Source of the DNA: Rathayibacter sp. Leaf185
GTDB taxonomy: Bacteria; Actinomycetota; Actinomycetes; Actinomycetales; Microbacteriaceae
DNA: 64,000 nt
Assembly: GCF_001423885.1 (NCBI RefSeq)
Contig: NZ_LMPP01000004.1
Span: forward strand, 62,001 to 126,000
Direction of reading: 5' to 3'
Position 1 is the stretch's first letter; the number at the start of each line of letters is the position of its first letter. Of the stretch, positions 1 to 64,000 are shown piece after piece. A program made the translations under genes and the position numbers. The notes under the pieces are model-generated. The model worked only from the letters and a program-made list of their open reading frames with translations. It did not search any database and was not told where the DNA came from.

Positions 1-2813
<2,813 letters not shown>

Positions 2814-2982
2814 GTCGCCCTCTCCTTCGCTGACGTGGGCCCCGCCGTCGGGCGGACCCACATATCCGTCTCCATCTTGGCGACCGCGCACGGCGCCCTG
2901 CCACCAAGGAGGACCTAACACTCGGACGCCCCCGCACCGGCTGATCCGCCCCGGTGAGACCGGGACGGGCGGGCGCTATTTA

Positions 2983-2996
2983 TCTCGACGTCGAGA
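2983..2996. promoter_or_regulatory. 14-bp perfect palindrome upstream of acnA (candidate operator)
   Basis: TCTCGACGTCGAGA is a perfect dyad between acnA and the DUF3159 gene, in an AT-richer patch, about 170 bp before the acnA start. It has the size expected for a dimeric regulator site. The regulator cannot be named from sequence alone. Confidence 0.45.
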
Positions 2997-3001
2997 CAAT
3001 T

Positions 3002-3760
3002 CTACGCACGTTCGGCGTCGGCCCCGGCATCGGGGCCCTCCGCCGCGGTGCGGTACTCGGAGCGGACGGCCAGCACGGTCAGAACCAGGAGCGGCGCGTA
3101 GAGGGGCAGGCCGAGGATGAGCTTCCAGGTGCCGAGGGCCGTCGTGTCCTCAGCGAGGAAGAGCGGGTACTGCACGGCGAGCCGGAGGAGGAAGAGACCG
3201 GCCCAGGCGAGGGTCAGCACCGAGAAGAGCCGGCGCTTGCGCCGGTCGGCACGCCACGCGGTACCGTCCCCCATCAGGTAGCCCGCGGCGACCCCGATGA
3301 GCGGCCAGCGGACGAGGACCGAGACGAGGAACACGGCGCCGTAGGCGAGGTTGGTGATGAGCCCGGGCACGAAGTTGTCGACCGCCCGTCCGGTCACGAG
3401 CGCGAGCACGGCCGAGATCACGACTCCGAGCAGTCCGCCGACCGCCTGGACGACCGGTGTCCGGCCGAGGATCCGCGCGACGGTGAACAGCACGGCCATG
3501 CCCACGGAGGCGACGAGCGAGAGCACGAGCTCGCCGGTGACCGTGAAGAGCAGGACAAAAGCGACTCCGGGCACGACGGCCTCGAGGATCCCGCGCACGC
3601 CGCCCATGGTGCGCAGCAGCGCACGCCCGTCGAAGGGCTCGCCGTCGGCGAGGACGCCGAGGCCGGATCGCTTCGCCGCCTGCGCGATCGCGTCGGCCAC
3701 CTCCGGCCGGGTCGGGTCCGGCTCCGGCGACTCGGACTCGTCCGGGTGGCGCGGCTCCAT
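3002..3760 (-). CDS. DUF3159 family membrane protein
   Basis: Protein of 252 aa starting at ATG (MEPRHPDESESPEPDP). A short acidic, proline-rich cytosolic N-terminus (about residues 1-45) is followed by about six hydrophobic segments, including FVLLFTVTGELVLSLVA and VVQAVGGLLGVVISAVLA, and a charged cytosolic tail. This matches the actinobacterial DUF3159 membrane family, whose function is not established. It lies 5 bp after the DUF3710 gene, and dut, DUF3710 and DUF3159 form one operon, a common actinobacterial arrangement. The stop codon sits at 3002-3004, next to the acnA control region. Confidence 0.85.
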   Translation of the reverse strand: MEPRHPDESESPEPDPTRPEVADAIAQAAKRSGLGVLADGEPFDGRALLRTMGGVRGILEAVVPGVAFVLLFTVTGELVLSLVASVGMAVLFTVARILGRTPVVQAVGGLLGVVISAVLALVTGRAVDNFVPGLITNLAYGAVFLVSVLVRWPLIGVAAGYLMGDGTAWRADRRKRRLFSVLTLAWAGLFLLRLAVQYPLFLAEDTTALGTWKLILGLPLYAPLLVLTVLAVRSEYRTAAEGPDAGADAERA

Positions 3761-3765
3761 GCCGG

Positions 3766-4386
3766 TCAGCTCGCGCTCTGCTGCGTCTGGCCGCCGGTCG
3801 GCATCTTGAGCGGGATGAGGTCGCGCGGCGGCATGGGCCCTGTTCCGCGGACGACGACGATGCTCCGGAAGAGCTCCTCGATCGAGGCGGCGGCCTGCTC
3901 GTCGACGGCTCCCGCACCGGCGATCACTCCGCGCAGGAACCAGCGCGGCCCGTCGACGCCGACGAACCGGGCCACCCGGGTCTGGCCGCCCGCGATCGGC
4001 AGCTCGGCGATGAGCTCGGGGCCGAAGTTCCCCTCGCGCTCGGAGGTGGTGCCGCCCTGCTTCGAGATCTGGTCGGCGATCTGGCCGCGGATCTCGTGCC
4101 AGAGACCCGACGAACGGGGAGCCGCGAACGGCTGCACCTGGAGGGTCGAGCCGGCGTAGTCGAGGCCGACGGCGATGACGCGCTTGGTCGCCTCCTCCAC
4201 CTCCAGGCGGATGTGCATCCCCTCGCGCGGGAGCACCTTCACCCCGCCGAGATCGATGTAGGGGCGGACCGGGTTGGCCTCGCGCTCGTCGAGGGGACCG
4301 GCCTCGGCGCGATCCGCCGGGGCGGACTTCTCGAAGTCCTGCTCGACGAGTTCGGCCGCCGCGTCGACGGGCTGGATGTCGCTCAT
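3766..4386 (-). CDS. DUF3710 domain-containing protein
   Basis: Soluble 206-aa protein with an acidic N-terminus ([19 protein letters not shown]) and a conserved core holding [14 protein letters not shown] and [18 protein letters not shown], the signature of DUF3710. No function is established for the family. Its ATG overlaps the dut stop in an ATGA junction, so translation is probably coupled to dut. No membrane segment or signal peptide is seen. Confidence 0.88.
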
Positions 4387-4856
4387 GCGTTCTCCTCAGG
4401 GGTTCGGGCCGTCTCGGGATCGACGGCGTACCCGGTCGAGCCGAAGCCGCCGGTCCCCCGCACCGAGTCGGGCAGTGCGTCGACGGCGACGAAGCGGGCT
4501 CGGACGACGGGGACCACGACGAGCTGGGCGATCCGGTCGCCCGTCGCGATGCGGTAGCTCTCGCTCGCATCGGTGTTGAGCAGCGCGACGCGGATCTCCC
4601 CGCGGTAGCCGGCGTCGATGGTGCCGGGTGCGTTCACGATGGTCAGGCCGTGCTTGAACGCCAGACCGCTGCGGGGCACGACGAAGCCGACGTGGCCCTC
4701 GGGCAGGGCGATCGCGACTCCCGTGCCGACGCTCGCCCGCTCACCGGGAGCGAGGACGACATCCTCCGTGGAGCGCAGATCGGCGCCGGCGTCACCGGGA
4801 TGCGCGTACGACGGCGGTGACTCCGCGCGGATCGGGACCTCGACGGATTGATTCAC
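4383..4856 (-). CDS. dut: dUTP diphosphatase
   Basis: Hydrolyses dUTP to dUMP and pyrophosphate, limiting uracil incorporation into DNA and feeding dTMP synthesis. The 157-aa length is usual for trimeric dUTPases. Motif 1 is HPGDAGADL, motif 3 region includes [20 protein letters not shown], and motif 5 is [10 protein letters not shown]. The GTG start (NQSVEVPIR) is chosen because a TACCCT hexamer ends 6 nt upstream at 4863-4868, consistent with a leaderless transcript. It is first gene of dut-DUF3710-DUF3159 and is divergent from DUF3093, with only 38 bp between the two start codons. Confidence 0.95.
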
Positions 4857-4894
4857 GTGACGAGGGTAGACCAGTTGTCTGGTGCAATAGGGAC

Positions 4895-5371
4895 ATGCAA
4901 TCGCCGTACCGGGAGAGGCTGTGGCCCGCACCCTGGCTCTTCGTCTCCACAGCCCTCGTCATCCCCGCCAGCATCCTGGTGTTCGCGCCGATCGACTTCC
5001 TCGTCGGCGTGCTGGTGGCGGCCGTCCTCTACGCCGGGTGCGTGATCTCGCTGCTCACCCTGTCGCCCACGATCGAGATCGTCGACGGCGAGCTGCGCGC
5101 CGGGCGCGCCCACATCCCCCTCGAGCTGGTCGGGGAGCCGTCGGCCCACACCGGCGACCGCGCCTTCGCCCAGCGGGGCCCGAAGCTCGACGCCCGGGCG
5201 TTCCTCGTGATCCGCGGCTGGGTGAAGGACGTGGTGCGCGTACCCATCGAGGACCCTGCGGACCCGACTCCGTACTGGCTGCTCTCGACCCGCCGCCCCA
5301 ACGACGTCGTCGCCGCGATCCAGGGATCACGGCGACGCGAGGGTCGTGCGGAGGAGCTCGGAGAGGCCTAG
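4895..5371 (+). CDS. DUF3093 domain-containing membrane protein
   Basis: Protein of 158 aa starting [14 protein letters not shown]. Two hydrophobic segments (about residues 13-33 and 36-55) precede a soluble C-terminal half with the sequence [20 protein letters not shown], typical of actinobacterial DUF3093 proteins. Function is unknown. In actinobacteria it is commonly the divergent neighbour of dut, as here. Its stop codon overlaps that of the convergent DUF4193 gene in CTAG. Confidence 0.88.
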
Positions 5372-5661
5372 GCGGCGCACTCCAGGCAGATCGGCCCGAG
5401 CTTCTCCTCGTGATCGATCTGCGAGCGGTGCTTCACCAGGAAGCAGCTCACGCAGGTGAACTCGTCGGCCTGGGGCGGGAGCACCACGACATCGAGGTCG
5501 AGGTCGGAGAGGTCGGCGCCGGGGAGCTCGAATCCACCCGGGTTGTCGGCATCATCGACGTCGACGCTTCCGGACATCTTGTCGGGGACTCGCTCCTTCA
5601 GGGCCTCGATCGACTCGGAGTCGTCATCGGTCTTGCGGGGGGCGTCGTAGTCCGTAGCCAT
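5368..5661 (-). CDS. DUF4193 family zinc-ribbon-like protein
   Basis: Small acidic protein of 97 aa, read from the second of two adjacent ATGs (MATDYDAPRKTDDD), which fits the family start. The C-terminal third contains CVSCFLVKHRSQ and GPICLECA, two CxxC pairs that probably bind zinc. The central part is rich in D and E. This family is near-universal in Actinobacteria and of unknown function. A start six bases further upstream (5667) cannot be excluded. The 3' end overlaps DUF3093 by 4 nt. Confidence 0.9.
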   Translation of the reverse strand: MATDYDAPRKTDDDSESIEALKERVPDKMSGSVDVDDADNPGGFELPGADLSDLDLDVVVLPPQADEFTCVSCFLVKHRSQIDHEEKLGPICLECAA

Positions 5662-5944
5662 TCCCATTCCACTTCTTATTTGCTGTTCACGAATTCGGCG
5701 GGGTCAGTGTGCATCAAGACGTATCGATTCGCAAACCGCGATGATGCGCTCTTGACAGGCTTCTCGGAGCCGCCTCGCCGGGCTCCGTGACGCCGTCCTC
5801 GGCGAGGTCCGGCGTGCCTGCCCCGAAGGGGTCCGCGGCGCCGTCCTTCCGCCCCAACTTCCGACCCGCCCGGGGTATTCCCGGGCATCCGGCGCGAGGC
5901 GTGTCATCCTTGCGGCGTTCGCGTCCAGAAGGAGGTCCCGCACG

Positions 5945-7030
5945 ATGATGGAACTGAAGGTGATCGGCGTCGAGAGCGGATCGCTCGTCCTCGTCTCCGA
6001 CGGCGGCGAACGATTCTCGGTGCGGATAGACGAGACGCTGCAGAGCCAGCTCCGCCCCCGCGTGCACTCCCTGCCGCCCCGCGAGAAGCGCGTGTCGCCG
6101 CGCGAGATCCAGGCGCACATCCGTGCAGGCCTCTCGGCCGACGAGGTCGCCGAGCTGACCGGCGCCTCCCTCGACTACGTCGAGCGCTTCGAGGGCCCGG
6201 TCACGGCGGAGCGCGAGCACATCGTCGCCTCCGCCCTGTCGGTCCGCGTCTACACGAGCGCCGACCCCGACCCGCTCGAGGAGGGCACTCCCTTCGGCGA
6301 CGTCATCCGCGAGCGCCTCGCCGCGCTCGGTGCCGATGGCGAGCAGTGGTCGAGCTGGAAGGAGGAGGAGGGCTGGGTCGTCAAGCTGCTCTTCCGCTCC
6401 GACGAGATCGATCACGACGCCCGCTGGCGCTTCGATCCCAAGAAGGCCGTCCTCTCCCCCCTCACGCCCGAGGCGACGACGCTCTCCCAGCAGGGCGAGA
6501 TCCGGCCCACGTTGATCCCGCGGCTGCGCGCGGTCATCCCCGCCGCCGTCGACGAGCTGGCGACCCGATTCGACACGGACTCCTTCGCGAAGCCCTCCTC
6601 GGAGACGACGCGCACCGAGCAGCCCGCTGCTCGACCGTCGGTGGTCCGGCAGCACGCCCGTCCGGCAGCATCGCGACCCTCCGACACGGAGCCGCAGCCT
6701 GCTCTCTCCGATGCGCCGCGCCCGGTCTCGACGCTGCCGCGGCCCGTCTCGAGCACCACCGAGCAGCGAGAGCGCAACCTGAACGACACGGCCGACCTCC
6801 TCGATGCGCTCCGACGCCGTCGTGGCGAGCGCGACCACGCCTCGTCGGGTCGCCTCCGCGAGGAGCCGAAGCAGGAGACTCCCGCCGTCGAGAAGGCACC
6901 CGAGCCCGAGCGCCCGGCGGCTCCCTCGAGTGACCACCCTGCTGCCGGCATGCGCAACTCCCTCCGCAAGGGGCGCGCGGCGATGCCGAGCTGGGACGAG
7001 ATCGTCTTCGGAGCTCGCAGCGACGACTGA
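5945..7030 (+). CDS. sepH: Septation protein SepH
   Basis: Actinobacterial cell-division protein that binds FtsZ and promotes filament assembly (known for Streptomyces and mycobacterial SepH). The protein has 361 aa. The N-terminal DUF3071 domain (about residues 1-170) includes the helix-turn-helix-like stretch SADEVAELTGASLDYVERF. The remainder is a long Pro/Arg/Glu-rich disordered region ending MPSWDEIVFGARSDD. A strong GGAGG at 5931-5935 supports ATG 5945 over 5948. Monocistronic, ending in a bidirectional hairpin. Confidence 0.93.
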   Translation: MMELKVIGVESGSLVLVSDGGERFSVRIDETLQSQLRPRVHSLPPREKRVSPREIQAHIRAGLSADEVAELTGASLDYVERFEGPVTAEREHIVASALSVRVYTSADPDPLEEGTPFGDVIRERLAALGADGEQWSSWKEEEGWVVKLLFRSDEIDHDARWRFDPKKAVLSPLTPEATTLSQQGEIRPTLIPRLRAVIPAAVDELATRFDTDSFAKPSSETTRTEQPAARPSVVRQHARPAASRPSDTEPQPALSDAPRPVSTLPRPVSSTTEQRERNLNDTADLLDALRRRRGERDHASSGRLREEPKQETPAVEKAPEPERPAAPSSDHPAAGMRNSLRKGRAAMPSWDEIVFGARSDD

Positions 7031-7040
7031 ACGGCGGCGG

Positions 7041-7064
7041 TGCGGGGCCGAGGTCGGCCCCGCA
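7041..7064. terminator. Bidirectional terminator between sepH and the AlkP-family gene
   Basis: An 11-bp perfect stem (TGCGGGGCCGA, 2-nt loop) fills the 36-bp gap between two convergent genes. No long T-tract follows, as is usual in high-GC actinobacteria. Confidence 0.7.
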
Positions 7065-7066
7065 GC

Positions 7067-8197
7067 TCACACCCCGGAGAGCGCTCCGAAGCCGAGCAGC
7101 GGCACCTGGATCTCCTCCGGTGTGAGCGAGCCGTGCTGGCCGATCATCGAGCGCCCGGAGGGGTCGGTGGCGTCGTAGTACGCGATCGCCTTGCGCGCAG
7201 CGACGAAGAGGTCGCCCATCCGCTCGGCCGCAGCATCGCCCACCTCGCCGAACCAGCCGCTCGCGGCGACCTCGGCGCGCGTGGCGATCCATGCCCGCGC
7301 CCCTTCCGCCTCGATCCAGCGGACGGCGACCTGCTCGATGTCGACTCCCGGTTCGAGGTGAAGCTGCAGACAGCGGGGCTCGCCCGCCAGGTGCCGCACT
7401 CCCTCGAGCAGCGGCCCGTGCTCGATCAGCACGTGCGAGGACGCGGGTACGTCGAGAACGCCGTGATCCGCCGTGACCAGCGCGCCCTCGCGGGCGGAGA
7501 GCCTCCTGGCGAACGCCGAGAACTCGCCGTCGACCAGTTCGAGCGCGGACGTCCACTCCGGCGACTCCCATCCGCGGGCGTGCGCGGTCATGTCGAGCTC
7601 GGGCACGTAGAGGTAGACGATCTGCCGCCCGCCCTCGTCCAGCAGGTCGCGTGCGGCAGCGAACCGGTCCGCGATGCCCTGGGCCGGGCGGTAGTCCGCC
7701 CCCCGGAGGATCGCGCGGGTCAGACCCGAGTGCGCGTAGCGGGAGGGCCCGATCACACTCGCGCGCACGCCCTCCTGGCGCGCCTGCTCGAAGACCGTCG
7801 GCTGCGGCTGCCACTGCTCGGGGACCATGCGGTCGTCCCAGCCCGACAGCTGGTTGACGAGCCGGTCGGAGGCGCGGTCGAGGACGCGGTAGCCGACCAT
7901 CCCGTGCTCTCCCGGTCGGAGCCCCGTGGTGAGGCTCGCGAGCGCGGACGCAGTGGTCGTGGGGAAGCCGGAGGCGAGGGTGCTCGCCTTCGTCAGCGCG
8001 GGCGCGAGGGTCCGGGCGTGTCCGGCGCGCTGGCGGAGGCTCGACGCGCCGAGTCCGTCGACGAGGACGACGACGATCCGCTCGAGACGGGAGCTGACGA
8101 AGGGGCCCGGGCGACCGAGGACCGCGTCGAGGGCTGCGGGGAGGACGTCGGCGAGGCTCCGCCGCCCGGCGGGGGCGACCGGTAGCATGTGGGTCAT
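7067..8197 (-). CDS. Alkaline-phosphatase-superfamily nucleotide pyrophosphatase/phosphodiesterase
   Basis: Protein of 376 aa starting MTHMLPVAPAGRR. It has the AlkP/NPP fold markers: VVLVDGLGASSLRQR near residue 60 (metal Asp), GFPTTTASALASLTTGLRPG (nucleophile Thr region), YVPELDMTAHARG (metal Asp/His) and VTADHGVLDVP (second metal DH). Such enzymes hydrolyse phosphodiester or pyrophosphate bonds; the substrate here is not evident. No signal peptide is obvious, so it may act in the cytoplasm. It shares a terminator with convergent sepH. Confidence 0.85.
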   Translation of the reverse strand: MTHMLPVAPAGRRSLADVLPAALDAVLGRPGPFVSSRLERIVVVLVDGLGASSLRQRAGHARTLAPALTKASTLASGFPTTTASALASLTTGLRPGEHGMVGYRVLDRASDRLVNQLSGWDDRMVPEQWQPQPTVFEQARQEGVRASVIGPSRYAHSGLTRAILRGADYRPAQGIADRFAAARDLLDEGGRQIVYLYVPELDMTAHARGWESPEWTSALELVDGEFSAFARRLSAREGALVTADHGVLDVPASSHVLIEHGPLLEGVRHLAGEPRCLQLHLEPGVDIEQVAVRWIEAEGARAWIATRAEVAASGWFGEVGDAAAERMGDLFVAARKAIAYYDATDPSGRSMIGQHGSLTPEEIQVPLLGFGALSGV

Positions 8198-8388
8198 CGC
8201 GCTCAGTTTCGCACGGCGTCCCCGCCTGCGGAGTGTGCCTCGCTGGCGGAGCCTCCGGATCCGGCGCTCAGCACCGCTGCTCGGTCCAGTTGCGCGATCC
8301 GTCCGTCGCACCGGCGCGGCCCATCCCGAACACCCGGCACTGCGCGCCCGGAGACTCCGTCGCCCCGCGCCCGCCACCGAAGTGAGTC

Positions 8389-10860
8389 ATGAACGCAGCA
8401 GCCCCCTCGCCCGGATCCTCCCTCACCGAGCGCATCGAGGACGTCGACGTCTCGTCCGAGATGGAGGGCTCGTTCCTCGAGTACGCCTACTCCGTCATCT
8501 ACTCGCGCGCTCTCCCCGACGCTCGCGACGGCCTCAAGCCCGTGCAGCGTCGGATCCTCTACATGATGAGCGAGATGGGCCTGCGCCCCGATCACGGCCA
8601 CGTGAAGTCGGCTCGCGTCGTCGGCGAGGTGATGGGCAAGCTGCACCCGCACGGCGACGCCTCCATCTACGACTCGCTGGTGCGCCTCGCCCAGCCGTTC
8701 ACGCTCCGTGTGCCGCTCGTCGACGGGCACGGCAACTTCGGCTCGCTCGACGACGGGCCGGCCGCCGCGCGCTACACCGAGGCACGTCTCGCTCCTGCCG
8801 CCCTGGCGATGACCGAGCACCTCGGCGAGGACGTCGTCGACTTCATCCCGAACTACGACAACCAGTTCACCCAGCCCGAGGTGCTCCCCGCCGCCTTCCC
8901 GAACCTCCTGGTCAACGGCGCCAGCGGCATCGCGGTCGGCATGGCCACCAACATGGCCCCGCACAACCTGGTCGAGGTGATCGGGGCCGCTCGGCACCTG
9001 ATCGCCCACCCCGACGCCTCCCTCGACGACCTGATGTCCTTCGTGCCCGGCCCCGACTTCCCGAGCGGCGGCACGATCGTCGGCCTCGCCGGGGTCCGGG
9101 ACGCCTACGCGACGGGGCGGGGCAGCTTCAAGACGCGGGCCCGCGTCTCGGTCGAGAGCATCACCGCGCGCAAGTCCGGGCTCGTCGTCACCGAGCTCCC
9201 CTACCTCGTCGGGACCGAGAAGGTGATCGACAAGATCAAGGACGGCGTCCAGAACAAGAAGCTGAGCGGGATCTCGGACGTCACCGACCTCACCGACCGC
9301 GACAACGGCCTCCGCCTGGTGATCGGCATCAAGACGGGCTTCAGCCCGGAGGCGGTGCTCGAGCAGCTCTACCGCTACACCCCGCTCGAGGACGCGTTCG
9401 CGATCAACAACGTCGCGCTGGTCGACGGCGGCCCGCGCACGCTCGGACTCAAGGAGCTGCTGCAGGTCTACGTCGGGCACCGCGTGCAGGTCGTGACCCG
9501 CCGCTCCCGGTACCGCCTCCGCAAGCGCCAGGAGCGCCTGCACCTCGTGGAGGGGCTGCTGATCGCGATCCTCGACATCGACGAGGTCATCCAGCTGATC
9601 CGCGGGAGCGACGACACGGCCGCCGCCCGAGCGAGGCTGATCGAGGTCTTCGACCTCAGCGTCGTCCAGGCCGACTACATCCTCGAGCTCCAGCTCCGCC
9701 GCCTCACCAAGTTCTCGCGGATCGAGCTCGAGGCGGAGCGCGACACCCTCCTCGCAGAGATCGCCGAGCTCGAGGCGCTGCTGGCGAGCCGCGCCCGCAT
9801 CGACGAGCTGGTCTCGGACGAGCTCGACGACGTGGCCCAGCGCCTCGGTACCCCGAGACGGACCCTCCTGACCGAGGCGCGCCCCTCCATCGCCACGACC
9901 GGGCGGAAGGCCGCGGCCGCCGTGCTCGAGATCGCCGACGTCCCGTGCCGGGTTCACCTCAGCACCACCGGCCGCATGGTCAGGGTCGACCGTGATCCGG
10001 AGGCACCGCCGCACCCCGAGCGCGCCACCCGCCGCAGCAAGCACGACGCCGTGCTGAGCATGATCGACACCACGACGCGCACCGAGATCGGTGCGGTCAC
10101 GACGGCGGGCCGGATCCTGCGGTTCTCGCCGGTCGACGTCCCCTCCGTGCCGTCGACCTCGGTGCAGCTCGGCGCCGGCGTCCGGATGGCCGACTACCTC
10201 CCGGGTCTCGCCAAGGACGAGCGCGTCCTCGCCCTCGTGGCCTTCGACGATCCGCGGCCCGTCTCCCTCGGCACGCTGCAGGGCGTCGTGAAACGGGTGG
10301 CCCTCTCCGATCTACCGGTCAAGCCCGACCTCGAGCTGATCGCGCTGCGGCCGAAGGACGCCGTCGTCGGGGCCGCGCTCGCGGCCGACGAGGACGAGCT
10401 GGTGTTCGTCACCGGTGAGGCGCAGCTCCTGCGCTTCTCCGCCTCGTCGGTGCGCCCGCAGGGCCGCACGGCGGCCGGCATGGCCGGCGTCAAGCTCGGC
10501 GAGACCGACGAGGTCGTCCACTTCACCGTCGTGACAGAGGACGATCGCGACGAGTCGGTGGTCGCGACCGTCGCGGTCGACAGCTGGGCCCTCAGCGGCA
10601 CCGACACCGGCAGCGCGAAGGTGTCGGCGTTCTCCGAGTTCCCGGCGAAGGGCCGCGCGACCGGCGGTGTCCGCGCTCAGCGCTTCCTCAAGGGCGAGAC
10701 GGCGCTCGGCGTCGCCTGGGTCGGTCCCGCGCCGGCGCACGCCCTCGAGGCCGACGGCTCCGTCGCCGCTCTGCCCGAGTCGGGGATGAAGCGCGACGCC
10801 TCCGGAGTGCCGCTCGCCGCGCCGATCGCGAGCATCGGAGCGGCTCCCGAGCTGATCTGA
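8389..10860 (+). CDS. parC: DNA topoisomerase IV subunit A (GyrA/ParC family)
   Basis: Type IIA topoisomerase breakage-reunion subunit, 823 aa. The winged-helix core holds the catalytic Arg128-Tyr129 in [10 protein letters not shown], the [19 protein letters not shown] segment and the C-terminal beta-propeller (about residues 500-823). No canonical GyrA-box (QRRGGRG) is seen, and the partner is the convergent parE rather than gyrB/recF/dnaN, which supports topoisomerase IV (decatenation) over gyrase. The position equivalent to E. coli GyrA Ser83 is Ala91, as in mycobacterial GyrA. The parC and parE stops are 8 bp apart. Confidence 0.9.
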
Positions 10861-10868
10861 CCTGGTCG

Positions 10869-12950
10869 TCAGACGTCGATGCGGTCCCGGGACAGGGTCT
10901 CGGAACCGCGGACGATGAACTCCTTGCGGGGAGCGACGTCGTTGCCCATCAGCAGCTCGAAGACTCGGCCGGCGTTCTCGGCGTCGGCCACCCGCACGCG
11001 CCGGAGGGTGCGGCGCGAGCGGTCCATCGTCGTCGTCGCGAGCTGATCCGCGTCCATCTCGCCCAGGCCCTTGTAGCGCTGGATCGGGTCCTGGTACCGG
11101 CGTCCCGCCTTGGCCAGTGCCGCGAGCACGCTCTGCAGCTCCTTCTCGGAGTAGGTGTAGATGGTCTCGTTCGGCTTCTTGCCCGCGTTCATCACGACGA
11201 CGCGGTGCAGCGGCGGCACCGCGGCGAAGACCCGCCCGGCCTCGACCAGCGGCCGCATGTAGCGGAAGAACAGCGTCAGCAGGAGCGTGCGGATGTGCGC
11301 GCCGTCGACGTCGGCGTCGCTCATCAGGATGATCTTGCCGTAGCGCGCCGCGCTCAGATCGAACGAGCGGCCCGACCCCGCTCCGATGACCTGGATCATC
11401 GACGCGCACTCGACGTTCGAGAGCATGTCGGCGATGCTCGCCTTCTGCACGTTGAGGATCTTGCCGCGGATGGGCAGCAGCGCCTGGTACTCGCTGTTGC
11501 GGGCACTCTTCGCGGTGCCGAGCGCGGAGTCGCCCTCGACGATGAAGAGCTCGCTGTTCTCGACGTCGCTGCTGCGGCAGTCCACGAGCTTGGCCGGGAG
11601 CGAGGAGGACTCGAGTGCGTTCTTGCGGCGCTGGGTCTCCTTGTGGGCACGGGCCGAGATCCGCGACTTCATCTCCGCCACGAGCTTCTCGAGCAGCTGC
11701 GACATCTGAGCCTTGTCCTCGCGCTTGGTCGAGGAGAAGATCGCGCCGAGCGTCGACGTGATGGTCTGCGCGACGATCGCGCGCACGGCCGGCGTGCCCA
11801 GCACCTCCTTCGTCTGGCCCTCGAACTGCGGCTCGGGGAGGCGCACCGTCAGCACCGCGGTCAGACCGGCGAGGACGTCGTCCTTCTCGAGCTTGTCGGA
11901 GCCGACCTTGAGGCGCCGGGCGTTGGCCTCGACCTGCGAGCGGAGGAGCTTCAGCAGCCCCTGCTCGAACCCGGTCTGGTGCGTGCCGCCCTTGGGCGTC
12001 GAGATGATGTTGACGAAGCTGCGCACCACCGTCTCGTAGCCGGTGCCCCAGCGCAGGGCGATGTCGACCTCGCACGACCTCTCGACCTCGGTCGGCACCA
12101 TCGCGCCACCCGGAGTGAGGACGGGTACGGTCTCGGTGAAGGTACCGGTGCCGGTGAGCCGGAGGACGTCGGTCACTGCGGCATCCGGAGCGAGGAACTC
12201 GACGAACTCCGAGATCCCGCCGTCGTAGCGGAACATCTCGGCCCGCCGCTCGGCCTCGCGGTCATCGACGATGTCGATCGTCAGGCCGGGCACGAGGAAG
12301 GCGGTCTGCCGGGCGCGAGTGACGAGGTCGTCGGTCTGGAACGCCGCGCCCTTCGTGAAGATCTGGCGATCGGCCCAGTAGCGCACGCGCGTGCCGGTGA
12401 TGCCCCGCTTCACCTTGCCGACGACGTCCAGCTCGGAGCCGTTCTCGAACGGGGTGAACGGCGCGTCGGGCGTCGGCTCCCCCGCGTCCGCGAAGCGGCC
12501 GGGCTCCCCTCGGTGGAACGACATCCGGTAGGTGCGGCCGTCACGGTCGACCTCGACGTCGAGGCGTTCCGAGAGGGCGTTGACCACCGAGGCACCGACT
12601 CCGTGCAGCCCGCCCGAGGCGGCGTACGATCCGGAGCCGAACTTGCCTCCCGCGTGCAGCTTCGTGAAGACGACCTCGACGCCCGTCAGCCCGGTCTTGG
12701 GCTCGATGTCGACCGGGATGCCGCGCGCGCTGTCGCGGACCTCGACGCTGTCGTCGGCGTGCAGCACGACGCTGATCTCCGAGCCGTGACCGGCCAGTGC
12801 CTCGTCGACGGAGTTGTCGATGACCTCCCACAGGCAGTGCATCAGTCCGCGCGAGTCGGTCGAGCCGATGTACATGCCCGGGCGCTTCCGGACCGCCTCG
12901 AGGCCCTCGAGAACGGAGAGGTGCCGAGCGGAGTAATCGGAGGAGGCCAT
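10869..12950 (-). CDS. parE: DNA topoisomerase IV subunit B (GyrB/ParE family)
   Basis: ATPase subunit, 693 aa. The GHKL ATPase has EVIDNSVDEA, the DSARGIPVD loop and GLHGVGASVVNALS. The TOPRIM domain has FIVEGDSALG and SDADVDGAHIRTLLL, and the C-terminus carries RYKGLGEMDADQL. Start ATG 12950; a TAAACT hexamer 6 nt upstream (12957-12962) suggests a leaderless mRNA. Convergent with parC. Confidence 0.93.
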   Translation of the reverse strand: MASSDYSARHLSVLEGLEAVRKRPGMYIGSTDSRGLMHCLWEVIDNSVDEALAGHGSEISVVLHADDSVEVRDSARGIPVDIEPKTGLTGVEVVFTKLHAGGKFGSGSYAASGGLHGVGASVVNALSERLDVEVDRDGRTYRMSFHRGEPGRFADAGEPTPDAPFTPFENGSELDVVGKVKRGITGTRVRYWADRQIFTKGAAFQTDDLVTRARQTAFLVPGLTIDIVDDREAERRAEMFRYDGGISEFVEFLAPDAAVTDVLRLTGTGTFTETVPVLTPGGAMVPTEVERSCEVDIALRWGTGYETVVRSFVNIISTPKGGTHQTGFEQGLLKLLRSQVEANARRLKVGSDKLEKDDVLAGLTAVLTVRLPEPQFEGQTKEVLGTPAVRAIVAQTITSTLGAIFSSTKREDKAQMSQLLEKLVAEMKSRISARAHKETQRRKNALESSSLPAKLVDCRSSDVENSELFIVEGDSALGTAKSARNSEYQALLPIRGKILNVQKASIADMLSNVECASMIQVIGAGSGRSFDLSAARYGKIILMSDADVDGAHIRTLLLTLFFRYMRPLVEAGRVFAAVPPLHRVVVMNAGKKPNETIYTYSEKELQSVLAALAKAGRRYQDPIQRYKGLGEMDADQLATTTMDRSRRTLRRVRVADAENAGRVFELLMGNDVAPRKEFIVRGSETLSRDRIDV

Positions 12951-13130
12951 TCCGCCAGTTTACTTTCGGGCGGCCACTCCCCCGCCGCGACGCGGCACCA
13001 GGTCCAGTACCGCGGAGCACCTACGCGCACAGCGAAATGCCGCGGGATCGTCTCTGTGCGGAAACAATCGCGTGCTTTGATGGTTCCACTAAGCAGAAGA
13101 AGTCGAAGAACGAGTGCAGGAGGCCAAGTC

Positions 13131-13364
13131 ATGTCGACCACAGCAACCCAGAACGGCGTGGACGAACTCGCTGGCGCCCACCAGCTCTCCGCCGCCGACC
13201 GCTGCGACAGCTGCGGCGCGCAGGCGTACATCCGCGTCGTGGTGAACAGCGGAGAGCTCCTCTTCTGCTCGCACCACGGCAAGAAGTACCAGGAGAAGCT
13301 CTCGAGCATCGCTCAGAGCTGGCACGACGAGTCCGCGCGGCTCTTCGAGGAGCAGCGTCCCTGA
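13131..13364 (+). CDS. Small zinc-finger protein (DUF7455-like)
   Basis: 77-aa protein with AGGAGG 8 nt before its ATG. The core has CDSCGAQAYIRVV and LLFCSHHGKKY, that is CxxC plus CxHH, a probable zinc knuckle. This compact family is common in actinobacteria next to sigA/parE loci and is of unknown function. It is convergent with gatD. Confidence 0.85.
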   Translation: MSTTATQNGVDELAGAHQLSAADRCDSCGAQAYIRVVVNSGELLFCSHHGKKYQEKLSSIAQSWHDESARLFEEQRP

Positions 13365-13401
13365 GCCACCACTGCCGATAGCCGTCGGGCGCTCCAGCGT
13401 C

Positions 13402-14124
13402 CTACCGGCCGACACCGAGCCGCTTCGCGATCACATCGCGGGCGGCTCGTGCCGTTTCATCGGTGGCATGGAGTCGAGCATCGGTCGTCGTGTAGGTCAG
13501 CGAGCGTCGCTCGGCGACGCGGGTGAGGATCGCATCGGCGAGCGCGGGATTCTTCGCCAGCACCGGGCCGTGCAGATGCGTGCCGAGCAGCACTCCCTCG
13601 CGGTAGCCCTCGACCCCTCCGCCGTCCCCGACCCCGTGGAGCACCGAGCCGAGCACGTGCGCCGGATCGATGCCCTCGACGCGCCGGACATGGTTCTCGA
13701 ACCCGACGAGGGTGAGCGGTCCGCACGAGACGACGAGGTCGTCCGTCACCCGCTCGCCCGCGACCGCGCGTCCGGGGAACACGCCCGCGCCGGTGACGAT
13801 TCCCGTCGGCGTGGCGAACGACTCCGTCAGAAGCTGCCAGCCGGCGCCGACCGCCACGACCTCGGTCCCGTCCGCCGTCCAGCCCCGCAGAGCGGCGCCC
13901 GTCTCGCGCAGGAGGTCGAGCACGCCCGGGAGGTCCTGATCGGCTCCCGTCCCCGCGACGACGACATCGGGCCGGACAGCGAAGTCCTGGGCCGCGCGGA
14001 GCGGCACCAGCTCGGCGTCGAGCCCGGCCCAGCGGGCGCGAGCCACCAGGACGCGCGCGTTCGCGGCGTCGCCGTTGCTGTCGAGCACCTCCGGCGCCAG
14101 AACGCCGATGCGGAGAGTGGTCAC
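13402..14124 (-). CDS. gatD: GatD-like class I glutamine amidotransferase lacking the catalytic cysteine
   Basis: 240-aa protein starting at GTG in a GTGA overlap with the upstream murT stop. In the known system GatD liberates ammonia from glutamine and MurT uses it to amidate the alpha-carboxyl of D-Glu in lipid II. The fold and order are GatD-like: the N-terminal strand, the nucleophile-elbow position and the C-terminal GTHLHGPVLAKNP, with a candidate catalytic His185. However, the elbow reads AVGAGWQ (residues 91-97) where active family members read A(I/V)CGGYQ, so Gly93 replaces the nucleophile. The only cysteine, C134, lies elsewhere. The protein is therefore predicted not to be a glutaminase. 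Gene symbol is by homology only. Confidence 0.85.
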   Translation of the reverse strand: MTTLRIGVLAPEVLDSNGDAANARVLVARARWAGLDAELVPLRAAQDFAVRPDVVVAGTGADQDLPGVLDLLRETGAALRGWTADGTEVVAVGAGWQLLTESFATPTGIVTGAGVFPGRAVAGERVTDDLVVSCGPLTLVGFENHVRRVEGIDPAHVLGSVLHGVGDGGGVEGYREGVLLGTHLHGPVLAKNPALADAILTRVAERRSLTYTTTDARLHATDETARAARDVIAKRLGVGR

Positions 14125-15386
14125 GAGTCCTCCTCGCGGTTGGAGGCGAGCTGCAGGTGCGCCCGCGTGCGGCGCATCGAATCAGCCGAGAAGACGATGG
14201 TCTTGCGACCGGAGGCGGGTGTCGGCAGGGCGAGGAACGCGTCGAGAGCACGGCCGAGGTCCTCGTCGACGGCGTCGATCTCGACTCCGTCGTAGCGCAG
14301 CTGCAGCGCCGCCTCGTGGGCCTTCGAGCCGGACACGACCCTGACGCGACCGAGCCGCGCCGTGTCGACGGGCCAGAAGTAGGACGGATCGCGCACGTCG
14401 GAACCGATCGCGAGCATCACCTGCTCGGTCCCCTCCGGGATTTCAGCGAGATTCAGGCGGTAGCTCGCCGGGTTCTGCACCAGTACGAACTCCACCTCCT
14501 GGCCGCGCACCGTGACGACCTCACCGCGTCCGAAGACCGGGTCGATCGACGAGAGGGCGGCGGAGGCGGTCCCCGCGTCGAAGCGCTCGCCGAGCACGGC
14601 GCGCGCGGCCGAGACCGCCGCGGCGGCGTCGACGGCGTAGTGGACGCCGCGGGCGGGAAGGCGCACCTCGAGCGGAGTGCCGTCACTGACGATCCTGGCG
14701 GCCGCGCCCGATGTCGTCTCAACGACGGTCGTGGCGCGATCCTCGCCGGAGTCCGCGTCGGCCGCGTACCCGAGGCCCCCCGTCGCGGCGCTCCGCACAG
14801 CGGAGGAGACCCCGTACCAGCGGACGGCGTCGGTGGGCAGAGCGGTCGCGATCTCGGCCACGTGCCGGTCGTCGGCGTTGAGGACCACAGGACCGGTCGC
14901 CCGCTCGGCGATCTCGGCCAGCATGCGCGCGACCATCGCCGGGTCGAAGAAGCGGTCGATCTGATCGACGACGACGTTCGTCAAGAGGACGACCCGCGGG
15001 CTCATGCGCGGCGCGAGTCGCGCACCATGGCCTTCGTCCATCTCGAGGACGGCGATGTCCGCGTCGATGCGACCTCGGAGATCCGCTCGTTCGAGCAGCG
15101 CCGAGGTGAGACCCTGCGCGATGTTCGCGGTCGACGGATTCGTGAACACGGCCAGTCCGTGCGCACGGAGGACGGCCACCAGCATCTTGGTGGTCGTCGA
15201 CTTGCCGGCCGAACCGGTGACGACGACGAGGCCCTCCGGGAAGCCGTCGAGGACGGCCGGGAGGAACCCGGGAGCGACTCGATTGACGATGAGCCCCGGC
15301 ACGGCGGACCCGCCGCCAGGCTTGCGGACGCGCGCCGCGAAGCGGGCGGCCCTCCCGAGGAGGACCGCCGGCGCGTAGCGGATCAC
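14121..15386 (-). CDS. murT: MurT-like Mur ligase (DUF1727 C-terminal domain)
   Basis: 421-aa Mur ligase paralogue. The P-loop is GSAGKSTTT (residues 58-66; canonical GTNGKTT/S), then a Mur ligase middle domain and a DUF1727 C-terminal domain with LVQNPASYRLNL (canonical KNPAG) and DPSYFWPVD at 333-341 (canonical DxSWxWD). There is no cysteine at all, so no Cys4 zinc ribbon as in staphylococcal MurT. The ATP-grasping core appears intact, so acyl-phosphate activation of a carboxylate is plausible. It is cotranscribed and translationally coupled with gatD, and lies 4 bp after the sigA stop-codon end on the opposite side of the same strand order. Confidence 0.88.
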   Translation of the reverse strand: MIRYAPAVLLGRAARFAARVRKPGGGSAVPGLIVNRVAPGFLPAVLDGFPEGLVVVTGSAGKSTTTKMLVAVLRAHGLAVFTNPSTANIAQGLTSALLERADLRGRIDADIAVLEMDEGHGARLAPRMSPRVVLLTNVVVDQIDRFFDPAMVARMLAEIAERATGPVVLNADDRHVAEIATALPTDAVRWYGVSSAVRSAATGGLGYAADADSGEDRATTVVETTSGAAARIVSDGTPLEVRLPARGVHYAVDAAAAVSAARAVLGERFDAGTASAALSSIDPVFGRGEVVTVRGQEVEFVLVQNPASYRLNLAEIPEGTEQVMLAIGSDVRDPSYFWPVDTARLGRVRVVSGSKAHEAALQLRYDGVEIDAVDEDLGRALDAFLALPTPASGRKTIVFSADSMRRTRAHLQLASNREEDS

Positions 15387-15390
15387 CGGC

Positions 15391-16683
15391 CTACTCGAGG
15401 TAGTCGCGGAGCGACTGCGAGCGCGACGGATGACGGAGCTTCGCCATCGTCTTCGACTCGATCTGACGGATCCGCTCGCGCGTGACGCCGAACGTGTCGC
15501 CGATCTGGTCGAGCGTCTTGGGCATGCCGTCGCCCAGGCCGAAGCGCATGCGGATCACGCCCGCCTCGCGCTCGGACAGGGAGTCGAGCAGAGACTCGAG
15601 CTGCTTCTGCAGCATCGTGAAGCCCACCGCGTCGGCGGGGACGACGGCCTCGGTGTCCTCGATGAGGTCGCCGAACTCGCTGTCGCCGTCCTCACCCAGG
15701 GGCGTGTGCAGCGAGATCGGCTCGCGGCCGTACTTCTGCACCTCGATGACCTTCTCGGGGGTCATGTCGAGTTCGCGCGAGAGCTCCTCGGGCGTGGGCT
15801 CGCGGCCCAGGTCCTGGAGCATCTGGCGCTGCACGCGCGCGAGCTTGTTGATGACCTCGACCATGTGCACGGGGATGCGGATGGTGCGCGCCTGGTCGGC
15901 CATCGCGCGGGTGATCGCCTGACGGATCCACCACGTCGCGTAGGTCGAGAACTTGAAGCCCTTGGTGTAGTCGAACTTCTCGACCGCGCGGATGAGACCG
16001 AGGTTGCCCTCCTGGATGAGATCCAGGAACTGCATTCCGCGACCGGTGTAGCGCTTCGCGAGGCTGACCACGAGTCGGAGGTTCGCGCCGAGCAGGTGGC
16101 TCTTCGCGCGCTGCCCGTCCTTCGCGACCCAGCGCAGCTCGCGGACGAGCTCCGGGCTGAGGTCGCTCGAGTTGGCGAGCTTGTCCTCGGCGAACAGGCC
16201 GGCCTCGATGCGCATTGCGAGCTCGACCTCCTCGGCCGCGTTCAGGAGCGCGACCTTGCCGATCTGCTTGAGGTAGTCCTTGACCGGGTCGGCGGTCGCT
16301 CCGGTGATCGCGGTCGAGTAGACCGGGACCTCGTCGTCGTCCCCGCCGAACGACAGCACCAGGGCGCCGCTCGGGAGCGGCTCCGCGGCGGCGGCTACGG
16401 CGACCACGGGGGCATCCGGGGTCTCGGAGTCGTCCTTGACCTCGGTCTCGGTCTCGTCGACGACCGTCTCGGTCTCGTCGTCGTCCGGCGTGTCGGCCTC
16501 GTCGGGCTCGGGAGCGTCGGCGGTCTCCTCCTCGGCGGCGGGTGCGGCCGTCTTGGCGGAGGCGCGGGCGCGCGGGGTCTTCGCGGCGGCCGGCTTGCGC
16601 GCTGCCGGCTTCTTGGCGGTCGTCGTCGTCGCGTCGTCGTCGACGGCGTCGAGCGTGGCTGTCTTGGTAGTCCTGGTGGCCAT
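15391..16683 (-). CDS. sigA: Primary RNA polymerase sigma factor (RpoD/SigA)
   Basis: 430-aa sigma-70 factor. The N-terminal 115 residues are Ala/Lys/Asp/Glu-rich and disordered, then region 1.2 ([17 protein letters not shown]), region 2 ([35 protein letters not shown]), region 3, and region 4 ending in [19 protein letters not shown]. The long acidic N-terminus is typical of actinobacterial housekeeping sigma factors. Start ATG 16683 has GGAGAGG 7-9 nt upstream; the frame stays open further upstream but without similarity. Downstream on the same strand are murT and gatD. Confidence 0.95.
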
Positions 16684-16955
16684 AGCGGCACCTCTCCATC
16701 CGTTGCGTCCCGGTAGCGGACGGCGCCGGGAGAGCGTCGTCCGTCGGTGGGCATTACGAGGACCCATGTCAAGTCGGGGACGTCGCACGCCGGATGCCGA
16801 CGTGGTGCTCCTCGACCCGAACGGGTCCTATTGACAATTATTGCACGCCTGGGTAGTGCGATCGTGCCGACGAGCCCTTCGGCGTGCACGGATCCGCTCA
16901 CCGGGAGGTCGATCTCGATCGGGACATCCTGTCGGGGAGCGAGCCGATGCGGCGG

Positions 16956-18284
16956 TCAGCGCCCCGAGCGACCACGACGGAGCCGGTCACTCAGTGCAAC
17001 CCACAGAGGGGCGACCATTATTCCCTCGTCCTCGGCGAGGCGACGGCGGGTCCTCCTCCTCGCGCTGACGAGTCCGACGACGCCGGCGCCGACGACGACG
17101 TACTGGACGCACCAGGCGATCCGGAAGTGCTCCATCGAGTAGAGCTGAGCGGAGTCGGCGCCCGGGCCGGCGAGTCCGTCGAGGACGAGGCCCATCGCGA
17201 ACATCATCGTGAAGCTCGCGAGGAACCCGCCGACGTTCACGACACCGTTGGCCGCACCCAGACTCCGCGTCGGATTGAAGGTGCGGGCGAAGTCGAAGCC
17301 GATCATCGAGCCGGGCCCGCCCACACCGATGACGATCAGCAGCAGGACGACCAGCCAGTACGGAGGGACCCCGGGCCAGAGCAGGACGACCGTCCACGCG
17401 ACGGCCATCGTCGAGACGATTCCGAGGACGAGGTTGCTCCGGCGCATCGGGTGCCGCGCCGTCAGCACACCGAGGATCGGGCCGACCACGATCCCGGCCA
17501 CGACGACGATCGTCAGGGTGGGCGCGGCCGCACTCGGCGGGAGCCCGATGGCGTAGACGAGGAACGGGTAGCCCCAGAGCAGCGTGAAGACGGTACCCGA
17601 GGACTGCGTCACGAAGTGGGACCAGAAGCCGAGCTGCGTACCCGGGCGCCGGAGGCTCACGGCGAGCTGCGCGACGGTGGCCCGGAGCGTCGGCGGCACC
17701 AGGACGATCGGCTCCGTGCGCGGCGGCACGTCGCTGACGAACAGGATCACTCCGAGGATCGCCGCAGCGCCGAGACCCGCGGCCGAGAGGAACGCGGGTG
17801 TCCAGCCGGCAGTGTGCAGGAGGGCCGCGAACGGCAGCGCAGACAGGATCTGCCCGACCTGGCCGATGTTGCCGATCCACTGCGAGAGCTGCGGGACGAG
17901 CGGACCGCTGAACCAGGTGACGGTGAGCCGGATGACGGAGGTGAAGATCGCCGCGTCCCCCGCACCGACGAGGATGCGGCCGCCGATCGCGACGCCGATA
18001 GTGGGGGCGAGCGCCAGCACGATCTGGCCGGCCATCATGAGGGCGGTGCCGCTCACGATCAGCGTCTTCGGCCCGAACCGGTCGATCAGGATCCCGACGG
18101 GGATCTGCATCGCTGCATAGACGATCAGCTGGACGACGGCGAGCGACGAGAGGACGGCCGCCGCCACCCCGAACCGATCGGCCGCGTCGACGCCGGCGAC
18201 CCCCAGCGTGGTGCGGTTGAGGACCGCGACGAGGTAGGCGAACGCACCAGCACCGAAGACGAACCAGGCTCGAGAAGATCGCAC
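16956..18284 (-). CDS. Major facilitator superfamily transporter
   Basis: 442-aa integral membrane protein with about 12 hydrophobic segments. The MFS loop signature is GILIDRFGPKTLIVSG after TM2, and VLTARHPMRRSNLVLG is the equivalent loop in the second half. The substrate is not apparent. GTG start 18284 is preceded at 7 nt by TAGGCT (18292-18297), consistent with leaderless transcription. It lies 21 bp after the PAC2 gene on the same strand. The 272 bp between its stop and sigA holds the sigA upstream region, with an AATAAT-containing stretch but no promoter I can assign confidently. Confidence 0.88.
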   Translation of the reverse strand: MRSSRAWFVFGAGAFAYLVAVLNRTTLGVAGVDAADRFGVAAAVLSSLAVVQLIVYAAMQIPVGILIDRFGPKTLIVSGTALMMAGQIVLALAPTIGVAIGGRILVGAGDAAIFTSVIRLTVTWFSGPLVPQLSQWIGNIGQVGQILSALPFAALLHTAGWTPAFLSAAGLGAAAILGVILFVSDVPPRTEPIVLVPPTLRATVAQLAVSLRRPGTQLGFWSHFVTQSSGTVFTLLWGYPFLVYAIGLPPSAAAPTLTIVVVAGIVVGPILGVLTARHPMRRSNLVLGIVSTMAVAWTVVLLWPGVPPYWLVVLLLIVIGVGGPGSMIGFDFARTFNPTRSLGAANGVVNVGGFLASFTMMFAMGLVLDGLAGPGADSAQLYSMEHFRIAWCVQYVVVGAGVVGLVSARRRTRRRLAEDEGIMVAPLWVALSDRLRRGRSGR

Positions 18285-18305
18285 TCGTCCGAGCCTAGCG
18301 CCGGC

Positions 18306-19229
18306 TCAGGAGGCGGCCGGCTCGTCTCCGGGGCGGCGGATGGCGAGGAACTTCTCGAGCTCGGCCGCGAGGGCGTCAGCGCTCGGAACGAACCCGTCCT
18401 CGTCGGTGAGCGGCGAGCGCAGGCTCGTCCCCTCCATGTACGTGTCGTGCCGCGACTCGAGAGCGGCGACCAGCTTCTGCAGCTCCTCATTGCCCGCGAC
18501 CTGCTCATCGACCTTCGCGAGGAACTCGCGATTGCTCTCGCGGAGACGATCGGTCGGGAAGATCAGGCCGGTCGAGGCCGAGATGCTCTCGAGCGCCGCG
18601 ACGGCCGCCTGCGGATACTCGGTGTCCGAGAGGTAGTGCGGGATGAGCAGGGCGAAGCCGACGGCCTGCAGCCCGCGCTCGTAGAGCCGGTACTCGAGCA
18701 GGTGCAGCACGTTGGAGGGGACCTGCGTGTGCGGCTTCCAGACCGACATCGCGTCGATCAGGTCCTCGCGGTTGCCGCTGACCGTGACCCCGACCGGCCG
18801 CGTGTGCGGGACGGGCATCGGGATCGCGTGCACCCAGGTGGTGCTCGCGACCTCGAGCCGGTCGATCAGCGCGATGACGGCCCGGGTGAAGCGCTCCCAC
18901 TGGAAATCGGGCTCGAAGCCCGTCAGCAGCAGGAACGGCTGGTGCAGCTCGTCGTGCGCGAGCGAGAGACGGAGGGTGGCCGGCCGGTAGTCGGTCAGGT
19001 GGTCCTGGTCGAAGGTGATGATCGGGCGCCGGGCACGGTAGTCGAGCAGCTGATCCTGGTCGAACTCGGCCACGACCCGGTGCTGCAGGGTGTCGAGGAG
19101 GTACTCCCCCAGCTGCCCCACGGCGCCTCCGGCGTCGGCGAAACCGGTGAGTCCGGCGACGAGGTGCAGACCGCGCGGAACCTCCGACAGGTCGCCCTCG
19201 ATCACGAACAGCTCTTCCGGATCCAGCAT
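18306..19229 (-). CDS. PAC2 family protein
   Basis: 307-aa cytosolic protein with the PAC2 (proteasome assembly chaperone-like) fold: GLTGFADAGGAVGQLGEYLL near the N-terminus, FLLLTGFEPDFQWERF, then VHAIPMPVPHTRPVGVTVSG and LLIPHYLSDTEYPQAA. Such proteins are widespread in actinobacteria, and their role is not settled. TACAGT ends 7 nt before ATG 19229, suggesting a leaderless mRNA. Divergent from pepA. Confidence 0.9.
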   Translation of the reverse strand: MLDPEELFVIEGDLSEVPRGLHLVAGLTGFADAGGAVGQLGEYLLDTLQHRVVAEFDQDQLLDYRARRPIITFDQDHLTDYRPATLRLSLAHDELHQPFLLLTGFEPDFQWERFTRAVIALIDRLEVASTTWVHAIPMPVPHTRPVGVTVSGNREDLIDAMSVWKPHTQVPSNVLHLLEYRLYERGLQAVGFALLIPHYLSDTEYPQAAVAALESISASTGLIFPTDRLRESNREFLAKVDEQVAGNEELQKLVAALESRHDTYMEGTSLRSPLTDEDGFVPSADALAAELEKFLAIRRPGDEPAAS

Positions 19230-19310
19230 GGGATCAACTGTAGACGGCGGTGCGCGGGGGCCCGGGCGACGGCGCTGAGCCCTCAGCGAACAGCGCTTAG
19301 CATTGCGCGC

Positions 19311-20801
19311 ATGCCCCTCTCCTCTCTCGAGTTCTCGACCGTTCCCGTCTCCGACATCGACTCCGACGCCCTCGTCATCGGGGTCGCACCGGGCCCTGAC
19401 GGTCCGCGACTCGTCGGAGTCGAGGGACTCGACGAGCTGACGGGCGCCCTTCCGGCCCTCGGTGTGACGGGCGCCGTGGAGACGCTGCTCCGCGTCCCCT
19501 CGACGCTGCGTGCGGGAGTCCTCGTCCTGGTCGGCCTCGGGTCCGCCGAGCCGTCGACCCCGGTGCTCCGCGCCGCCGCCGGGCAGGCCGTGCGCTCGCT
19601 CGCGGGCACCGGCTCCGTCGCCCTCGCGCTGCCCGTCACGGCCGACGGCGCTCTCGCTGCCGTCGCTGAGGGGGCCGCACTGGGCGCCTACGCCTTCTCG
19701 GCCTTCCGCGGCAGCACGGCGGAGTCGGTGAAGCAGCCGGTCGAGAAGGCCGTCGTGCTCGCCCCGGCGGGCTCCGACACGGCGATCCTCGAGCGGGCCG
19801 TCGCCATCGGCCGAGCCGTCGCCGAGGTCAAGGACCTCGTGAACACCCCTCCGTCGCACCTGTATCCGCAGTCGCTCGCCGAGGCCGTGCAGAGCGGGGT
19901 CGAGGGACTCCCGCTCGAGGTCACCGTCTGGGACGAGAAGGCGCTCGAGGAGGAGGGCTTCGGCGGGATCCTGGGCGTGGGTGCCGGGTCATCGCGCCCG
20001 CCCCGCCTCGTGAAGGTCGCCTACTCCCCCGATGGAGCGGCCCAGCACCTCGCGCTGGTCGGCAAGGGCATCACCTTCGACAGCGGCGGACTCTCGCTCA
20101 AGCCGCCGACCTCGATGATCGGCATGAAGTACGACATGACCGGCGCCGCGACCGTCTACGCGGTCGTCCGCGCGATCGCCGAGCTGCGCCTGCCGGTGCG
20201 GGTGACCGCCTGGCTCTGCATCGCAGAGAACCTGCCGTCGGGCACCGCGATCCGGCCGAACGACGTCCTGACGATCCGCGGAGGCACCACCGTCGAGGTC
20301 CTGAACACCGACGCTGAGGGCCGCCTCGTCCTCGCCGACGGACTCGTCGCGGCGAGCGAGGAGCAGCCCGACGCGATCATCGACGTCGCGACCCTCACCG
20401 GCGCTGCCTCCGTCGCGCTCGGCAACCGGTACACCGGAGTCATGGGCGACGACGAGCTGGTCCGCACGGTGCTGAGCGCGGCTGCTCGCGAGGGCGAGCC
20501 GTTCTGGCACATGCCGCTGCCCGCCGAGCTGCGCCCCCTGCTCAACTCGGACGTCGCCGACATCGCCAACGTGAAGCCGGGCAACACCGCGGGTGGCATG
20601 CTCATCGCCGGACACTTCCTCCGCGAGTTCGTCGGCACGCGCGGCGACGGCGACGACGTCACCACCATCCCCTGGGCGCACCTCGACATCGCCGGACCGG
20701 CGAACAACGCCGGCGGGGCGTACGGCTTCACCGCCGCGGGCCCCACGGGTGTCTCGGTGAGGGCGCTCCTCGCCCTGGCCGAGCACTTCGCGAGCGCGTA
20801 G
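19311..20801 (+). CDS. pepA: Leucyl aminopeptidase (M17)
   Basis: 496-aa cytosolic aminopeptidase that removes N-terminal residues from peptides using two metal ions. Metal and catalytic residues are in VGKGITFDSGGLSLKP and the diagnostic NTDAEGRLVLADGL. Length and domain order (N-terminal macro-like domain, C-terminal catalytic domain) are standard. TAGCAT ends 7 nt before the ATG (19298-19303) and there is no Shine-Dalgarno, so the mRNA is probably leaderless. Confidence 0.95.
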   Translation: MPLSSLEFSTVPVSDIDSDALVIGVAPGPDGPRLVGVEGLDELTGALPALGVTGAVETLLRVPSTLRAGVLVLVGLGSAEPSTPVLRAAAGQAVRSLAGTGSVALALPVTADGALAAVAEGAALGAYAFSAFRGSTAESVKQPVEKAVVLAPAGSDTAILERAVAIGRAVAEVKDLVNTPPSHLYPQSLAEAVQSGVEGLPLEVTVWDEKALEEEGFGGILGVGAGSSRPPRLVKVAYSPDGAAQHLALVGKGITFDSGGLSLKPPTSMIGMKYDMTGAATVYAVVRAIAELRLPVRVTAWLCIAENLPSGTAIRPNDVLTIRGGTTVEVLNTDAEGRLVLADGLVAASEEQPDAIIDVATLTGAASVALGNRYTGVMGDDELVRTVLSAAAREGEPFWHMPLPAELRPLLNSDVADIANVKPGNTAGGMLIAGHFLREFVGTRGDGDDVTTIPWAHLDIAGPANNAGGAYGFTAAGPTGVSVRALLALAEHFASA

Positions 20802-20808
20802 TAGGGTC

Positions 20809-20834
20809 GACGGGGCGGGACAACCCGCCTCGTC
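20809..20834 (+). terminator. Hairpin downstream of pepA
   Basis: GACGGGGCGGG and CCCGCCTCGTC form an 11-bp stem (one G-U pair) with a 4-nt loop, 7 bp after the pepA stop. Confidence 0.6.
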
Positions 20835-20913
20835 CCCCTCCCACGGCCTCGTGCGCACTGCGCCGGAACGGCCCGGGAGCGAGGGGAACCGCACGTCGCA
20901 AGGGAGTCACTGG

Positions 20914-22287
20914 GTGTCGGAAGAGCGCTACGACCTCGTCGTGCTCGGTGGTGGCAGCGGCGGGTACGCAGCGGCCCTCCGCGCGACCCAGCTCGGGATG
21001 AGCGTCGCGATCGTCGAGCGCGACAAGCTCGGCGGCACCTGCCTGCACCGCGGCTGCGTGCCGACGAAAGCCCTCCTGCACGCCGCAGAGCTGGCCGACG
21101 GTGCGAAGGACGCGCAGAAGTACGGAGTCCTGGCCTCGTTCCAGGGAATCGACATCGCCGGAGTCACCCGGTACCGCGAGGGTGTCGTCGCAGGCAAGTA
21201 CAAGGGACTGCAGAGCCTCGTCTCGTCCCGCGGCATCACGGTCGTGAACGGGGAGGGCCGCCTGACCGGGCCCTCGACCGTCGCAGTCGGCGAGCACGTG
21301 CTGCACGGCACCACCGTCGTACTCGCCACCGGCTCCTCGTCGCGCACGCTGCCCGGCATCGAGATCGGCGGCCGCGTGATCACCAGCGATCAGGCCCTCG
21401 AGCTCGATCACGTCCCCGAGCGTGTCGTCGTTCTCGGCGGAGGCGTCATCGGAGTCGAGTTCGCGAGCGTCTGGCGCTCGTTCGGCGCCGAGGTGACGAT
21501 CGTCGAGGCACTCCCCCACCTCGTGCCGAACGAGGACGAGAGCGTGAGCAAGCAGCTCGAGCGGGCGTTCCGCAAGCGCGGGATCGCCTTCACTCTCGGC
21601 TCCCGGGTCTCCTCCGTCTCGCAGAACGACTCGGGCGTCACCGTCTCGCTCGAGTCCGGTGCCTCGATCGAGGGCGACCTCCTGCTCGTCGCGGTCGGCC
21701 GTGGTCCCGTGACGGCCGGACTCGGCTTCGAGGACGTCGGTGTGACCCTCGACCGTGGCTACGTCGTCACCGACGAGCGCCTGCAGACCACGGTGCCCGG
21801 CGTCTACGCGGTCGGCGACATCGTCCCCGGCCTCCAGCTCGCGCACCGCAGCTTCCAGCAGGGGATCTTCGTGGCGGAGGAGATCGCCGGGCTCGGACCG
21901 CAGATCGTCGCCGACGTCAACGTGCCCAAGGTGACGTACAGCGATCCCGAGGTCGCCTCGGTCGGACTCACCGAGGCCCGCGCCGTGGCCGAGTACGGTG
22001 CCGACCGCGTGGCGAGCTACGACTACGGCCTCGGCGGCAATGCGAAGAGCACCATCATCGGCACCACCGGCTCCGTGAAGGTCGTCCGGCTCGTCGACGG
22101 GCCGGTCGTGGGCGTGCACATGGTGGGCGCCCGCGTGGGCGAGCTGATCGGGGAAGCCCAGCTGATCGTCAACTGGGAGGCCCACCCGGAGGACGTCGCC
22201 CCCCTCGTGCACGCGCACCCCACCCAGAACGAGGCGCTCGGCGAGGCGCACCTCGCCCTGGCGGGGAAGCCGCTGCACGCCCTCTAG
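20914..22287 (+). CDS. lpdA: Dihydrolipoyl dehydrogenase (E3)
   Basis: 457-aa FAD/NAD disulfide oxidoreductase that reoxidises dihydrolipoamide in pyruvate and 2-oxoglutarate dehydrogenase complexes. It has the FAD motif GGGSGGYAAA, the redox pair C43/C48 in GGTCLHRGCVPTK, the NAD motif VVLGGGVIGVEFAS and the C-terminal HAHPTQNEAL catalytic His/Glu. The GTG start at 20914 reads SEERYDLVVLGG and follows AGGGAG; this is the start that fits the family. E2 (sucB) follows 78 bp downstream. Confidence 0.95.
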   Translation: MSEERYDLVVLGGGSGGYAAALRATQLGMSVAIVERDKLGGTCLHRGCVPTKALLHAAELADGAKDAQKYGVLASFQGIDIAGVTRYREGVVAGKYKGLQSLVSSRGITVVNGEGRLTGPSTVAVGEHVLHGTTVVLATGSSSRTLPGIEIGGRVITSDQALELDHVPERVVVLGGGVIGVEFASVWRSFGAEVTIVEALPHLVPNEDESVSKQLERAFRKRGIAFTLGSRVSSVSQNDSGVTVSLESGASIEGDLLLVAVGRGPVTAGLGFEDVGVTLDRGYVVTDERLQTTVPGVYAVGDIVPGLQLAHRSFQQGIFVAEEIAGLGPQIVADVNVPKVTYSDPEVASVGLTEARAVAEYGADRVASYDYGLGGNAKSTIIGTTGSVKVVRLVDGPVVGVHMVGARVGELIGEAQLIVNWEAHPEDVAPLVHAHPTQNEALGEAHLALAGKPLHAL

Positions 22288-22293
22288 AACCAC

Positions 22294-22318
22294 CGGGAGC
22301 GGCGACCCGCTGCTCCCG
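22294..22318 (+). terminator. Hairpin between lpdA and sucB
   Basis: CGGGAGC ... GCTCCCG with an 11-nt loop followed by TTTC. It may terminate or attenuate lpdA transcripts before sucB. Confidence 0.55.
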
Positions 22319-22365
22319 TTTCAATACACTGAAGATCGAACAACGCGTCTTAAGGAGACAGGCTC

Positions 22366-23811
22366 ATGAGCGAATCCGTCAGCCTCCCGGCACTCGGAGA
22401 GAGTGTCACGGAAGGAACGGTCACCCGCTGGCTGAAGAACGTCGGGGACCGCGTCGAGGTCGACGAGCCCCTGCTCGAGGTCTCGACCGACAAGGTCGAC
22501 ACCGAGATCCCGTCGCCCGTGGCCGGTGTCATCGAGGAGATCCTCGTCCAGGAGGACGAGACCGTCGAGGTCGGTGCGGAGCTCGTGCGCATCGGCGACG
22601 GTTCGGGAGCCGCTGCCGCGGCCGAGCCCGAGGCTCCCGCGGAGGAGGCCCCCGAGGTCGCCGCCGCCGAGACCGAGCCCACCGAGGTCGAGACCCCCTC
22701 GGTCGACTCCGACAGCGAGGAGGAGGCCCCCGCGCCCGCCGAGCCCGAGCCTGCTCCCGCCGCGGAGAAGCCCGCGCCCGAGGTCTCCGCTCCTGCGCCG
22801 TCCACCCCGGCTCCGGCCGCGGCCGCACCGGCGCCCGCCGCTTCGGCTGCGCCGGCACCCGCGACGACTCCCGAGCCGACCGACTCGAACCCCGGCTACG
22901 TCACGCCGCTCGTCCGCAAGCTCGCGAGCGAGCACGGCATCGATCTGACGACCCTCACCGGCACCGGAGTCGGCGGTCGCATCCGCAAGCAGGACGTGCT
23001 CGACGCCGTCGAGGCCGCGAAGTCGGCCCCTGCTCCCGTCTCGGCTCCGGCCGCCGCGGCGGCGAAGGCCGCGCGCACGCCGCTCGAGACCTCGCCCCTG
23101 CGCGGAACCACGCAGCCGATGTCGCGTCTGCGCAAGGTGCTCGCCCAGCGCGCCGTCGAGTCGATGCAGTCGACTGCTCAGCTCACCTCGGTGGTCGAGG
23201 TCGACGTCACCGCCGTGGCCCGCTTCCGCGACTCGGTCAAGAAGAGCTTCCAGGAGAAGACCGGCGCCAAGCTGTCCTTCCTCCCGTTCTTCGCGCTCGC
23301 TGCCGCCGAGGCGCTGAAGGCCTACCCGGTCATCAACTCCACGCTCGACGGCGACTCGATCGTCTACCCCGACCACGAGAACATCAGCATCGCGGTCGAC
23401 ACCGAGCGCGGACTCCTGACGCCCGTCCTGAAGAACGCCGCGGACCTCTCGCTCGCGCAGATCGCCTCCACCATCGGCGACCTCGCGGAGCGCACCCGCA
23501 ACAACAAGCTGAAGCCCGACGAGCTCGCCGGCGGCACCTTCACGCTGACCAACACCGGCTCGCGCGGCGCGCTGTTCGACACCCCCGTCGTCTTCCTGCC
23601 GCAGACCGCCATCCTCGGGACCGGCATCGTCTCGAAGAAGCCGGCCGTCGTGCAGGTCGACGGCCAGGACGCCATCGCGATCCGCTCCACCGTCTATCTC
23701 GCGCTGTCGTACGACCACCGCACGGTCGACGGTGCCGACGCCGCCCGCTTCCTGGTGGCCATCAAGGAGCGCCTCGAGGAGGGCTCGTTCGAGAACGACC
23801 TCGGCATCTGA
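22366..23811 (+). CDS. sucB: 2-oxoacid dehydrogenase E2 (dihydrolipoamide acyltransferase)
   Basis: 481-aa E2 core subunit. A single N-terminal lipoyl domain (residues 1-78) has the lipoylated Lys43 in [12 protein letters not shown] long Ala/Pro/Glu-rich linker follows (about 80-175), then the E3-binding domain ([17 protein letters not shown]) and the catalytic domain with [14 protein letters not shown] near the end. The gene is usually named sucB, but in actinobacteria one E2 commonly serves both the pyruvate and 2-oxoglutarate complexes, so the substrate is not certain. AAGGAG lies 8-9 nt before the ATG. Confidence 0.93.
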
Positions 23812-23835
23812 CGCCGCCTCCGCCAGTGACTCCCT

Positions 23836-25122
23836 CTAGGGAGGATCACGGGCGAAGACGTCGCGGATGAGCCAGCCGGCCTCCGTCCTGATGATCAGGA
23901 CGGAGGCCGCTGTCGTTCCCGCCTCCGACTCGAGGGAGACGAGCGCCGAGCCGCCGTTCTCGTCGGCGACGACCGTCCGGACCGCCGGCCGGTCGGGGAG
24001 GAGGGCATCGAAGCGCTCGACCCCGCCCGAGCGGAGCGGCGAGTCGCCCGTCGTCAGTGCGGTCAGGCACTTCGGGCTGGAGGCCGCGCACGCGGCAGCT
24101 GTCGACACCAGCTCCGCTGCTGCCGACTCGGGCGACGCTTCGGCGTCGGGGGTCGTCGGCTCCGGAGCGGGGAGAGCCGTCGACGCGGTCACCCGTGGAG
24201 CGGACGACGGGTCGGGCGCGGGACCGGCGCTCACGGCGGACGCCACGACTGCTCCGGTGATGATCACCGCCGCGGCGGCGAGCGGTCCGCGTCGTGACCT
24301 CGCTGCGCCGAGGAGCCGCGCCTGCCAGCCGTCCAGCGGATGCGCGCGGCGGTGACGCCCCGGCGACTCCGGTGCGGGCTCCTCGTGCTCTGCTCGCCGA
24401 CGACGTGCGGCGGTCGGAAGTCTCCCCCGTCGCAGCGGTGAGAGCCGTCGTGCCCATGGTCCGGCGGGCCCGGGCCCCGTTCCCGGAGTCTCCGCCGCCA
24501 ACGGCTCCGCGAACAGCAGGTCCCCTACCGGCAGCGGGGACGCCGCGCGATACAGGAACGCCTCGAGCGCCCCCAGATCGGCACCCTCCGCCGGCGGACC
24601 GAGCCGATCGCTGCACCGTTCGGCACACCGCGCGATGAGCGATCGGAGTGCCTCTGCAGGGCTCTCGTCCGACTCCGTGAGGTCGGCGATGAGCACGACG
24701 GGCGATCCGTCGCGCGTCAGGCCGACTCCACCGGCTCCGACCACGAGATCGACGCCGGTCACGGCCGCCTCGCGGACCGCCTCGACGACCGGGCCGAGGA
24801 CCGTGACGACGACTCCGGCCGAGAGGGGCTCGTGCGAGGCGAGGATCGTCTCGAGTGTGGTGACCACGGGCGGCGTCGTCACCAGGACGAGACCGTCGCG
24901 CACCACTGCGGCGTCGACGAGCGACTCGCGGTGCGCGTGAGGCGCGAGCCGCGCGAGGGGGCCGCGCAGCACCTCCGTCGCCCGCTCCCTCGGCACCAGC
25001 AGCGCAGACAGCTCCGCACCCTCGCTCCCGACGACCAGCGCACCCCGCGGAGTCGTGCCGACGACCTCGAAGCCGCCGAGCTGCGCTGTCCCGCGCTCCT
25101 GCGTCGCTCCGCTCGATCCCAT
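23836..25122 (-). CDS. Membrane protein with degenerate kinase-like N-terminal domain
   Basis: 428-aa protein of no named family that I recognise. Residues about 15-150 read like a Ser/Thr protein-kinase hinge and C-lobe without catalytic residues: a TLETILASHEPLSAGVVVTVL segment, a helix (GPVVEAVREAAVTG) and GVGLTRDGSPVVLIADL where active relatives have HGD...PxNVLL...DLG. A basic, disordered stretch (225-280) precedes one transmembrane helix (about 281-300) and a Pro-rich linker. A 100-aa C-terminal extracytoplasmic domain has two cysteines (ACAASSPKCL). Convergent with sucB and divergent from DUF4191. ATG 25122 is the likely start; a second ATG lies 4 nt upstream out of frame. Confidence 0.7.
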   Translation of the reverse strand: MGSSGATQERGTAQLGGFEVVGTTPRGALVVGSEGAELSALLVPRERATEVLRGPLARLAPHAHRESLVDAAVVRDGLVLVTTPPVVTTLETILASHEPLSAGVVVTVLGPVVEAVREAAVTGVDLVVGAGGVGLTRDGSPVVLIADLTESDESPAEALRSLIARCAERCSDRLGPPAEGADLGALEAFLYRAASPLPVGDLLFAEPLAAETPGTGPGPAGPWARRLSPLRRGRLPTAARRRRAEHEEPAPESPGRHRRAHPLDGWQARLLGAARSRRGPLAAAAVIITGAVVASAVSAGPAPDPSSAPRVTASTALPAPEPTTPDAEASPESAAAELVSTAAACAASSPKCLTALTTGDSPLRSGGVERFDALLPDRPAVRTVVADENGGSALVSLESEAGTTAASVLIIRTEAGWLIRDVFARDPP

Positions 25123-25266
25123 GCATCGAGACTGGACGAGCGGGGCACCCCGCGGGGGCAGCGAATCCCGCGTCTGTGGACGGATCGGCGGAGACGGAGC
25201 CTGAGGAGGACGTCCGATCCCGGGGATCGGTCCCCCGCCGCGGGTCCGCTCGGTATCCTTGACCCC

Positions 25267-25977
25267 ATGGCACGCAGCACGGAACCGTCGACGAAGGCGG
25301 TCAAGGAACCCGGACGTCTCAAGCAGATGTGGCAGGTGTTCCAGATGACCCGCCGCTACGACAGCAGCGCGGTCTGGATCATCCTCCTCGCTGCTCTCCT
25401 GCCGGTGCTCGTCGGCGTCCTCCTCGGGGTCCTGCTCGGTGACGGCAACGGCTTCGTCATCGCACTCTGGGTGCTCGTCGGCGTGATGGCGGGCCTGGTC
25501 GCCGGCCTCGCGGTCCTCTCGCGTCGCGCCGAGCGCGCGGCCTACGGGCAGATCGCCGGACAGCCCGGGGCCGTCGGAGCAGTGCTCCGCAGCGGGCTCC
25601 GCGGCTCCTGGACCGGCGGCGAGATGCCGGTGGCCGTCAACGGCAAGACGCAGGACGCCGTGTACCGCGCCGTCGGTCGAGGTGGTGTCGTCCTGATCGC
25701 GGAGGGTCCCTCCGGCCGCACGAAGCGCATGCTCGACGACGAGCGCCGCAAGGTGACCCGCATCCTCCCGAACGTCCCGGTGACGTTCGTGCACGTGGGC
25801 CCCGATGCCGACGCGGTGCCGCTGCACAAGGTGCCGCGAACTCTCGCCAAGACCAAGAAGGCTCTGACGAAGGCCGAGATCCTGGCCGTCAAGAACCGTC
25901 TGGCGTCGTTGAACACCTCGTTGCCGATCCCGAAGGGCGTCGACCCGTTCAAGGTGCGCCCGCAGCGCTCCCGCTGA
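25267..25977 (+). CDS. DUF4191 domain-containing membrane protein
   Basis: 236-aa protein with two transmembrane helices (about residues 36-56 and 60-82), a basic N-terminus and a cytosolic C-terminal domain (VAVNGKTQDAVYRAVGRGGVVLIAEG). It matches actinobacterial DUF4191, commonly found between lipoylation/E2 genes and glnA, as here. TATCCT ends 7 nt before the ATG, so it is likely leaderless. Function is unknown. Confidence 0.88.
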   Translation: MARSTEPSTKAVKEPGRLKQMWQVFQMTRRYDSSAVWIILLAALLPVLVGVLLGVLLGDGNGFVIALWVLVGVMAGLVAGLAVLSRRAERAAYGQIAGQPGAVGAVLRSGLRGSWTGGEMPVAVNGKTQDAVYRAVGRGGVVLIAEGPSGRTKRMLDDERRKVTRILPNVPVTFVHVGPDADAVPLHKVPRTLAKTKKALTKAEILAVKNRLASLNTSLPIPKGVDPFKVRPQRSR

Positions 25978-25986
25978 CGACCTGAC

Positions 25987-26019
25987 GAAGAGCCCGCGCC
26001 GTGACGGCGCGGGCTCTTC
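25987..26019. terminator. Bidirectional terminator between DUF4191 and RDD genes
   Basis: Perfect 15-bp stem (GAAGAGCCCGCGCCG) with a 3-nt loop, in the gap between two convergent genes. Confidence 0.85.
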
Positions 26020-26077
26020 GCTGCCCGCTCGCAGTGCGGTGGCCGAACCTGTGCGGCGCAGGGGCCGCGCCACGGGA

Positions 26078-26500
26078 TCAGTAGCGGACGAGCACCGTCC
26101 CGGCGACCTTGTCGTGGAAGCCGCGCTGATCCGAGTCCCAGACGAGGGCCGGCACGAGGATCGCGAGCAGAATCGAGCGCACCAGGGGCCGCCACACTCC
26201 GACCCAGCCGCCGCCGAGCCGGATGACGCGCATCCCGAGCAGGCGGTGCCCGATGCTCCCCCCGATCGTCGGGATGAACACGGCCTGCAGAACGATGAAG
26301 AGGATCAGACTCGCCCAGCGGTCGTAGCCGAAGAACGCCAGCGACAGCAGCGCCGGCACGACCAGGTCGACGGCGAGGGCAGCGGATCTCCGCCCCACCC
26401 GCCCGACCGACATCCGGCCCCGCTCCGGCAGTCCGAGTCGCTCCCCCGGCCACGAGCTCGGGCCGACGTCGGCGAAGGTCCTGGGAGTGGTTCCTGGCAT
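26078..26500 (-). CDS. RDD family membrane protein
   Basis: 140-aa protein with an RDD domain: VGRRSAALAVDLVVPALLSL opens the first membrane segment, IVLQAVFIPTIGGSIGHRLLG the second, then a third near RSILLAILVPALVW. In actinobacteria an RDD protein commonly sits next to glnA; its function is unknown. TAGGAT 6 nt before the ATG (26507-26512) suggests leaderless transcription. Divergent from glnA across its GlnR operator. Confidence 0.88.
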   Translation of the reverse strand: MPGTTPRTFADVGPSSWPGERLGLPERGRMSVGRVGRRSAALAVDLVVPALLSLAFFGYDRWASLILFIVLQAVFIPTIGGSIGHRLLGMRVIRLGGGWVGVWRPLVRSILLAILVPALVWDSDQRGFHDKVAGTVLVRY

Positions 26501-26569
26501 CCCCCGATCCTATCCGCGGCGTGCCGTGGCTGATCGGGAGGGTGCCGTGAGCCGCGCCGTCGCCCCTCC

Positions 26570-26607
26570 GTAACATGCCGGAAACAATGGGGACACAGGA
26601 GGGAAAC
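26570..26607 (+). promoter_or_regulatory. Double GlnR box upstream of glnA
   Basis: Four half-sites with exact 6-nt spacers: GTAAC (26570), GAAAC (26581), GACAC (26592) and GAAAC (26603). This is the gTnAC-n6-GaAAC-n6-gTnAC-n6-GaAAC pattern known for actinobacterial GlnR, with one mismatch in the third half-site. It ends 65 bp before the glnA start and implies nitrogen-responsive control. A 6-bp hairpin (26624-26639) follows in the leader. Confidence 0.85.
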
Positions 26608-26672
26608 CCCCTGTCACTACCCTGGGACGGCTGCGTCCCGCAGCAACCCGTTATGCCATTGGAGACCTTTGC

Positions 26673-28097
26673 ATGTTTAAAGATTCTTCCGAGGTGCTCA
26701 AGTTCATCAAGGACACGGACGTCAAGTTCCTCGACATCCGGTTCACCGATCTTCCCGGTGTCCAGCAGCACTTCAACATCCCCGCATCGACCGTGGACGA
26801 GGAGTTCTTCTCCGTCGGCCAGCTGTTCGACGGGTCGTCCATCCGCGGATTCGCGAACATCCACGAGTCGGACATGCAGCTGATCCCCGATGTGACGACG
26901 GCCTACGTGGACCCGTTCCGCGTCGAGCGCACGCTCATCCTGGTGTTCGACATCTACAACCCGCGCAACGGCGAGATCTACTCGAAGGACCCTCGCCAGG
27001 TCGCCAAGAAGGCCGAGAAGTACCTCGCCTCCACCGGCATCGCCGACACCGCGTTCTTCGCCCCCGAGGCGGAGTTCTACATCTTCGACGACGTCCGCTA
27101 CGAGGTCACGCAGAACGCCGCGTTCCACGTCGTCGACTCGGTCGAGGGAGCCTGGAACTCGGGCCGCGTCGAAGAGGGCGGCAACCTCGGCAACAAGACG
27201 CCCTACAAGGGCGGCTACTTCCCCGTCTCGCCGGTCGACAAGACCGCCGACCTCCGCGACGACATCTGCCTCAAGCTGATCGACGCCGGCCTCATCCTCG
27301 AGCGCTCGCACCACGAGGTGGGCACCGGCGGGCAGCAGGAGATCAACTACCGCTTCGACACGATGGTCCACTCGGCGGACGACATCCTGAAGTTCAAGTA
27401 CATCGTCAAGAACACGGCCGAGCAGTGGGGCAAGACCGCCACGTTCATGCCCAAGCCCCTCTTCGGAGACAACGGCTCGGGCATGCACACCCACCAGTCG
27501 CTCTGGAACGACGGCAAGCCGCTGTTCTACGATGAGAACGGCTACGGCGGCCTCTCGGACATCGCCCGCTGGTACATCGGCGGCCTGCTCAAGCACGCCC
27601 CCGCCGTCCTCGCGTTCACGAACCCGACGGTCAACTCGTACCACCGACTGATCCCGGGCTTTGAGGCTCCGGTCAACCTGGTCTACTCGGCCGGCAACCG
27701 TTCCGCGTCGATCCGCATCCCGATCACGGGTACGAACCCCAAGGCCAAGCGCATCGAGTTCCGCGCACCCGACGCCTCGGGCAACCCGTACCTCGCGTTC
27801 GCCGCGCAGCTCATGGCGGGCCTCGACGGCATCAAGAACCGCATCGAGCCGCACGAGCCCGTCGACAAGGACCTGTACGAGCTCCCCCCGGAGGAGGCCA
27901 AGCTCATCCCGCAGGTGCCCGCGACCCTCGAGGAGGCCCTGGCCGCCCTCGAGGCCGACCACGACTTCCTGCTGCAGGGCGGCGTGTTCACCCAGGAGCT
28001 CGTCGACACCTGGATCGACTACAAGCGCGAGAAGGAGATCAAGCCGCTCGCCCAGCGTCCGCACCCCTTCGAGTTCGAGCTGTACTACGGCGTCTAG
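26673..28097 (+). CDS. glnA: Glutamine synthetase type I (GlnA1)
   Basis: 474-aa dodecameric enzyme making glutamine from glutamate, ammonia and ATP. Conserved blocks are [36 protein letters not shown]-type [21 protein letters not shown] and [14 protein letters not shown]. The adenylylation site is Tyr402 in [10 protein letters not shown], so GlnE can control it. Expression is probably under GlnR. The last codons (FELYYGV) and TAG stop now come from the integrated element: the 19-bp att core spans 28072-28090, and the original 3' end lies at 37683-37709. Confidence 0.97.
28072..28090 (+). repeat. attL core (19-bp direct repeat, left copy)
   Basis: Identical over 19 bp to 37683-37701, then one mismatch (C versus G) and four more matching bases. 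It encodes the FELYYG end of glnA. Confidence 0.92.
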
Positions 28098-29203
28098 CTA
28101 GAACCCGCGGAAGTAGCGGGGTTAGTCCGCAACGAGTCCGCACGAGCGGCCAGCACATGTGCAACGGCCGCTCGTGCGGACTCGTCTTTGTCGGGCCACA
28201 TGTGCCCGTAGGTGTCGAGCGTCGTCTTCGCGGACGAGTGCCGCAGGCGGGCCTGCACCACCTTCACGTCGAGGCCGGACGCGATCAGCAGCGACGCAAA
28301 GTAGTGCCGGCAATCGTGAATCCGGAAGCCCTCCGGCAGCCCGTCGATCTTCGCGCGAGCCGTCCGGAACTGCTCCTCGATCGTGTACGGCGCGACGGGT
28401 CGCCCGTAGGCGCCGACGACCAGGGTGCTACTCCCCCACTTTGCCGGGACCCGGTTCAGCTCGAGCGCGAGCTCGGGCGGGATCGGGATCGGGGTGCGCG
28501 ACATCTCCGTCTTGAGCGGCTCGGCCGGGTACTGGATCTCGGGTGAGATCACGCCACGCATGAAGTCGACGTCGACCGTGCGGAGAGCAGCGATCTCGGC
28601 GACGCGCAGGCCGGCGAACGCACCCAGGAGGATGACCGGCTTCATTCCCTCCGGCATCGCGTCGTACAGCGCCCAGATCTGCTCCGTCGTCGCGACGTAG
28701 GGACGTTGCTTCCCAGCGCCCGGCGACGTTCTCCTCGAGACCGGTGAGCGCGGCACGAGGCCGTCGTGCACCGCGTCGGAGAACAGGTGCGAGAGCCGCG
28801 CGTGCAGCGCGTAGACCGTCGAGTCCGCGAGCCCCTGTTCCTTGAGCGCCGCCGTCCAGGCCTTCACTTCTGACGGCCGGATGCTCGAGAGCGGGCGGGG
28901 CCCGAACGCCGCCCGGATGTGCGTGAGATGCGTCTTCGCCTGCCGCACGCTCGACGCCCTCTTCGTCGCGTAGCCGGCAATCCATCGGTCGCACCACTCG
29001 TCGACCGTCATCCGCGCCGTTTGCGGGTCGAGGTAGTCGCCCCGCACGACGGATGCCGTCACCGAGTCGAGCCAGTGCTGCGCCGACTCCGCTGGTGCTC
29101 GCGGGTTGTCCTTGTACCGGAAGTGCCGGGCGTGCTCCTTCCCGGCCGCGTCGCGGTAGCGGGCACGCCACTTCCCGTCAGGGCGCTTCTGAATGCTCGC
29201 CAT
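28094..29203 (-). CDS. int: Tyrosine-type site-specific integrase
   Basis: 369-aa phage-type integrase. The N-terminal arm-binding domain ([18 protein letters not shown], about 1-55) is followed by a SAM-like core-binding domain (64-150) and the catalytic domain. Visible active-site residues are R200 ([11 protein letters not shown]), K231, H296 and R299 (IHDCRH), H322 (LRHSS) and nucleophile Y332 (DTYGH). Its stop overlaps the glnA stop in CTAG inside the att region. The family recombines a short core shared between attP and the chromosomal gene end, which fits the glnA target. It is preceded and overlapped by 26 bp by the HTH regulator gene. Confidence 0.95.
28124..28142 (+). repeat. Left pair of candidate integrase arm-type sites
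   Basis: AGTCCGCA occurs at 28124-28131 and 28135-28142, an 11-bp (one helical turn) period. The same octamer pair with the same 11-bp period and orientation is found near the right end (37560-37578). This is the geometry of integrase arm sites. Confidence 0.65.
28133..28184 (+). terminator. Element-supplied terminator for glnA, inside the int coding end
   Basis: 19-bp perfect stem (28133-28151 with 28166-28184) and a 14-nt loop, followed on the + strand by TCTTTG. It lies 35 bp after the new glnA stop codon, antisense within the last codons of the integrase gene. Confidence 0.75.
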
Positions 29204-29759
29204 CGGACTGCCAAGAGTTCAGTGCTTTGAAGAACACGGTGCCCGACACATCAGTGCCAGCGGTCTCGTCGAGCTTGCCGTAGAGCCGGTCACCAAGTTG
29301 CGACTCCACCTCTTCCTCTGACCGGATTCGCTCGAGAGTCGCTTTCACGCTTCTGACCGGCGAGTTGCCGACCCAGTCGAGCACGGACATTCCGACCCCA
29401 CTCTGTTCGTTGAGCGACGCGTTCCAAGCCGCCACCGCGAGATGAAATTGCGTATCAACGTACTCGCGGACAACGCGCTCAATCTCCGCGTTCGCCTCCG
29501 TCATCTTGTGCATCCATGCGCGGACGGTTGCGTCCGCTTCCGAGGAGAGCAGATCTTCTACAAAGCCGCGTCCGATCGCGCCGACGACGGCTTGGGCCTC
29601 CGAGAGACGAAGGGGTCGTTCGCCCCGCTCGACTGAGCCCACGGTCACATGGGTCCACTTCCAGCCGCGTTGCCTCATCTTCTCGGCGAGCTCTCGCTGC
29701 GTCATGTCGCCGCGCAGCTTGATCAGGTTCGAGCCGATTTGCTCGTCAGGGGTGGTCAT
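29178..29759 (-). CDS. Cro/CI-type HTH regulator of the element
   Basis: 193-aa protein. The N-terminal XRE-type HTH (residues 1-65: GSNLIKLRGDMTQRELAEKM, VTVGSVERGERPLRLSEAQAV) is followed by a helical domain of about 125 aa with no recognised family. Base composition is lower in GC than the flanks. Start ATG 29759 is chosen over 29768 because TAGCAT (29767-29772) lies exactly 7 nt upstream, as at other leaderless starts here. The position, leftward with int and divergent from xis, matches the master repressor of phage satellites and temperate phages. Confidence 0.85.
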   Translation of the reverse strand: MTTPDEQIGSNLIKLRGDMTQRELAEKMRQRGWKWTHVTVGSVERGERPLRLSEAQAVVGAIGRGFVEDLLSSEADATVRAWMHKMTEANAEIERVVREYVDTQFHLAVAAWNASLNEQSGVGMSVLDWVGNSPVRSVKATLERIRSEEEVESQLGDRLYGKLDETAGTDVSGTVFFKALNSWQSDGEHSEAP

Positions 29760-29884
29760 GAGGCTCATGCTACCGAATCTGACCGCGCCTGGTCGGGAAC
29801 GGTTGCAATACCAAGCCTGGTGTGATTAGGATCTGTCCAAGCCCGGTAGTGATCGGGAACCACCCCTCTCGAAAGAAGGACCTG
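29760..29884. promoter_or_regulatory. Divergent control region of the element
   Basis: Contains the leftward TAGCAT -10 (29767-29772) and a rightward candidate promoter TTGCAA-18-TAGGAT (29803-29832). Two related direct repeats, AAGCCTGGTGTGATTAGG (29813-29830) and AAGCCCGGTAGTGATCGGG (29839-29857), and a partial CCTGGTCGGGAAC (29788-29800) overlap these promoters and could be repressor operators. Confidence 0.6.
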
Positions 29885-30088
29885 TTGAGCACGTCCAACG
29901 CCGCTCCGGTCGGAGCGCTACTGACCCTCGCCGAGACCGCGGCCCGTCTTCGGAAGTCCGAGAAGCAGCTCCGCTGGATGCTTCACCGAGGCACCGCGCC
30001 GAAGTCGGCGCTCATCGGCGGACGCCGCATGTTCCGCGAATCGGACGTCGAGGCGTTCATCGACGCCGCGTTCGCGGAGGCGTCCTGA
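29885..30088 (+). CDS. xis: Excisionase-like MerR/HTH_17 DNA-binding protein
   Basis: 67-aa protein with a winged-helix excisionase motif: LLTLAETAARLRKSEKQLRWM and GGRRMFRESDVEAFIDAAF. The TTG start at 29885 (STSNAAPVG) follows AAGAAGGA at a short spacing; a GTG start 63 bp upstream would add a leader without similarity. The first gene of the rightward operon, as expected for a recombination directionality factor or early regulator. Confidence 0.8.
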   Translation: MSTSNAAPVGALLTLAETAARLRKSEKQLRWMLHRGTAPKSALIGGRRMFRESDVEAFIDAAFAEAS

Positions 30089-30165
30089 GCAAGAAGAAAG
30101 CCCCCGGTGTGTCCAGCACCGAGGGCAACCAGTCCGAACCCAACCACTACGAAGGAGAACCAGTA

Positions 30166-30540
30166 ATGAACCCGATCATCGCACAGACCGCCGTCCGACT
30201 CGCCGACCACATCGCCAGCGCTGCTTTGTTGCCAGTGCGGTGCTGGCGGTCGCGGAAGCTTTTCCACCTCGACCGGTCCCGCGCCGCCGCCGCTGCCCAC
30301 TGGGCCGGCACGAACACGATGTCCTTGGAAGCGCTCATCTCGCGACCCGGTGAGATCGGGATCGCCCTCCGCGCGCTCCGCGGCAGAGCCGGCCTCTCCC
30401 TCCCTCGCGCCGCTCGCGCCATCGGGGTGAACACCGGCACGTTGTTCGGCATCGAGCACGGCTACATGTCGTTGTTGACCATCAACACGTTGTTGGCGGC
30501 TTCGTGCCTCTACGCCGACGCGTTGGGGGTGGCGCGATGA
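30166..30540 (+). CDS. XRE-like HTH protein
   Basis: 124-aa protein starting after GAAGGAG (8 nt before the ATG). The C-terminal half is an HTH (ALRGRAGLSLPRAARAIGVN, TLFGIEHGYMSLLTINTLL). The N-terminal half has a basic, aromatic stretch (RCWRSRKLFHLDRSRAAAAAHW) of unknown role. It may be a second regulator of the lytic-like operon. A GC-rich hairpin (about 30101-30127) lies upstream. The stop overlaps the next start in ATGA. Confidence 0.7.
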   Translation: MNPIIAQTAVRLADHIASAALLPVRCWRSRKLFHLDRSRAAAAAHWAGTNTMSLEALISRPGEIGIALRALRGRAGLSLPRAARAIGVNTGTLFGIEHGYMSLLTINTLLAASCLYADALGVAR

Positions 30541-30761
30541 CAACGACGGTGACGGCCACGGGCGGCGAGACGATCCGCGCCTCGACCCGCTCGAGCACGA
30601 CCGGCACGCAGGAGGTCGTCCTCTGGACGAAGCGCGCGACCGTCGCGCTCACGCCAGACGAGGCCCGGGCGGTCGGCGTCGCTCTCCTCGACCAGGCGCT
30701 CCGCGCCGAGCGAGCAACCGACGACGACTGGCCCGATGAGGACTTGGAGCCGCCGTGCTGA
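30537..30761 (+). CDS. Small hypothetical protein of the element
   Basis: 74 aa, unrecognised. Thr/Ser-rich N-terminus, then VVLWTKRATVALTPDEARAV, which looks like a strand followed by a helix, and an acidic tail (DDDWPDEDLEPPC). The start overlaps the upstream stop and the end overlaps the next start, so it is translated within the operon. Confidence 0.6.
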   Translation: MTTTVTATGGETIRASTRSSTTGTQEVVLWTKRATVALTPDEARAVGVALLDQALRAERATDDDWPDEDLEPPC

Positions 30762-31348
30762 ACGACGAGATCGTGGTGCTCGACATGAGCATTGCCGAGG
30801 TGAAGAGCGCGGTGATGAAGCTCGGGCTGCTACGCGACGGCATCGAGGGGCAGTTCGCGAAGTACATCGAAGTCGTCTCGTCGCTGTACGAACGGCGGGC
30901 ATGGATCGCTGCCGGCGTTCCGTCCTGGGAGGAGTTCGTGCAGCAGCACGACATCCTCGTGAGCTTGCCGCAGCAGGACCGGCAGGCGATCTCGGTCGCG
31001 CTGTCCGAGGGCGGTATGAGCACGCGGGCCATCGCGGCGACCCAGGGCGTCAGCCACGTCACCATCGGCAAGGACATCTCCGCTGCGAGTGGTAACCCGG
31101 TTACCACGCCGCCCGAACGGAAAGGGCGCCGTGGGTCCCTCCCCGACAGCTTCCGTAGCGCCATGTACGAGCTCGACCGGGTCGTCGCCCGAGTAGAACG
31201 GCTCGTCGCTTGCGATCGGTTCGCCCCGAATAGGGCCGCTCTTCGCGACGACTACTCGCGGCGCGTGCTGGATCTCGAGTCGCGGCTCGACGAGATCTAC
31301 TCCGAGCTCGCACCGCCTCGCTCCTACGACGACGAGGAGGTGGATTAA
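30755..31348 (+). CDS. HTH-containing hypothetical protein (possible replication or regulatory protein)
   Basis: 197-aa protein starting at GTG inside the preceding gene's end. A helical N-terminus (KLGLLRDGIEGQFAKYIEVV, residues 18-40) is followed by LPQQDRQAISVALSEGGMSTRAIAATQGVSHVTIGKDI in two parts: a linker helix and a clear helix-turn-helix (about residues 82-108) of the ParB/sigma-4 type. The C-terminus is a predicted coiled coil with a DDEEVD tail. Similar HTH proteins occur early in actinophage and island operons. Function is not assigned. Confidence 0.65.
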   Translation: MLNDEIVVLDMSIAEVKSAVMKLGLLRDGIEGQFAKYIEVVSSLYERRAWIAAGVPSWEEFVQQHDILVSLPQQDRQAISVALSEGGMSTRAIAATQGVSHVTIGKDISAASGNPVTTPPERKGRRGSLPDSFRSAMYELDRVVARVERLVACDRFAPNRAALRDDYSRRVLDLESRLDEIYSELAPPRSYDDEEVD

Positions 31349-31350
31349 GA

Positions 31351-31884
31351 GTGACCGACGCACGTCTTCCGGGGAGGTGGCTGACCGACCCGAACATCGA
31401 GGAGCTCTCCGACAAGGCGTGGCGCGTCATGACGGGGGCGCTGATGTGGTCGAACGAGCAGGGAACGGACGGCGAGATCCCGCGCCGCACTCTGCGCTTG
31501 TTGCACCCCGAGAACGTCGATGCCGGCACAGTCCTCGAGCTCGTCCGGTCCGGCTTCTGGGAGGCGCACGACAAGCACATGCAGATCCTCGGATGGGACC
31601 GCACTCAGACACGGGCTAGTGACGTCGAGTGGCAGCGAGAACGGAACCGGCAGAACCAGGCGGCCAAGCGGAGGCGGGACCAGATCAAGTCGATCAACGG
31701 CCGCAGAACGGAGCCGACGGTCGATCCGGACACGGGGGAAGTCACCGGTGACGTAAGCGGTGACGACAACGATTACGCCGGAGGACAGGACAGGACAGGC
31801 AAGGACAGGACAGGCACAGAACTAAGGGGTTCGTCACAAGTCGATTCCTGGCCTGTCGCAACCATCCCGAGGAGCACGGCATGA
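31351..31884 (+). CDS. Phage replisome-organizer-like protein
   Basis: 177-aa protein, GTG start with AGGAGG and AAGAG upstream. The N-terminal winged-helix-like region (WLTDPNIEELSDKAWRVMTG, TDGEIPRRTLRLLHP, GFWEAHDKHMQILGW) resembles the N-terminal domains of actinophage replication initiation/organizer proteins. A basic segment (RERNRQNQAAKRRRDQ) follows, and the C-terminus is acidic and low-complexity because of a DNA tandem repeat. It may recruit host replisome to the element. ATGA overlap with the next gene. Confidence 0.65.
   Translation: MTDARLPGRWLTDPNIEELSDKAWRVMTGALMWSNEQGTDGEIPRRTLRLLHPENVDAGTVLELVRSGFWEAHDKHMQILGWDRTQTRASDVEWQRERNRQNQAAKRRRDQIKSINGRRTEPTVDPDTGEVTGDVSGDDNDYAGGQDRTGKDRTGTELRGSSQVDSWPVATIPRSTA
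31783..31816 (+). repeat. GGACA/GGACAGGC short tandem repeats in the replisome-organizer gene
   Basis: Five copies of GGACAGGAC-like pentamer units (GGACA GGACA GGACA GGCAA GGACA GGACA GGC). Internal iteron-like repeats within a replication gene can mark an origin, but simple low-complexity coding is equally possible. Confidence 0.5.
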
Positions 31885-32099
31885 CCACCACCGTCAGCAG
31901 CCCGGTCGATCCCGGCCCACGTTGCGACCGTCACGTCGGCGAGGTCTTCCCTCCCCGCTGCGTCGACTGCGAGCAGGAGATCGACTCCGAGCCTGGTACG
32001 CGATCTCGTTTCGGCGTCTACTCGCAGGTCGTTTGCCCGTTCCACCCGGGTTACTTCATCCCGTGCGATCGGTGCGCTCGAGACAGGGGGGACCGATGA
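31881..32099 (+). CDS. Cysteine-rich zinc-binding small protein
   Basis: 72 aa with RCDRHVGEVFPPRCVDCEQ, VVCPFHPGYFIPCDRCARD: paired C/H ligands that suggest two zinc sites (C-x2-H, CxxC, C-x2-H, CxxC). The start ATG overlaps the previous TGA and the stop overlaps the next ATG. Such zinc-knuckle proteins occur in phage early regions; the role is unknown. Confidence 0.65.
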   Translation: MTTTVSSPVDPGPRCDRHVGEVFPPRCVDCEQEIDSEPGTRSRFGVYSQVVCPFHPGYFIPCDRCARDRGDR

Positions 32100-32308
32100 C
32101 CGACCCGCCCACCGCCGAGGTGATCCGGAGCACGTCCTACTACGCCGTCATCCGCTGCCCGTACTGCGGGCACAAGCACTCCCACCCCGACTACCGGCCC
32201 GGCTGGTGGGAGCACCGCACCGCCAAGTGCCTCCCGAAGGCCGGCACCACCATGACCGACCGGATGACCGGCTACCGATTCCGAGTCCCCAAGAAGGAGA
32301 ACCGCTGA
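32096..32308 (+). CDS. Small protein with CxxC-H zinc-ribbon-like motif
   Basis: 70 aa with RCPYCGHKHSHPDYRPGWWE followed by RTAKCLPKAG, a probable CxxC-HxH-C metal site, and a basic C-terminus (RFRVPKKENR). RBS GGGGGG 5 nt before the ATG; ATGA overlap upstream and an ATG overlap downstream. Unknown function. Confidence 0.62.
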   Translation: MTDPPTAEVIRSTSYYAVIRCPYCGHKHSHPDYRPGWWEHRTAKCLPKAGTTMTDRMTGYRFRVPKKENR

Positions 32309-32463
32309 TGCCCGACACCCCACCCGCAACACCGAAGCCCACGACGTCCTGGGACGCGGCGATGACCGCTGACCGCGATGCCGCCAGCGACCGCCGCCGA
32401 GCCGCCGAGGTCCTCTTCGGCATCAAGCCCACCACCGACAAGGAAGAGAGCACCACCCCGTGA
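32308..32463 (+). CDS. Very small hypothetical protein
   Basis: 51 aa, starting MPDTPPATPKPTTSW. A single predicted helix rich in Arg/Ala/Asp (AAMTADRDAASDRRRAAEVLF) and nothing recognisable. Supported by AAGGAG 8 nt upstream and by one-base/four-base overlaps with its neighbours. Confidence 0.5.
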   Translation: MPDTPPATPKPTTSWDAAMTADRDAASDRRRAAEVLFGIKPTTDKEESTTP

Positions 32464-33266
32464 CGACCACCCTCAGCCGGATCCCCAAGGCCAGCGCCTT
32501 CACCGGCAGCCAGACCGACAACCTCATCGCGAGCTTCCTCGAGGATCTCGTCGCGCTCGGCGCCACGCTCCCCGAGGAGATCGTCAGCGCCGCAGAGCGC
32601 TGGACCATCGCCGACGACCGGCTCCGCAGCATGACCGGCCGCGCTGAACCGAGCTACTCGTCCGACGACCTCACCGCAGACGACTGGGCCGAGCGCCTCA
32701 CCCGGTACGCGATCGCCAAGCAGGTGCACGACCGGGAGCCGTTCCTCGCGAACCCCGCCCGCGACTCCCTCGTCCGCGAGTTCATCCGCACCGCCCGGAG
32801 CCACCTCGACGCCCTCCGGGGGGAGCTGCACCGGATCTACTCCGAGAAGTACCCCCTCCTCCTCATCGACCCCGACACCGACCCCCATGTCACCCGGGGG
32901 GAGGCCGACGAGGCGCGAGCGTTCCGGACCGCCCTGCTCAACGCCATCGAGCGCCTCTGGGAGATCAACGCCAACGGGTACATCGAGAACCAGGTCAGCC
33001 CGACCGCGATCGACTGGTGCTCCCTCCACGAGTGGGACGCCGAGTCCTGGACGAAGCTCAACCAGATCACGAGGCAGGGCGGCACGATCTTCAACAAGGT
33101 GCCCGAGTCCTCGCCCGTGCGCTTCGGCATCGCCCTCGCCGCCGGCGGCACGCCCTCCATCGCCAAGAACCTCATCGAGGCCAGGCAGCGCGCCGCCGAC
33201 ATCCTCAACGTCGACCCGCGCTCCGGACGCTCCTACGTCGAGCTCGAGCCCATCGACATCAGCTGA
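32460..33266 (+). CDS. Hypothetical protein, largest of the early operon
   Basis: 268-aa, mostly helical soluble protein with no family that I recognise. GTG start overlaps the preceding stop. Notable segments: TDNLIASFLEDLVALGATLP, YAIAKQVHDREPFLANP, HLDALRGELHRIYSEKYPLL and WCSLHEWDAESWTKLNQI. No nuclease, primase or terminase motif is evident. In a satellite, this slot (after replication, before structural genes) often holds helper-interference or packaging-redirecting proteins, but that is inference from position only. Confidence 0.6.
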   Translation: MTTTLSRIPKASAFTGSQTDNLIASFLEDLVALGATLPEEIVSAAERWTIADDRLRSMTGRAEPSYSSDDLTADDWAERLTRYAIAKQVHDREPFLANPARDSLVREFIRTARSHLDALRGELHRIYSEKYPLLLIDPDTDPHVTRGEADEARAFRTALLNAIERLWEINANGYIENQVSPTAIDWCSLHEWDAESWTKLNQITRQGGTIFNKVPESSPVRFGIALAAGGTPSIAKNLIEARQRAADILNVDPRSGRSYVELEPIDIS

Positions 33267-33430
33267 CCCAGCACCCCGACACGAGCCGGCCGGGACGGAT
33301 GGGGCCACCATCCCCCCTCCCCCCGGTCGGCCGTCACTCCCGCGGCATAGTGACTTTTTTCACACGGGCCGCAACCACGTCTACCAATTCAATCCGTTAC
33401 CACTTCCAACCCCTCCGAGAGGAACCCGCA
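33267..33430 (+). promoter_or_regulatory. 164-bp gap between early operon and tail module
   Basis: Begins with a GC-rich imperfect inverted repeat (GGCCGGG ... CCCGGTCGGCC, about 33287-33334) and continues with GTGACTTTTTTCAC (33349-33362), a small stem with a T6 run. A plausible early terminator plus late promoter; no clear -35/-10 pair. It could also be the scar of deleted structural genes. Confidence 0.45.
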
Positions 33431-33580
33431 ATGCCTTCCACACGAGTAACCGACCTGTGGGTCGGCCCCACCCCGCCGCCCGACGAGGACCAGAAGCCGG
33501 GCACCTGCTGGATCAACACGTCCGGCCCGGGCCTGATCGTCAACAACTACGTCACCGACATCGAGGAGTGGAGCCGCTGA
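33431..33580 (+). CDS. Small phage tail-associated protein
   Basis: 49 aa: VTDLWVGPTPPPDEDQKPGT and CWINTSGPGLIVNNYV. This VGxTPPPxxxxxPGTxWxxTS pattern is typical of short proteins or modules preceding actinophage tail-fibre genes. GAGGAAC upstream as RBS. Its stop overlaps the next ATG. Confidence 0.6.
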   Translation: MPSTRVTDLWVGPTPPPDEDQKPGTCWINTSGPGLIVNNYVTDIEEWSR

Positions 33581-35001
33581 TGACGAGCACGATCATGTTC
33601 CCCGCGGGCGAGTTCAAGCCCATGGAGGACGCGTCCGCGGCGATGCTCATCGGCACGCCAGGCACGAAGACGAACGCGGCGGTGATCGACGTCGTGGCGC
33701 CCATCGCCGCGGACGTCATCGCCAACGACGCGACCGCGATCAGCGCGGCGACCGCGCTCGTGAGCGCCGACCTCGCGACGCGGGATCTGGTCGAGGGCGA
33801 TGACCGGCGCATCGCGCAGGAGTCGGAGGTCGACACCTGGGCCGAGGCGACAGTCGACCCCACCACCGGCGCCGTGCTGCGCGGAACCGACATGCAGGGG
33901 AAGACGTGGGCGTACCTCCGCGAGGACAGCGCCACCGACCAGGGGCCGATCTCAGGCCGTCTCCTCGTGACGCTCGAGAACGGCGAGTGGGCGAGCGCAA
34001 CCGTCGATCCCGACACCATGGCTGTCCTCGAGGGCGTCCGCTTCGACGGCACCGTCTACCCCGAACCGACGACCGTCACCCCGGGCAACCCGAGCGGCGG
34101 GAGCTCGCTCAAGACGACCGAGCGCGCGATCGTCTCGGTCGGCGACTCGCTCACGTTCTCGTCGGGCACCACCTGGCCGGAGACGACTCTCGTCGCCGCG
34201 ACGGGCCTCCCCGGCTACAACGTGGCCATGTTCGGGCAGCGCAGCCAGCACCAGGCGCTGCTCATGGGCGGCATCACCGGGCAGCTCACGTTCGCCGGCA
34301 ACCAGCTCCCCGCCGGCGGCGTCGCGCCGGTCACGACGATGGGCCCGGACACGCACTACTGGGCAGCGTCGAGCGGCGCGGCCGACTGGATCTTCCCCGG
34401 CTCCGTGCTCACCACGGACGGCACCCGCGTTGACGGGCAGCTCGCGATCCTCGCGAATGGCGCCGGCAAGGAGTTCCGCTACCCGCCGCTGACCGCCGCG
34501 AAGCCCATCAAGGCGGCGAGCCCGTTCCGGTCGGCGTTCAAGGGCCTGATGTCCCGCCGGATCCACACGATCTGGCTCGGCCGGAACAACGTGACCGGGG
34601 ACGACACGAGCCGTCTCCTCTCCGACGTCGAGTCGATCCTCGCCGAGATCGAGTCGACCCAGCGCCGCGCGCTCGTCATCGGGATCACACCCCGCATCGG
34701 CGAGGGCAAGTCGGCTACCGGCCAGCAGGCCACCCGCTACGCCCAGGTCATCGCCCGGAACGCGCAGTTGCGCGCAGCGATGGAAGCGCGCACGGACGGG
34801 CCGGCGTACTTCGACATGCACGGGTGGCTGCGCGACACCGCGCCGGGCGTGCTCGGCGTCACCCCCGACCCGGTCGCGATCGCCGACGACCAGATCACGC
34901 CCGCGCTCTACTCCGACGACACCCACTTCACCGCCGCGGTCTATGCCGCGATCGGCACCAAGGTCGGCCAGATCCTGGTCGCGAAAGGATGGACCCTCTA
35001 A
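33580..35001 (+). CDS. SGNH/GDSL-hydrolase phage tail protein
   Basis: 473-aa protein. Residues 1-150 are repetitive, Ala/Asp/Val-rich and contain the duplicated WAEATVDPTTGAVLRG and WASATVDPDTMAVLEG modules typical of tail-fibre shafts. From about residue 185 an SGNH hydrolase domain follows: block I VGDSLTF with nucleophile Ser190, block III LGRNNVTGDD and block V DDTH with Asp446 and His449. Such tail hydrolases deacetylate or cleave surface glycans and serve as receptor-binding or depolymerising parts. There is no signal peptide. It overlaps its neighbours by 1 nt on both sides, forming a translationally coupled tail module. Confidence 0.85.
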   Translation: MTSTIMFPAGEFKPMEDASAAMLIGTPGTKTNAAVIDVVAPIAADVIANDATAISAATALVSADLATRDLVEGDDRRIAQESEVDTWAEATVDPTTGAVLRGTDMQGKTWAYLREDSATDQGPISGRLLVTLENGEWASATVDPDTMAVLEGVRFDGTVYPEPTTVTPGNPSGGSSLKTTERAIVSVGDSLTFSSGTTWPETTLVAATGLPGYNVAMFGQRSQHQALLMGGITGQLTFAGNQLPAGGVAPVTTMGPDTHYWAASSGAADWIFPGSVLTTDGTRVDGQLAILANGAGKEFRYPPLTAAKPIKAASPFRSAFKGLMSRRIHTIWLGRNNVTGDDTSRLLSDVESILAEIESTQRRALVIGITPRIGEGKSATGQQATRYAQVIARNAQLRAAMEARTDGPAYFDMHGWLRDTAPGVLGVTPDPVAIADDQITPALYSDDTHFTAAVYAAIGTKVGQILVAKGWTL

Positions 35002-35903
35002 TGCCCCTCGGACGCATCAACTACGTGCCCTCCGGCTCCGTCGCCATGTCGGCAAGCCAGCTCGCCGCGCACCCCAAGCTCGTCACCCCCGACCTCCCCG
35101 CGACGGTCGCGCCGATCTCCCGGGCGCACGCGTTTCGGCGCCTCGTCAGCGCCTACCGCGGCCCGCTGTTCCGGATCCGGCGCAGCACGGACGGCCTCGA
35201 GCAGGACTGCGCCTCCGTGTCCGACGCGATCGCGTTCGTCGGCGCGGCGACCGGCACGCTCGTCACCTGGCACGACCAGTCCGGGAACGCCCGCCACCTC
35301 AGCCAGCCGACCGCGGCCGCGCAGCCGACGCTCATCCAGGCGGGAGTGCTCTCCACCACCGGGACGCGCGCGGCCGCCGTGTTCGACAACACCGAGGACT
35401 ACATGACGAGCCCCGCCGTCGGCGCGTTCTCGGCCGGCGCGGCCAGCTACTTCGCGGTGCTCGAGCAGACCGCGCTCTCGACGCCCGGACGCGCAATCTT
35501 CCACGAGGCCGGCTCGTTCTCCCGGTACGTGCCCATGCAGCACTACACCGGCGGCACCTTCACGCAGTTCGGCCGCGACAACACGCCCACGATCTACCTG
35601 CCCGTCGCGCCGGCGCCCGAGACGCCCGTCGGCTTCGCGATCGGCATCCCGAAGCAGCTCACGGCGATCGACACCGGATCCGTGTTCCGGAAGCGCTCGA
35701 ACCGGGCGCCGCTCGTAGACGTCGCCTACACCCGCGCCGGCACCACCACCGTGTCGGCGTTCCTCCTCAACGGGCAGGGAGGTACGGCCCCGACCGCATG
35801 GTGGGGCGGCAAGATCGCCGAGCTCATCGAGTTCCGCTCCGCCGTCTCCGACACCGACCGCAACGCCATCGAGACCAGCCAGAAGCTCTGGTTCAACCTC
35901 TAG
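35001..35903 (+). CDS. Beta-rich phage tail/receptor-binding protein (LamG/concanavalin-like)
   Basis: 300-aa protein rich in Ala, Thr and aromatic residues, with alternating strand pattern. TWHDQSGNARHLSQPTAAAQ is the motif seen in phage structural proteins with a concanavalin/arabinofuranosidase-like fold, and KIAELIEFRSAVSDTDRNAI near the C-terminus matches the end of such jelly-roll domains. Probably carbohydrate-binding and acting with the SGNH protein. ATG overlaps the previous stop by one base. A strong terminator follows. Confidence 0.7.
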   Translation: MPLGRINYVPSGSVAMSASQLAAHPKLVTPDLPATVAPISRAHAFRRLVSAYRGPLFRIRRSTDGLEQDCASVSDAIAFVGAATGTLVTWHDQSGNARHLSQPTAAAQPTLIQAGVLSTTGTRAAAVFDNTEDYMTSPAVGAFSAGAASYFAVLEQTALSTPGRAIFHEAGSFSRYVPMQHYTGGTFTQFGRDNTPTIYLPVAPAPETPVGFAIGIPKQLTAIDTGSVFRKRSNRAPLVDVAYTRAGTTTVSAFLLNGQGGTAPTAWWGGKIAELIEFRSAVSDTDRNAIETSQKLWFNL

Positions 35904-35917
35904 GGCGCACACCACGA

Positions 35918-35958
35918 ACGCCCCCTCGCTACTCCCCTCGGGAGCGGCGAGGGGGCGT
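35918..35958 (+). terminator. Terminator after the tail module
   Basis: 12-bp perfect stem (ACGCCCCCTCGC with GCGAGGGGGCGT), 17-nt loop containing a smaller stem, ending in TTT. Confidence 0.85.
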
Positions 35959-35991
35959 TTCGTCGTGAGGGCGAGCCTCTAGCATCCGGTT

Positions 35992-36411
35992 ATGACTCTC
36001 CGACTCAGATGCTTCGAGATCGTTCCAGCCGCCGCCGAAGGACCAGACGGACTCGAGGTGCGCGGACTAGGGAACGTGCCGCGCTGGCAGACGAAAGTGC
36101 TCGGCGGGCCGGTCTATACCTGGATAGTGATGATTGTCGACGACCCCGAAGCGGAGTTCGGAAACGTGCACCAAGGCTTCGACGTCCGCATCGCTATCGA
36201 CGATCCCACCGGTGCTCGCATCCTTGAAGCTGGAATCACCTCGCCCAACATCTTGGGGTCAAGCACACGGCTGCCGGACAAGTCGACGCTGAACGTACAG
36301 CTCGAGATGCCCACCACCGTCGAAGGTGCATACAAGATCGAGGCGCGCGTTTTCGACTCGACAGGTCTCATAGGCCTGGAGGAGCGGCTGCTGTTCGTGA
36401 TGGACGACTGA
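35992..36411 (+). CDS. Cargo gene 1: beta-sandwich-like hypothetical protein
   Basis: 139 aa, unrecognised. Predicted mainly strands (VYTWIVMIVDDPEAEF, FDVRIAIDDPTG, LNVQLEMPTTVEGAYKIEAR), like a small immunoglobulin-type domain resembling DUF6941-type proteins. TAGCAT 6 nt before the ATG indicates its own leaderless transcript, separate from the tail operon. GC content is visibly lower than the chromosome. Confidence 0.6.
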   Translation: MTLRLRCFEIVPAAAEGPDGLEVRGLGNVPRWQTKVLGGPVYTWIVMIVDDPEAEFGNVHQGFDVRIAIDDPTGARILEAGITSPNILGSSTRLPDKSTLNVQLEMPTTVEGAYKIEARVFDSTGLIGLEERLLFVMDD

Positions 36412-36451
36412 GACCCGTAAGCGTCGGTGGTCGCTCGTAGCCTCTGGACGC

Positions 36452-36673
36452 ATGTCGCACCACTGGACTCCCATGAGCATGGTCTCCCGCTCGATCCTCC
36501 CGGGCGAGTGGAAGGTTGCGGACCGCACAGAGGATCTCGGGTGGATCCGGCTCGTCCAGTACCAGGGGCTACCGACCTACGTCTGCGTCACTCGAGACGG
36601 CTGGGTTGTCGGGGGCGGTGACACTCTCTCTGACGCAGCGCGTGCATTCCTCACATGGCGTCGGAGCCGGTGA
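36452..36673 (+). CDS. Cargo gene 2: small hypothetical protein
   Basis: 73 aa, MSHHWTPMSMVSRSILPGEW start, aromatic-rich (WIRLVQYQGLPTYVCVTRDG) and a basic C-terminus (LTWRRSR). Unrecognised. TAGCCT 8 nt before the ATG. Low confidence that the first ATG rather than ATG 36473 is used. Confidence 0.45.
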   Translation: MSHHWTPMSMVSRSILPGEWKVADRTEDLGWIRLVQYQGLPTYVCVTRDGWVVGGGDTLSDAARAFLTWRRSR

Positions 36674-36791
36674 CCGAGCTTCTCGCAGACTTTCCTGGCC
36701 TACCGGCACTCCCGGACGGTCGGAGGGTGCGACGCGCGAGAGAGGCGCTGAGGAGTAGCGCGACCGATCTTTACCAGCGACGCTGTCAGTC

Positions 36792-37280
36792 ATGGACAGC
36801 CCTCGCCTCGTGCACCTCTGGATCGTCGGCCGCCGCTCGCTCTGCGACAACCGCGCCTACCTCACCCCGCAGAACCCCGAGCACCCCCGCACGCGCGCGG
36901 AGATTCGCGAGGACTTCGAAGCGCCGTTCTGCGGATCGTGCCTGGTGCTACTCCGCACGCTGGAGGCGATGGCGAACGAGATCGTCGCTCATCGCGGCAC
37001 CGTCTGGCCGGGTTCTGCCCGCCAAGCCATCGAGAACCTTCCGCCCAGCTGGGAGAAAGAGTGGGATCTCAAGCAGCTGGCGCAGTCGGCCCCGTTCTCA
37101 ACCGCCTCGGTGCTGCAGTACTGGGATCCGGAAAGCGGCCTTGCTGAGAGCTCAGACATGGTGGCCGGCATCATTCCGAGAACGGACGAGCGCGAGCGGG
37201 CCGAGCTGGCAGCACTCGAGAGGCGGGAGTCGATCGGGCTCTCGGCCAGTAGCGGACCCGAGGGCGGGACCATCTCGTAG
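36792..37280 (+). CDS. Cargo gene 3: hypothetical protein with possible zinc site
   Basis: 162 aa. The N-terminal part reads HLWIVGRRSLCDNRAYL and APFCGSCLVLLRTLEAMA, so C18 with C47/C50 may bind zinc. The rest is helical and charged. No family recognised. It starts after 118 bp in which I see no gene. As the last gene before the attachment end, it sits where phage islands commonly carry host-benefit or anti-phage cargo. Confidence 0.5.
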   Translation: MDSPRLVHLWIVGRRSLCDNRAYLTPQNPEHPRTRAEIREDFEAPFCGSCLVLLRTLEAMANEIVAHRGTVWPGSARQAIENLPPSWEKEWDLKQLAQSAPFSTASVLQYWDPESGLAESSDMVAGIIPRTDERERAELAALERRESIGLSASSGPEGGTIS

Positions 37281-37294
37281 CTGACGAGAAGGTC

Positions 37295-37557
37295 GTCCAC
37301 ACTGTGGACACCCCGGGGGTGCGAACCTTGCACACTCCCCCTGGCGTCGGCAGTACCGACACCATCGCGCAAGGGCGTCGGCAGTACCGACGCCCTCAGC
37401 CGCGCTTAGGTCATCGGAAGGGTACGCGCTCAGCGCGTACTGCCGAGGGGGTCGCGAATCACTACCCCCTCCGAGGAGGGTGCGCAGAAATGCGTACCCC
37501 TGACGGAGGGGTCCCCAGATTGCGGGGACCCTTGGGGTGTGGCCCGAGTCCACACCC
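37295..37557. repeat. Array of about ten consecutive inverted repeats at the right end of the element
   Basis: Gene-free stretch of 400 bp. In order: palindrome 37295-37309; palindrome 37309-37321; stem GTGC 37319-37333; GTCGG stem 37346-37360; 10-bp AGGGCGTCGG stem 37372-37396; 8-bp GTACGCGC stem 37422-37440; 8-bp GAGGGGGT stem 37445-37471; 8-bp GGGTGCGC stem with one G-U, 37478-37499; 8-bp GGGTCCCC stem 37509-37531; 8-bp GGGTGTGG stem 37535-37557. Loops are 1-11 nt. Stem sequences all differ except the fourth and fifth, which share GTCGGCAGTACCGAC. No T-tracts follow. Likely a structured RNA or a single-strand/cruciform site. No gene was seen in 37281-37682. Confidence 0.8.
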
Positions 37558-37559
37558 TG

Positions 37560-37578
37560 AGTCCGCAGCCAGTCCGCA
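37560..37578 (+). repeat. Right pair of candidate integrase arm-type sites
   Basis: AGTCCGCA at 37560-37567 and 37571-37578, same octamer, orientation and 11-bp period as the left pair. It lies 105 bp inside attR. Confidence 0.65.
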
Positions 37579-37682
37579 AGAGTCCCGATCTGGCGCATTC
37601 AGCGGCAATCACCGACCACCACCAAATCCGCGAAATGGCGCGGGACGCAACCACTCCCCACCACCCGCAAACAGCGGCGGAA

Positions 37683-37709
37683 AGTTCGAGCTGTACTACG
37701 GGGTCTGAT
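37683..37709 (+). pseudogene. attR and stranded original 3' end of glnA
   Basis: The 19-bp core copy (37683-37701) continues GGTCTGA, so the frame reads FELYYGV-stop, exactly the glnA terminus but with GGG and TGA instead of GGC and TAG. It has no promoter or start and is the displaced chromosomal end of glnA. Confidence 0.88.
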
Positions 37710-37724
37710 CCCGAGCACGACCAC

Positions 37725-37756
37725 GAGGGCCGCTCTTCTCCGGAAGGGCGGCCCTC
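37725..37756 (+). terminator. Original glnA terminator, displaced by the element
   Basis: GAGGGCCGC ... GCGGCCCTC, 9-bp stem with a 14-nt loop, between the stranded glnA end and convergent glnE. Confidence 0.75.
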
Positions 37757-37790
37757 CGTCGTTCACGGTCTCTGCGCGAACGGCCGAGGG

Positions 37791-40700
37791 TCAGCGGTAG
37801 GAGGGAGCCTCGCCCTCGGCCGGGCCGTAGAAGCGGCGCTCGAAGACCGCGCGGGCGCGGCGCGTGATGCCGAGGTAGTCGTCCTCGAGGCGGGTGGCCG
37901 AGCCGGCCGGATACTCGAGCAGGCGGGCGACTCCGTCGAGCTGCTTGCGGTCGGTCGGCAGGACGTCGCTCGTCCGGTTCGTCCAGAGCGTCATCGCCGA
38001 GCGCACTCGGGAGGCGAACAACCAGGCCGCGCGCAGGCGCTCCGCGTCCGCCGGGGTCACCAGACCCGCCTCCTCGGCGACGGCGAGGGCGGTGAGGGTC
38101 GATGTCGTCCGGAGCGCCGGCACAGTCCTGGCGTGCTGGAGCTGCAGCAGCTGCACGAGCCACTCGACGTCGCTCAGCGAACCGCGGCCGAGCTTGAGGT
38201 GGCGCATCGGATCCGCGCCCTGGGGCAGGCGCTCCTTCTCGACGCGCGCCTTGATCCGCTTGACCTCGCGCACGTCGCGGTCCGGTATCGCGGCCGGGTA
38301 GCGCACGCCGTCGGCGAGGGCCTCGAAGTCGGCGATGAGTGCCGCGTCTCCCGCGACACCCCTGGCCCGCAGCAGTGCCTGTGCCTCCCACGTCAGCGAC
38401 CAGCGCGCGTAGTAGGCCCGGTACGAGTCGAGCGAGCGGACGAGCAGCCCGTTCTTGCCCTCGGGACGCAGGTCGGCGTCGAGGTCGAGCGGGAGGCGGG
38501 AGTCCTCGGTCAGTCGCACCAGCTCGGAGACCAGGAACTGCCCGTAGAGCTGGGCGTCCCGCGGCTCACCCGGTCCCGGCCGCTGCACGTACATCAGGTC
38601 GGCGTCGGAGCCGAAGCCCAGCTCCGCTCCTCCGTAGCGCCCCATGCCGATCACGGCGAACTCCGCGTCGGACCCCGGTCGGGCAGCACTCGAGCGCCGG
38701 ACGGCCGTGAGCACCCCGTTCAGCAGGGCCGTGATGATGTCGGTGAGGCTGCGGGCGATCTCCTCGATCGAGGTGAGCCCGAGAACTCCGCCCATGGCGG
38801 TACGCAGCACCTCACGGCGGCGCAGCGCGCGGAGGACCCCGGCCACCGCCTCCGGAGTGTCGTGCCGCGAGAGCACAGCGCGCACCTCCTCGCCGAGGGC
38901 CGCTGCACTGCGCGGGCGGAGGGCATCATCGTCCTCGAGCCAGGCCGCCGACTCAGGAATGCGGTCGAGCAGCTCGCCGACGAAGCGCGACCCGGAGAGC
39001 ACCGTCGTCAGGCGCTTCGCGGCGCCGGAGGAGTCGCGCAGCATCCGGAGGAACCAGGGCGTACCGCCGAGAGTGTCGCTCAGTCTGCGGAAGGCGAGGA
39101 GCCCGTAGTCGGGGTCGGGACCGTCGGCGAACCACTGGAGCATCACCGGCACGAGGTGGCGCTGGATGCTCGCACGCCGCGACACTCCCGAGGTCATCGC
39201 GGCGATGTGGCCGAGCGCACCGCGGGCGTCGGTGAAGCCGATGGCGGCCAGCCGCGCCTCCGCCTGCCCGGTCGAGAGCTCCGCACCCCCGTCCGAGAGG
39301 GCGGCGACGGCCGAGAGCAGCGGACGGTAGAAGAGGCGCTCGTGCAGGCCGCGCACGCGGTGCTTGATGCCGTTCCAGACGGCCAGGAGCTCCTCGGCGC
39401 TGCGAGCGAGGCCACTCGAGCGGGCGAGGGTGCGGAGCTCGTGCTCGTCGCGCGGCATCAGGTGGGTGCGCCGCAGCCGCCGCAGCTGGAGGCGGTGCTC
39501 GAGGAGCCGAAGCGCGCGATAGTCCTTCGCGAACTCGTCCGCCGCCGCTCGGCCGATGTAGCCCCGGTCGGCGAGCGCTCCCAGGGCGAGCAGCGTACCC
39601 GGCATGTGGATCTCGTCGTCGGTCTGTCCGTGCACGAGCTGCAGGAGCTGCACCGTGAACTCGATGTCGCGCAGCCCGCCGGGGCCGAGCTTGATCTGGT
39701 AGTGCACGTCGTTCTGCGGGATGTTCTCAGTGACGCGCTCGCGCATCCGCTGGACCGACTCGACGAAGTTCTCGCGGGACGCGCTCGACCAGACCTTGGG
39801 GGCGACAGCGTCGACGTAGGCGCGGCCGAGCTCGGCATCGCCGGCCAGCGGTCGCGCCTTCAGCAGCGCCTGGAACTCCCAGCTCTTGGCCCAGCGGTCG
39901 TAGTAGGTGATGTGGGACTCGAGGGTGCGCACGAGCGCTCCCTGCTTGCCCTCGGGGCGGAGGTTCGGGTCGACCTCCCACAGCTCGGGCTCGAGCGCGA
40001 GGGCGGAGGTGCCGCGCATCAGGAGCACCGCCATCCGGGTCGCGATGTCGATCGCCCGGGCGTTCGACAGCTCGCGCTCCGGGTCGCCCTCGGCGACGAA
40101 GATGACGTCGACGTCGGAGACGTAGTTCAACTCGGACGCCCCGGCCTTGCCCATCCCGATGACGGCGAAGCGCGTGGCCTCGACCTCGGCGCGGGAGAAC
40201 CTCCCGGGGCCGGCGCCCTCGACGAGGTCGGCGCGCGCCACGGCGAGCGACGCCTCCAGCGCCGCTCCGGCGAGGTCGGCCAGGGTGCGGCTGACGCGGT
40301 CGATCGCGGCGGCCGGGTCGGCCTGGCTCAGGTCGTGGACGACGATCCGGGTCAGGAGGCGGCGGTACCGGATGCGCAGGGCGGTCCAGCCCTCCTCCTC
40401 CCGCAGAGTGGCGAAACCGTCGACAGCACCCACGGAGTCGAGGAGATCGCGCCGGAGTGCGGCTCGCCCGGGAAGCGTGAGGACGGGGTCGCTGAACCCT
40501 GCCAACTCGGCGGGGCGGCGCTGGAGGAAGTCGGCGAGCCCTGAGGACGCCCCGAGCACCAGCAGGAGCCGGGTCAGGGCCTCGTCGTCGTCGAGGATCG
40601 CACTGAGGTGCTGCCGATGGCTCCGGAGCAGGTCGATCAGCGCACGGAGCGCGGCATCCGGATCCGCCACCCTCGCGAACGCGGGGTCGATCGAGTCGAG

Positions 40701-40805
40701 CGAGCGGTCCGCGAGCTGCTCCGCCTCGGCGAGGCGCGCCCCGGTCTCACCGAGCTCGGCGAATCCGAGGCGCGCGAAGTCGCTGAGAGTGCGTTCGCGA
40801 GCCAT
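37791..40805 (-). CDS. glnE: Bifunctional glutamine synthetase adenylyltransferase/deadenylase
   Basis: 1004-aa enzyme that adenylylates and deadenylylates GlnA Tyr402 in response to nitrogen status. It has two nucleotidyltransferase domains, each with a GxGxxG plus SDxD motif: GMGKAGASELNYVSDVDVIF (N-terminal half) and GMGRYGGAELGFGSDADLMY (C-terminal half), each followed by a helical GlnE linker domain. It follows glnA2 by 12 bp on the same strand. In related genomes it lies close to glnA, so the element has moved the two apart by 9.6 kb. Confidence 0.96.
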   Translation of the reverse strand: MARERTLSDFARLGFAELGETGARLAEAEQLADRSLDSIDPAFARVADPDAALRALIDLLRSHRQHLSAILDDDEALTRLLLVLGASSGLADFLQRRPAELAGFSDPVLTLPGRAALRRDLLDSVGAVDGFATLREEEGWTALRIRYRRLLTRIVVHDLSQADPAAAIDRVSRTLADLAGAALEASLAVARADLVEGAGPGRFSRAEVEATRFAVIGMGKAGASELNYVSDVDVIFVAEGDPERELSNARAIDIATRMAVLLMRGTSALALEPELWEVDPNLRPEGKQGALVRTLESHITYYDRWAKSWEFQALLKARPLAGDAELGRAYVDAVAPKVWSSASRENFVESVQRMRERVTENIPQNDVHYQIKLGPGGLRDIEFTVQLLQLVHGQTDDEIHMPGTLLALGALADRGYIGRAAADEFAKDYRALRLLEHRLQLRRLRRTHLMPRDEHELRTLARSSGLARSAEELLAVWNGIKHRVRGLHERLFYRPLLSAVAALSDGGAELSTGQAEARLAAIGFTDARGALGHIAAMTSGVSRRASIQRHLVPVMLQWFADGPDPDYGLLAFRRLSDTLGGTPWFLRMLRDSSGAAKRLTTVLSGSRFVGELLDRIPESAAWLEDDDALRPRSAAALGEEVRAVLSRHDTPEAVAGVLRALRRREVLRTAMGGVLGLTSIEEIARSLTDIITALLNGVLTAVRRSSAARPGSDAEFAVIGMGRYGGAELGFGSDADLMYVQRPGPGEPRDAQLYGQFLVSELVRLTEDSRLPLDLDADLRPEGKNGLLVRSLDSYRAYYARWSLTWEAQALLRARGVAGDAALIADFEALADGVRYPAAIPDRDVREVKRIKARVEKERLPQGADPMRHLKLGRGSLSDVEWLVQLLQLQHARTVPALRTTSTLTALAVAEEAGLVTPADAERLRAAWLFASRVRSAMTLWTNRTSDVLPTDRKQLDGVARLLEYPAGSATRLEDDYLGITRRARAVFERRFYGPAEGEAPSYR

Positions 40806-40817
40806 GGGGAGAAGGGG

Positions 40818-42155
40818 TCAGAGCATCTCGAGGTTGCTGCGCAGCTCGTACGGCGTCACCTGCGCGCGGTACTCGGCCCAGTCCTTGCGCTTGTTGAGCA
40901 GCACGAAGTTGAACACCTGCTCACCGAGCGTCTCGGCGACGAGCTCCGACTCCTCCATCAGCGAGATGGCGCGGTCGAGGCTGGCCGGGAGCGGGCTGTA
41001 GCCGAGGGCGCGACGCTCCGCGTCCGACAGCGACCAGACGTTGTCCTCGGCCTCGGCCGGGAGCTCGTAGCCCTCCTCGATGCCCTTGAGGCCGGCGGCG
41101 AGGAGCAGCGAGTAGGCGAGGTAGGGGTTCGCCGCCGAGTCGAGCGCGCGGTATTCGATACGGGAGGACTGACCCTTGTTGGGCTTGTAGAGCGGCACGC
41201 GCACGAGCGCCGAGCGGTTGTTGTGACCCCACGAGACGTAGCTGGGCGCTTCGTCGCCTCCCCAGAGGCGCTTGTAGGAGTTGACGAACTGGTTCGTCAC
41301 GGCGGTGATCTCGGGGGCGTGCTTGAGCAGGCCCGCGATGAACTGGCGGCCGAGCTTGGACAGCTGGTACTGCGCTCCCTGCTCGTAGAAGACGTTGACA
41401 TCGCCCTCGAAGAGCGAGAGGTGCGTGTGCATTCCCGAGCCCGGGTGGCCGGAGAGCGGCTTGGGCATGAAGGTCGCGTAGACGCCCTGCTCGATCGCCA
41501 CCTCCTTGATGACCGTGCGGAAGGTCATGATGTTGTCGGCCGTGGTGAGAGCGTCGGCGTAGCGCAGGTCGATCTCGTTCTGACCGGGGCCCGCCTCGTG
41601 GTGGCTGAACTCGACCGAGATTCCGAGATCCTCGAGCATCCGGACCGAACGGCGACGGAAGTCGTGGGCCGTGCCGCCGGGGACGTTGTCGAAGTAGCCG
41701 GCGGAGTCGACGGGCTCGGGACCCTCGGCGCCGAAAGTCGACGACTTGAGCAGGTAGAACTCGATCTCGGGATGCGTGTAGAAGGTGAACCCGCGCTCGG
41801 CGGCCTTCGCGAGCGTGCGCTTGAGCACGTTGCGCGGATCCGCGACGGCGGGCTGCCCGTCGGGCGTCGTGATGTCGCAGAACATCCGCGCGGTCGGGTC
41901 GATCTCGCCACGCCACGGGAGGATCTGGAAGGTCGACGGATCCGGGTGTGCCAGGACGTCGGCCTCGAAGGAGCGGGTGAGCCCCTCGATCGCGGAGCCG
42001 TCGAAGCCGAGACCCTCGGCGAACGCCCCCTCGACCTCGGCCGGTGCGATGGCGACCGACTTGAGAGTGCCGACGACGTCGGTGAACCAGAGGCGAACGA
42101 ATTTGATCCCTCGCTCTTCGATCGTGCGAAGAACGAAGTCCCGTTGCTTGTCCAT
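40818..42155 (-). CDS. glnA2: Glutamine synthetase-like protein GlnA2
   Basis: 445-aa glutamine synthetase paralogue starting [16 protein letters not shown]. Active-site blocks are present: [47 protein letters not shown] and [15 protein letters not shown]. The region equivalent to the adenylylation Tyr reads [16 protein letters not shown], so it is not a GlnE target of the usual kind. Shorter than GlnA1. It may make glutamine or act on other amines, as known for some streptomycete paralogues. First gene of glnA2-glnE; divergent from panB. Confidence 0.93.
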
Positions 42156-42255
42156 CAAGGCCCTTCCTGTTTCGCCTCTAAGGCTAGTGGCTCCACGCCG
42201 GGTGCGGCGGTGGGCTCCCCGGCCCGCAGTGCGACGCGCGCCTAGACTGGCGCCT

Positions 42256-43068
42256 ATGTCAGCGCAGCCCGTGAAACGCGTTCGAACCCGCCACTTCCAG
42301 AATGCGAAGGAGTCGGGGGTGCGGATCACCGGCCTGACGAGCTACGACCAGCTGACCGCCCGCATCTTCGACGAGGCGGGAATCGACTTCCTCCTCGTGG
42401 GCGACTCCGCCGGGAACAACGTGCTCGGCTACGACACGACGCTGCCCGTCACCGTCGACGAGCTCATCCCGTTCGCGCGTGCTGTCGCGGGGGCCGTGGA
42501 GCGCGCGTTCGTCGTCGCGGACATGCCGTTCGGCTCGTACGAGTCGGGCCCCGACGACGCGCTCCACACCGCGTTCCGCTTCATGAAGGAGACGCACGCG
42601 CACGCCGTGAAGCTGGAAGGCGGTGTCCGCTCGGCCGAGCAGATCCGGCGGATCGTCGATGCCGGGATCCCCGTCATGGCGCACATCGGCTTCACGCCGC
42701 AGAGCGAGCACGGCCTCGGCGGTCACATCGTGCAGGGCCGCGGAGAGGGACTCGAGCAGCTCCTCGCCGACGCGCGTGCCGTGCAGGAGGCGGGGGCCTT
42801 CGCCGTCGTCCTCGAGATGGTCCCGAGCGACGCCGCCCGCCAGGTGACCGAGGAGCTGCGCATCCCGACGATCGGAGTCGGTGCCGGTCCGCACGTCGAC
42901 GGGCAGCTGCTCGTGTGGACCGACTTCGCCGGATTCACGACGGGCCGCGTCCCCCGCTTCGTCAAGCAGTACGCCGACCTCCGAGGGGTGCTGACCGGAG
43001 CGGTCACCGCCTACCGCGACGACGTCGAGTCGGGCGCCTACCCGGCACCCGAGCACAGCTACGAGTAG
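42256..43068 (+). CDS. panB: 3-methyl-2-oxobutanoate hydroxymethyltransferase
   Basis: 270-aa TIM-barrel enzyme of pantothenate/CoA synthesis that transfers a hydroxymethyl group from methylene-THF to 2-oxoisovalerate. Typical blocks: [39 protein letters not shown] (Mg-binding Asp), [24 protein letters not shown] and [23 protein letters not shown] ends 7 nt before the ATG, indicating a leaderless mRNA. Its stop abuts the convergent SPOR-like gene. Confidence 0.95.
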
Positions 43069-43257
43069 TCAGCGGTCCTCCGCCGCGTCCTCCTCAGCCC
43101 ACTTCCGGCTGTTCTCGTGCAGCTTCTCGAGCGCGTGCTCGGCCTCCTGCTGAGACGAGAAGGGGCCGACGCGGTCGACGGAGGGGGACACGAATCCCTG
43201 CTCCACCGCCCCGGACTTGAGGTTGTACCACCAGGAGTTCGCGTCACCGTCAGACAT
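43069..43257 (-). CDS. SPOR-domain-like small protein
   Basis: 62-aa protein: SWWYNLKSGAVEQGFVSP, VGPFSSQQEAEHALEKLHE. The W/Y-rich start and VGPF...EAExALEKL pattern is the half-SPOR fold widely annotated in Microbacteriaceae. No signal peptide, so it is cytosolic despite the domain's usual peptidoglycan-binding role. It is divergent from ppgK. Confidence 0.8.
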   Translation of the reverse strand: MSDGDANSWWYNLKSGAVEQGFVSPSVDRVGPFSSQQEAEHALEKLHENSRKWAEEDAAEDR

Positions 43258-43335
43258 GCGCCCGATCATACGCCGAGGTGTCGGGGCCGGTCCCGCCCCC
43301 GTTCCCCGCGGTGTCGCTTCGCTAGCATGACCGGT

Positions 43336-44100
43336 ATGACTGCTGCGACGACCGCCATCGGAATCGACATCGGGGGGACCGGCATCAAGGGGGCGCTCGT
43401 CGACCTCGCGGAGGGGAAGCTCCTGAGCGACCGGATGAAGGTCGCGACGCCCGAAGGCGGGCGGCCCGAGGACATCGTCGACACGGTGCAGCAGATCCTC
43501 GCGATGATCCCGGACGCCGCCCCCGGCACCCCTGTCGGCATCTGCTTCCCGGCGGCCGTGGTCCACGGCCGGACGATGTCGGCGGCGAACGTCTCGGACG
43601 AGTGGATCGGCCTCGAGGCCGAGAAGCTGTTCGAGGACGCGATCGGCCGGGACATCTTCTTCGTCAACGACGCCGACGCCGCGGGGTATGCGGAGTCGCA
43701 GTTCGGGGCCGCGAAGGACAAGAAGGGCCTGGTCCTGATGACCACCCTCGGCACCGGCATCGGCACCGCGCAGATCTACGACGGCGTCCTGATCCCGAAC
43801 GCCGAGCTCGGCCACCTCGAGATCCACGGCGGCGACTACGAGAAGAAGGCGTCGTTCGCGGCGAAGGAGCGCGAGGACCTCGACTACAAGCACTGGGCGA
43901 AGCGCCTGCAGCGCTACTACTCGCACCTCGAGGCCCTGCTCTGGCCCGACCTGATCATCGTGGGCGGAGGCGTCTCGAAGCACCACGAGGAGTTCCTGCC
44001 CCTCCTCGACCTGCGCACCCCCATCGTGCCCGCCGTTCTCCGCAACAACGCCGGCATCCTCGGCGCCGCCGCCCTCGCCGGAGGCGGCGTGCGGAGGTAG
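43336..44100 (+). CDS. ppgK: Polyphosphate glucokinase (ROK family)
   Basis: 254-aa ROK kinase that phosphorylates glucose using polyphosphate (and usually ATP). Phosphate/glucose motifs: AIGIDIGGTGIKGALVD, VGICFPAAVV, VNDADAAGYAE, TTLGTGIGTAQIYDG and NAELGHLEI. The loop KKASFAAKEREDLDYKHWA is the insertion characteristic of strictly polyP-linked enzymes. ATG 43336 is preferred over ATG 43327 because TAGCAT (43323-43328) lies 7 nt before it. Confidence 0.92.
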   Translation: MTAATTAIGIDIGGTGIKGALVDLAEGKLLSDRMKVATPEGGRPEDIVDTVQQILAMIPDAAPGTPVGICFPAAVVHGRTMSAANVSDEWIGLEAEKLFEDAIGRDIFFVNDADAAGYAESQFGAAKDKKGLVLMTTLGTGIGTAQIYDGVLIPNAELGHLEIHGGDYEKKASFAAKEREDLDYKHWAKRLQRYYSHLEALLWPDLIIVGGGVSKHHEEFLPLLDLRTPIVPAVLRNNAGILGAAALAGGGVRR

Positions 44101-44108
44101 AGGTCCTC

Positions 44109-44133
44109 CCGCGGCGGTCGGGGACCGCCGCGG
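44109..44133 (+). terminator. Terminator after ppgK
   Basis: 11-bp perfect stem CCGCGGCGGTC / GACCGCCGCGG with a 3-nt loop, 8 bp after the stop. Confidence 0.8.
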
Positions 44134-44164
44134 TGTGAGCACCCGGCCGGCCCCGAAGGCCGCA

Positions 44165-44196
44165 GAAGCCCGCTGCGCTAACGCGCAACGGGCTTC
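44165..44196 (-). terminator. Hairpin downstream of rnpB
   Basis: 8-bp outer stem GAAGCCCG / CGGGCTTC enclosing a GC-rich TGCGC/GCGCA inner stem, just beyond the RNase P RNA 3' end. Confidence 0.65.
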
Positions 44197-44207
44197 AGTG
44201 GGCGAAG

Positions 44208-44580
44208 GGGCCGGCTGATACGCCGGGTTCTGTTCACGCCGCGCCTCTCGGCGGGCGCTGGACGGCCATCTCTCTCGGAGTCACGTTGCCGTGACCCTCC
44301 AGCGGTCTACCCGAGGACCCGACGAGCAGCCGCATCGTCCTCTGTCTGACCTTGCTCCGGGCGAGGTTTACCGAGCGAGCCGGATCACTCCGGCCCCTGG
44401 TGGTCTCTTACACCACCGTTTCACCCTTACCGCGGGCCGGAGCCCGTGGCGGTCTGCTTTCTGTGGCACTGTCTCGCGGGTCACCCCGGGTGGGTGTTAC
44501 CCACCGCCCTGCTCTGCGGAGCCCGGACGTTCCTCGGCGCCGGGGCTCTCGCCCCGGCGACGCGACCGTCTTGCCGGCCC
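44208..44580 (-). ncRNA. rnpB: RNase P RNA
   Basis: About 373 nt, actinobacterial type A, read on the minus strand. The 5' GGGCCGGC (44573-44580) pairs with 3' GCCGGCCC (44208-44215) as helix P1. Core hallmarks on the RNA strand are GAGGAACGTCCGGGCTCC near the 5' end, GTGCCACAGAAA, and CAGAACCCGGCGTAT near the 3' end. Catalytic component that matures tRNA 5' ends. Confidence 0.95.
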
Positions 44581-44607
44581 GTTCGCGAACCCAGTGTACG
44601 GCTCCGG

Positions 44608-45345
44608 TCAGGCGAGGGTCGACTCGTCGCCGCGGACGAGGATGCACTGGCTGTCGGGGCACAGCACGACGTCGTCGGGAGCAGAGGCACGGATCCAGGA
44701 CAGGTCGGACTCGGTGAGGGCGACTCCGCTCCCCTCCGACACCTTGCCGCGGAGCAGGGCAGCGCCGATTCCGTAGCGGGCACGCTGCTTCTCGTAGAGC
44801 TCCACCAGATCCTCGGGAATGGTCGCGACGACGGAGGCGCGGTCGCGGGCGAGCGCCTCCTGCTTGTCGGCGAGCTTCGCCGCCTGCGCGTCGCGCTCCT
44901 CGGCGAGGGTCTCCAGGGCGGCGACGACCTCGTCGCGCTCGGCCTGGGCGGCGGCGACCTCGGCCTCGATGCCCTCGATGCGCTCCATCAGGGTGAGCTC
45001 GATGTCCTCGAGGTCTCCGCGGCGCTTGACCAGCGACGTGATCTCGCCCTCGAGCGCGGCGATGTCCTTGGTCGACGAGGCGGTCTGCAGGCGTTCGCGG
45101 TCGCGCGCGAGTCGCTTCTCGACGACCGTGACGTCGGACTCGATGCGGCCGAGCTCGGTGCGGACGTCCTCGACACGTCCCACCCGCTCGGCGAGGCTCC
45201 GGCGGGTCTGCGCGTCGCGGGCCTGCATCGCCTGGATCTTCGCGATCTGCGGGAGGGTCGCGATGGCGTGGCGCAGCTGGGCACCTCGCGTGTCGAGACT
45301 CTGCAGGGTCAAGAGCTCGCGCTGGTCTGCGGGGCTGGCTTTCAC
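44608..45345 (-). CDS. Coiled-coil zinc-ribbon family protein (DUF164-like) with incomplete Cys set
   Basis: 245-aa protein; residues about 10-185 form a long antiparallel coiled coil, typical of the actinobacterial C4-type zinc-ribbon family. The GTG start at 45345 (KASPADQRELLTLQSLD) fits family alignments and has GAGGACC upstream. The C-terminal ribbon normally has two CxxC pairs. Here only CPDSQC remains (near residue 232), and the first pair is replaced by VSEGSGVALTESDL. Cotranscribed with the Nif3-like gene 66 bp upstream. Confidence 0.85.
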   Translation of the reverse strand: MKASPADQRELLTLQSLDTRGAQLRHAIATLPQIAKIQAMQARDAQTRRSLAERVGRVEDVRTELGRIESDVTVVEKRLARDRERLQTASSTKDIAALEGEITSLVKRRGDLEDIELTLMERIEGIEAEVAAAQAERDEVVAALETLAEERDAQAAKLADKQEALARDRASVVATIPEDLVELYEKQRARYGIGAALLRGKVSEGSGVALTESDLSWIRASAPDDVVLCPDSQCILVRGDESTLA

Positions 45346-45411
45346 GTCGCGGTCCTCGTTCCCGGCACGGAGGGTGGCGTGCCGCATCCATTCTCCCGTG
45401 CCTGCCGCCGG

Positions 45412-46227
45412 CTAGTGGACGATCGCGAAATCCCAGGGGTCGGTACGGGTCTCACTGACCGTGACGGAGACGGTGGGCAGGGCCTCGCGCAGTGCCGCGG
45501 CGGCGACATCGAGCCAGAGCCACTCGCTCGCCCAGTGCGAGACGTCGATGAGGGCCGGGCCCGTACCGTGCAGGGCCTTCTCCCGCGCCTCCGATGCGGG
45601 GTGGTGCCGCAGGTCGGCGGTCACGTAGACGTCGCTGGTCCTGACGGCTGTCTCGTCGAGGAGCGAATCGCCCGCGCCTCCGCAGAGCGAGACGCGGCGG
45701 ACGGCAGCGTCGTAGCCCCCGGCGACCCGCACTCCCCCAGCAGTGGCGGGCAGCAGCTCGGCGACGGCCCGGGCGAGGCGGCCCAGGGTCACCTCCTCGG
45801 GGAGGTCGCCGACACGCCCGAGGCCGACGGACGGGTCGGCTCCGGGGACGATCGGGGTGGTGCCGGTGAGCCCGAGCCGGGTCGCGATGACGTCGGAGAC
45901 GCCGTCGGCGACGATGTCGGCGTTCGTGTGGGCCGAGACGAGGGCGCAGCCGCCCCGGATGAGATCGGCGAGGAGGCGTCCTTTGTAGCCGTCCTCTGCG
46001 ATCGACGTGACCCCGCGCAGCAGGAGGGGGTGGTGGGCGACGAGGAGCTGGTACCCGCCGCCGACCGCCTCGGCGACGGTGTCGGAGACCACATCGACCG
46101 TGAGCAGGATCCGCTCGACGGGGGCGTCGGGGTCACCGGTCACGAGGCCGGGTGCATCCCACCCCTCCGCAGCCTCCTCCGGCCAGAGTCGGTCGATGAC
46201 AGCGTGGACGTCGCGCAGGCTGGGCAT
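45412..46227 (-). CDS. Nif3-like dinuclear metal-centre protein
   Basis: 271-aa protein of the Nif3/YbgI family: WDAPGLVTGD, VDVVSDTVAEA, LLVAHHPLLLRG (metal HH), SAHTNADI (metal H/D), and C-terminal DLRHHPASEA with DVSHWASEW (metal HxxxE). Proposed roles include a GTP cyclohydrolase I type 2-like hydrolase, but the substrate is unsettled. TACCCT 6 nt before the ATG, so it may be leaderless, though GGAG is also present. Confidence 0.9.
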   Translation of the reverse strand: MPSLRDVHAVIDRLWPEEAAEGWDAPGLVTGDPDAPVERILLTVDVVSDTVAEAVGGGYQLLVAHHPLLLRGVTSIAEDGYKGRLLADLIRGGCALVSAHTNADIVADGVSDVIATRLGLTGTTPIVPGADPSVGLGRVGDLPEEVTLGRLARAVAELLPATAGGVRVAGGYDAAVRRVSLCGGAGDSLLDETAVRTSDVYVTADLRHHPASEAREKALHGTGPALIDVSHWASEWLWLDVAAAALREALPTVSVTVSETRTDPWDFAIVH

Positions 46228-46249
46228 GACTCCAGGGTAGAGCCGGCGG

Positions 46250-46993
46250 TCAGTGCGCGTGATCCGACTCGACGTCACGGATCTCGGCGTCGGCGGCGGA
46301 CGCGTCCTCGTCGAGGTCTGCCGCGAGGTAGTCGTCGGATTCCGGAAGGCGGACGGTGATGCCGCCGTACTGCTCGACGGCCAGCTCGCCGTGCAACCCG
46401 GAGGCGGCCAGCACATGGCCGCCGACGCCTCCTGTCACGTCGACGAAGTGCATGTGCAGACCTGCGACGCTGATGCCCTGGAACGGCCGCGGCCCGATGA
46501 AGCCGACCAGCGTGCCCTCGACTCCGCTCAGGTGGATCTCGCGCTGGTCGTGCATCGCGTCGGCGAGCCGGAGGTACGGCTTGATCTGCGCGATCGGCTG
46601 GCGGAGCGTCAGCCGGCCGAAGCGGCCGCGGACACGCACGCCGACGAAGACGTTGGGGCTCGGCACGACGCGCCTCACGGCTCCGAGGAGCTCGTCGAGA
46701 GAGTCGACGCTCTCGAGCACCTCGGAGGACCCGGGGGTGAATCGTGCGATCTCGGCGAAGGCGATGGTGTCCTCCGGCTCGAGGACTGTGACGGACCCGT
46801 CACCCCGGAAGAGGCGGTGCACGCCGTCGAGCACCACGAGCTCGCCGTCCATGTGGTCGCCGCAGCCGAGGCCGAAATCGCCGGCGCTGTCGGCCTCGGC
46901 CCGCGAGACGACTCCGTCGAAGAGGCCGGCCAGCAGTGCGTCGACGATGGAGAACTGGGTGATGAGGCCGCGCGGCGCGGTCGGGGTCGGCAT
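46250..46993 (-). CDS. alsD: Alpha-acetolactate decarboxylase
   Basis: 247-aa enzyme converting 2-acetolactate to acetoin. Zinc-binding histidines are in GLHMHFVDVTGGVGGHVLA, and the conserved Glu is near ITQFSIVDALLAGLFDG and IHLSGVEGTLVGF. No acetolactate synthase is adjacent, so the substrate probably comes from branched-chain amino-acid synthesis. It lies just past tRNA-Ala, from which a strong hairpin separates it. Confidence 0.92.
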   Translation of the reverse strand: MPTPTAPRGLITQFSIVDALLAGLFDGVVSRAEADSAGDFGLGCGDHMDGELVVLDGVHRLFRGDGSVTVLEPEDTIAFAEIARFTPGSSEVLESVDSLDELLGAVRRVVPSPNVFVGVRVRGRFGRLTLRQPIAQIKPYLRLADAMHDQREIHLSGVEGTLVGFIGPRPFQGISVAGLHMHFVDVTGGVGGHVLAASGLHGELAVEQYGGITVRLPESDDYLAADLDEDASAADAEIRDVESDHAH

Positions 46994-47066
46994 GTAGCCA
47001 GTCTGGCGCAGGGAGCGGTGCCGGCAGTGGCCCCACTTCGGCTCCTGCCGCACCATGCAGCCGTTA

Positions 47067-47100
47067 ACGACGGAAGCCGCCCTGAGGCGGCTTCCGTCGT
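47067..47100. terminator. Strong hairpin between tRNA-Ala and alsD
   Basis: 15-bp perfect stem (ACGACGGAAGCCGCC) with a CTGA loop, immediately after the tRNA 3' end on the minus strand and followed by TTAA. Confidence 0.85.
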
Positions 47101-47104
47101 GCGG

Positions 47105-47177
47105 TGGATCCGAGGGGATTCGAACCCCTGACCCCCTGCATGCCATGCAGGTGCGCTACCAGCTGCGCCACGGACCC
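47105..47177 (-). tRNA. tRNA-Ala (anticodon GGC)
   Basis: 73 nt. Acceptor GGGTCCG pairs with CGGATCC (one G-U-type mismatch allowed), D-arm GCGC-AGCTGGTA-GCGC, anticodon stem CCTGC/GCAGG with loop ATGGCAT (anticodon GGC, position 34-36), T-arm GGTTCGAAT. The encoded 3' end continues with CC, not full CCA. Confidence 0.95.
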
Positions 47178-47304
47178 TTGGTGCGCTTCTCGAACTGGAG
47201 ACCCGAGCCTCTCGGCTCGCTCCTCCGCCCGGCGGAAGCAACTCGAATAAACTACAACACGATCTGCGTGAGGAGAAATCGAGCGGCGTCGCCGGGCGTG
47301 TTCG

Positions 47305-47715
47305 TCAGTTCGAGGCGGCCGCGGAGTCGACAGCCACAGCGCTGTCGACGCTCGTGCCGGCGATACTGAACGGGACGGTCGGGCAGTCCTTCCAGAGGCG
47401 CTCGAGCGAGTAGTACATGCGGTCCTCCTCGTGGAAGACGTGCACGACGAGGTCGCCGAAGTCGAGGAGGATCCAGCGGCCCTCGGCGCGTCCCTCGCGG
47501 CGCAGGAGCTTCGCCCCGGAGTCGTTCAGGCGGTCCTCGACCTCGTTGGCGATCGCGACGACGTTGCGCTCGGAGCGCCCCGTGACGAGGAAGAAGATGT
47601 CGACCAGAGGGAGCGGACCCGACACGTCGAGCGCGACCAGATCCTCCCCGCCCTTGGAGTCGGCGGCAGTGGCCGCGAGCTGGAGCAGTGCGCGGGCGGA
47701 ATCGGTCGCAGTCAT
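47305..47715 (-). CDS. rsfS: Ribosome silencing factor RsfS
   Basis: 136-aa protein that binds ribosomal protein uL14 and blocks subunit joining under starvation. Core: DLVALDVSGPLPLVDIFFLV, RSERNVVAIANEVEDRL and WILLDFGDLVVHVFHEEDR. The Ala/Ser-rich tail after residue 115 is an extension. Follows nadD and a membrane-protein gene on the same strand, the common nadD-rsfS arrangement with one gene inserted. Confidence 0.94.
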   Translation of the reverse strand: MTATDSARALLQLAATAADSKGGEDLVALDVSGPLPLVDIFFLVTGRSERNVVAIANEVEDRLNDSGAKLLRREGRAEGRWILLDFGDLVVHVFHEEDRMYYSLERLWKDCPTVPFSIAGTSVDSAVAVDSAAASN

Positions 47716-47739
47716 GAAGCCTTCAGTGTCGATGGTGGA

Positions 47740-48813
47740 TCAGAAGATGTTGAGGACGAAGCCGCCGATGAACAGCGCTATCGAGGCCACGAGGAGGACC
47801 GCCGCCGTGATGGCGAGGACGACGGGAGTGCTGATGCCGGTCCGCTTCTGCGGCGCGATCATTGCGGTACCCGCGGCGTGGGTCGAGACCGCGCTCGACG
47901 CGCGCACCGGCTCCGATTCGGAGGCGGGCTGCTCACGGTCGATGCGATCGACGTAGCGGTCGACGTCCGGGGAGTCGTAGAGGTTGGGATGCTGGCCCGT
48001 CGAGCCGAGGCTGCGCGGGAGGTCGAAGGATCCGGTGACCAGGACCTCACCGGTGTCGACCTTGGTGTCGCCGGACGTCGGCAGGATCAGCGCGTTCGTC
48101 GTGGTGACCGCTCCGGTCGAGGCGACGCCGCTGGCGATGAGGGAGTCGAACGAGGCGTCGACCTCCTCCTTCGACTTGCTGTCGAGCTCGTCGGTGATGG
48201 CGAGGTGCTCGATCGGCGGGTGGAAGCTGCCGGTGATCTCGGTCGCCTTCTCGTCGGCGATGTCGAGGGAGCCGCCGACCGTGGCGAACAGGGCGGTGTT
48301 CAACTTGGGCTGCTCGGCGACCGCGAACTCGCCGCTGGTCCCAGAGGAGGGCAGCGCGGCGGCACGGTCGAGCGCACCCTCCACGTCCGACTTCTCGTCG
48401 TGGGTCGGCTCGTTCGCGGCGGGCGGCTCCTCTACCCCGGCGGCAAGCGTCTCGTTCTCGGCAGCGGGCGGCGCGGGATCATCGACCGGCGTCGCGGCGA
48501 CCTGCTCGGCCTGCTGCTTCGCCAGGAGAGCACGCAGCTCGCGACGGGTGAGCGGACGCTCTCCGTCGGGAGTGACGATGTCGATCGAGGAGGTGCGCAG
48601 CTCGGGCTCGCCCGCCGGAGTCGGTTCGACGGCCGTCACGCGGATGGTCTGCGTCGGCGTCAGGATCGGCATCTCGCCGGCCGCCGTCGTGGAGGCCGTC
48701 GCGGCTCGTCGGGAAGTGGTCGGCACGGCGGCGGGGGCGGCACCGGCCTCGCGTCGCTCGCGCTCGCGGATCTCGCGCCGGGTGAGCGGCGTCTCCTCGG
48801 GCTGAACTGTCAT
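47740..48813 (-). CDS. Hypothetical protein with disordered N-terminus and C-terminal TM helix
   Basis: 357 aa. Starts [20 protein letters not shown], and the LTRRE(I/L)R motif recurs at about 79 ([12 protein letters not shown]). The middle is an Ala/Glu/Thr-rich low-complexity region. One transmembrane helix (about 330-352, [20 protein letters not shown]) ends the protein, so it is a cytosolic tail-anchored topology. Found between nadD and rsfS in Microbacteriaceae. Unknown function. The start overlaps the nadD stop. Confidence 0.8.
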
Positions 48814-49421
48814 GACGTACTCCGATACAGGTGGTGCTTCGAGATGTACTGGACGACACCATCGGGAACCAGATACCAGACCGGATCACCCCGGTTCACG
48901 CGGCTCCGACAATCCGTCGAGGAAATCGCTAGCGCCGGAATTTCCAACAAGGATACGTCCTGGGCCGGTAAACCCGAAACGTTCAGCACGTGGCCCGGGC
49001 GGCTGACGGCGACGAAGTGGGCCAGTTCCCACAGCTCGTCGTAGTCCTTCCAGCTCAGGATCTGCGCCACGGCGTCGGCTCCCGTGATGAAGAACAGCTC
49101 GGCGTCCGGATGCGCGAGGTGGATGTCGCGCAGGGTGTCGATCGTGTACGTGGTGCCGATCCGGTCGACATCGACACGGCTCACGGTGAAGCGCGGATTC
49201 GACGCGGTCGCGATGACCGTCATCAGGTAGCGGTGCTCGGCCGAGGTCACCGTCTTCTTGTGCCACGGCTGACCTGTCGGCACGAAGACGACCTCGTCGA
49301 GGTCGAAGGACTGCGCCACCTCGGAGGCGGCGACCAGGTGGCCGTGGTGGATCGGGTCGAACGTGCCGCCCATCACGCCGATGCGGGGACGCCGCGGGTC
49401 TCCGCTGACGGCGGACGTCAC
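48810..49421 (-). CDS. nadD: Nicotinate-nucleotide adenylyltransferase
   Basis: 203-aa enzyme making deamido-NAD from nicotinate mononucleotide and ATP. The nucleotidyltransferase motif is [12 protein letters not shown]; the second ATP motif is [10 protein letters not shown] near the C-terminus. The GTG start ([18 protein letters not shown]) is 19 bp after the stop of the upstream small membrane protein. Confidence 0.95.
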
Positions 49422-49439
49422 GATGGTGGCGCCTCCGGA

Positions 49440-49637
49440 CTAGTGGCCGTGGCCGTGCTGATCGTGCGAGGCACCCGCGGTCTTGTGCGAGTGGCGGTTC
49501 GCGACGTCGCGGTAGCTCCAGGTGACGAAGCCGAGCGCCGTGAAGGCGACAGCGGCGATCAGCCCGAAGACGATGGCCGGGAACGGCAGCTCGACGTGCG
49601 TCGAGGCCTCTGCGAGAACGGTCGTCGCCAGGGACAT
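49440..49637 (-). CDS. Small single-pass membrane protein with His-rich tail
   Basis: 65 aa: one transmembrane helix (about residues 19-39), then WSYRDVANRHSHKTAG and a tail SHDQHGHGH. The His cluster could bind a metal. Present between proA and nadD, matching a family of tiny hypothetical proteins in related genomes. Function unknown. AGGAGC lies 7 nt before the ATG. Confidence 0.75.
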   Translation of the reverse strand: MSLATTVLAEASTHVELPFPAIVFGLIAAVAFTALGFVTWSYRDVANRHSHKTAGASHDQHGHGH

Positions 49638-49694
49638 GAGGTGCTCCTTGAAGGTCGGGATGCCCCGAGGGGCTCCGTCGAGTCTAGTCGGACG

Positions 49695-50966
49695 CTAGGC
49701 GCGGACCTGCCCGGCGCCGCGCAGGAGCCACTTCGTGCTCGTCAGCTCGGGCAGGCCCATCGGGCCGCGCGCGTGCAGCTTCTGCGTCGAGATGCCGACC
49801 TCGGCGCCGAAGCCGAACTCGCCTCCGTCGGTGAAGCGCGTCGAGGCGTTCACCATCACGACGGCGGAGTCGACCTCGGCGAGGAAGCGCTCGGCGTTCC
49901 GGAGGTCGTTGGTGACGATGGACTCGGTGTGGTGGGTGGAGTAGCGCGCGATGTGCTCCATCGCCGCGTCGAGGTCGTCGACCACGGCGACCGCGATGTC
50001 GAGCGAGTAGTACTCGGCCGACCAGTCCTCCTCCGTGGCCTCGACGCCGTCGGGGAAGATCGCGCGGACGCGCTCGTCGCCGTGAACGGTCACGCCTGCG
50101 CGAGCGAGGCGGCCGAGGACGGGCGGCAGCAGACGCTCGGCGGCGTCGCGGTGCACGAGGAGGGTCTCGAGTGCGTTGCAGGTGCTCGGGCGCTGCGTCT
50201 TGGCGTTGTGCACGATGTCGACGGACCACTGCTCATCGGCGGTCGCGTCGAGGAAGACGTGGACGACTCCCGCGCCGGTCTCGATCACGGGCACGGTCGA
50301 CTCCGTCACCACCGACTCGATCAGGCCGGCGCTCCCCCGCGGGACCAGGACGTCGACGAAGCCACGCGCCCGCATCAGCGCCTTCGCACCCTCGCGGCCG
50401 TGGTCGTCGACCGTCTGGACGAGCTCTGCCGGCAGTCCGACCGAGGCGACGGCCTCCTGGAGGAGCTCGACGAGGATCCGGTTGGTGTTCTCGGCCGCAC
50501 TGCCGCCGCGGAGGATCACGGCGTTGCCGCTCTTGAGCGCGAGCGCGGCGATGTCGATGGTGACATTGGGACGGGCCTCGTAGATCGCTCCGACGACGCC
50601 GAAGGGCACCCTGACCTGCGTCAGCGAGGCGCCGTTGGGGAGGTTCGACCCGCGGACGGTCTGCCCGACGGGGTCGACCAGCCCGGCGACCGCGACGACG
50701 GCGTCGGCGAGCGAGCCGAGGCGGGCCTCATCGAGGCGGAGCCTGTCCTGCAGTCCGGCGCTCATGCCGTTCTCACGGCCGTTGGCGAGGTCGAGCTCGT
50801 TCGCGGGGACGATGCGCTCCGCGCCGGCGCGGACCGCCTCGGCGATCGCGAGCAGGGCGCGGTTCTTGAGGTCGGTGGTGGCGCTGCGGAGGGAGCGGGA
50901 GGCCGTCCGGGAGGCGGTGAAGCGCTCCGTGAGGGCGGCGCTGCGATCGAGGGTCGTCTGCGGCAT
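49695..50966 (-). CDS. proA: Glutamate-5-semialdehyde dehydrogenase
   Basis: 423-aa NADPH enzyme reducing glutamyl-5-phosphate in proline synthesis. Motifs: VPFGVVGAIYEARPNVTID, GNAVILRGGSAA, catalytic C263 in QRPSTCNALETLLV, and GPMGLPELTSTKW at the end. TACACT 6 nt before the ATG suggests leaderless transcription. proB is not adjacent; obgE lies just upstream. Confidence 0.95.
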   Translation of the reverse strand: MPQTTLDRSAALTERFTASRTASRSLRSATTDLKNRALLAIAEAVRAGAERIVPANELDLANGRENGMSAGLQDRLRLDEARLGSLADAVVAVAGLVDPVGQTVRGSNLPNGASLTQVRVPFGVVGAIYEARPNVTIDIAALALKSGNAVILRGGSAAENTNRILVELLQEAVASVGLPAELVQTVDDHGREGAKALMRARGFVDVLVPRGSAGLIESVVTESTVPVIETGAGVVHVFLDATADEQWSVDIVHNAKTQRPSTCNALETLLVHRDAAERLLPPVLGRLARAGVTVHGDERVRAIFPDGVEATEEDWSAEYYSLDIAVAVVDDLDAAMEHIARYSTHHTESIVTNDLRNAERFLAEVDSAVVMVNASTRFTDGGEFGFGAEVGISTQKLHARGPMGLPELTSTKWLLRGAGQVRA

Positions 50967-51002
50967 CCGGCCAGTGTATTCGCTGGCGCGAGGCCGACAG
51001 CC

Positions 51003-51026
51003 GGCTCCTGCGACGGCGCAGGAGCC
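51003..51026 (-). terminator. Terminator after obgE
   Basis: 10-bp perfect stem GGCTCCTGCG / CGCAGGAGCC with a 4-nt loop, 8 bp past the obgE stop. Confidence 0.75.
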
Positions 51027-51033
51027 CGCTCGG

Positions 51034-52713
<1,680 letters not shown>

Positions 52714-52721
52714 CTAGAAGC

Positions 52722-52979
52722 TCAGAGTGCCGCCGCCACGATGTTGACGACCTTGCGGCCGCCCTTGGTGCCGAACTCGACCGCGCCGGCCGAGAGGGCG
52801 AACAGGGTGTCGTCGCCACCGCGTCCGACGTTCGCGCCGGGGTGGAAGTGGGTGCCGCGCTGGCGGACGATGATCTCGCCCGCGTTGACGACCTGACCGC
52901 CGAAGCGCTTCACGCCGAGACGCTGCGCGTTCGAGTCGCGCCCGTTGCGAGTGGAGCTCGCGCCCTTCTTGTGTGCCAT
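52722..52979 (-). CDS. rpmA: 50S ribosomal protein bL27
   Basis: 85 aa, starting [20 protein letters not shown]; conserved [20 protein letters not shown] and [18 protein letters not shown]. The N-terminal tail reaches the peptidyl-transferase centre. There is no cleavable N-terminal extension, unlike in Firmicutes. Confidence 0.97.
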
Positions 52980-53093
52980 TTCTCATCTCCTCGAGACCGG
53001 GGGGCCGCAGCCCCGTGCTGGAAACCCGCGGACGATGGCTCGCACCGCGGGACAGCTGATGTGCTGACGGGCTGGATCAGCCCGACGGCAGGG

Positions 53094-53402
53094 TTACTTG
53101 ATGCCCGTGACCTTGACGCGCGTGAGGTCCTGACGGTGCCCCTGACGCTTCTTGTAGCCGGTCTTGTTCTTGAACTTCTGGATGATGATCTTCGGGCCGC
53201 GGAGATCCTCGAGCACCTCGGCCGTGACCGACACACCCGCGAGGATGGCGGCGTCCGAGGTGATCGACTCTCCGTCGACGAGGAGCACGGCGGGAAGCTG
53301 GACGGTGCTGCCCTTGCCGGCCTTGATGCGGTCCATCGTCACGATGGTGCCGATCTCGACCTTCTCCTGCCGACCGCCGGCGCGCACAACTGCGTAAACC
53401 AC
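53094..53402 (-). CDS. rplU: 50S ribosomal protein bL21
   Basis: 102 aa from a GTG start reading [18 protein letters not shown], the family start; C-terminal [18 protein letters not shown]. An in-frame upstream extension lacks similarity. RBS is weak (ACGAGAA). First gene of rplU-rpmA-obgE. Confidence 0.96.
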
Positions 53403-53624
53403 TTCTCGTACCTGTTTCTCGTCTGGACGGAGCGAAGGCGCCATCCGGGGCTTGTAGGGACGGGGCGGAGCCCCGATCTTCCGGTTCCCGCCTCACACGA
53501 CGCGGGGGAACCGGCACCGCGGCTCACCCTCCCAGAGGAGGCGAGCGACAGCGGAAATCTGCGTGAGCACATGGATCGCGCCACACCAACGGTCAAGAGT
53601 ACGGGATGCGGGGCCACCGGTCAA
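53403..53624 (-). promoter_or_regulatory. rplU promoter and leader
   Basis: Promoter TTGACC (53619-53624), 17-bp spacer, TACTCT (53596-53601). The roughly 185-nt leader holds a 9-bp stem CCGGTTCCC / GGGAACCGG (53481-53514) and a smaller CGGGGCGGAGCCCCG hairpin (53461-53475), which could be an L21-type autoregulatory leader. No other gene is seen in 53403-53721. Confidence 0.7.
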
Positions 53625-53721
53625 ACGGATCCGGGAGTTCCACCGTCCTGCACTGACGACTCCGCCACGATAGTCGAGGACCGGCCGCCGACGGCTGCGG
53701 CGCGCCGCCTACGATCGAGGG

Positions 53722-54033
53722 ATGGCGATCCTCCTCGACGTGGCGCGCTGGCCGGCGCACGGCACGCTCTGGGCCCACCTCGTCAGCGACACCTCCCTGG
53801 AGGAGCTGCACGCGTTCGCGCGTCGCGTCGGGCTGCCGGAACGCGGCTTCGACCTCGACCACTACGACGTCCCGGAGGAGCGGCGCGCGGAGCTGCTCGC
53901 GGCGGGCGCGGTCGCGGTCAGTGCCCGCGAGCTCGTGGAGCGCCTCCGGGACAGCGGACTGCGCGTGAAGGGCCGCGACCGCGAGACCGAGAGGGCCCGG
54001 CGCCGGCTCTCGCCGGGCACCGGGCCCCACTGA
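53722..54033 (+). CDS. DUF4031 domain-containing protein
   Basis: 103 aa, starting MAILLDVARWPAHGTLWAHL, then SLEELHAFARRVGLPERGFDLDHYDVPEER, split here as helix and the conserved HYDVP motif. Small soluble family of unknown function in actinobacteria and proteobacteria. TACGAT 6 nt before the ATG suggests leaderless transcription. Convergent with rne. Confidence 0.9.
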   Translation: MAILLDVARWPAHGTLWAHLVSDTSLEELHAFARRVGLPERGFDLDHYDVPEERRAELLAAGAVAVSARELVERLRDSGLRVKGRDRETERARRRLSPGTGPH

Positions 54034-54046
54034 CCGCTGGGAGCGG

Positions 54047-56629
54047 CTACTGCTGCTCGGCCCGTCGCGGGGTCTGCTCGGGGATGACGGCGACACCCGT
54101 GAGGGCGGCGGTCGTCACGCGGCGGCTCTTCGCGCGGCCCTGACCGGGCTGCTTCGGCGCCGGAAGCGCGTCGAGGACGGAGTCGAGCAGGTGCTCGGCG
54201 ACCTCGCTGCGGACGCGTCGCTCGGCCGCCGGCGGGGCGGGCGGGATCGGGATGTCCAGGATCGGCACGGCGGGTGCGGCCTCGACGGGCGCCGGGGCGC
54301 TCGCCTCCTCGACGGGCGCGTCGACCGTCTCGGGGCGCGGCTCGCGGTCGCGACCGCGACGGCGGCGCTCCCCACGCGCGGGGCGCTCGCTCCGGCGGGA
54401 GGTCTCGGCGGGCGCCTGCTCCTCGGTGACGGCCTCGGGGGTCTCGGTGCGTGCCGACTCCTCGGCCGCCTCGTCGACGAGCGCGACGGCCTCCTCGGCG
54501 GCCTGACGGACCGCCGGCGGGTGGATCGTGCTCGCAGCGATCTGCGCGAGCGCGTTCTTGGCGTCGTCGGTGATGGCGTGGGTGCTGACGGCCTTGGACG
54601 CAGAGCCGTTCTGACCGTTGCCGTTCTGCTGGTTCGAGCGCCTCGACGGCGCCTGGTCCCCACCCGATCCGCCGCGGCGGCGCTCCTGCTGGGGAGGCAG
54701 GGTCGAGCGGTGCTTGAGGACGGGGTCGTGGTGCACGATGACCCCGCGGCCGGCGCAGACCTCGCAGTTCTCGCTGAAGGTCTCGAGCAGACCCAGACCG
54801 AGCTTCTTGCGGGTCATCTGCACGAGTCCGAGCGAGGTGACCTCGGCCACCTGGTGCTTGGTGCGGTCGCGGCTGAGGCACTCGACGAGACGGCGCAGCA
54901 CGAGATCGCGGTTGGACTCGAGGACCATGTCGATGAAGTCGACGACGATGATGCCGCCGATGTCGCGCAGGCGCAGCTGACGGACGATCTCCTCGGCCGC
55001 CTCGAGGTTGTTCTTGGTCACCGTCTCCTCGAGGTTGCCGCCGGAGCCGACGAACTTGCCCGTGTTGACGTCGACGACGGTCATCGCCTCGGTGCGGTCG
55101 ATGACGAGCGAACCGCCGCTGGGCAGCCAGACCTTGCGCTCGAGCGCCTTCTCGATCTGCTCGGTGATCCGGAACGCGTCGAACGCGTCCTCGTCTCCCG
55201 AGTAGACCTCGACACGCTCGAGGAGGTCGGGGGCGACCTGGCTGAGGTAAAGCTCGATGGTCTCGCGGGCGTCGTCGCCGGCGATCACCATCTTCTCGAA
55301 GTCCTCGTTGAAGACGTCGCGCACGATCTTGATCAGGAGGTCGGGCTCGCTGTGCAGCAGGGCGGGCGCCGTGCCCGTCGCGGCCTTCTCGCTCAGGGCG
55401 GTCCACTGCGCCGTGAGGCGCTCGACGTCGACCGTCAACTGCTCCTCGGTCGCACCCTCGGCCGCCGTGCGCACGATGACGCCGACGTTCTCGGGGAGGA
55501 CCTCCTTGAGGATCTTCTTCAGGCGCGCCCGCTCCGTGTCGGGGAGCTTGCGGGAGATGCCGTTCATCGAGCCGTTGGGCACGTAGACGAGGTAGCGGCC
55601 CGGGAGCGAGATCTGGCTGGTGAGGCGGGCGCCCTTGTGACCGATCGGGTCCTTCGTGACCTGGACGAGGACGCGGTCGCCGGGCTTGAGCGCGAGCTCG
55701 ATGCGACGCGGGCCGCCGGCGTTGTTCGCGGCGTCCCAGTCGACCTCTCCGGAGTAGAGGACGGCGTTGCGGCCGCGGCCGATGTCGACGAACGCGGCCT
55801 CCATGCTGGGGAGGACGTTCTGCACACGGCCGAGGTAGACGTTGCCGATCAGCGACGCCTCCTGCGAGCGGGCGACGTAGTGCTCGGCGAGGACGCCGTC
55901 CTCGAGCACGCCGATGCGGATGCTCTCCTGCTGCGAGCGGACGACCATCACGCGGTCGACCGCTTCGCGGCGGGCGAGGAACTCGGACTCGGTGACGACG
56001 GTGCGGCGGCGACCCGCGTCGCGACCGTCGCGCCGGCGCTGCTTCTTGGCCTCGAGGCGCGTGGACCCCTTGATGCGCTGCGGCTCGGTGATGAGCTCGG
56101 GCTCGCGCTGCTCCCGCTGCTCGCGGGGCTGGCGGACGCGGACGACCGTGTTCTCGGGGTCGTCGGAGCCGTTGCGGTCGGTCTCGCCGCTGCGGCGACG
56201 CGAACGGCGGCGGACGGAGCCCTGCTCCTCGACCGGAGCCTCGCGCTCCTCGCGGACGCCCAGCGGCGCACCGCGCGGCGGCAGCGGGGTCAGCTCGACG
56301 TACGCGGGCAGATCAGGCGCCTGGAAGAGCAGTGACGTGCTCGGGAGCGTCGGACGGGCCGGACGCTCTCCCTCCGTCGTCGGCGTCTGCGGGAGCGCGT
56401 TGAAGAACACGGCGCCCGTCGACGACTCCTCGGTGCTCGGCTCCGTCGCCTGCTGCTCGGTCTGGTCGGTCTCGTCGGTATCGATGATCGTTCCCCCTGT
56501 CGCTGGCGCGCTCGACTCGGTCCGTCGGGAAGCCCGACGGCCACCGAAGAGGCGGCTGATCTTCCTCACCCCGCTGCGGGGCTCGTCGCGGTCCGGATCG
56601 GATCCGCTCGTGCTGTTGTCTTCCACCAT
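54047..56629 (-). CDS. rne: Ribonuclease E/G family endoribonuclease
   Basis: 860-aa RNase E. A disordered, charged N-terminal extension (about 1-240, actinobacterial) precedes the S1 domain (GNVYLGRVQNVLPSMEAAFVD), the 5'-sensor and RNase H-like part, and the catalytic DNase I-like domain with VVDVNTGKFVGSG and IIVVDFIDM metal aspartates. The zinc-link CEVCAGRG follows, then a long Ala/Glu/Arg-rich C-terminal tail that probably scaffolds the degradosome. It initiates mRNA decay and rRNA/tRNA maturation. Confidence 0.95.
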   Translation of the reverse strand: MVEDNSTSGSDPDRDEPRSGVRKISRLFGGRRASRRTESSAPATGGTIIDTDETDQTEQQATEPSTEESSTGAVFFNALPQTPTTEGERPARPTLPSTSLLFQAPDLPAYVELTPLPPRGAPLGVREEREAPVEEQGSVRRRSRRRSGETDRNGSDDPENTVVRVRQPREQREQREPELITEPQRIKGSTRLEAKKQRRRDGRDAGRRRTVVTESEFLARREAVDRVMVVRSQQESIRIGVLEDGVLAEHYVARSQEASLIGNVYLGRVQNVLPSMEAAFVDIGRGRNAVLYSGEVDWDAANNAGGPRRIELALKPGDRVLVQVTKDPIGHKGARLTSQISLPGRYLVYVPNGSMNGISRKLPDTERARLKKILKEVLPENVGVIVRTAAEGATEEQLTVDVERLTAQWTALSEKAATGTAPALLHSEPDLLIKIVRDVFNEDFEKMVIAGDDARETIELYLSQVAPDLLERVEVYSGDEDAFDAFRITEQIEKALERKVWLPSGGSLVIDRTEAMTVVDVNTGKFVGSGGNLEETVTKNNLEAAEEIVRQLRLRDIGGIIVVDFIDMVLESNRDLVLRRLVECLSRDRTKHQVAEVTSLGLVQMTRKKLGLGLLETFSENCEVCAGRGVIVHHDPVLKHRSTLPPQQERRRGGSGGDQAPSRRSNQQNGNGQNGSASKAVSTHAITDDAKNALAQIAASTIHPPAVRQAAEEAVALVDEAAEESARTETPEAVTEEQAPAETSRRSERPARGERRRRGRDREPRPETVDAPVEEASAPAPVEAAPAVPILDIPIPPAPPAAERRVRSEVAEHLLDSVLDALPAPKQPGQGRAKSRRVTTAALTGVAVIPEQTPRRAEQQ

Positions 56630-57005
56630 TGCTGGTGCACTCCTCGGCCGGGTCGTCCGCCGCGCCTTCTCACCCGGATGCTCTTCTCGTGCGAGCGGAC
56701 CGCCTGGGGCCCGTCGCGAATCCTTCCGCTCCCCCGGCTCCGTCGCTCACGTGGCGCGGACTCTGGGTGCAGCTTCTCTTCGGAACTGACTATCCGACAC
56801 GTGCTCCGTGGCGGTGCGACCGTCGGTCGTCTCGCGGTGGAACGTTGATCGGTCGCGTCCATTCGCGGAACGCTGTCGATCTCCTGTGGCCCGGTACTCG
56901 CCCGGTAAACCTTCTTCGCGTCGGTGCGGGGTGTTGCCGACCGACGGATCCGATTATCGCACGCATTCTCAGAGGCGCTGATCCGCCCCGTGCCATAATC
57001 CCCCG
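56630..57005. promoter_or_regulatory. 376-bp divergent region between rne and VKOR gene
   Basis: No gene seen. Toward rne, GATAAT (minus strand, 56953-56958) would give a leader of about 315 nt, a length compatible with leader-based autoregulation as in E. coli rne. Toward VKOR, CATAAT ends 6 nt before the GTG start (56994-56999). Confidence 0.5.
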
Positions 57006-57623
57006 GTGTCCAGCGATCACGCGGTGTCCCGCGCCCCGAGCAGCCGTCGTCCGATCGGTTTCGCGATCCTCCTGATCGTGCTCGGAGCTATCGGCTGGAC
57101 GGCCGCCTTCGCGCTCACACTCGACAAGTTCACTGCCCTGACCGACCCGACGACGGGCCTCGGCTGCGACTTCAGCCTGCTGGTGCAGTGCAGCGCCAAC
57201 CTGAACTCGCCGCAGGGCGCGATCTTCGGCTTCCCGAATCCGCTCATCGGAGTCGCGGCGTGGATCGCGCCGATCGTGGTGGGTGCCGGGCTGCTCGCGG
57301 GGGCCCGCTTCGACCGATGGTTCTGGGCCGTCTTCAACCTGGGCTTCGTCCTCGCCCTGGGCTTCGTGTGCTGGCTCATCGCGACGAGCGTCTTCGCCCT
57401 CGGCACCCTCTGCCCGTGGTGCATGCTCACCTGGGCGGTGGTGATCCCGGCCTTCTGGCTGGTGACGCTGCGCAATCTCCGCGACGGCGTGTTCCCGGTA
57501 CCGGAGTCGGTGCAGCGGTTCGCGCGCGCCGCCTACGGCTGGATCCCCTTCATCACGCTGATCTGCTACCTGGCGATCGCGGTGCTGGCGCAGTTTCGTC
57601 TGAACGTGCTGTCCTACCTCTGA
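57006..57623 (+). CDS. Vitamin K epoxide reductase family protein
   Basis: 205-aa membrane protein with about five transmembrane helices. The bacterial VKOR active-site set is complete: loop cysteines C54 and C62 and the CPWC pair C136/C139 facing a quinone. It regenerates oxidised DsbA-like partners for disulfide formation outside the membrane. GTG start 57006; CATAAT 6 nt upstream suggests a leaderless transcript. Its last codons are part of a 26-bp inverted repeat. Confidence 0.9.
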   Translation: MSSDHAVSRAPSSRRPIGFAILLIVLGAIGWTAAFALTLDKFTALTDPTTGLGCDFSLLVQCSANLNSPQGAIFGFPNPLIGVAAWIAPIVVGAGLLAGARFDRWFWAVFNLGFVLALGFVCWLIATSVFALGTLCPWCMLTWAVVIPAFWLVTLRNLRDGVFPVPESVQRFARAAYGWIPFITLICYLAIAVLAQFRLNVLSYL

Positions 57624-57656
57624 GGCAGAGCCTCAGAGGTAGGACAGCACGTTCAG
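57600..57656. repeat. 26-bp perfect inverted repeat spanning the VKOR stop codon
   Basis: 57600-57625 and 57631-57656 are perfect reverse complements around a CAGAG loop. The left arm encodes LNVLSYL-stop of the VKOR protein. As RNA it is a very strong hairpin and a likely terminator; as DNA it mirrors the gene end. Confidence 0.9.
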
Positions 57657-57657
57657 A

Positions 57658-58050
57658 TCGCGATAATCCGCGATGCCGCAGTCGGCTTCCCGAGGCGGTC
57701 GCGGACCGCAGAGCGTCCTGCGAACGACGACGGGAAAGCGCTGAGACGCGCTTTCCCGGATACGCCGCGAGGATGGCCGGCGATCTGCAGGCCGTGAGCC
57801 CGGACGCGGCGACCGAGCATCCAAGAGTTGTCGCAATGGGCACACGAGTACGACAACTCTTGGACACTCGATGAGGTGCAACGGCCGGACGCGATCGGCC
57901 GTCGACTCAGGTGAGCCTGCAGGGTCAGTGACCAGCTACGAGGCGTATCCAGGAAAGCGCGTCCCAGCGCTTTGCCGTCGCCGCACGCCAGACGCTCTCT
58001 GGAGCGCGACCACTTCTGGACGCCGACTGCGGTTTCGCGGATTACCGCGA
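57658..58050. repeat. REPIN-like nested palindromic element
   Basis: Two about 115-bp copies, 57658-57772 and 57936-58050, are inverted relative to each other and roughly 80% identical. Each contains an internal stem (GGGAAAGCGC-6-GCGCTTTCCC at 57732-57757; a diverged version at 57952-57975). Between them a 14-bp perfect inverted repeat (57820-57833 and 57851-57864) encloses a 17-nt loop. The whole is one large imperfect palindrome with no credible coding sequence. Resembles paired REP sequences or a MITE. Confidence 0.75.
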
Positions 58051-58054
58051 AACA

Positions 58055-58123
58055 CCGCGGAGCGCGAGCTCGCGCGGCGGTTCGCCGATCAGGCGAACCA
58101 GAGCGAGAGCTCGCGCTCCGCGG
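58055..58123. repeat. 17-bp perfect inverted repeat spanning the ndk stop codon
   Basis: 58055-58071 and 58107-58123 are perfect reverse complements; inside, GGTTCGCC / GGCGAACC (58079-58086, 58092-58099) forms an 8-bp stem around the ndk stop. Likely the ndk terminator (minus strand). Confidence 0.85.
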
Positions 58124-58505
58124 ATTCAGCACTGTCCGAGCCATGAACAAGGTTCTGCTGGACCTTGAGGCCCCAGTCGCGACCGAGGTCGCCGCGGATC
58201 GTGCCGGGGGCGGCGGTGGTCGGGTCGGTGGTGCCTGCGAGGGAGCGGAAGCCCTCGATCACGCGGTCGCCCGCGATGCGGAGCGCGACGATGGGGCCGC
58301 TCTCCATGAACTCGACGAGGGGCTCGTAGAACGGCTTACCCTCGTGCTCCGCGTAGTGCGCGGCGAGCAGCTCGCGGTCGGCCTCGACGAGCGTGATGTC
58401 GACGAGCGAGTAGCCCTTCGCCTCGATGCGGCGGAGGATCTCGCCGGTGAGGTTGCGGGCGACGCCGTCGGGCTTGACGAGGACGAGTGTCTCCTGGATG
58501 GCCAT
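58089..58505 (-). CDS. ndk: Nucleoside-diphosphate kinase
   Basis: 138-aa enzyme equilibrating NTP and dNTP pools with ATP. Phospho-acceptor His121 is in NLVHGSDSAESAERE; Lys11 is in LVLVKPDGV. Length is standard. The last codons form the downstream arm of a large hairpin. ATG start follows the DUF4233 stop by 3 bp. Confidence 0.96.
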   Translation of the reverse strand: MAIQETLVLVKPDGVARNLTGEILRRIEAKGYSLVDITLVEADRELLAAHYAEHEGKPFYEPLVEFMESGPIVALRIAGDRVIEGFRSLAGTTDPTTAAPGTIRGDLGRDWGLKVQQNLVHGSDSAESAERELSLWFA

Positions 58506-58508
58506 GGT

Positions 58509-58901
58509 TCAGCGGTCTCCTTCGATGGGGTCGGTGGGCCCGGGGGCCGGCGGGCGGCCCTGGGCGTCGAGTCGGGCGCCGGTGACCATGCAGTACGTCC
58601 ACAGGGCGACGAACGCCGCTCCGATGACGAACATGATCGGGACGATCAGACCCGAGGCCACGATAACGAACTGGAGGGCCCAGCCGATCCGGAACCCCAC
58701 GGGGCGGTTCAGGAGGCCGAGGGTCGCGATCATCGCGAGGCAGACGACTCCGCCGCCGACCAGCACCACGACGGGGTCGCCGGCTTTGAGGCCGAAGGCG
58801 ACGAGGGTCGCCAGGAACACGATGACCGTCTCGAAGCCGAGCACGATCGAGCCGAGGCTCTCGCGGACCGTCCTGCTGCGCCGGGGACGCCCGGCTCTCA
58901 C
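58509..58901 (-). CDS. DUF4233 domain-containing membrane protein
   Basis: 130 aa with about four hydrophobic segments after a basic N-terminus ([17 protein letters not shown]); GLLNRPVGFRIGWALQFV is characteristic. Unknown function; commonly between folC and ndk in actinobacteria, as here. GTG start overlaps the folC TGA (GTGA). Confidence 0.88.
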   Translation of the reverse strand: MRAGRPRRSRTVRESLGSIVLGFETVIVFLATLVAFGLKAGDPVVVLVGGGVVCLAMIATLGLLNRPVGFRIGWALQFVIVASGLIVPIMFVIGAAFVALWTYCMVTGARLDAQGRPPAPGPTDPIEGDR

Positions 58902-60268
58902 GCGCCGAGCCAGTTCTCGTCACGGGCGACGGTGATCGTCCGGCCGACGAGGGTGATCGAGCCGGTCACGATGAGCGCGCCCTTGTCGGTGCGCGCAGCG
59001 ATGACGCGGCCTGCCGTCAGCGCGCCGAGTGGGTCCTCGGCGACGTGGACCGCCTCCGCCGGGAACACGGTCCGGGCGAGGGCGGCGAGCTCGTCGGCCG
59101 GGAGCGCCCGATCGCTCGGCGCGGTCGTGACGATCAGCTCGTCGACCACGGGGAGGAGCGCCCGCAGGATCCCCTCCGCGTCCTTCTCGGCGAGCACGCC
59201 GACGACGGCCGTCACCCGGTCGAAGTCGAAGTAGCGGCCGAGCGCTGCGGCGAGGGAGGCGGCGCCGTGCGGGTTGTGCGCGGCGTCGACGACGGTGCGC
59301 GGCGCGAGCCCGACGAGTTGCAGGCGCCCCGGCGATGTGGCGCCCGCGAAGCCCTCGTCGAGGACGCCGCCGGTGAGCTGCTGCGTGCCTCCGCCGAGGA
59401 ACGTCTCGACCGCGGCGACCGCGACCGCCGCGTTCTCGGCCTGGTGATCGCCGAAGAACGGCAGGAGGAGCTGCTCGTACGAGGCGGCGAGCCCGCGGAC
59501 GGACACCAGCTGACCGCCGACGGCGACGGTCGTCGAGGAGATGTCGAACTCGGCGCCCTCGAAGACGATCGTCGACTCGGTGATGGACGCGGCGTCGCGC
59601 AGCACCGCCTCCGCCTCGGGGGTCTGCTTGGCCGAGACGACCGAGGCCAGCGGCTTGACGATGCCGGACTTCGTGCGGGCGATCTCCTCGATCGTGGAGC
59701 CCAGCCGGTTCATGTGGTCGAGCGCGATCGGCGTGAAGACCGCGACCTGCGCGTCGGCGACGTTGGTCGAGTCCCACTCGCCGCCCATGCCGACCTCGAC
59801 GACCGCGACATCGATCGGGGCGTCGGCGAACGCCGCGTAGGCCAGGACCGTGATCGCCTCGAAGAACGACAGCGGCGCCTCGCCCTGCTCGGCGAGCTCG
59901 GCGTCGGTCATGCGGATGTAGGGCTCGACGTCCTGCCAGTTCGCGACGAGGCCCTCATCCGAGATGGGCTCTCCGTCGATCACGATGCGCTCGTTGAAGC
60001 GCTCGAGGTGCGGGCTGGTGAACAGCCCGACGCGCAGTCCGTGGGCGCGCAGCAGGCTCTCGATCATGCGGCTGGTCGAGGTCTTACCGTTCGTGCCCGC
60101 GATCTGGATGACCGGGTAGGCCCGCTGCGGGTCGCCGAGGATCTCGACGGCTCGCCGGGTGGGGGCGAGCCGGGGCCGGATGCTCGCCTCGCCGAGGCGC
60201 TCGAGCAGGGTCGCGTAGACGGCGTCGGCCGCCTGACGACGGCCCTCGTCGTCGAAGAGATCAGACAT
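58898..60268 (-). CDS. folC: Folylpolyglutamate synthase/dihydrofolate synthase
   Basis: 456-aa Mur-ligase-type enzyme adding glutamates to folates. P-loop [39 protein letters not shown] and [13 protein letters not shown] are conserved. The ATG lies inside the ileS end: ileS stop (60261-60263) overlaps folC by 8 bp, so translation is coupled in ileS-folC-DUF4233-ndk. Confidence 0.95.
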
Positions 60269-63200
60269 CGGCGCCCTCGACCTTCTCGATGCGGATGATG
60301 GCGGTTCCCGCCGGGCCGAAGGCGACCGCACCCTCGCCGCCCTCGAGCGCCGTGGTGAGCGGGGCGAAGGCGAAACCGGTCGCGAGGGTCTCCTCGGCGA
60401 TCGACACGGCATAGGGCTCGAGCGCGGTGAGGCTCAGTTCGTCGAGCACCACCTCGAGCACGATGCGGTCGCTCACGTCGAGGCCGGCGCCCTTACGGGC
60501 GTCCTGAACCGCGCGGATGAGGTCGCGGGCGAGCCCCTCGGCCTCGAGCTCGGGCGTGGTCGCCGTGTCGAGCAGCACGAAGCCTCCGCGGGGCAGCAGC
60601 GCGATGGCGCGGTCGTCCGACCCGCCGCCGACCTCGAGGGTCAGCTCGTACTCGCCCTCGACCAGCTCGACGCCGCCGGCGGTGACGACGCCGTCGGTCT
60701 CGCTCCAGTCGCCGGCCTTGGCGGCCTTGATGACCGTCTGCACGCCCTTGCCGAGGCGCGGGCCGGCGGCGCGGGCGTTGACCGAGAGTCGCGACGTGAC
60801 GCCGTAGTCGGCGGCGCTCGACTCGACCAGCGGGACGAGAGCGACCTCCTTGACGTTCAGCTCGTCGCGGAGGATCGCCTCGAACGGCGCGAGCTCCTCC
60901 GCCTCCGCTACGACCACCGTGAGGCGGGCGAGCGGGAGCCGGACGCGCAGCCCCGCCTGCTTGCGCAGCGAGAGCGCGGTGGACGAGATCGCGCGCACGG
61001 CGTCCATCGCGTGCACGAGCGTCTCGTCGACCGGGAACTCGTCCGCGGTCGGCCAGTCGGTCAGGTGCACGCTGCGGCCGCCGGTGAGGCCCTGCCAGAT
61101 CTCCTCCGAGACCAGCGGGAGCAGCGGCGCAGCCACCCGGCAGACGGTCTCGAGGACCGTGTACAGGGTGTCGAACGCGTCGGAGCCGTGGCCCTCGTCG
61201 TCGACGCCCTGCCAGAAGCGGTCGCGCGAGCGGCGGACGTACCAGTTGGTGAGCACGTCGGCGAAGTCGCGCAGCGCGGCGGCGGCCAGGGTCGAGTCGA
61301 GCGACTCGAGGTGACCGGTGACGGTCTCGATCAGGTCGTGCGTCTTGGCGAGCAGGTAGCGGTCGAGCACGTCCTCGGAGTCGGTGCGCCGCGTCGCGGT
61401 GTAGCCCGCGGCCCCGGAGGCGTTGGCGTAGAGCGAGAAGAAGTACCAGGTGTTCCACAGCGGCAGCAGCACCTGGCGGACGCCCTCGCGGATGCCCTCC
61501 TCGGTGACGACGAGGTTGCCTCCGCGCAGCACCGGGCTCGACATCAGGAACCAGCGCATCGCGTCGGACCCGTCACGGTCGAACACCTCCGCGACATCGG
61601 GGTAGTTCCGCAGCGACTTCGACATCTTCTGCCCGTCGTTGCCGAGGACGATGCCGTGGCTGACGACGTTGCGGAACGCGGGACGGTCGAAGAGCGCGGT
61701 CGAGAGCACGTGCAGCGTGTAGAACCAGCCGCGCGTCTGCCCGATGTACTCGACGATGAAGTCGGCCGGGTTGTGCGAGTCGAACCAGTCGGCGTTCTCG
61801 AACGGGTAGTGCACCTGCGCGAACGGCATCGATCCGGAGTCGAACCAGACGTCGAGGACGTCGCTGATGCGGCGCATGGTCGAGCGGCCGGTCGGGTCGT
61901 CGGGATTCGGGCGGGTGAGCTCGTCGATGAACGGGCGGTGCAGATCGTCGGGGCGCACGCCGAAGTCGCGCTCGAGCTCGTCGAGCGAGCCGTACACGTC
62001 GATGCGCGGGTACTCGGGGTCGTCGCTCTTCCAGACCGGGATGGGCGAGCCGAAGTAGCGGTTGCGGCTGATCGACCAGTCGCGAGCGCCCGAGAGCCAC
62101 TTGCCGAACTGGCCGTCCTTGACGTTCCCGGGGACCCAGGAGATCTCCTGGTTCAGCTCCTCCATCCGGTCGCGGATCGCGGTGACCCGGACGAACCAGC
62201 TCGAGACGGCCTTGTAGATCAGCGGATTGCGGCAGCGCCAGCAGTGCGGGTACGAGTGCTCGTAGCTCGCCTGGCGGAGGAGCCGGTGCTCGGCGCGCAG
62301 GAGCTGGGTGAGCGGCTTGTTCGCCTCGAAGACCTGGAGACCGGCGACCTCGGCGATCTGGGGGAGGAACCGGCCGCCGTCGTCGACGGAGATGATGACG
62401 GGGATGCCCGCCGCCTCGCAGACCTTCTGGTCGTCCTCGCCGTACGCGGGGGCCTGGTGCACGATGCCCGTGCCCTCGCTGGTCGTGACGTAGTCGGCGA
62501 CGAGGATGCGCCAGGCGTTCTGCGTGCCCCACGCCTCGGTGTCGGCGTAGTGGTCCCAGAGGCGGTCGTAGCTGACGCCCTCGAGTTCCGCGCCGCGGTG
62601 CGTGCGGGAGACGGCGGCGAGGGCGTCCTCGGAGGAGGCGTAGCCCAGATCCTTCGCGTAGGCGCCGACCTGGTCGATCGCGAGGAGGTACTCCGCGGCG
62701 AGCTCGCGCTCCTCCGGCTCGCCCTTGCCGTCGGCGGCGCCGTTCGGGCCGGCCGGGACGACCGCGTACTCGATGTCGGGGCCGACCGCGAGGGCCAGGT
62801 TGGTCGGCAGCGTCCACGGAGTCGTGGTCCACGCCAGCGCGCGCACCGCGGTCAGGCCGAGCGCCTCGGCCGTCTCGCCGACCAGAGGGAAGGTCACGGT
62901 GACAGTCTGGTCCTGGCGCATCTTGTAGACGTCGTCGTCCATCCGCAGCTCGTGGTTCGAGAGCGGCGTCTGGTCGCGCCAGCAGTAGGGCAGCACGCGG
63001 TAGCCCTCGTAGGCGAGGCCCTTGTCGTAGAGCTGCTTGAAGGCCCAGATGACCGACTCCATGAAGGTCGGGTCGAGCGTCTTGTAGTCGTCGTCGAAGT
63101 CGACCCACCGTGCCTGGCGGGTGACGTAGTCCTGCCACTCCCCCGTGTAGCGCAGCACCGACTCCTTCGCCGCGGCGTTGAACGCGGCGACGCCCATCTC

Positions 63201-63569
63201 CTCGATCTGCGACTTGTCGGTGATGCCGAGCTGCCGCTCCGCCTCGAGCTCGGCGGGGAGACCGTGGGTGTCCCAGCCGAAGCGGCGGTGCACCTGCTTG
63301 CCCCGCATCGTCTGGAAGCGCGGAAAGAGGTCCTTCGCGTAGCCCGTGAGCAGGTGCCCGTAGTGCGGGAGGCCGTTCGCGAACGGCGGACCGTCGTAGA
63401 AGACCCATTCGGGGGCGCCCTCACGGGCTCGGATCGACTCCTGGAAGGTGTCGTCGGCCTTCCAGTAGGCGAGGACCCGCTCCTCGATCTCGGGGAAGCG
63501 CGGCGAAGCGCTCACTCCACGCCCGAAGGCGGAGTCTCGGCGGGCGGGCGGGGTCAGCGGATAGCTCAC
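60261..63569 (-). CDS. ileS: Isoleucyl-tRNA synthetase
   Basis: 1102-aa class I synthetase. HIGH motif appears as [16 protein letters not shown] as [15 protein letters not shown]1 editing domain includes [14 protein letters not shown] and AYGEDD. The length, HYGH and [11 protein letters not shown] suggest the eukaryote-like type 2 group, which is known to be mupirocin-tolerant; this needs phylogeny. GTG start ([10 protein letters not shown]) with GGAG 8 nt upstream. Controlled by a T-box. Confidence 0.95.
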
Positions 63570-63800
63570 GTGCGGTCTCCTGGCAATGATGCTGGTCTGC
63601 ACGAGGACGGCCCGCCCGGATCTTGAGCCCGGGCCGGGTCGCGGTACCACCTCGCTTGGTCCGCTCAGCTCGCGCTGTGCGTTCCCACTCGATCGGCTGT
63701 CACGGGCCGTACCCGTCCGGTTCTACCGGGCTCGGGCCGGGGCCCTCACCGTTCTTCCGGAGACTCGCCGGTGATGGCCGGGTCGATGTCGTCCACCCGA
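63570..63800 (-). promoter_or_regulatory. T-box riboswitch of ileS (translational type)
   Basis: Minus-strand leader of about 230 nt. The T-box consensus AGGTGGTACCGCG lies at 63640-63652 (UGGU bulge for the tRNA 3' end). A short stem I with candidate Ile specifier AUC at 63773-63775 is followed by CCGGCGAGTCTCCGG. A GC-rich helix downstream of the T-box (about 63607-63638) lies before the GGAG Shine-Dalgarno, without a T-run terminator. Fits the actinobacterial ileS T-boxes that control translation. A TACGAT at 63801-63806 could be the -10 box. Confidence 0.85.
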
Positions 63801-63838
63801 TATCGTAGCGCGTCGGCGGAGGCGGGGCAGGAGCGGTG

Positions 63839-64000
63839 ATGGCGCGGTCAGCAGCACGAGGACGGCCCCGGGCGTCGTCTCGATCGATGCTCGAGGACGC
63901 GGCGCTCGACCTCTTCGTCGAGCAGAGCTACGCGGGGACCACGGTGGAGCAGATCGCCCAGCGCGCGGGCGTCTCGCGCAACACCTTCTTCAACTACTTC
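63839..64000 (+). CDS. TetR family transcriptional regulator (partial, cut by window edge)
   Basis: First 54 codons only: MARSAARGRPRASS, then an HTH with TTVEQIAQRAGVSRNTFFNY, the TetR_N signature. AGGAG lies 6-8 nt before the ATG. The ligand domain and targets are outside the window. Divergent from ileS. Confidence 0.88.
   Translation, partial: MARSAARGRPRASSRSMLEDAALDLFVEQSYAGTTVEQIAQRAGVSRNTFFNYF

Follow-up and report, generated by a model that had tools for sequence, protein, structure and literature searches.

The question raised by this locus is what a MurT/GatD pair could still attach to the cell wall once its glutaminase subunit has lost the catalytic cysteine. Such a pair is encoded in the window, the 64,000-nucleotide stretch of Rathayibacter sp. 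Leaf185 DNA that was analysed. The first-pass annotation had suggested that it activates the same carboxyl as its canonical relatives, joins an amine other than ammonia and might thereby be a missing bridge ligase of B-type peptidoglycan. What sets B-type walls apart is that the D-Glu alpha-carboxyl receives an amino acid.

The genes are ordered sigA-murT-gatD. MurT (14121-15386, minus strand; 421 aa; PF08245, 54.4 bits; PF08353, 25.5 bits) is the Mur-ligase subunit, and its gene overlaps by 4 bp with gatD (13402-14124, minus strand; 240 aa; PF07685, 45.9 bits), encoding a Cys-less pseudo-glutaminase subunit. The upstream anchor of this slot, with a 4-bp gap between its stop and the murT start, is presumably the housekeeping sigma factor gene sigA (15391..16788, minus strand), named from its sequence. 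The downstream anchor (13131..13364, plus strand; start counted by hand) is translated into a small Cys-rich protein which we take to be DUF7455, while the far anchor is an open reading frame (10869..12950, minus strand) presumed to encode a gyrB/parE-type topoisomerase subunit. Judging by spacing, sigA-murT-gatD would form an operon; no promoter or terminator signals were found around the three genes, a result that is uninformative. One protein combines Mur_ligase_M and MurT_C domains, and the product of the adjacent gene has GATase_3. The MurT_C match, the sole one in the genome, scores 25.5 bits against a cut-off of 25, and both proteins fall below the NCBIfam equivalog cut-offs (GatD, 74 versus 450 bits; MurT, 91 versus 800 bits). 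Comparison against solved structures related GatD to the GatDs of 5n9m (E 8e-16) and 6gs2 (E 9e-16), and MurT to the MurT proteins of 6fqb (E 1e-23) and 6gs2 (E 4e-23).

Alignment of the window GatD G(93)AGWQ with S. aureus C(94)GGYQ bears out the earlier reading that Gly93 (codon at 13846..13848, minus strand; position counted by hand) replaces the catalytic Cys, S. aureus Cys94. The GatD His is present as H185, within LHGP. According to passages in PMC6085368 and PMC6113224, a C94G or C94S change in S. aureus GatD abolishes amidation. The MurT motif changes noted at first pass are likewise real, with GTNGKT altered to GSAGKS, KNPAG to QNPAS, and DNAADGRDTSW to GS---DVRDPSYFW, but the P-loop Lys is kept, together with Glu108, in 79/79 Cys-less MurT rows, and the changed motif therefore does not mean a dead ligase. 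The triad Asp (S. aureus MurT Asp349) is kept in the window as the Asp of RDPS. The window MurT contains no Cys residue at all, and therefore no Cys4 zinc ribbon. In a model of the pneumococcal complex, the ammonia gate is closed by an Arg (S. aureus 133, corresponding by hand count to S. pneumoniae 135). This residue is Val in the window; the Arg is kept in 35/35 Cys+ rows and in none of the 79 Cys-less rows. Gly319 has become Ser or Thr in all 79 of the latter, and the DNAAD region is three residues shorter in 76/76 Cys-less loci examined. Loss of the glutamine-ammonia route, and a MurT that resembles a working carboxylate-activating ligase, are supported by these sequence features.

Within the Microbacteriaceae the GatD nucleophile is absent from 106 of the 130 loci read, where it is replaced by Gly (80), Ala (17), Ser (4), Thr (2), His (2) or Asn (1), and 33 of the 105 Cys-less loci readable at His189 have another residue there. 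The Cys was kept in all 45 GatD loci from other families of the order, taken regardless of wall type, and an A-type genus sharing the loss was not encountered. Locus counts hold some species twice, as two copies of one genome. In the MurT tree the Cys-less rows form one clade (79 rows; SH-aLRT 100), and hence one loss event. This tree of 114 rows, drawn from 69 of 90 family loci, with 21 near-duplicates omitted, 15 of 45 loci outside the family and 30 further loci from named genomes, was obtained by quick search with SH-aLRT support only; it carries a long-row warning (L087, L040 and others), and the far-diverged Galbitalea and Schumannella proteins are absent from it. The Gly93 change is common to four genomes of the same genus, among which dN/dS is 0.07-0.15 for murT and 0.19-0.33 for gatD, with a value of 0.04 for one Cys+ Leucobacter gatD pair. 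As the change is carried by these four genomes, with the dN/dS values given, and by a large family clade, it does not reflect chance or sequencing error.

Of the Cys-less pairs, 100/106 follow sigA immediately, as opposed to 0/44 testable Cys+ pairs. An Alr-type racemase gene occurs nearby at 31 of the 101 Cys-less loci with enough flank and at 0/66 Cys+ loci. In many MurT-less relatives the sigA slot is instead occupied by genes for a CofE-like ligase and ATP-grasp proteins. A profile (A3) built from nine of the eleven CofE-like sequences with coordinates gave strong matches in 28/199 family genomes, none of which has a GatD match. The GatD search was run with a single query (E 1e-3), so that strongly diverged GatDs, for instance the one in Aquiluna, can escape it; MurT itself was looked for in a separate set of named genomes carrying the CofE-like gene, covering 11 of 12. 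Eighteen of twenty CofE-like copies fetched lie directly behind sigA, and all twenty have a PF14397-like ATP-grasp gene within the stretch. Racemase genes are thus present in both slot types, with Alr accompanying nine of the twenty CofE-like copies, and a Dab aminotransferase exceeds its cut-off in two CofE-like slots. Eight genera show both slot states, in different genomes. On a 16S tree of 92 rows, with slot states assigned by hand, the exclusion between GatD and the CofE-like gene was marginal when pairs were forced to be independent (median p 0.0625), with opposite states in 5.5 of 10 independent pairs on average and the same state in none.

The loss of the ammonia supply, together with an unrelated ligase in the same slot of relatives, suggests that a different building block is now attached to the wall, and the gene context points to an amino-acid, possibly D-amino-acid, ligase. 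The reading favoured here, at roughly even odds (about 0.5), is that the sigA slot holds an exchangeable ligase cassette by which a wall carboxyl would be linked to an amino acid, probably of the D-diamino type, and that the window pair is one version of it. We infer the substrate, the amine, the role in the wall and a shared function of the two gene sets as follows. The window pair belongs to a single Microbacteriaceae subfamily behind sigA, MurT2/GatD2, in which MurT2 would use ATP to activate a carboxyl, which homology suggests is the one at the alpha position of D-Glu in the wall precursor. GatD2 would make no ammonia and serve as a structural partner, in which case the amine joined would not be glutamine-derived ammonia; a free amino acid is most likely, and D-Dab, D-Orn or D-Lys, the D-diamino acids with which B2-type cross-bridges start, are the probable choices. 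The CofE-like ligase and ATP-grasp proteins may have arrived independently at an answer to this ligation step or to one closely related to it. The idea of the first-pass annotation is partly supported, by the loss of the glutamine-ammonia route, the ligase-like MurT, the restriction of the Cys loss to this family in the loci read and the D-amino-acid gene context, but not in its generality. Tentatively, B-type bridges in the Microbacteriaceae may be started by either of two interchangeable sigA-slot sets, the MurT/GatD pair turned ligase or the CofE-like/ATP-grasp set, with an Alr-type gene sometimes, and a Dab aminotransferase in two cases, supplying the amino acid.

Several observations, in addition to the marginal result on the 16S tree, count against the cassette. 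The slot of the window, like those of 70/101 Cys-less loci with enough flank, is without a racemase. Three genomes with a GatD match also have a weak CofE-like match, 20/199 genomes have neither gene, and the slot is without either gene set in Leucobacter salsicius, Klugiella, two Agrococcus, Aurantimicrobium and one Amnibacterium. In two of the three named Leifsonia genomes a Cys+ pair coexists with a Cys-less one, and the two would compete for one carboxyl.

Among the alternatives, an ammonia-dependent amidase, in which MurT2 makes D-isoglutamine from free ammonium with GatD2 as a scaffold, fares best while remaining unlikely. Vertebrate CPS1, the glutaminase domain of which has lost its Cys, provides a precedent. 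This would be the simplest change, as the MurT ligase residues and the DxSW Asp are kept, and loss of the Cys alone would also fit it. However, the gate Arg and the DNAAD region are changed too, in a B-type wall that carboxyl is required for the bridge, and passages of PMC6113224 describe the C94G and C94S mutants as inactive in vitro.

Less likely again is that an additional MurE paralogue is the bridge ligase, with MurT2/GatD2 modifying a different carboxyl, such as the one on the bridge amino acid. Besides the MurE of the dcw cluster, the window genome encodes two MurE-family proteins that score 341 and 365 bits against TIGR01085 (cut-off 257), and these paralogues, as read by eye, carry DHHPRFE for DNPR. 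Against this, seven of the ten MurT-less named genomes have just five Mur_ligase_M matches, so that an extra MurE is not general either; five is presumably the number expected for MurC-F plus FolC, assigned by position. The possibility of a hidden Mur ligase in MurT-less genera was also considered and rejected. Six matches were counted in 3/10 genomes, two of which, both Microbacterium, reflected one frame split in pieces, and the only real extra Mur protein among the ten was that of Gulosibacter, of the MurE family.

The original proposal in its strict form, with the pair as bridge ligase of B-type walls throughout the Microbacteriaceae, now seems very improbable, even though no loss of the Cys was seen outside this family (0/45 loci) and the reaction has the right polarity for a Mur ligase. 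No MurT was detected in 13/50 named genomes (no GatD match, and no MurT-like match above 55 bits), so the pair cannot be universal; the 50 derive from 58 chosen out of 80 listed loci, and one, an Auritidibacter MAG, lies outside the family. Furthermore, a B-type genus with intact GatD Cys was found in Leucobacter, in which the only pair in 4/4 named genomes is Cys+. Leucobacter chironomi, which is not among the four, is described as B-type in a passage of PMC4511665. A strict equation of Cys loss with B-type walls thus fails on Leucobacter and on the MurT-less genera, while mapping by repeated independent losses is impossible with only one event on the tree, and agreement between loss and wall type therefore amounts to one data point. 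Eight genera described as B2 or B10 in the literature have named genomes with the pair, which speaks for the cassette; the Agromyces-like G176 and Frigoribacterium CG_9.8, of genera listed as B2, carry the CofE-like gene, which counts against it. The Dab aminotransferase TIGR00709 was unusable as a proxy for wall type, exceeding its cut-off in 37/199 genomes (16 genera), including genomes with, without and with Cys+ pairs, and it did not track the pair, a further point against the cassette. No enzyme assigned to adding an amino acid to the D-Glu alpha-carboxyl was found among the open-access papers listed, and in place of the separate known bridge ligase envisaged at first pass, the exchangeable CofE-like/ATP-grasp set was found, which may do the same job elsewhere. 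A decaying pseudo-enzyme, or a regulatory role tied to sigA, is scarcely credible, since drift at the GatD catalytic positions and the weaker constraint on gatD than on murT are outweighed by the catalytic Lys and Glu kept in every Cys-less row and by the other ligase in the same slot of genomes without the pair in eight genera.

The exchangeable cassette would provide two concrete candidates for the step that defines B-type walls, and would account for the retention of a glutaminase subunit that has lost its nucleophile. Should the two-set reading be true, the set present may decide the wall chemotype, and slot content might serve as a genetic marker for a character long used in the taxonomy of the Microbacteriaceae.

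Among known systems, the lipid II isoglutaminyl synthase MurT/GatD (S. aureus 6gs2/6h5e; S. pneumoniae 6fqb) has in common with the window pair its two-gene order and sequence families, the P-loop Lys, the acidic DE pair, the DxSW Asp and the His in LHGP. The Cys-less pair differs in the lost GatD nucleophile and gate Arg, the shortened DNAAD region, the change of KNPAG to (K/Q)NxxS, the absence of Cys from the window MurT and its location behind sigA. The CofE-like slot protein belongs to the same family as the F420-0:gamma-glutamyl ligase CofE (PF01996; 28.8-45.5 bits in three copies; cut-off 25), but lies far below the F420 CofE cut-off (29.5 versus 180.65 bits in one copy, with no match listed for another), and full-length CofE is encoded by a separate gene in many genomes with the slot protein. 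The Mur ligases MurC-F work without a GatD partner and bind UDP through their N-terminal domain, and MurC-F and the archaeal pseudomurein ligases pMurC/E gave weak NCBIfam matches; their ATP-dependent joining of an amino acid to a peptide carboxyl is the reaction proposed here for MurT2/GatD2.

In the window, murT (15386-14121, minus strand) starts 4 bp past the stop codon of the upstream sigA (16788-15391, minus strand) and overlaps gatD (14124-13402, minus strand) by 4 bp. The window GatD belongs to GATase_3 (PF07685, 45.9 bits), and MurT matches Mur_ligase_M with 54.4 bits and MurT_C with 25.5 bits, barely above the cut-off value of 25, the latter being the single MurT_C match in the window genome. 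Alignment of both proteins with their structurally solved counterparts from S. aureus and S. pneumoniae places Gly93 where S. aureus GatD has its catalytic Cys94, with His185 of the LHGP motif retained, and thus confirms the loss of the nucleophile cysteine read in the first-pass annotation. According to two published reports, amidation of lipid II is abolished by the substitutions C94G and C94S (PMC6085368, PMC6113224). By 16S identity (96.7 %), the nearest named relative of the window genus among the named loci is Frigoribacterium.

Using the window GatD as query (E 1e-3), GatD matches were found in 151/199 Microbacteriaceae genomes, a family assignment with which 16S comparison to named members agrees. 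Among 130 family loci read individually, in which some species are counted twice, the cysteine is absent in 106 (Cys-less) and present in 24 (Cys+); it is present in all 45 GatD loci from other families of the order. The loss is thus not local to the window, and on a MurT tree of 114 rows one change suffices to explain it, on a branch with an SH-aLRT value of 100. Within the window genus, dN/dS values range from 0.07 to 0.15 for murT and from 0.19 to 0.33 for gatD, with a value of 0.04 for one Cys+ Leucobacter gatD pair. Such values indicate that murT and gatD are both under selection, with a looser constraint on gatD.

Comparison of 79 Cys-less and 35 Cys+ MurT rows distinguishes residues lost from residues kept. 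The P-loop Lys59 and Glu108 are retained in every row of both groups. The arginine proposed to close the ammonia gate, from modelling of the S. pneumoniae complex (Arg135; S. aureus 133 by our count), is Arg in 35/35 Cys+ rows versus Val, Ile, Thr, Leu or Ser in 79/79 Cys-less rows. Gly319 of the KNPAG motif is Ser or Thr in 79/79 Cys-less rows and Ser or Ala in 3/35 Cys+ rows, while position 321 is Gln in 73/79 Cys-less rows, with the window among the six exceptions (Arg). Furthermore, all 76 Cys-less loci compared (L001 and L002 being one locus) have a DNAAD segment shortened by three residues, a change absent from the far-diverged Galbitalea and Schumannella proteins. The MurT motif changes proposed from the window, in the P-loop, NPAG and DxSWxWD, are real, but the divergent P-loop retains its lysine. 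In GatD, 33 of the 105 Cys-less loci readable at His189 have another residue there, and both Cys and His are gone from the Aquiluna protein. This streamlined genome (L351) retains the pair, with TTLFGP in GatD, which suggests that GatD is retained as a scaffold. The glutaminase and ammonia path have been dismantled, and the carboxylate-activating half looks intact. The cysteine loss is real, old in the family, of single origin and coupled to the dismantling of the ammonia path.

Directly preceding 100/106 Cys-less loci is sigA, with a median gap of 14 bp (range 5-154) as measured between tblastn alignments; the loci not placed behind it are L017, L023 (flank too short to tell), L071, L076, L077 and L334. 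The loci L076 and L077 represent a further Cys-less class (KSPxxxQ, DxSQLWLxDW), a second copy located away from sigA. No sigA was seen at the 69 Cys+ loci, the flank being long enough to tell in 44 of these. The position directly behind sigA (sigA slot) was read in 30 named genomes, and is occupied by murT in eleven (eight directly, one gene further in Pseudoclavibacter, and far diverged in Galbitalea and Schumannella), by another gene in twelve (two Salinibacterium, two Homoserinibacter, four Microbacterium, Microcella, Gulosibacter, Humibacter RRB41 and Frigoribacterium CG_9.8) and by neither in six (Aurantimicrobium, Amnibacterium CER49, Klugiella, Leucobacter salsicius and two Agrococcus), with the slot cut by a contig end in one Agrococcus. 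The Galbitalea and Schumannella slots (L345, L346) encode a MurT-like protein with GTNGKTT and KGLVGVACS and a GatD-like partner with His at the Cys position, that of Schumannella also containing an ATP-grasp gene.

The protein encoded by the other gene in these twelve slots is a remote PF01996 member (F420-0:gamma-glutamyl ligase; 45.5, 38.4 and 28.8 bits in three copies, cut-off 25). Near this CofE-like gene are a PF14397 ATP-grasp gene (96.2 bits in one scanned copy) and, in Homoserinibacter, an alanine racemase gene. A profile built from nine copies matches strongly in 28/199 family genomes (372-436 bits), none of which has a GatD match (0/28/151/20; Fisher p 1.6e-21 without kinship correction), and weakly in three more (130-156 bits), all among the 151 with a GatD match. 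Of the 28 loci, twenty were fetched, with the CofE-like gene directly behind sigA in eighteen (gap of at most 83 bp). In L420 a Dab aminotransferase gene lies between the two, while in L412 an ATP-grasp gene lies upstream and sigA is absent within the 1.3 kb read. An ATP-grasp gene akin to the PF14397 one occurs in 20/20 of these stretches and an alanine-racemase-type gene in 9/20.

Mapped onto a 16S tree (92 genomes), the three slot states show 18 changes, ten of them between the two ligase types. Across ten independent pairs, the CofE-like gene varies inversely in 5.5 on average and in parallel in none (median p 0.0625), so this test alone is marginal. Mutual exclusion is sharper within genera than on the tree. 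Eight genera (g7, g9, g53 Humibacter, g68 Microcella, g70, g73 Agromyces, g77 and g78 Microbacterium; named by 16S similarity) contain one genome whose Cys-less pair was read behind sigA and another, GatD-negative, with the CofE-like gene there, a tally leaving out six further GatD-less genomes whose genus is not shown. In one of the Cys-less genomes (G134, g77), a weak CofE-like match was also obtained at another locus. Three further genera (g35, g36 and g39) each include a GatD-less genome that lacks both genes, and of these three assemblies two are 90 and 93 % complete.

An alanine-racemase-type gene, by eye at times two in tandem, occurs near murT-gatD in 31/101 Cys-less loci offering 1200 bp or more of downstream sequence versus 0/66 Cys+ loci, and is absent from the window's own slot. 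Among ten genomes with both a CofE-like gene and TIGR00709 (Dab aminotransferase), two encode the latter within the slot alongside the CofE-like gene: G018 (L420:1939-3264) and G053 of the Humibacter group (L414:905-2182). Both proteins score above the TIGR00709 cut-off and also that of the ectoine enzyme EctB, and may thus serve ectoine synthesis. Such supply genes next to a carboxylate-amine ligase are consistent with bridges of B2 type, which contain D-diamino acids. Besides the dcw-cluster Mur ligases, the window genome encodes two extra MurE-family ligases (TIGR01085, 341 and 365 bits; L367, G000:C2:376261-376857, and L368, G000:C1:265999-266604), in which a DHHPRFEDP-type motif replaces DNPR. 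The sole MurE found in Microbacterium elymi (L376) is of this type, while Klugiella and Salinibacterium (L370, L371) encode a MurE-family protein apart from the other Mur ligases, with DDDVH(H/N)EDGD at the DNPR position by eye.

The proposal that the Cys-less pair is the missing B-type bridge ligase fails as a general rule. The wall of Leucobacter chironomi is described as being of B-type and containing Dab and GABA (PMC4511665), and 4/4 named genomes of other Leucobacter contain the Cys+ form only. GatD profile matches occur in 35/50 named genomes (E 1e-9), and the MurT profile was run on 14 of the 15 negative ones, leaving out a 1.2 Mb Auritidibacter MAG. Aquiluna has a divergent MurT/GatD pair, and no MurT match above 55 bits was found in the other 13 (Klugiella, two Salinibacterium, Frigoribacterium sp. 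CG_9.8, Agrococcus sp. Marseille-P2731, three Microbacterium, Gulosibacter, two Homoserinibacter, Microcella and one Humibacter). As Salinibacterium (PMC7033078 Table 3) and Microbacterium (PMC11319209) are listed as type B, these MurT-less genera and the Cys+ Leucobacter rule the pair out as the general ligase of B-type walls. The Cys+ gatD of Leucobacter coleopterorum (L344) is split into two adjacent pieces, and may be broken or reflect a sequence error. Two Leifsonia genomes (L311/L342, L312/L341) combine a sigA-linked Cys-less pair with a Cys+ pair at a different locus; amidation and a second function may thus coexist in one cell.

Eight genera of Cys-less type in the named set are given as B2 in published sources, namely Clavibacter (PMC5358740), Agromyces (PMC5217419), Herbiconiux (PMC10011130), Cryobacterium and Frigoribacterium (PMC7033078), Agreia and Frondihabitans (PMC5945732) and Glaciihabitans (B10 in PMC7033078, B2beta in PMC4156110), matched by genus, with genomes mostly of strains other than those typed. 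For Glaciihabitans and Frondihabitans the call rests on MurT, as GatD runs off the locus. Among CofE-like genera, these sources give Lys/Orn for Salinibacterium and Lys, Orn or Dab for Microbacterium (PMC10757982). One Agromyces-like genome and Frigoribacterium CG_9.8 contain the CofE-like gene instead of the pair.

The best-supported reading is that of a MurT-type ligase which now works with a different amine and whose gene set is exchangeable with a second one in the slot linked to sigA. The carboxyl acted on would be the D-Glu alpha-carboxyl, the amine joined would be a bridge D-amino acid, and the CofE-like set would perform the same job. Microbacterium bridges probably start with Gly, which would agree with a split of the slot by first bridge residue. 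Among the matches listed from titles and abstract starts in open-access PMC, none describes a MurT/GatD pair lacking the cysteine, names a ligase for the B-type bridge or links a CofE-like gene to the wall. The slot protein differs from known CofE in scoring far under the F420 CofE equivalog cut-off, and full-length CofE is encoded by a separate gene.
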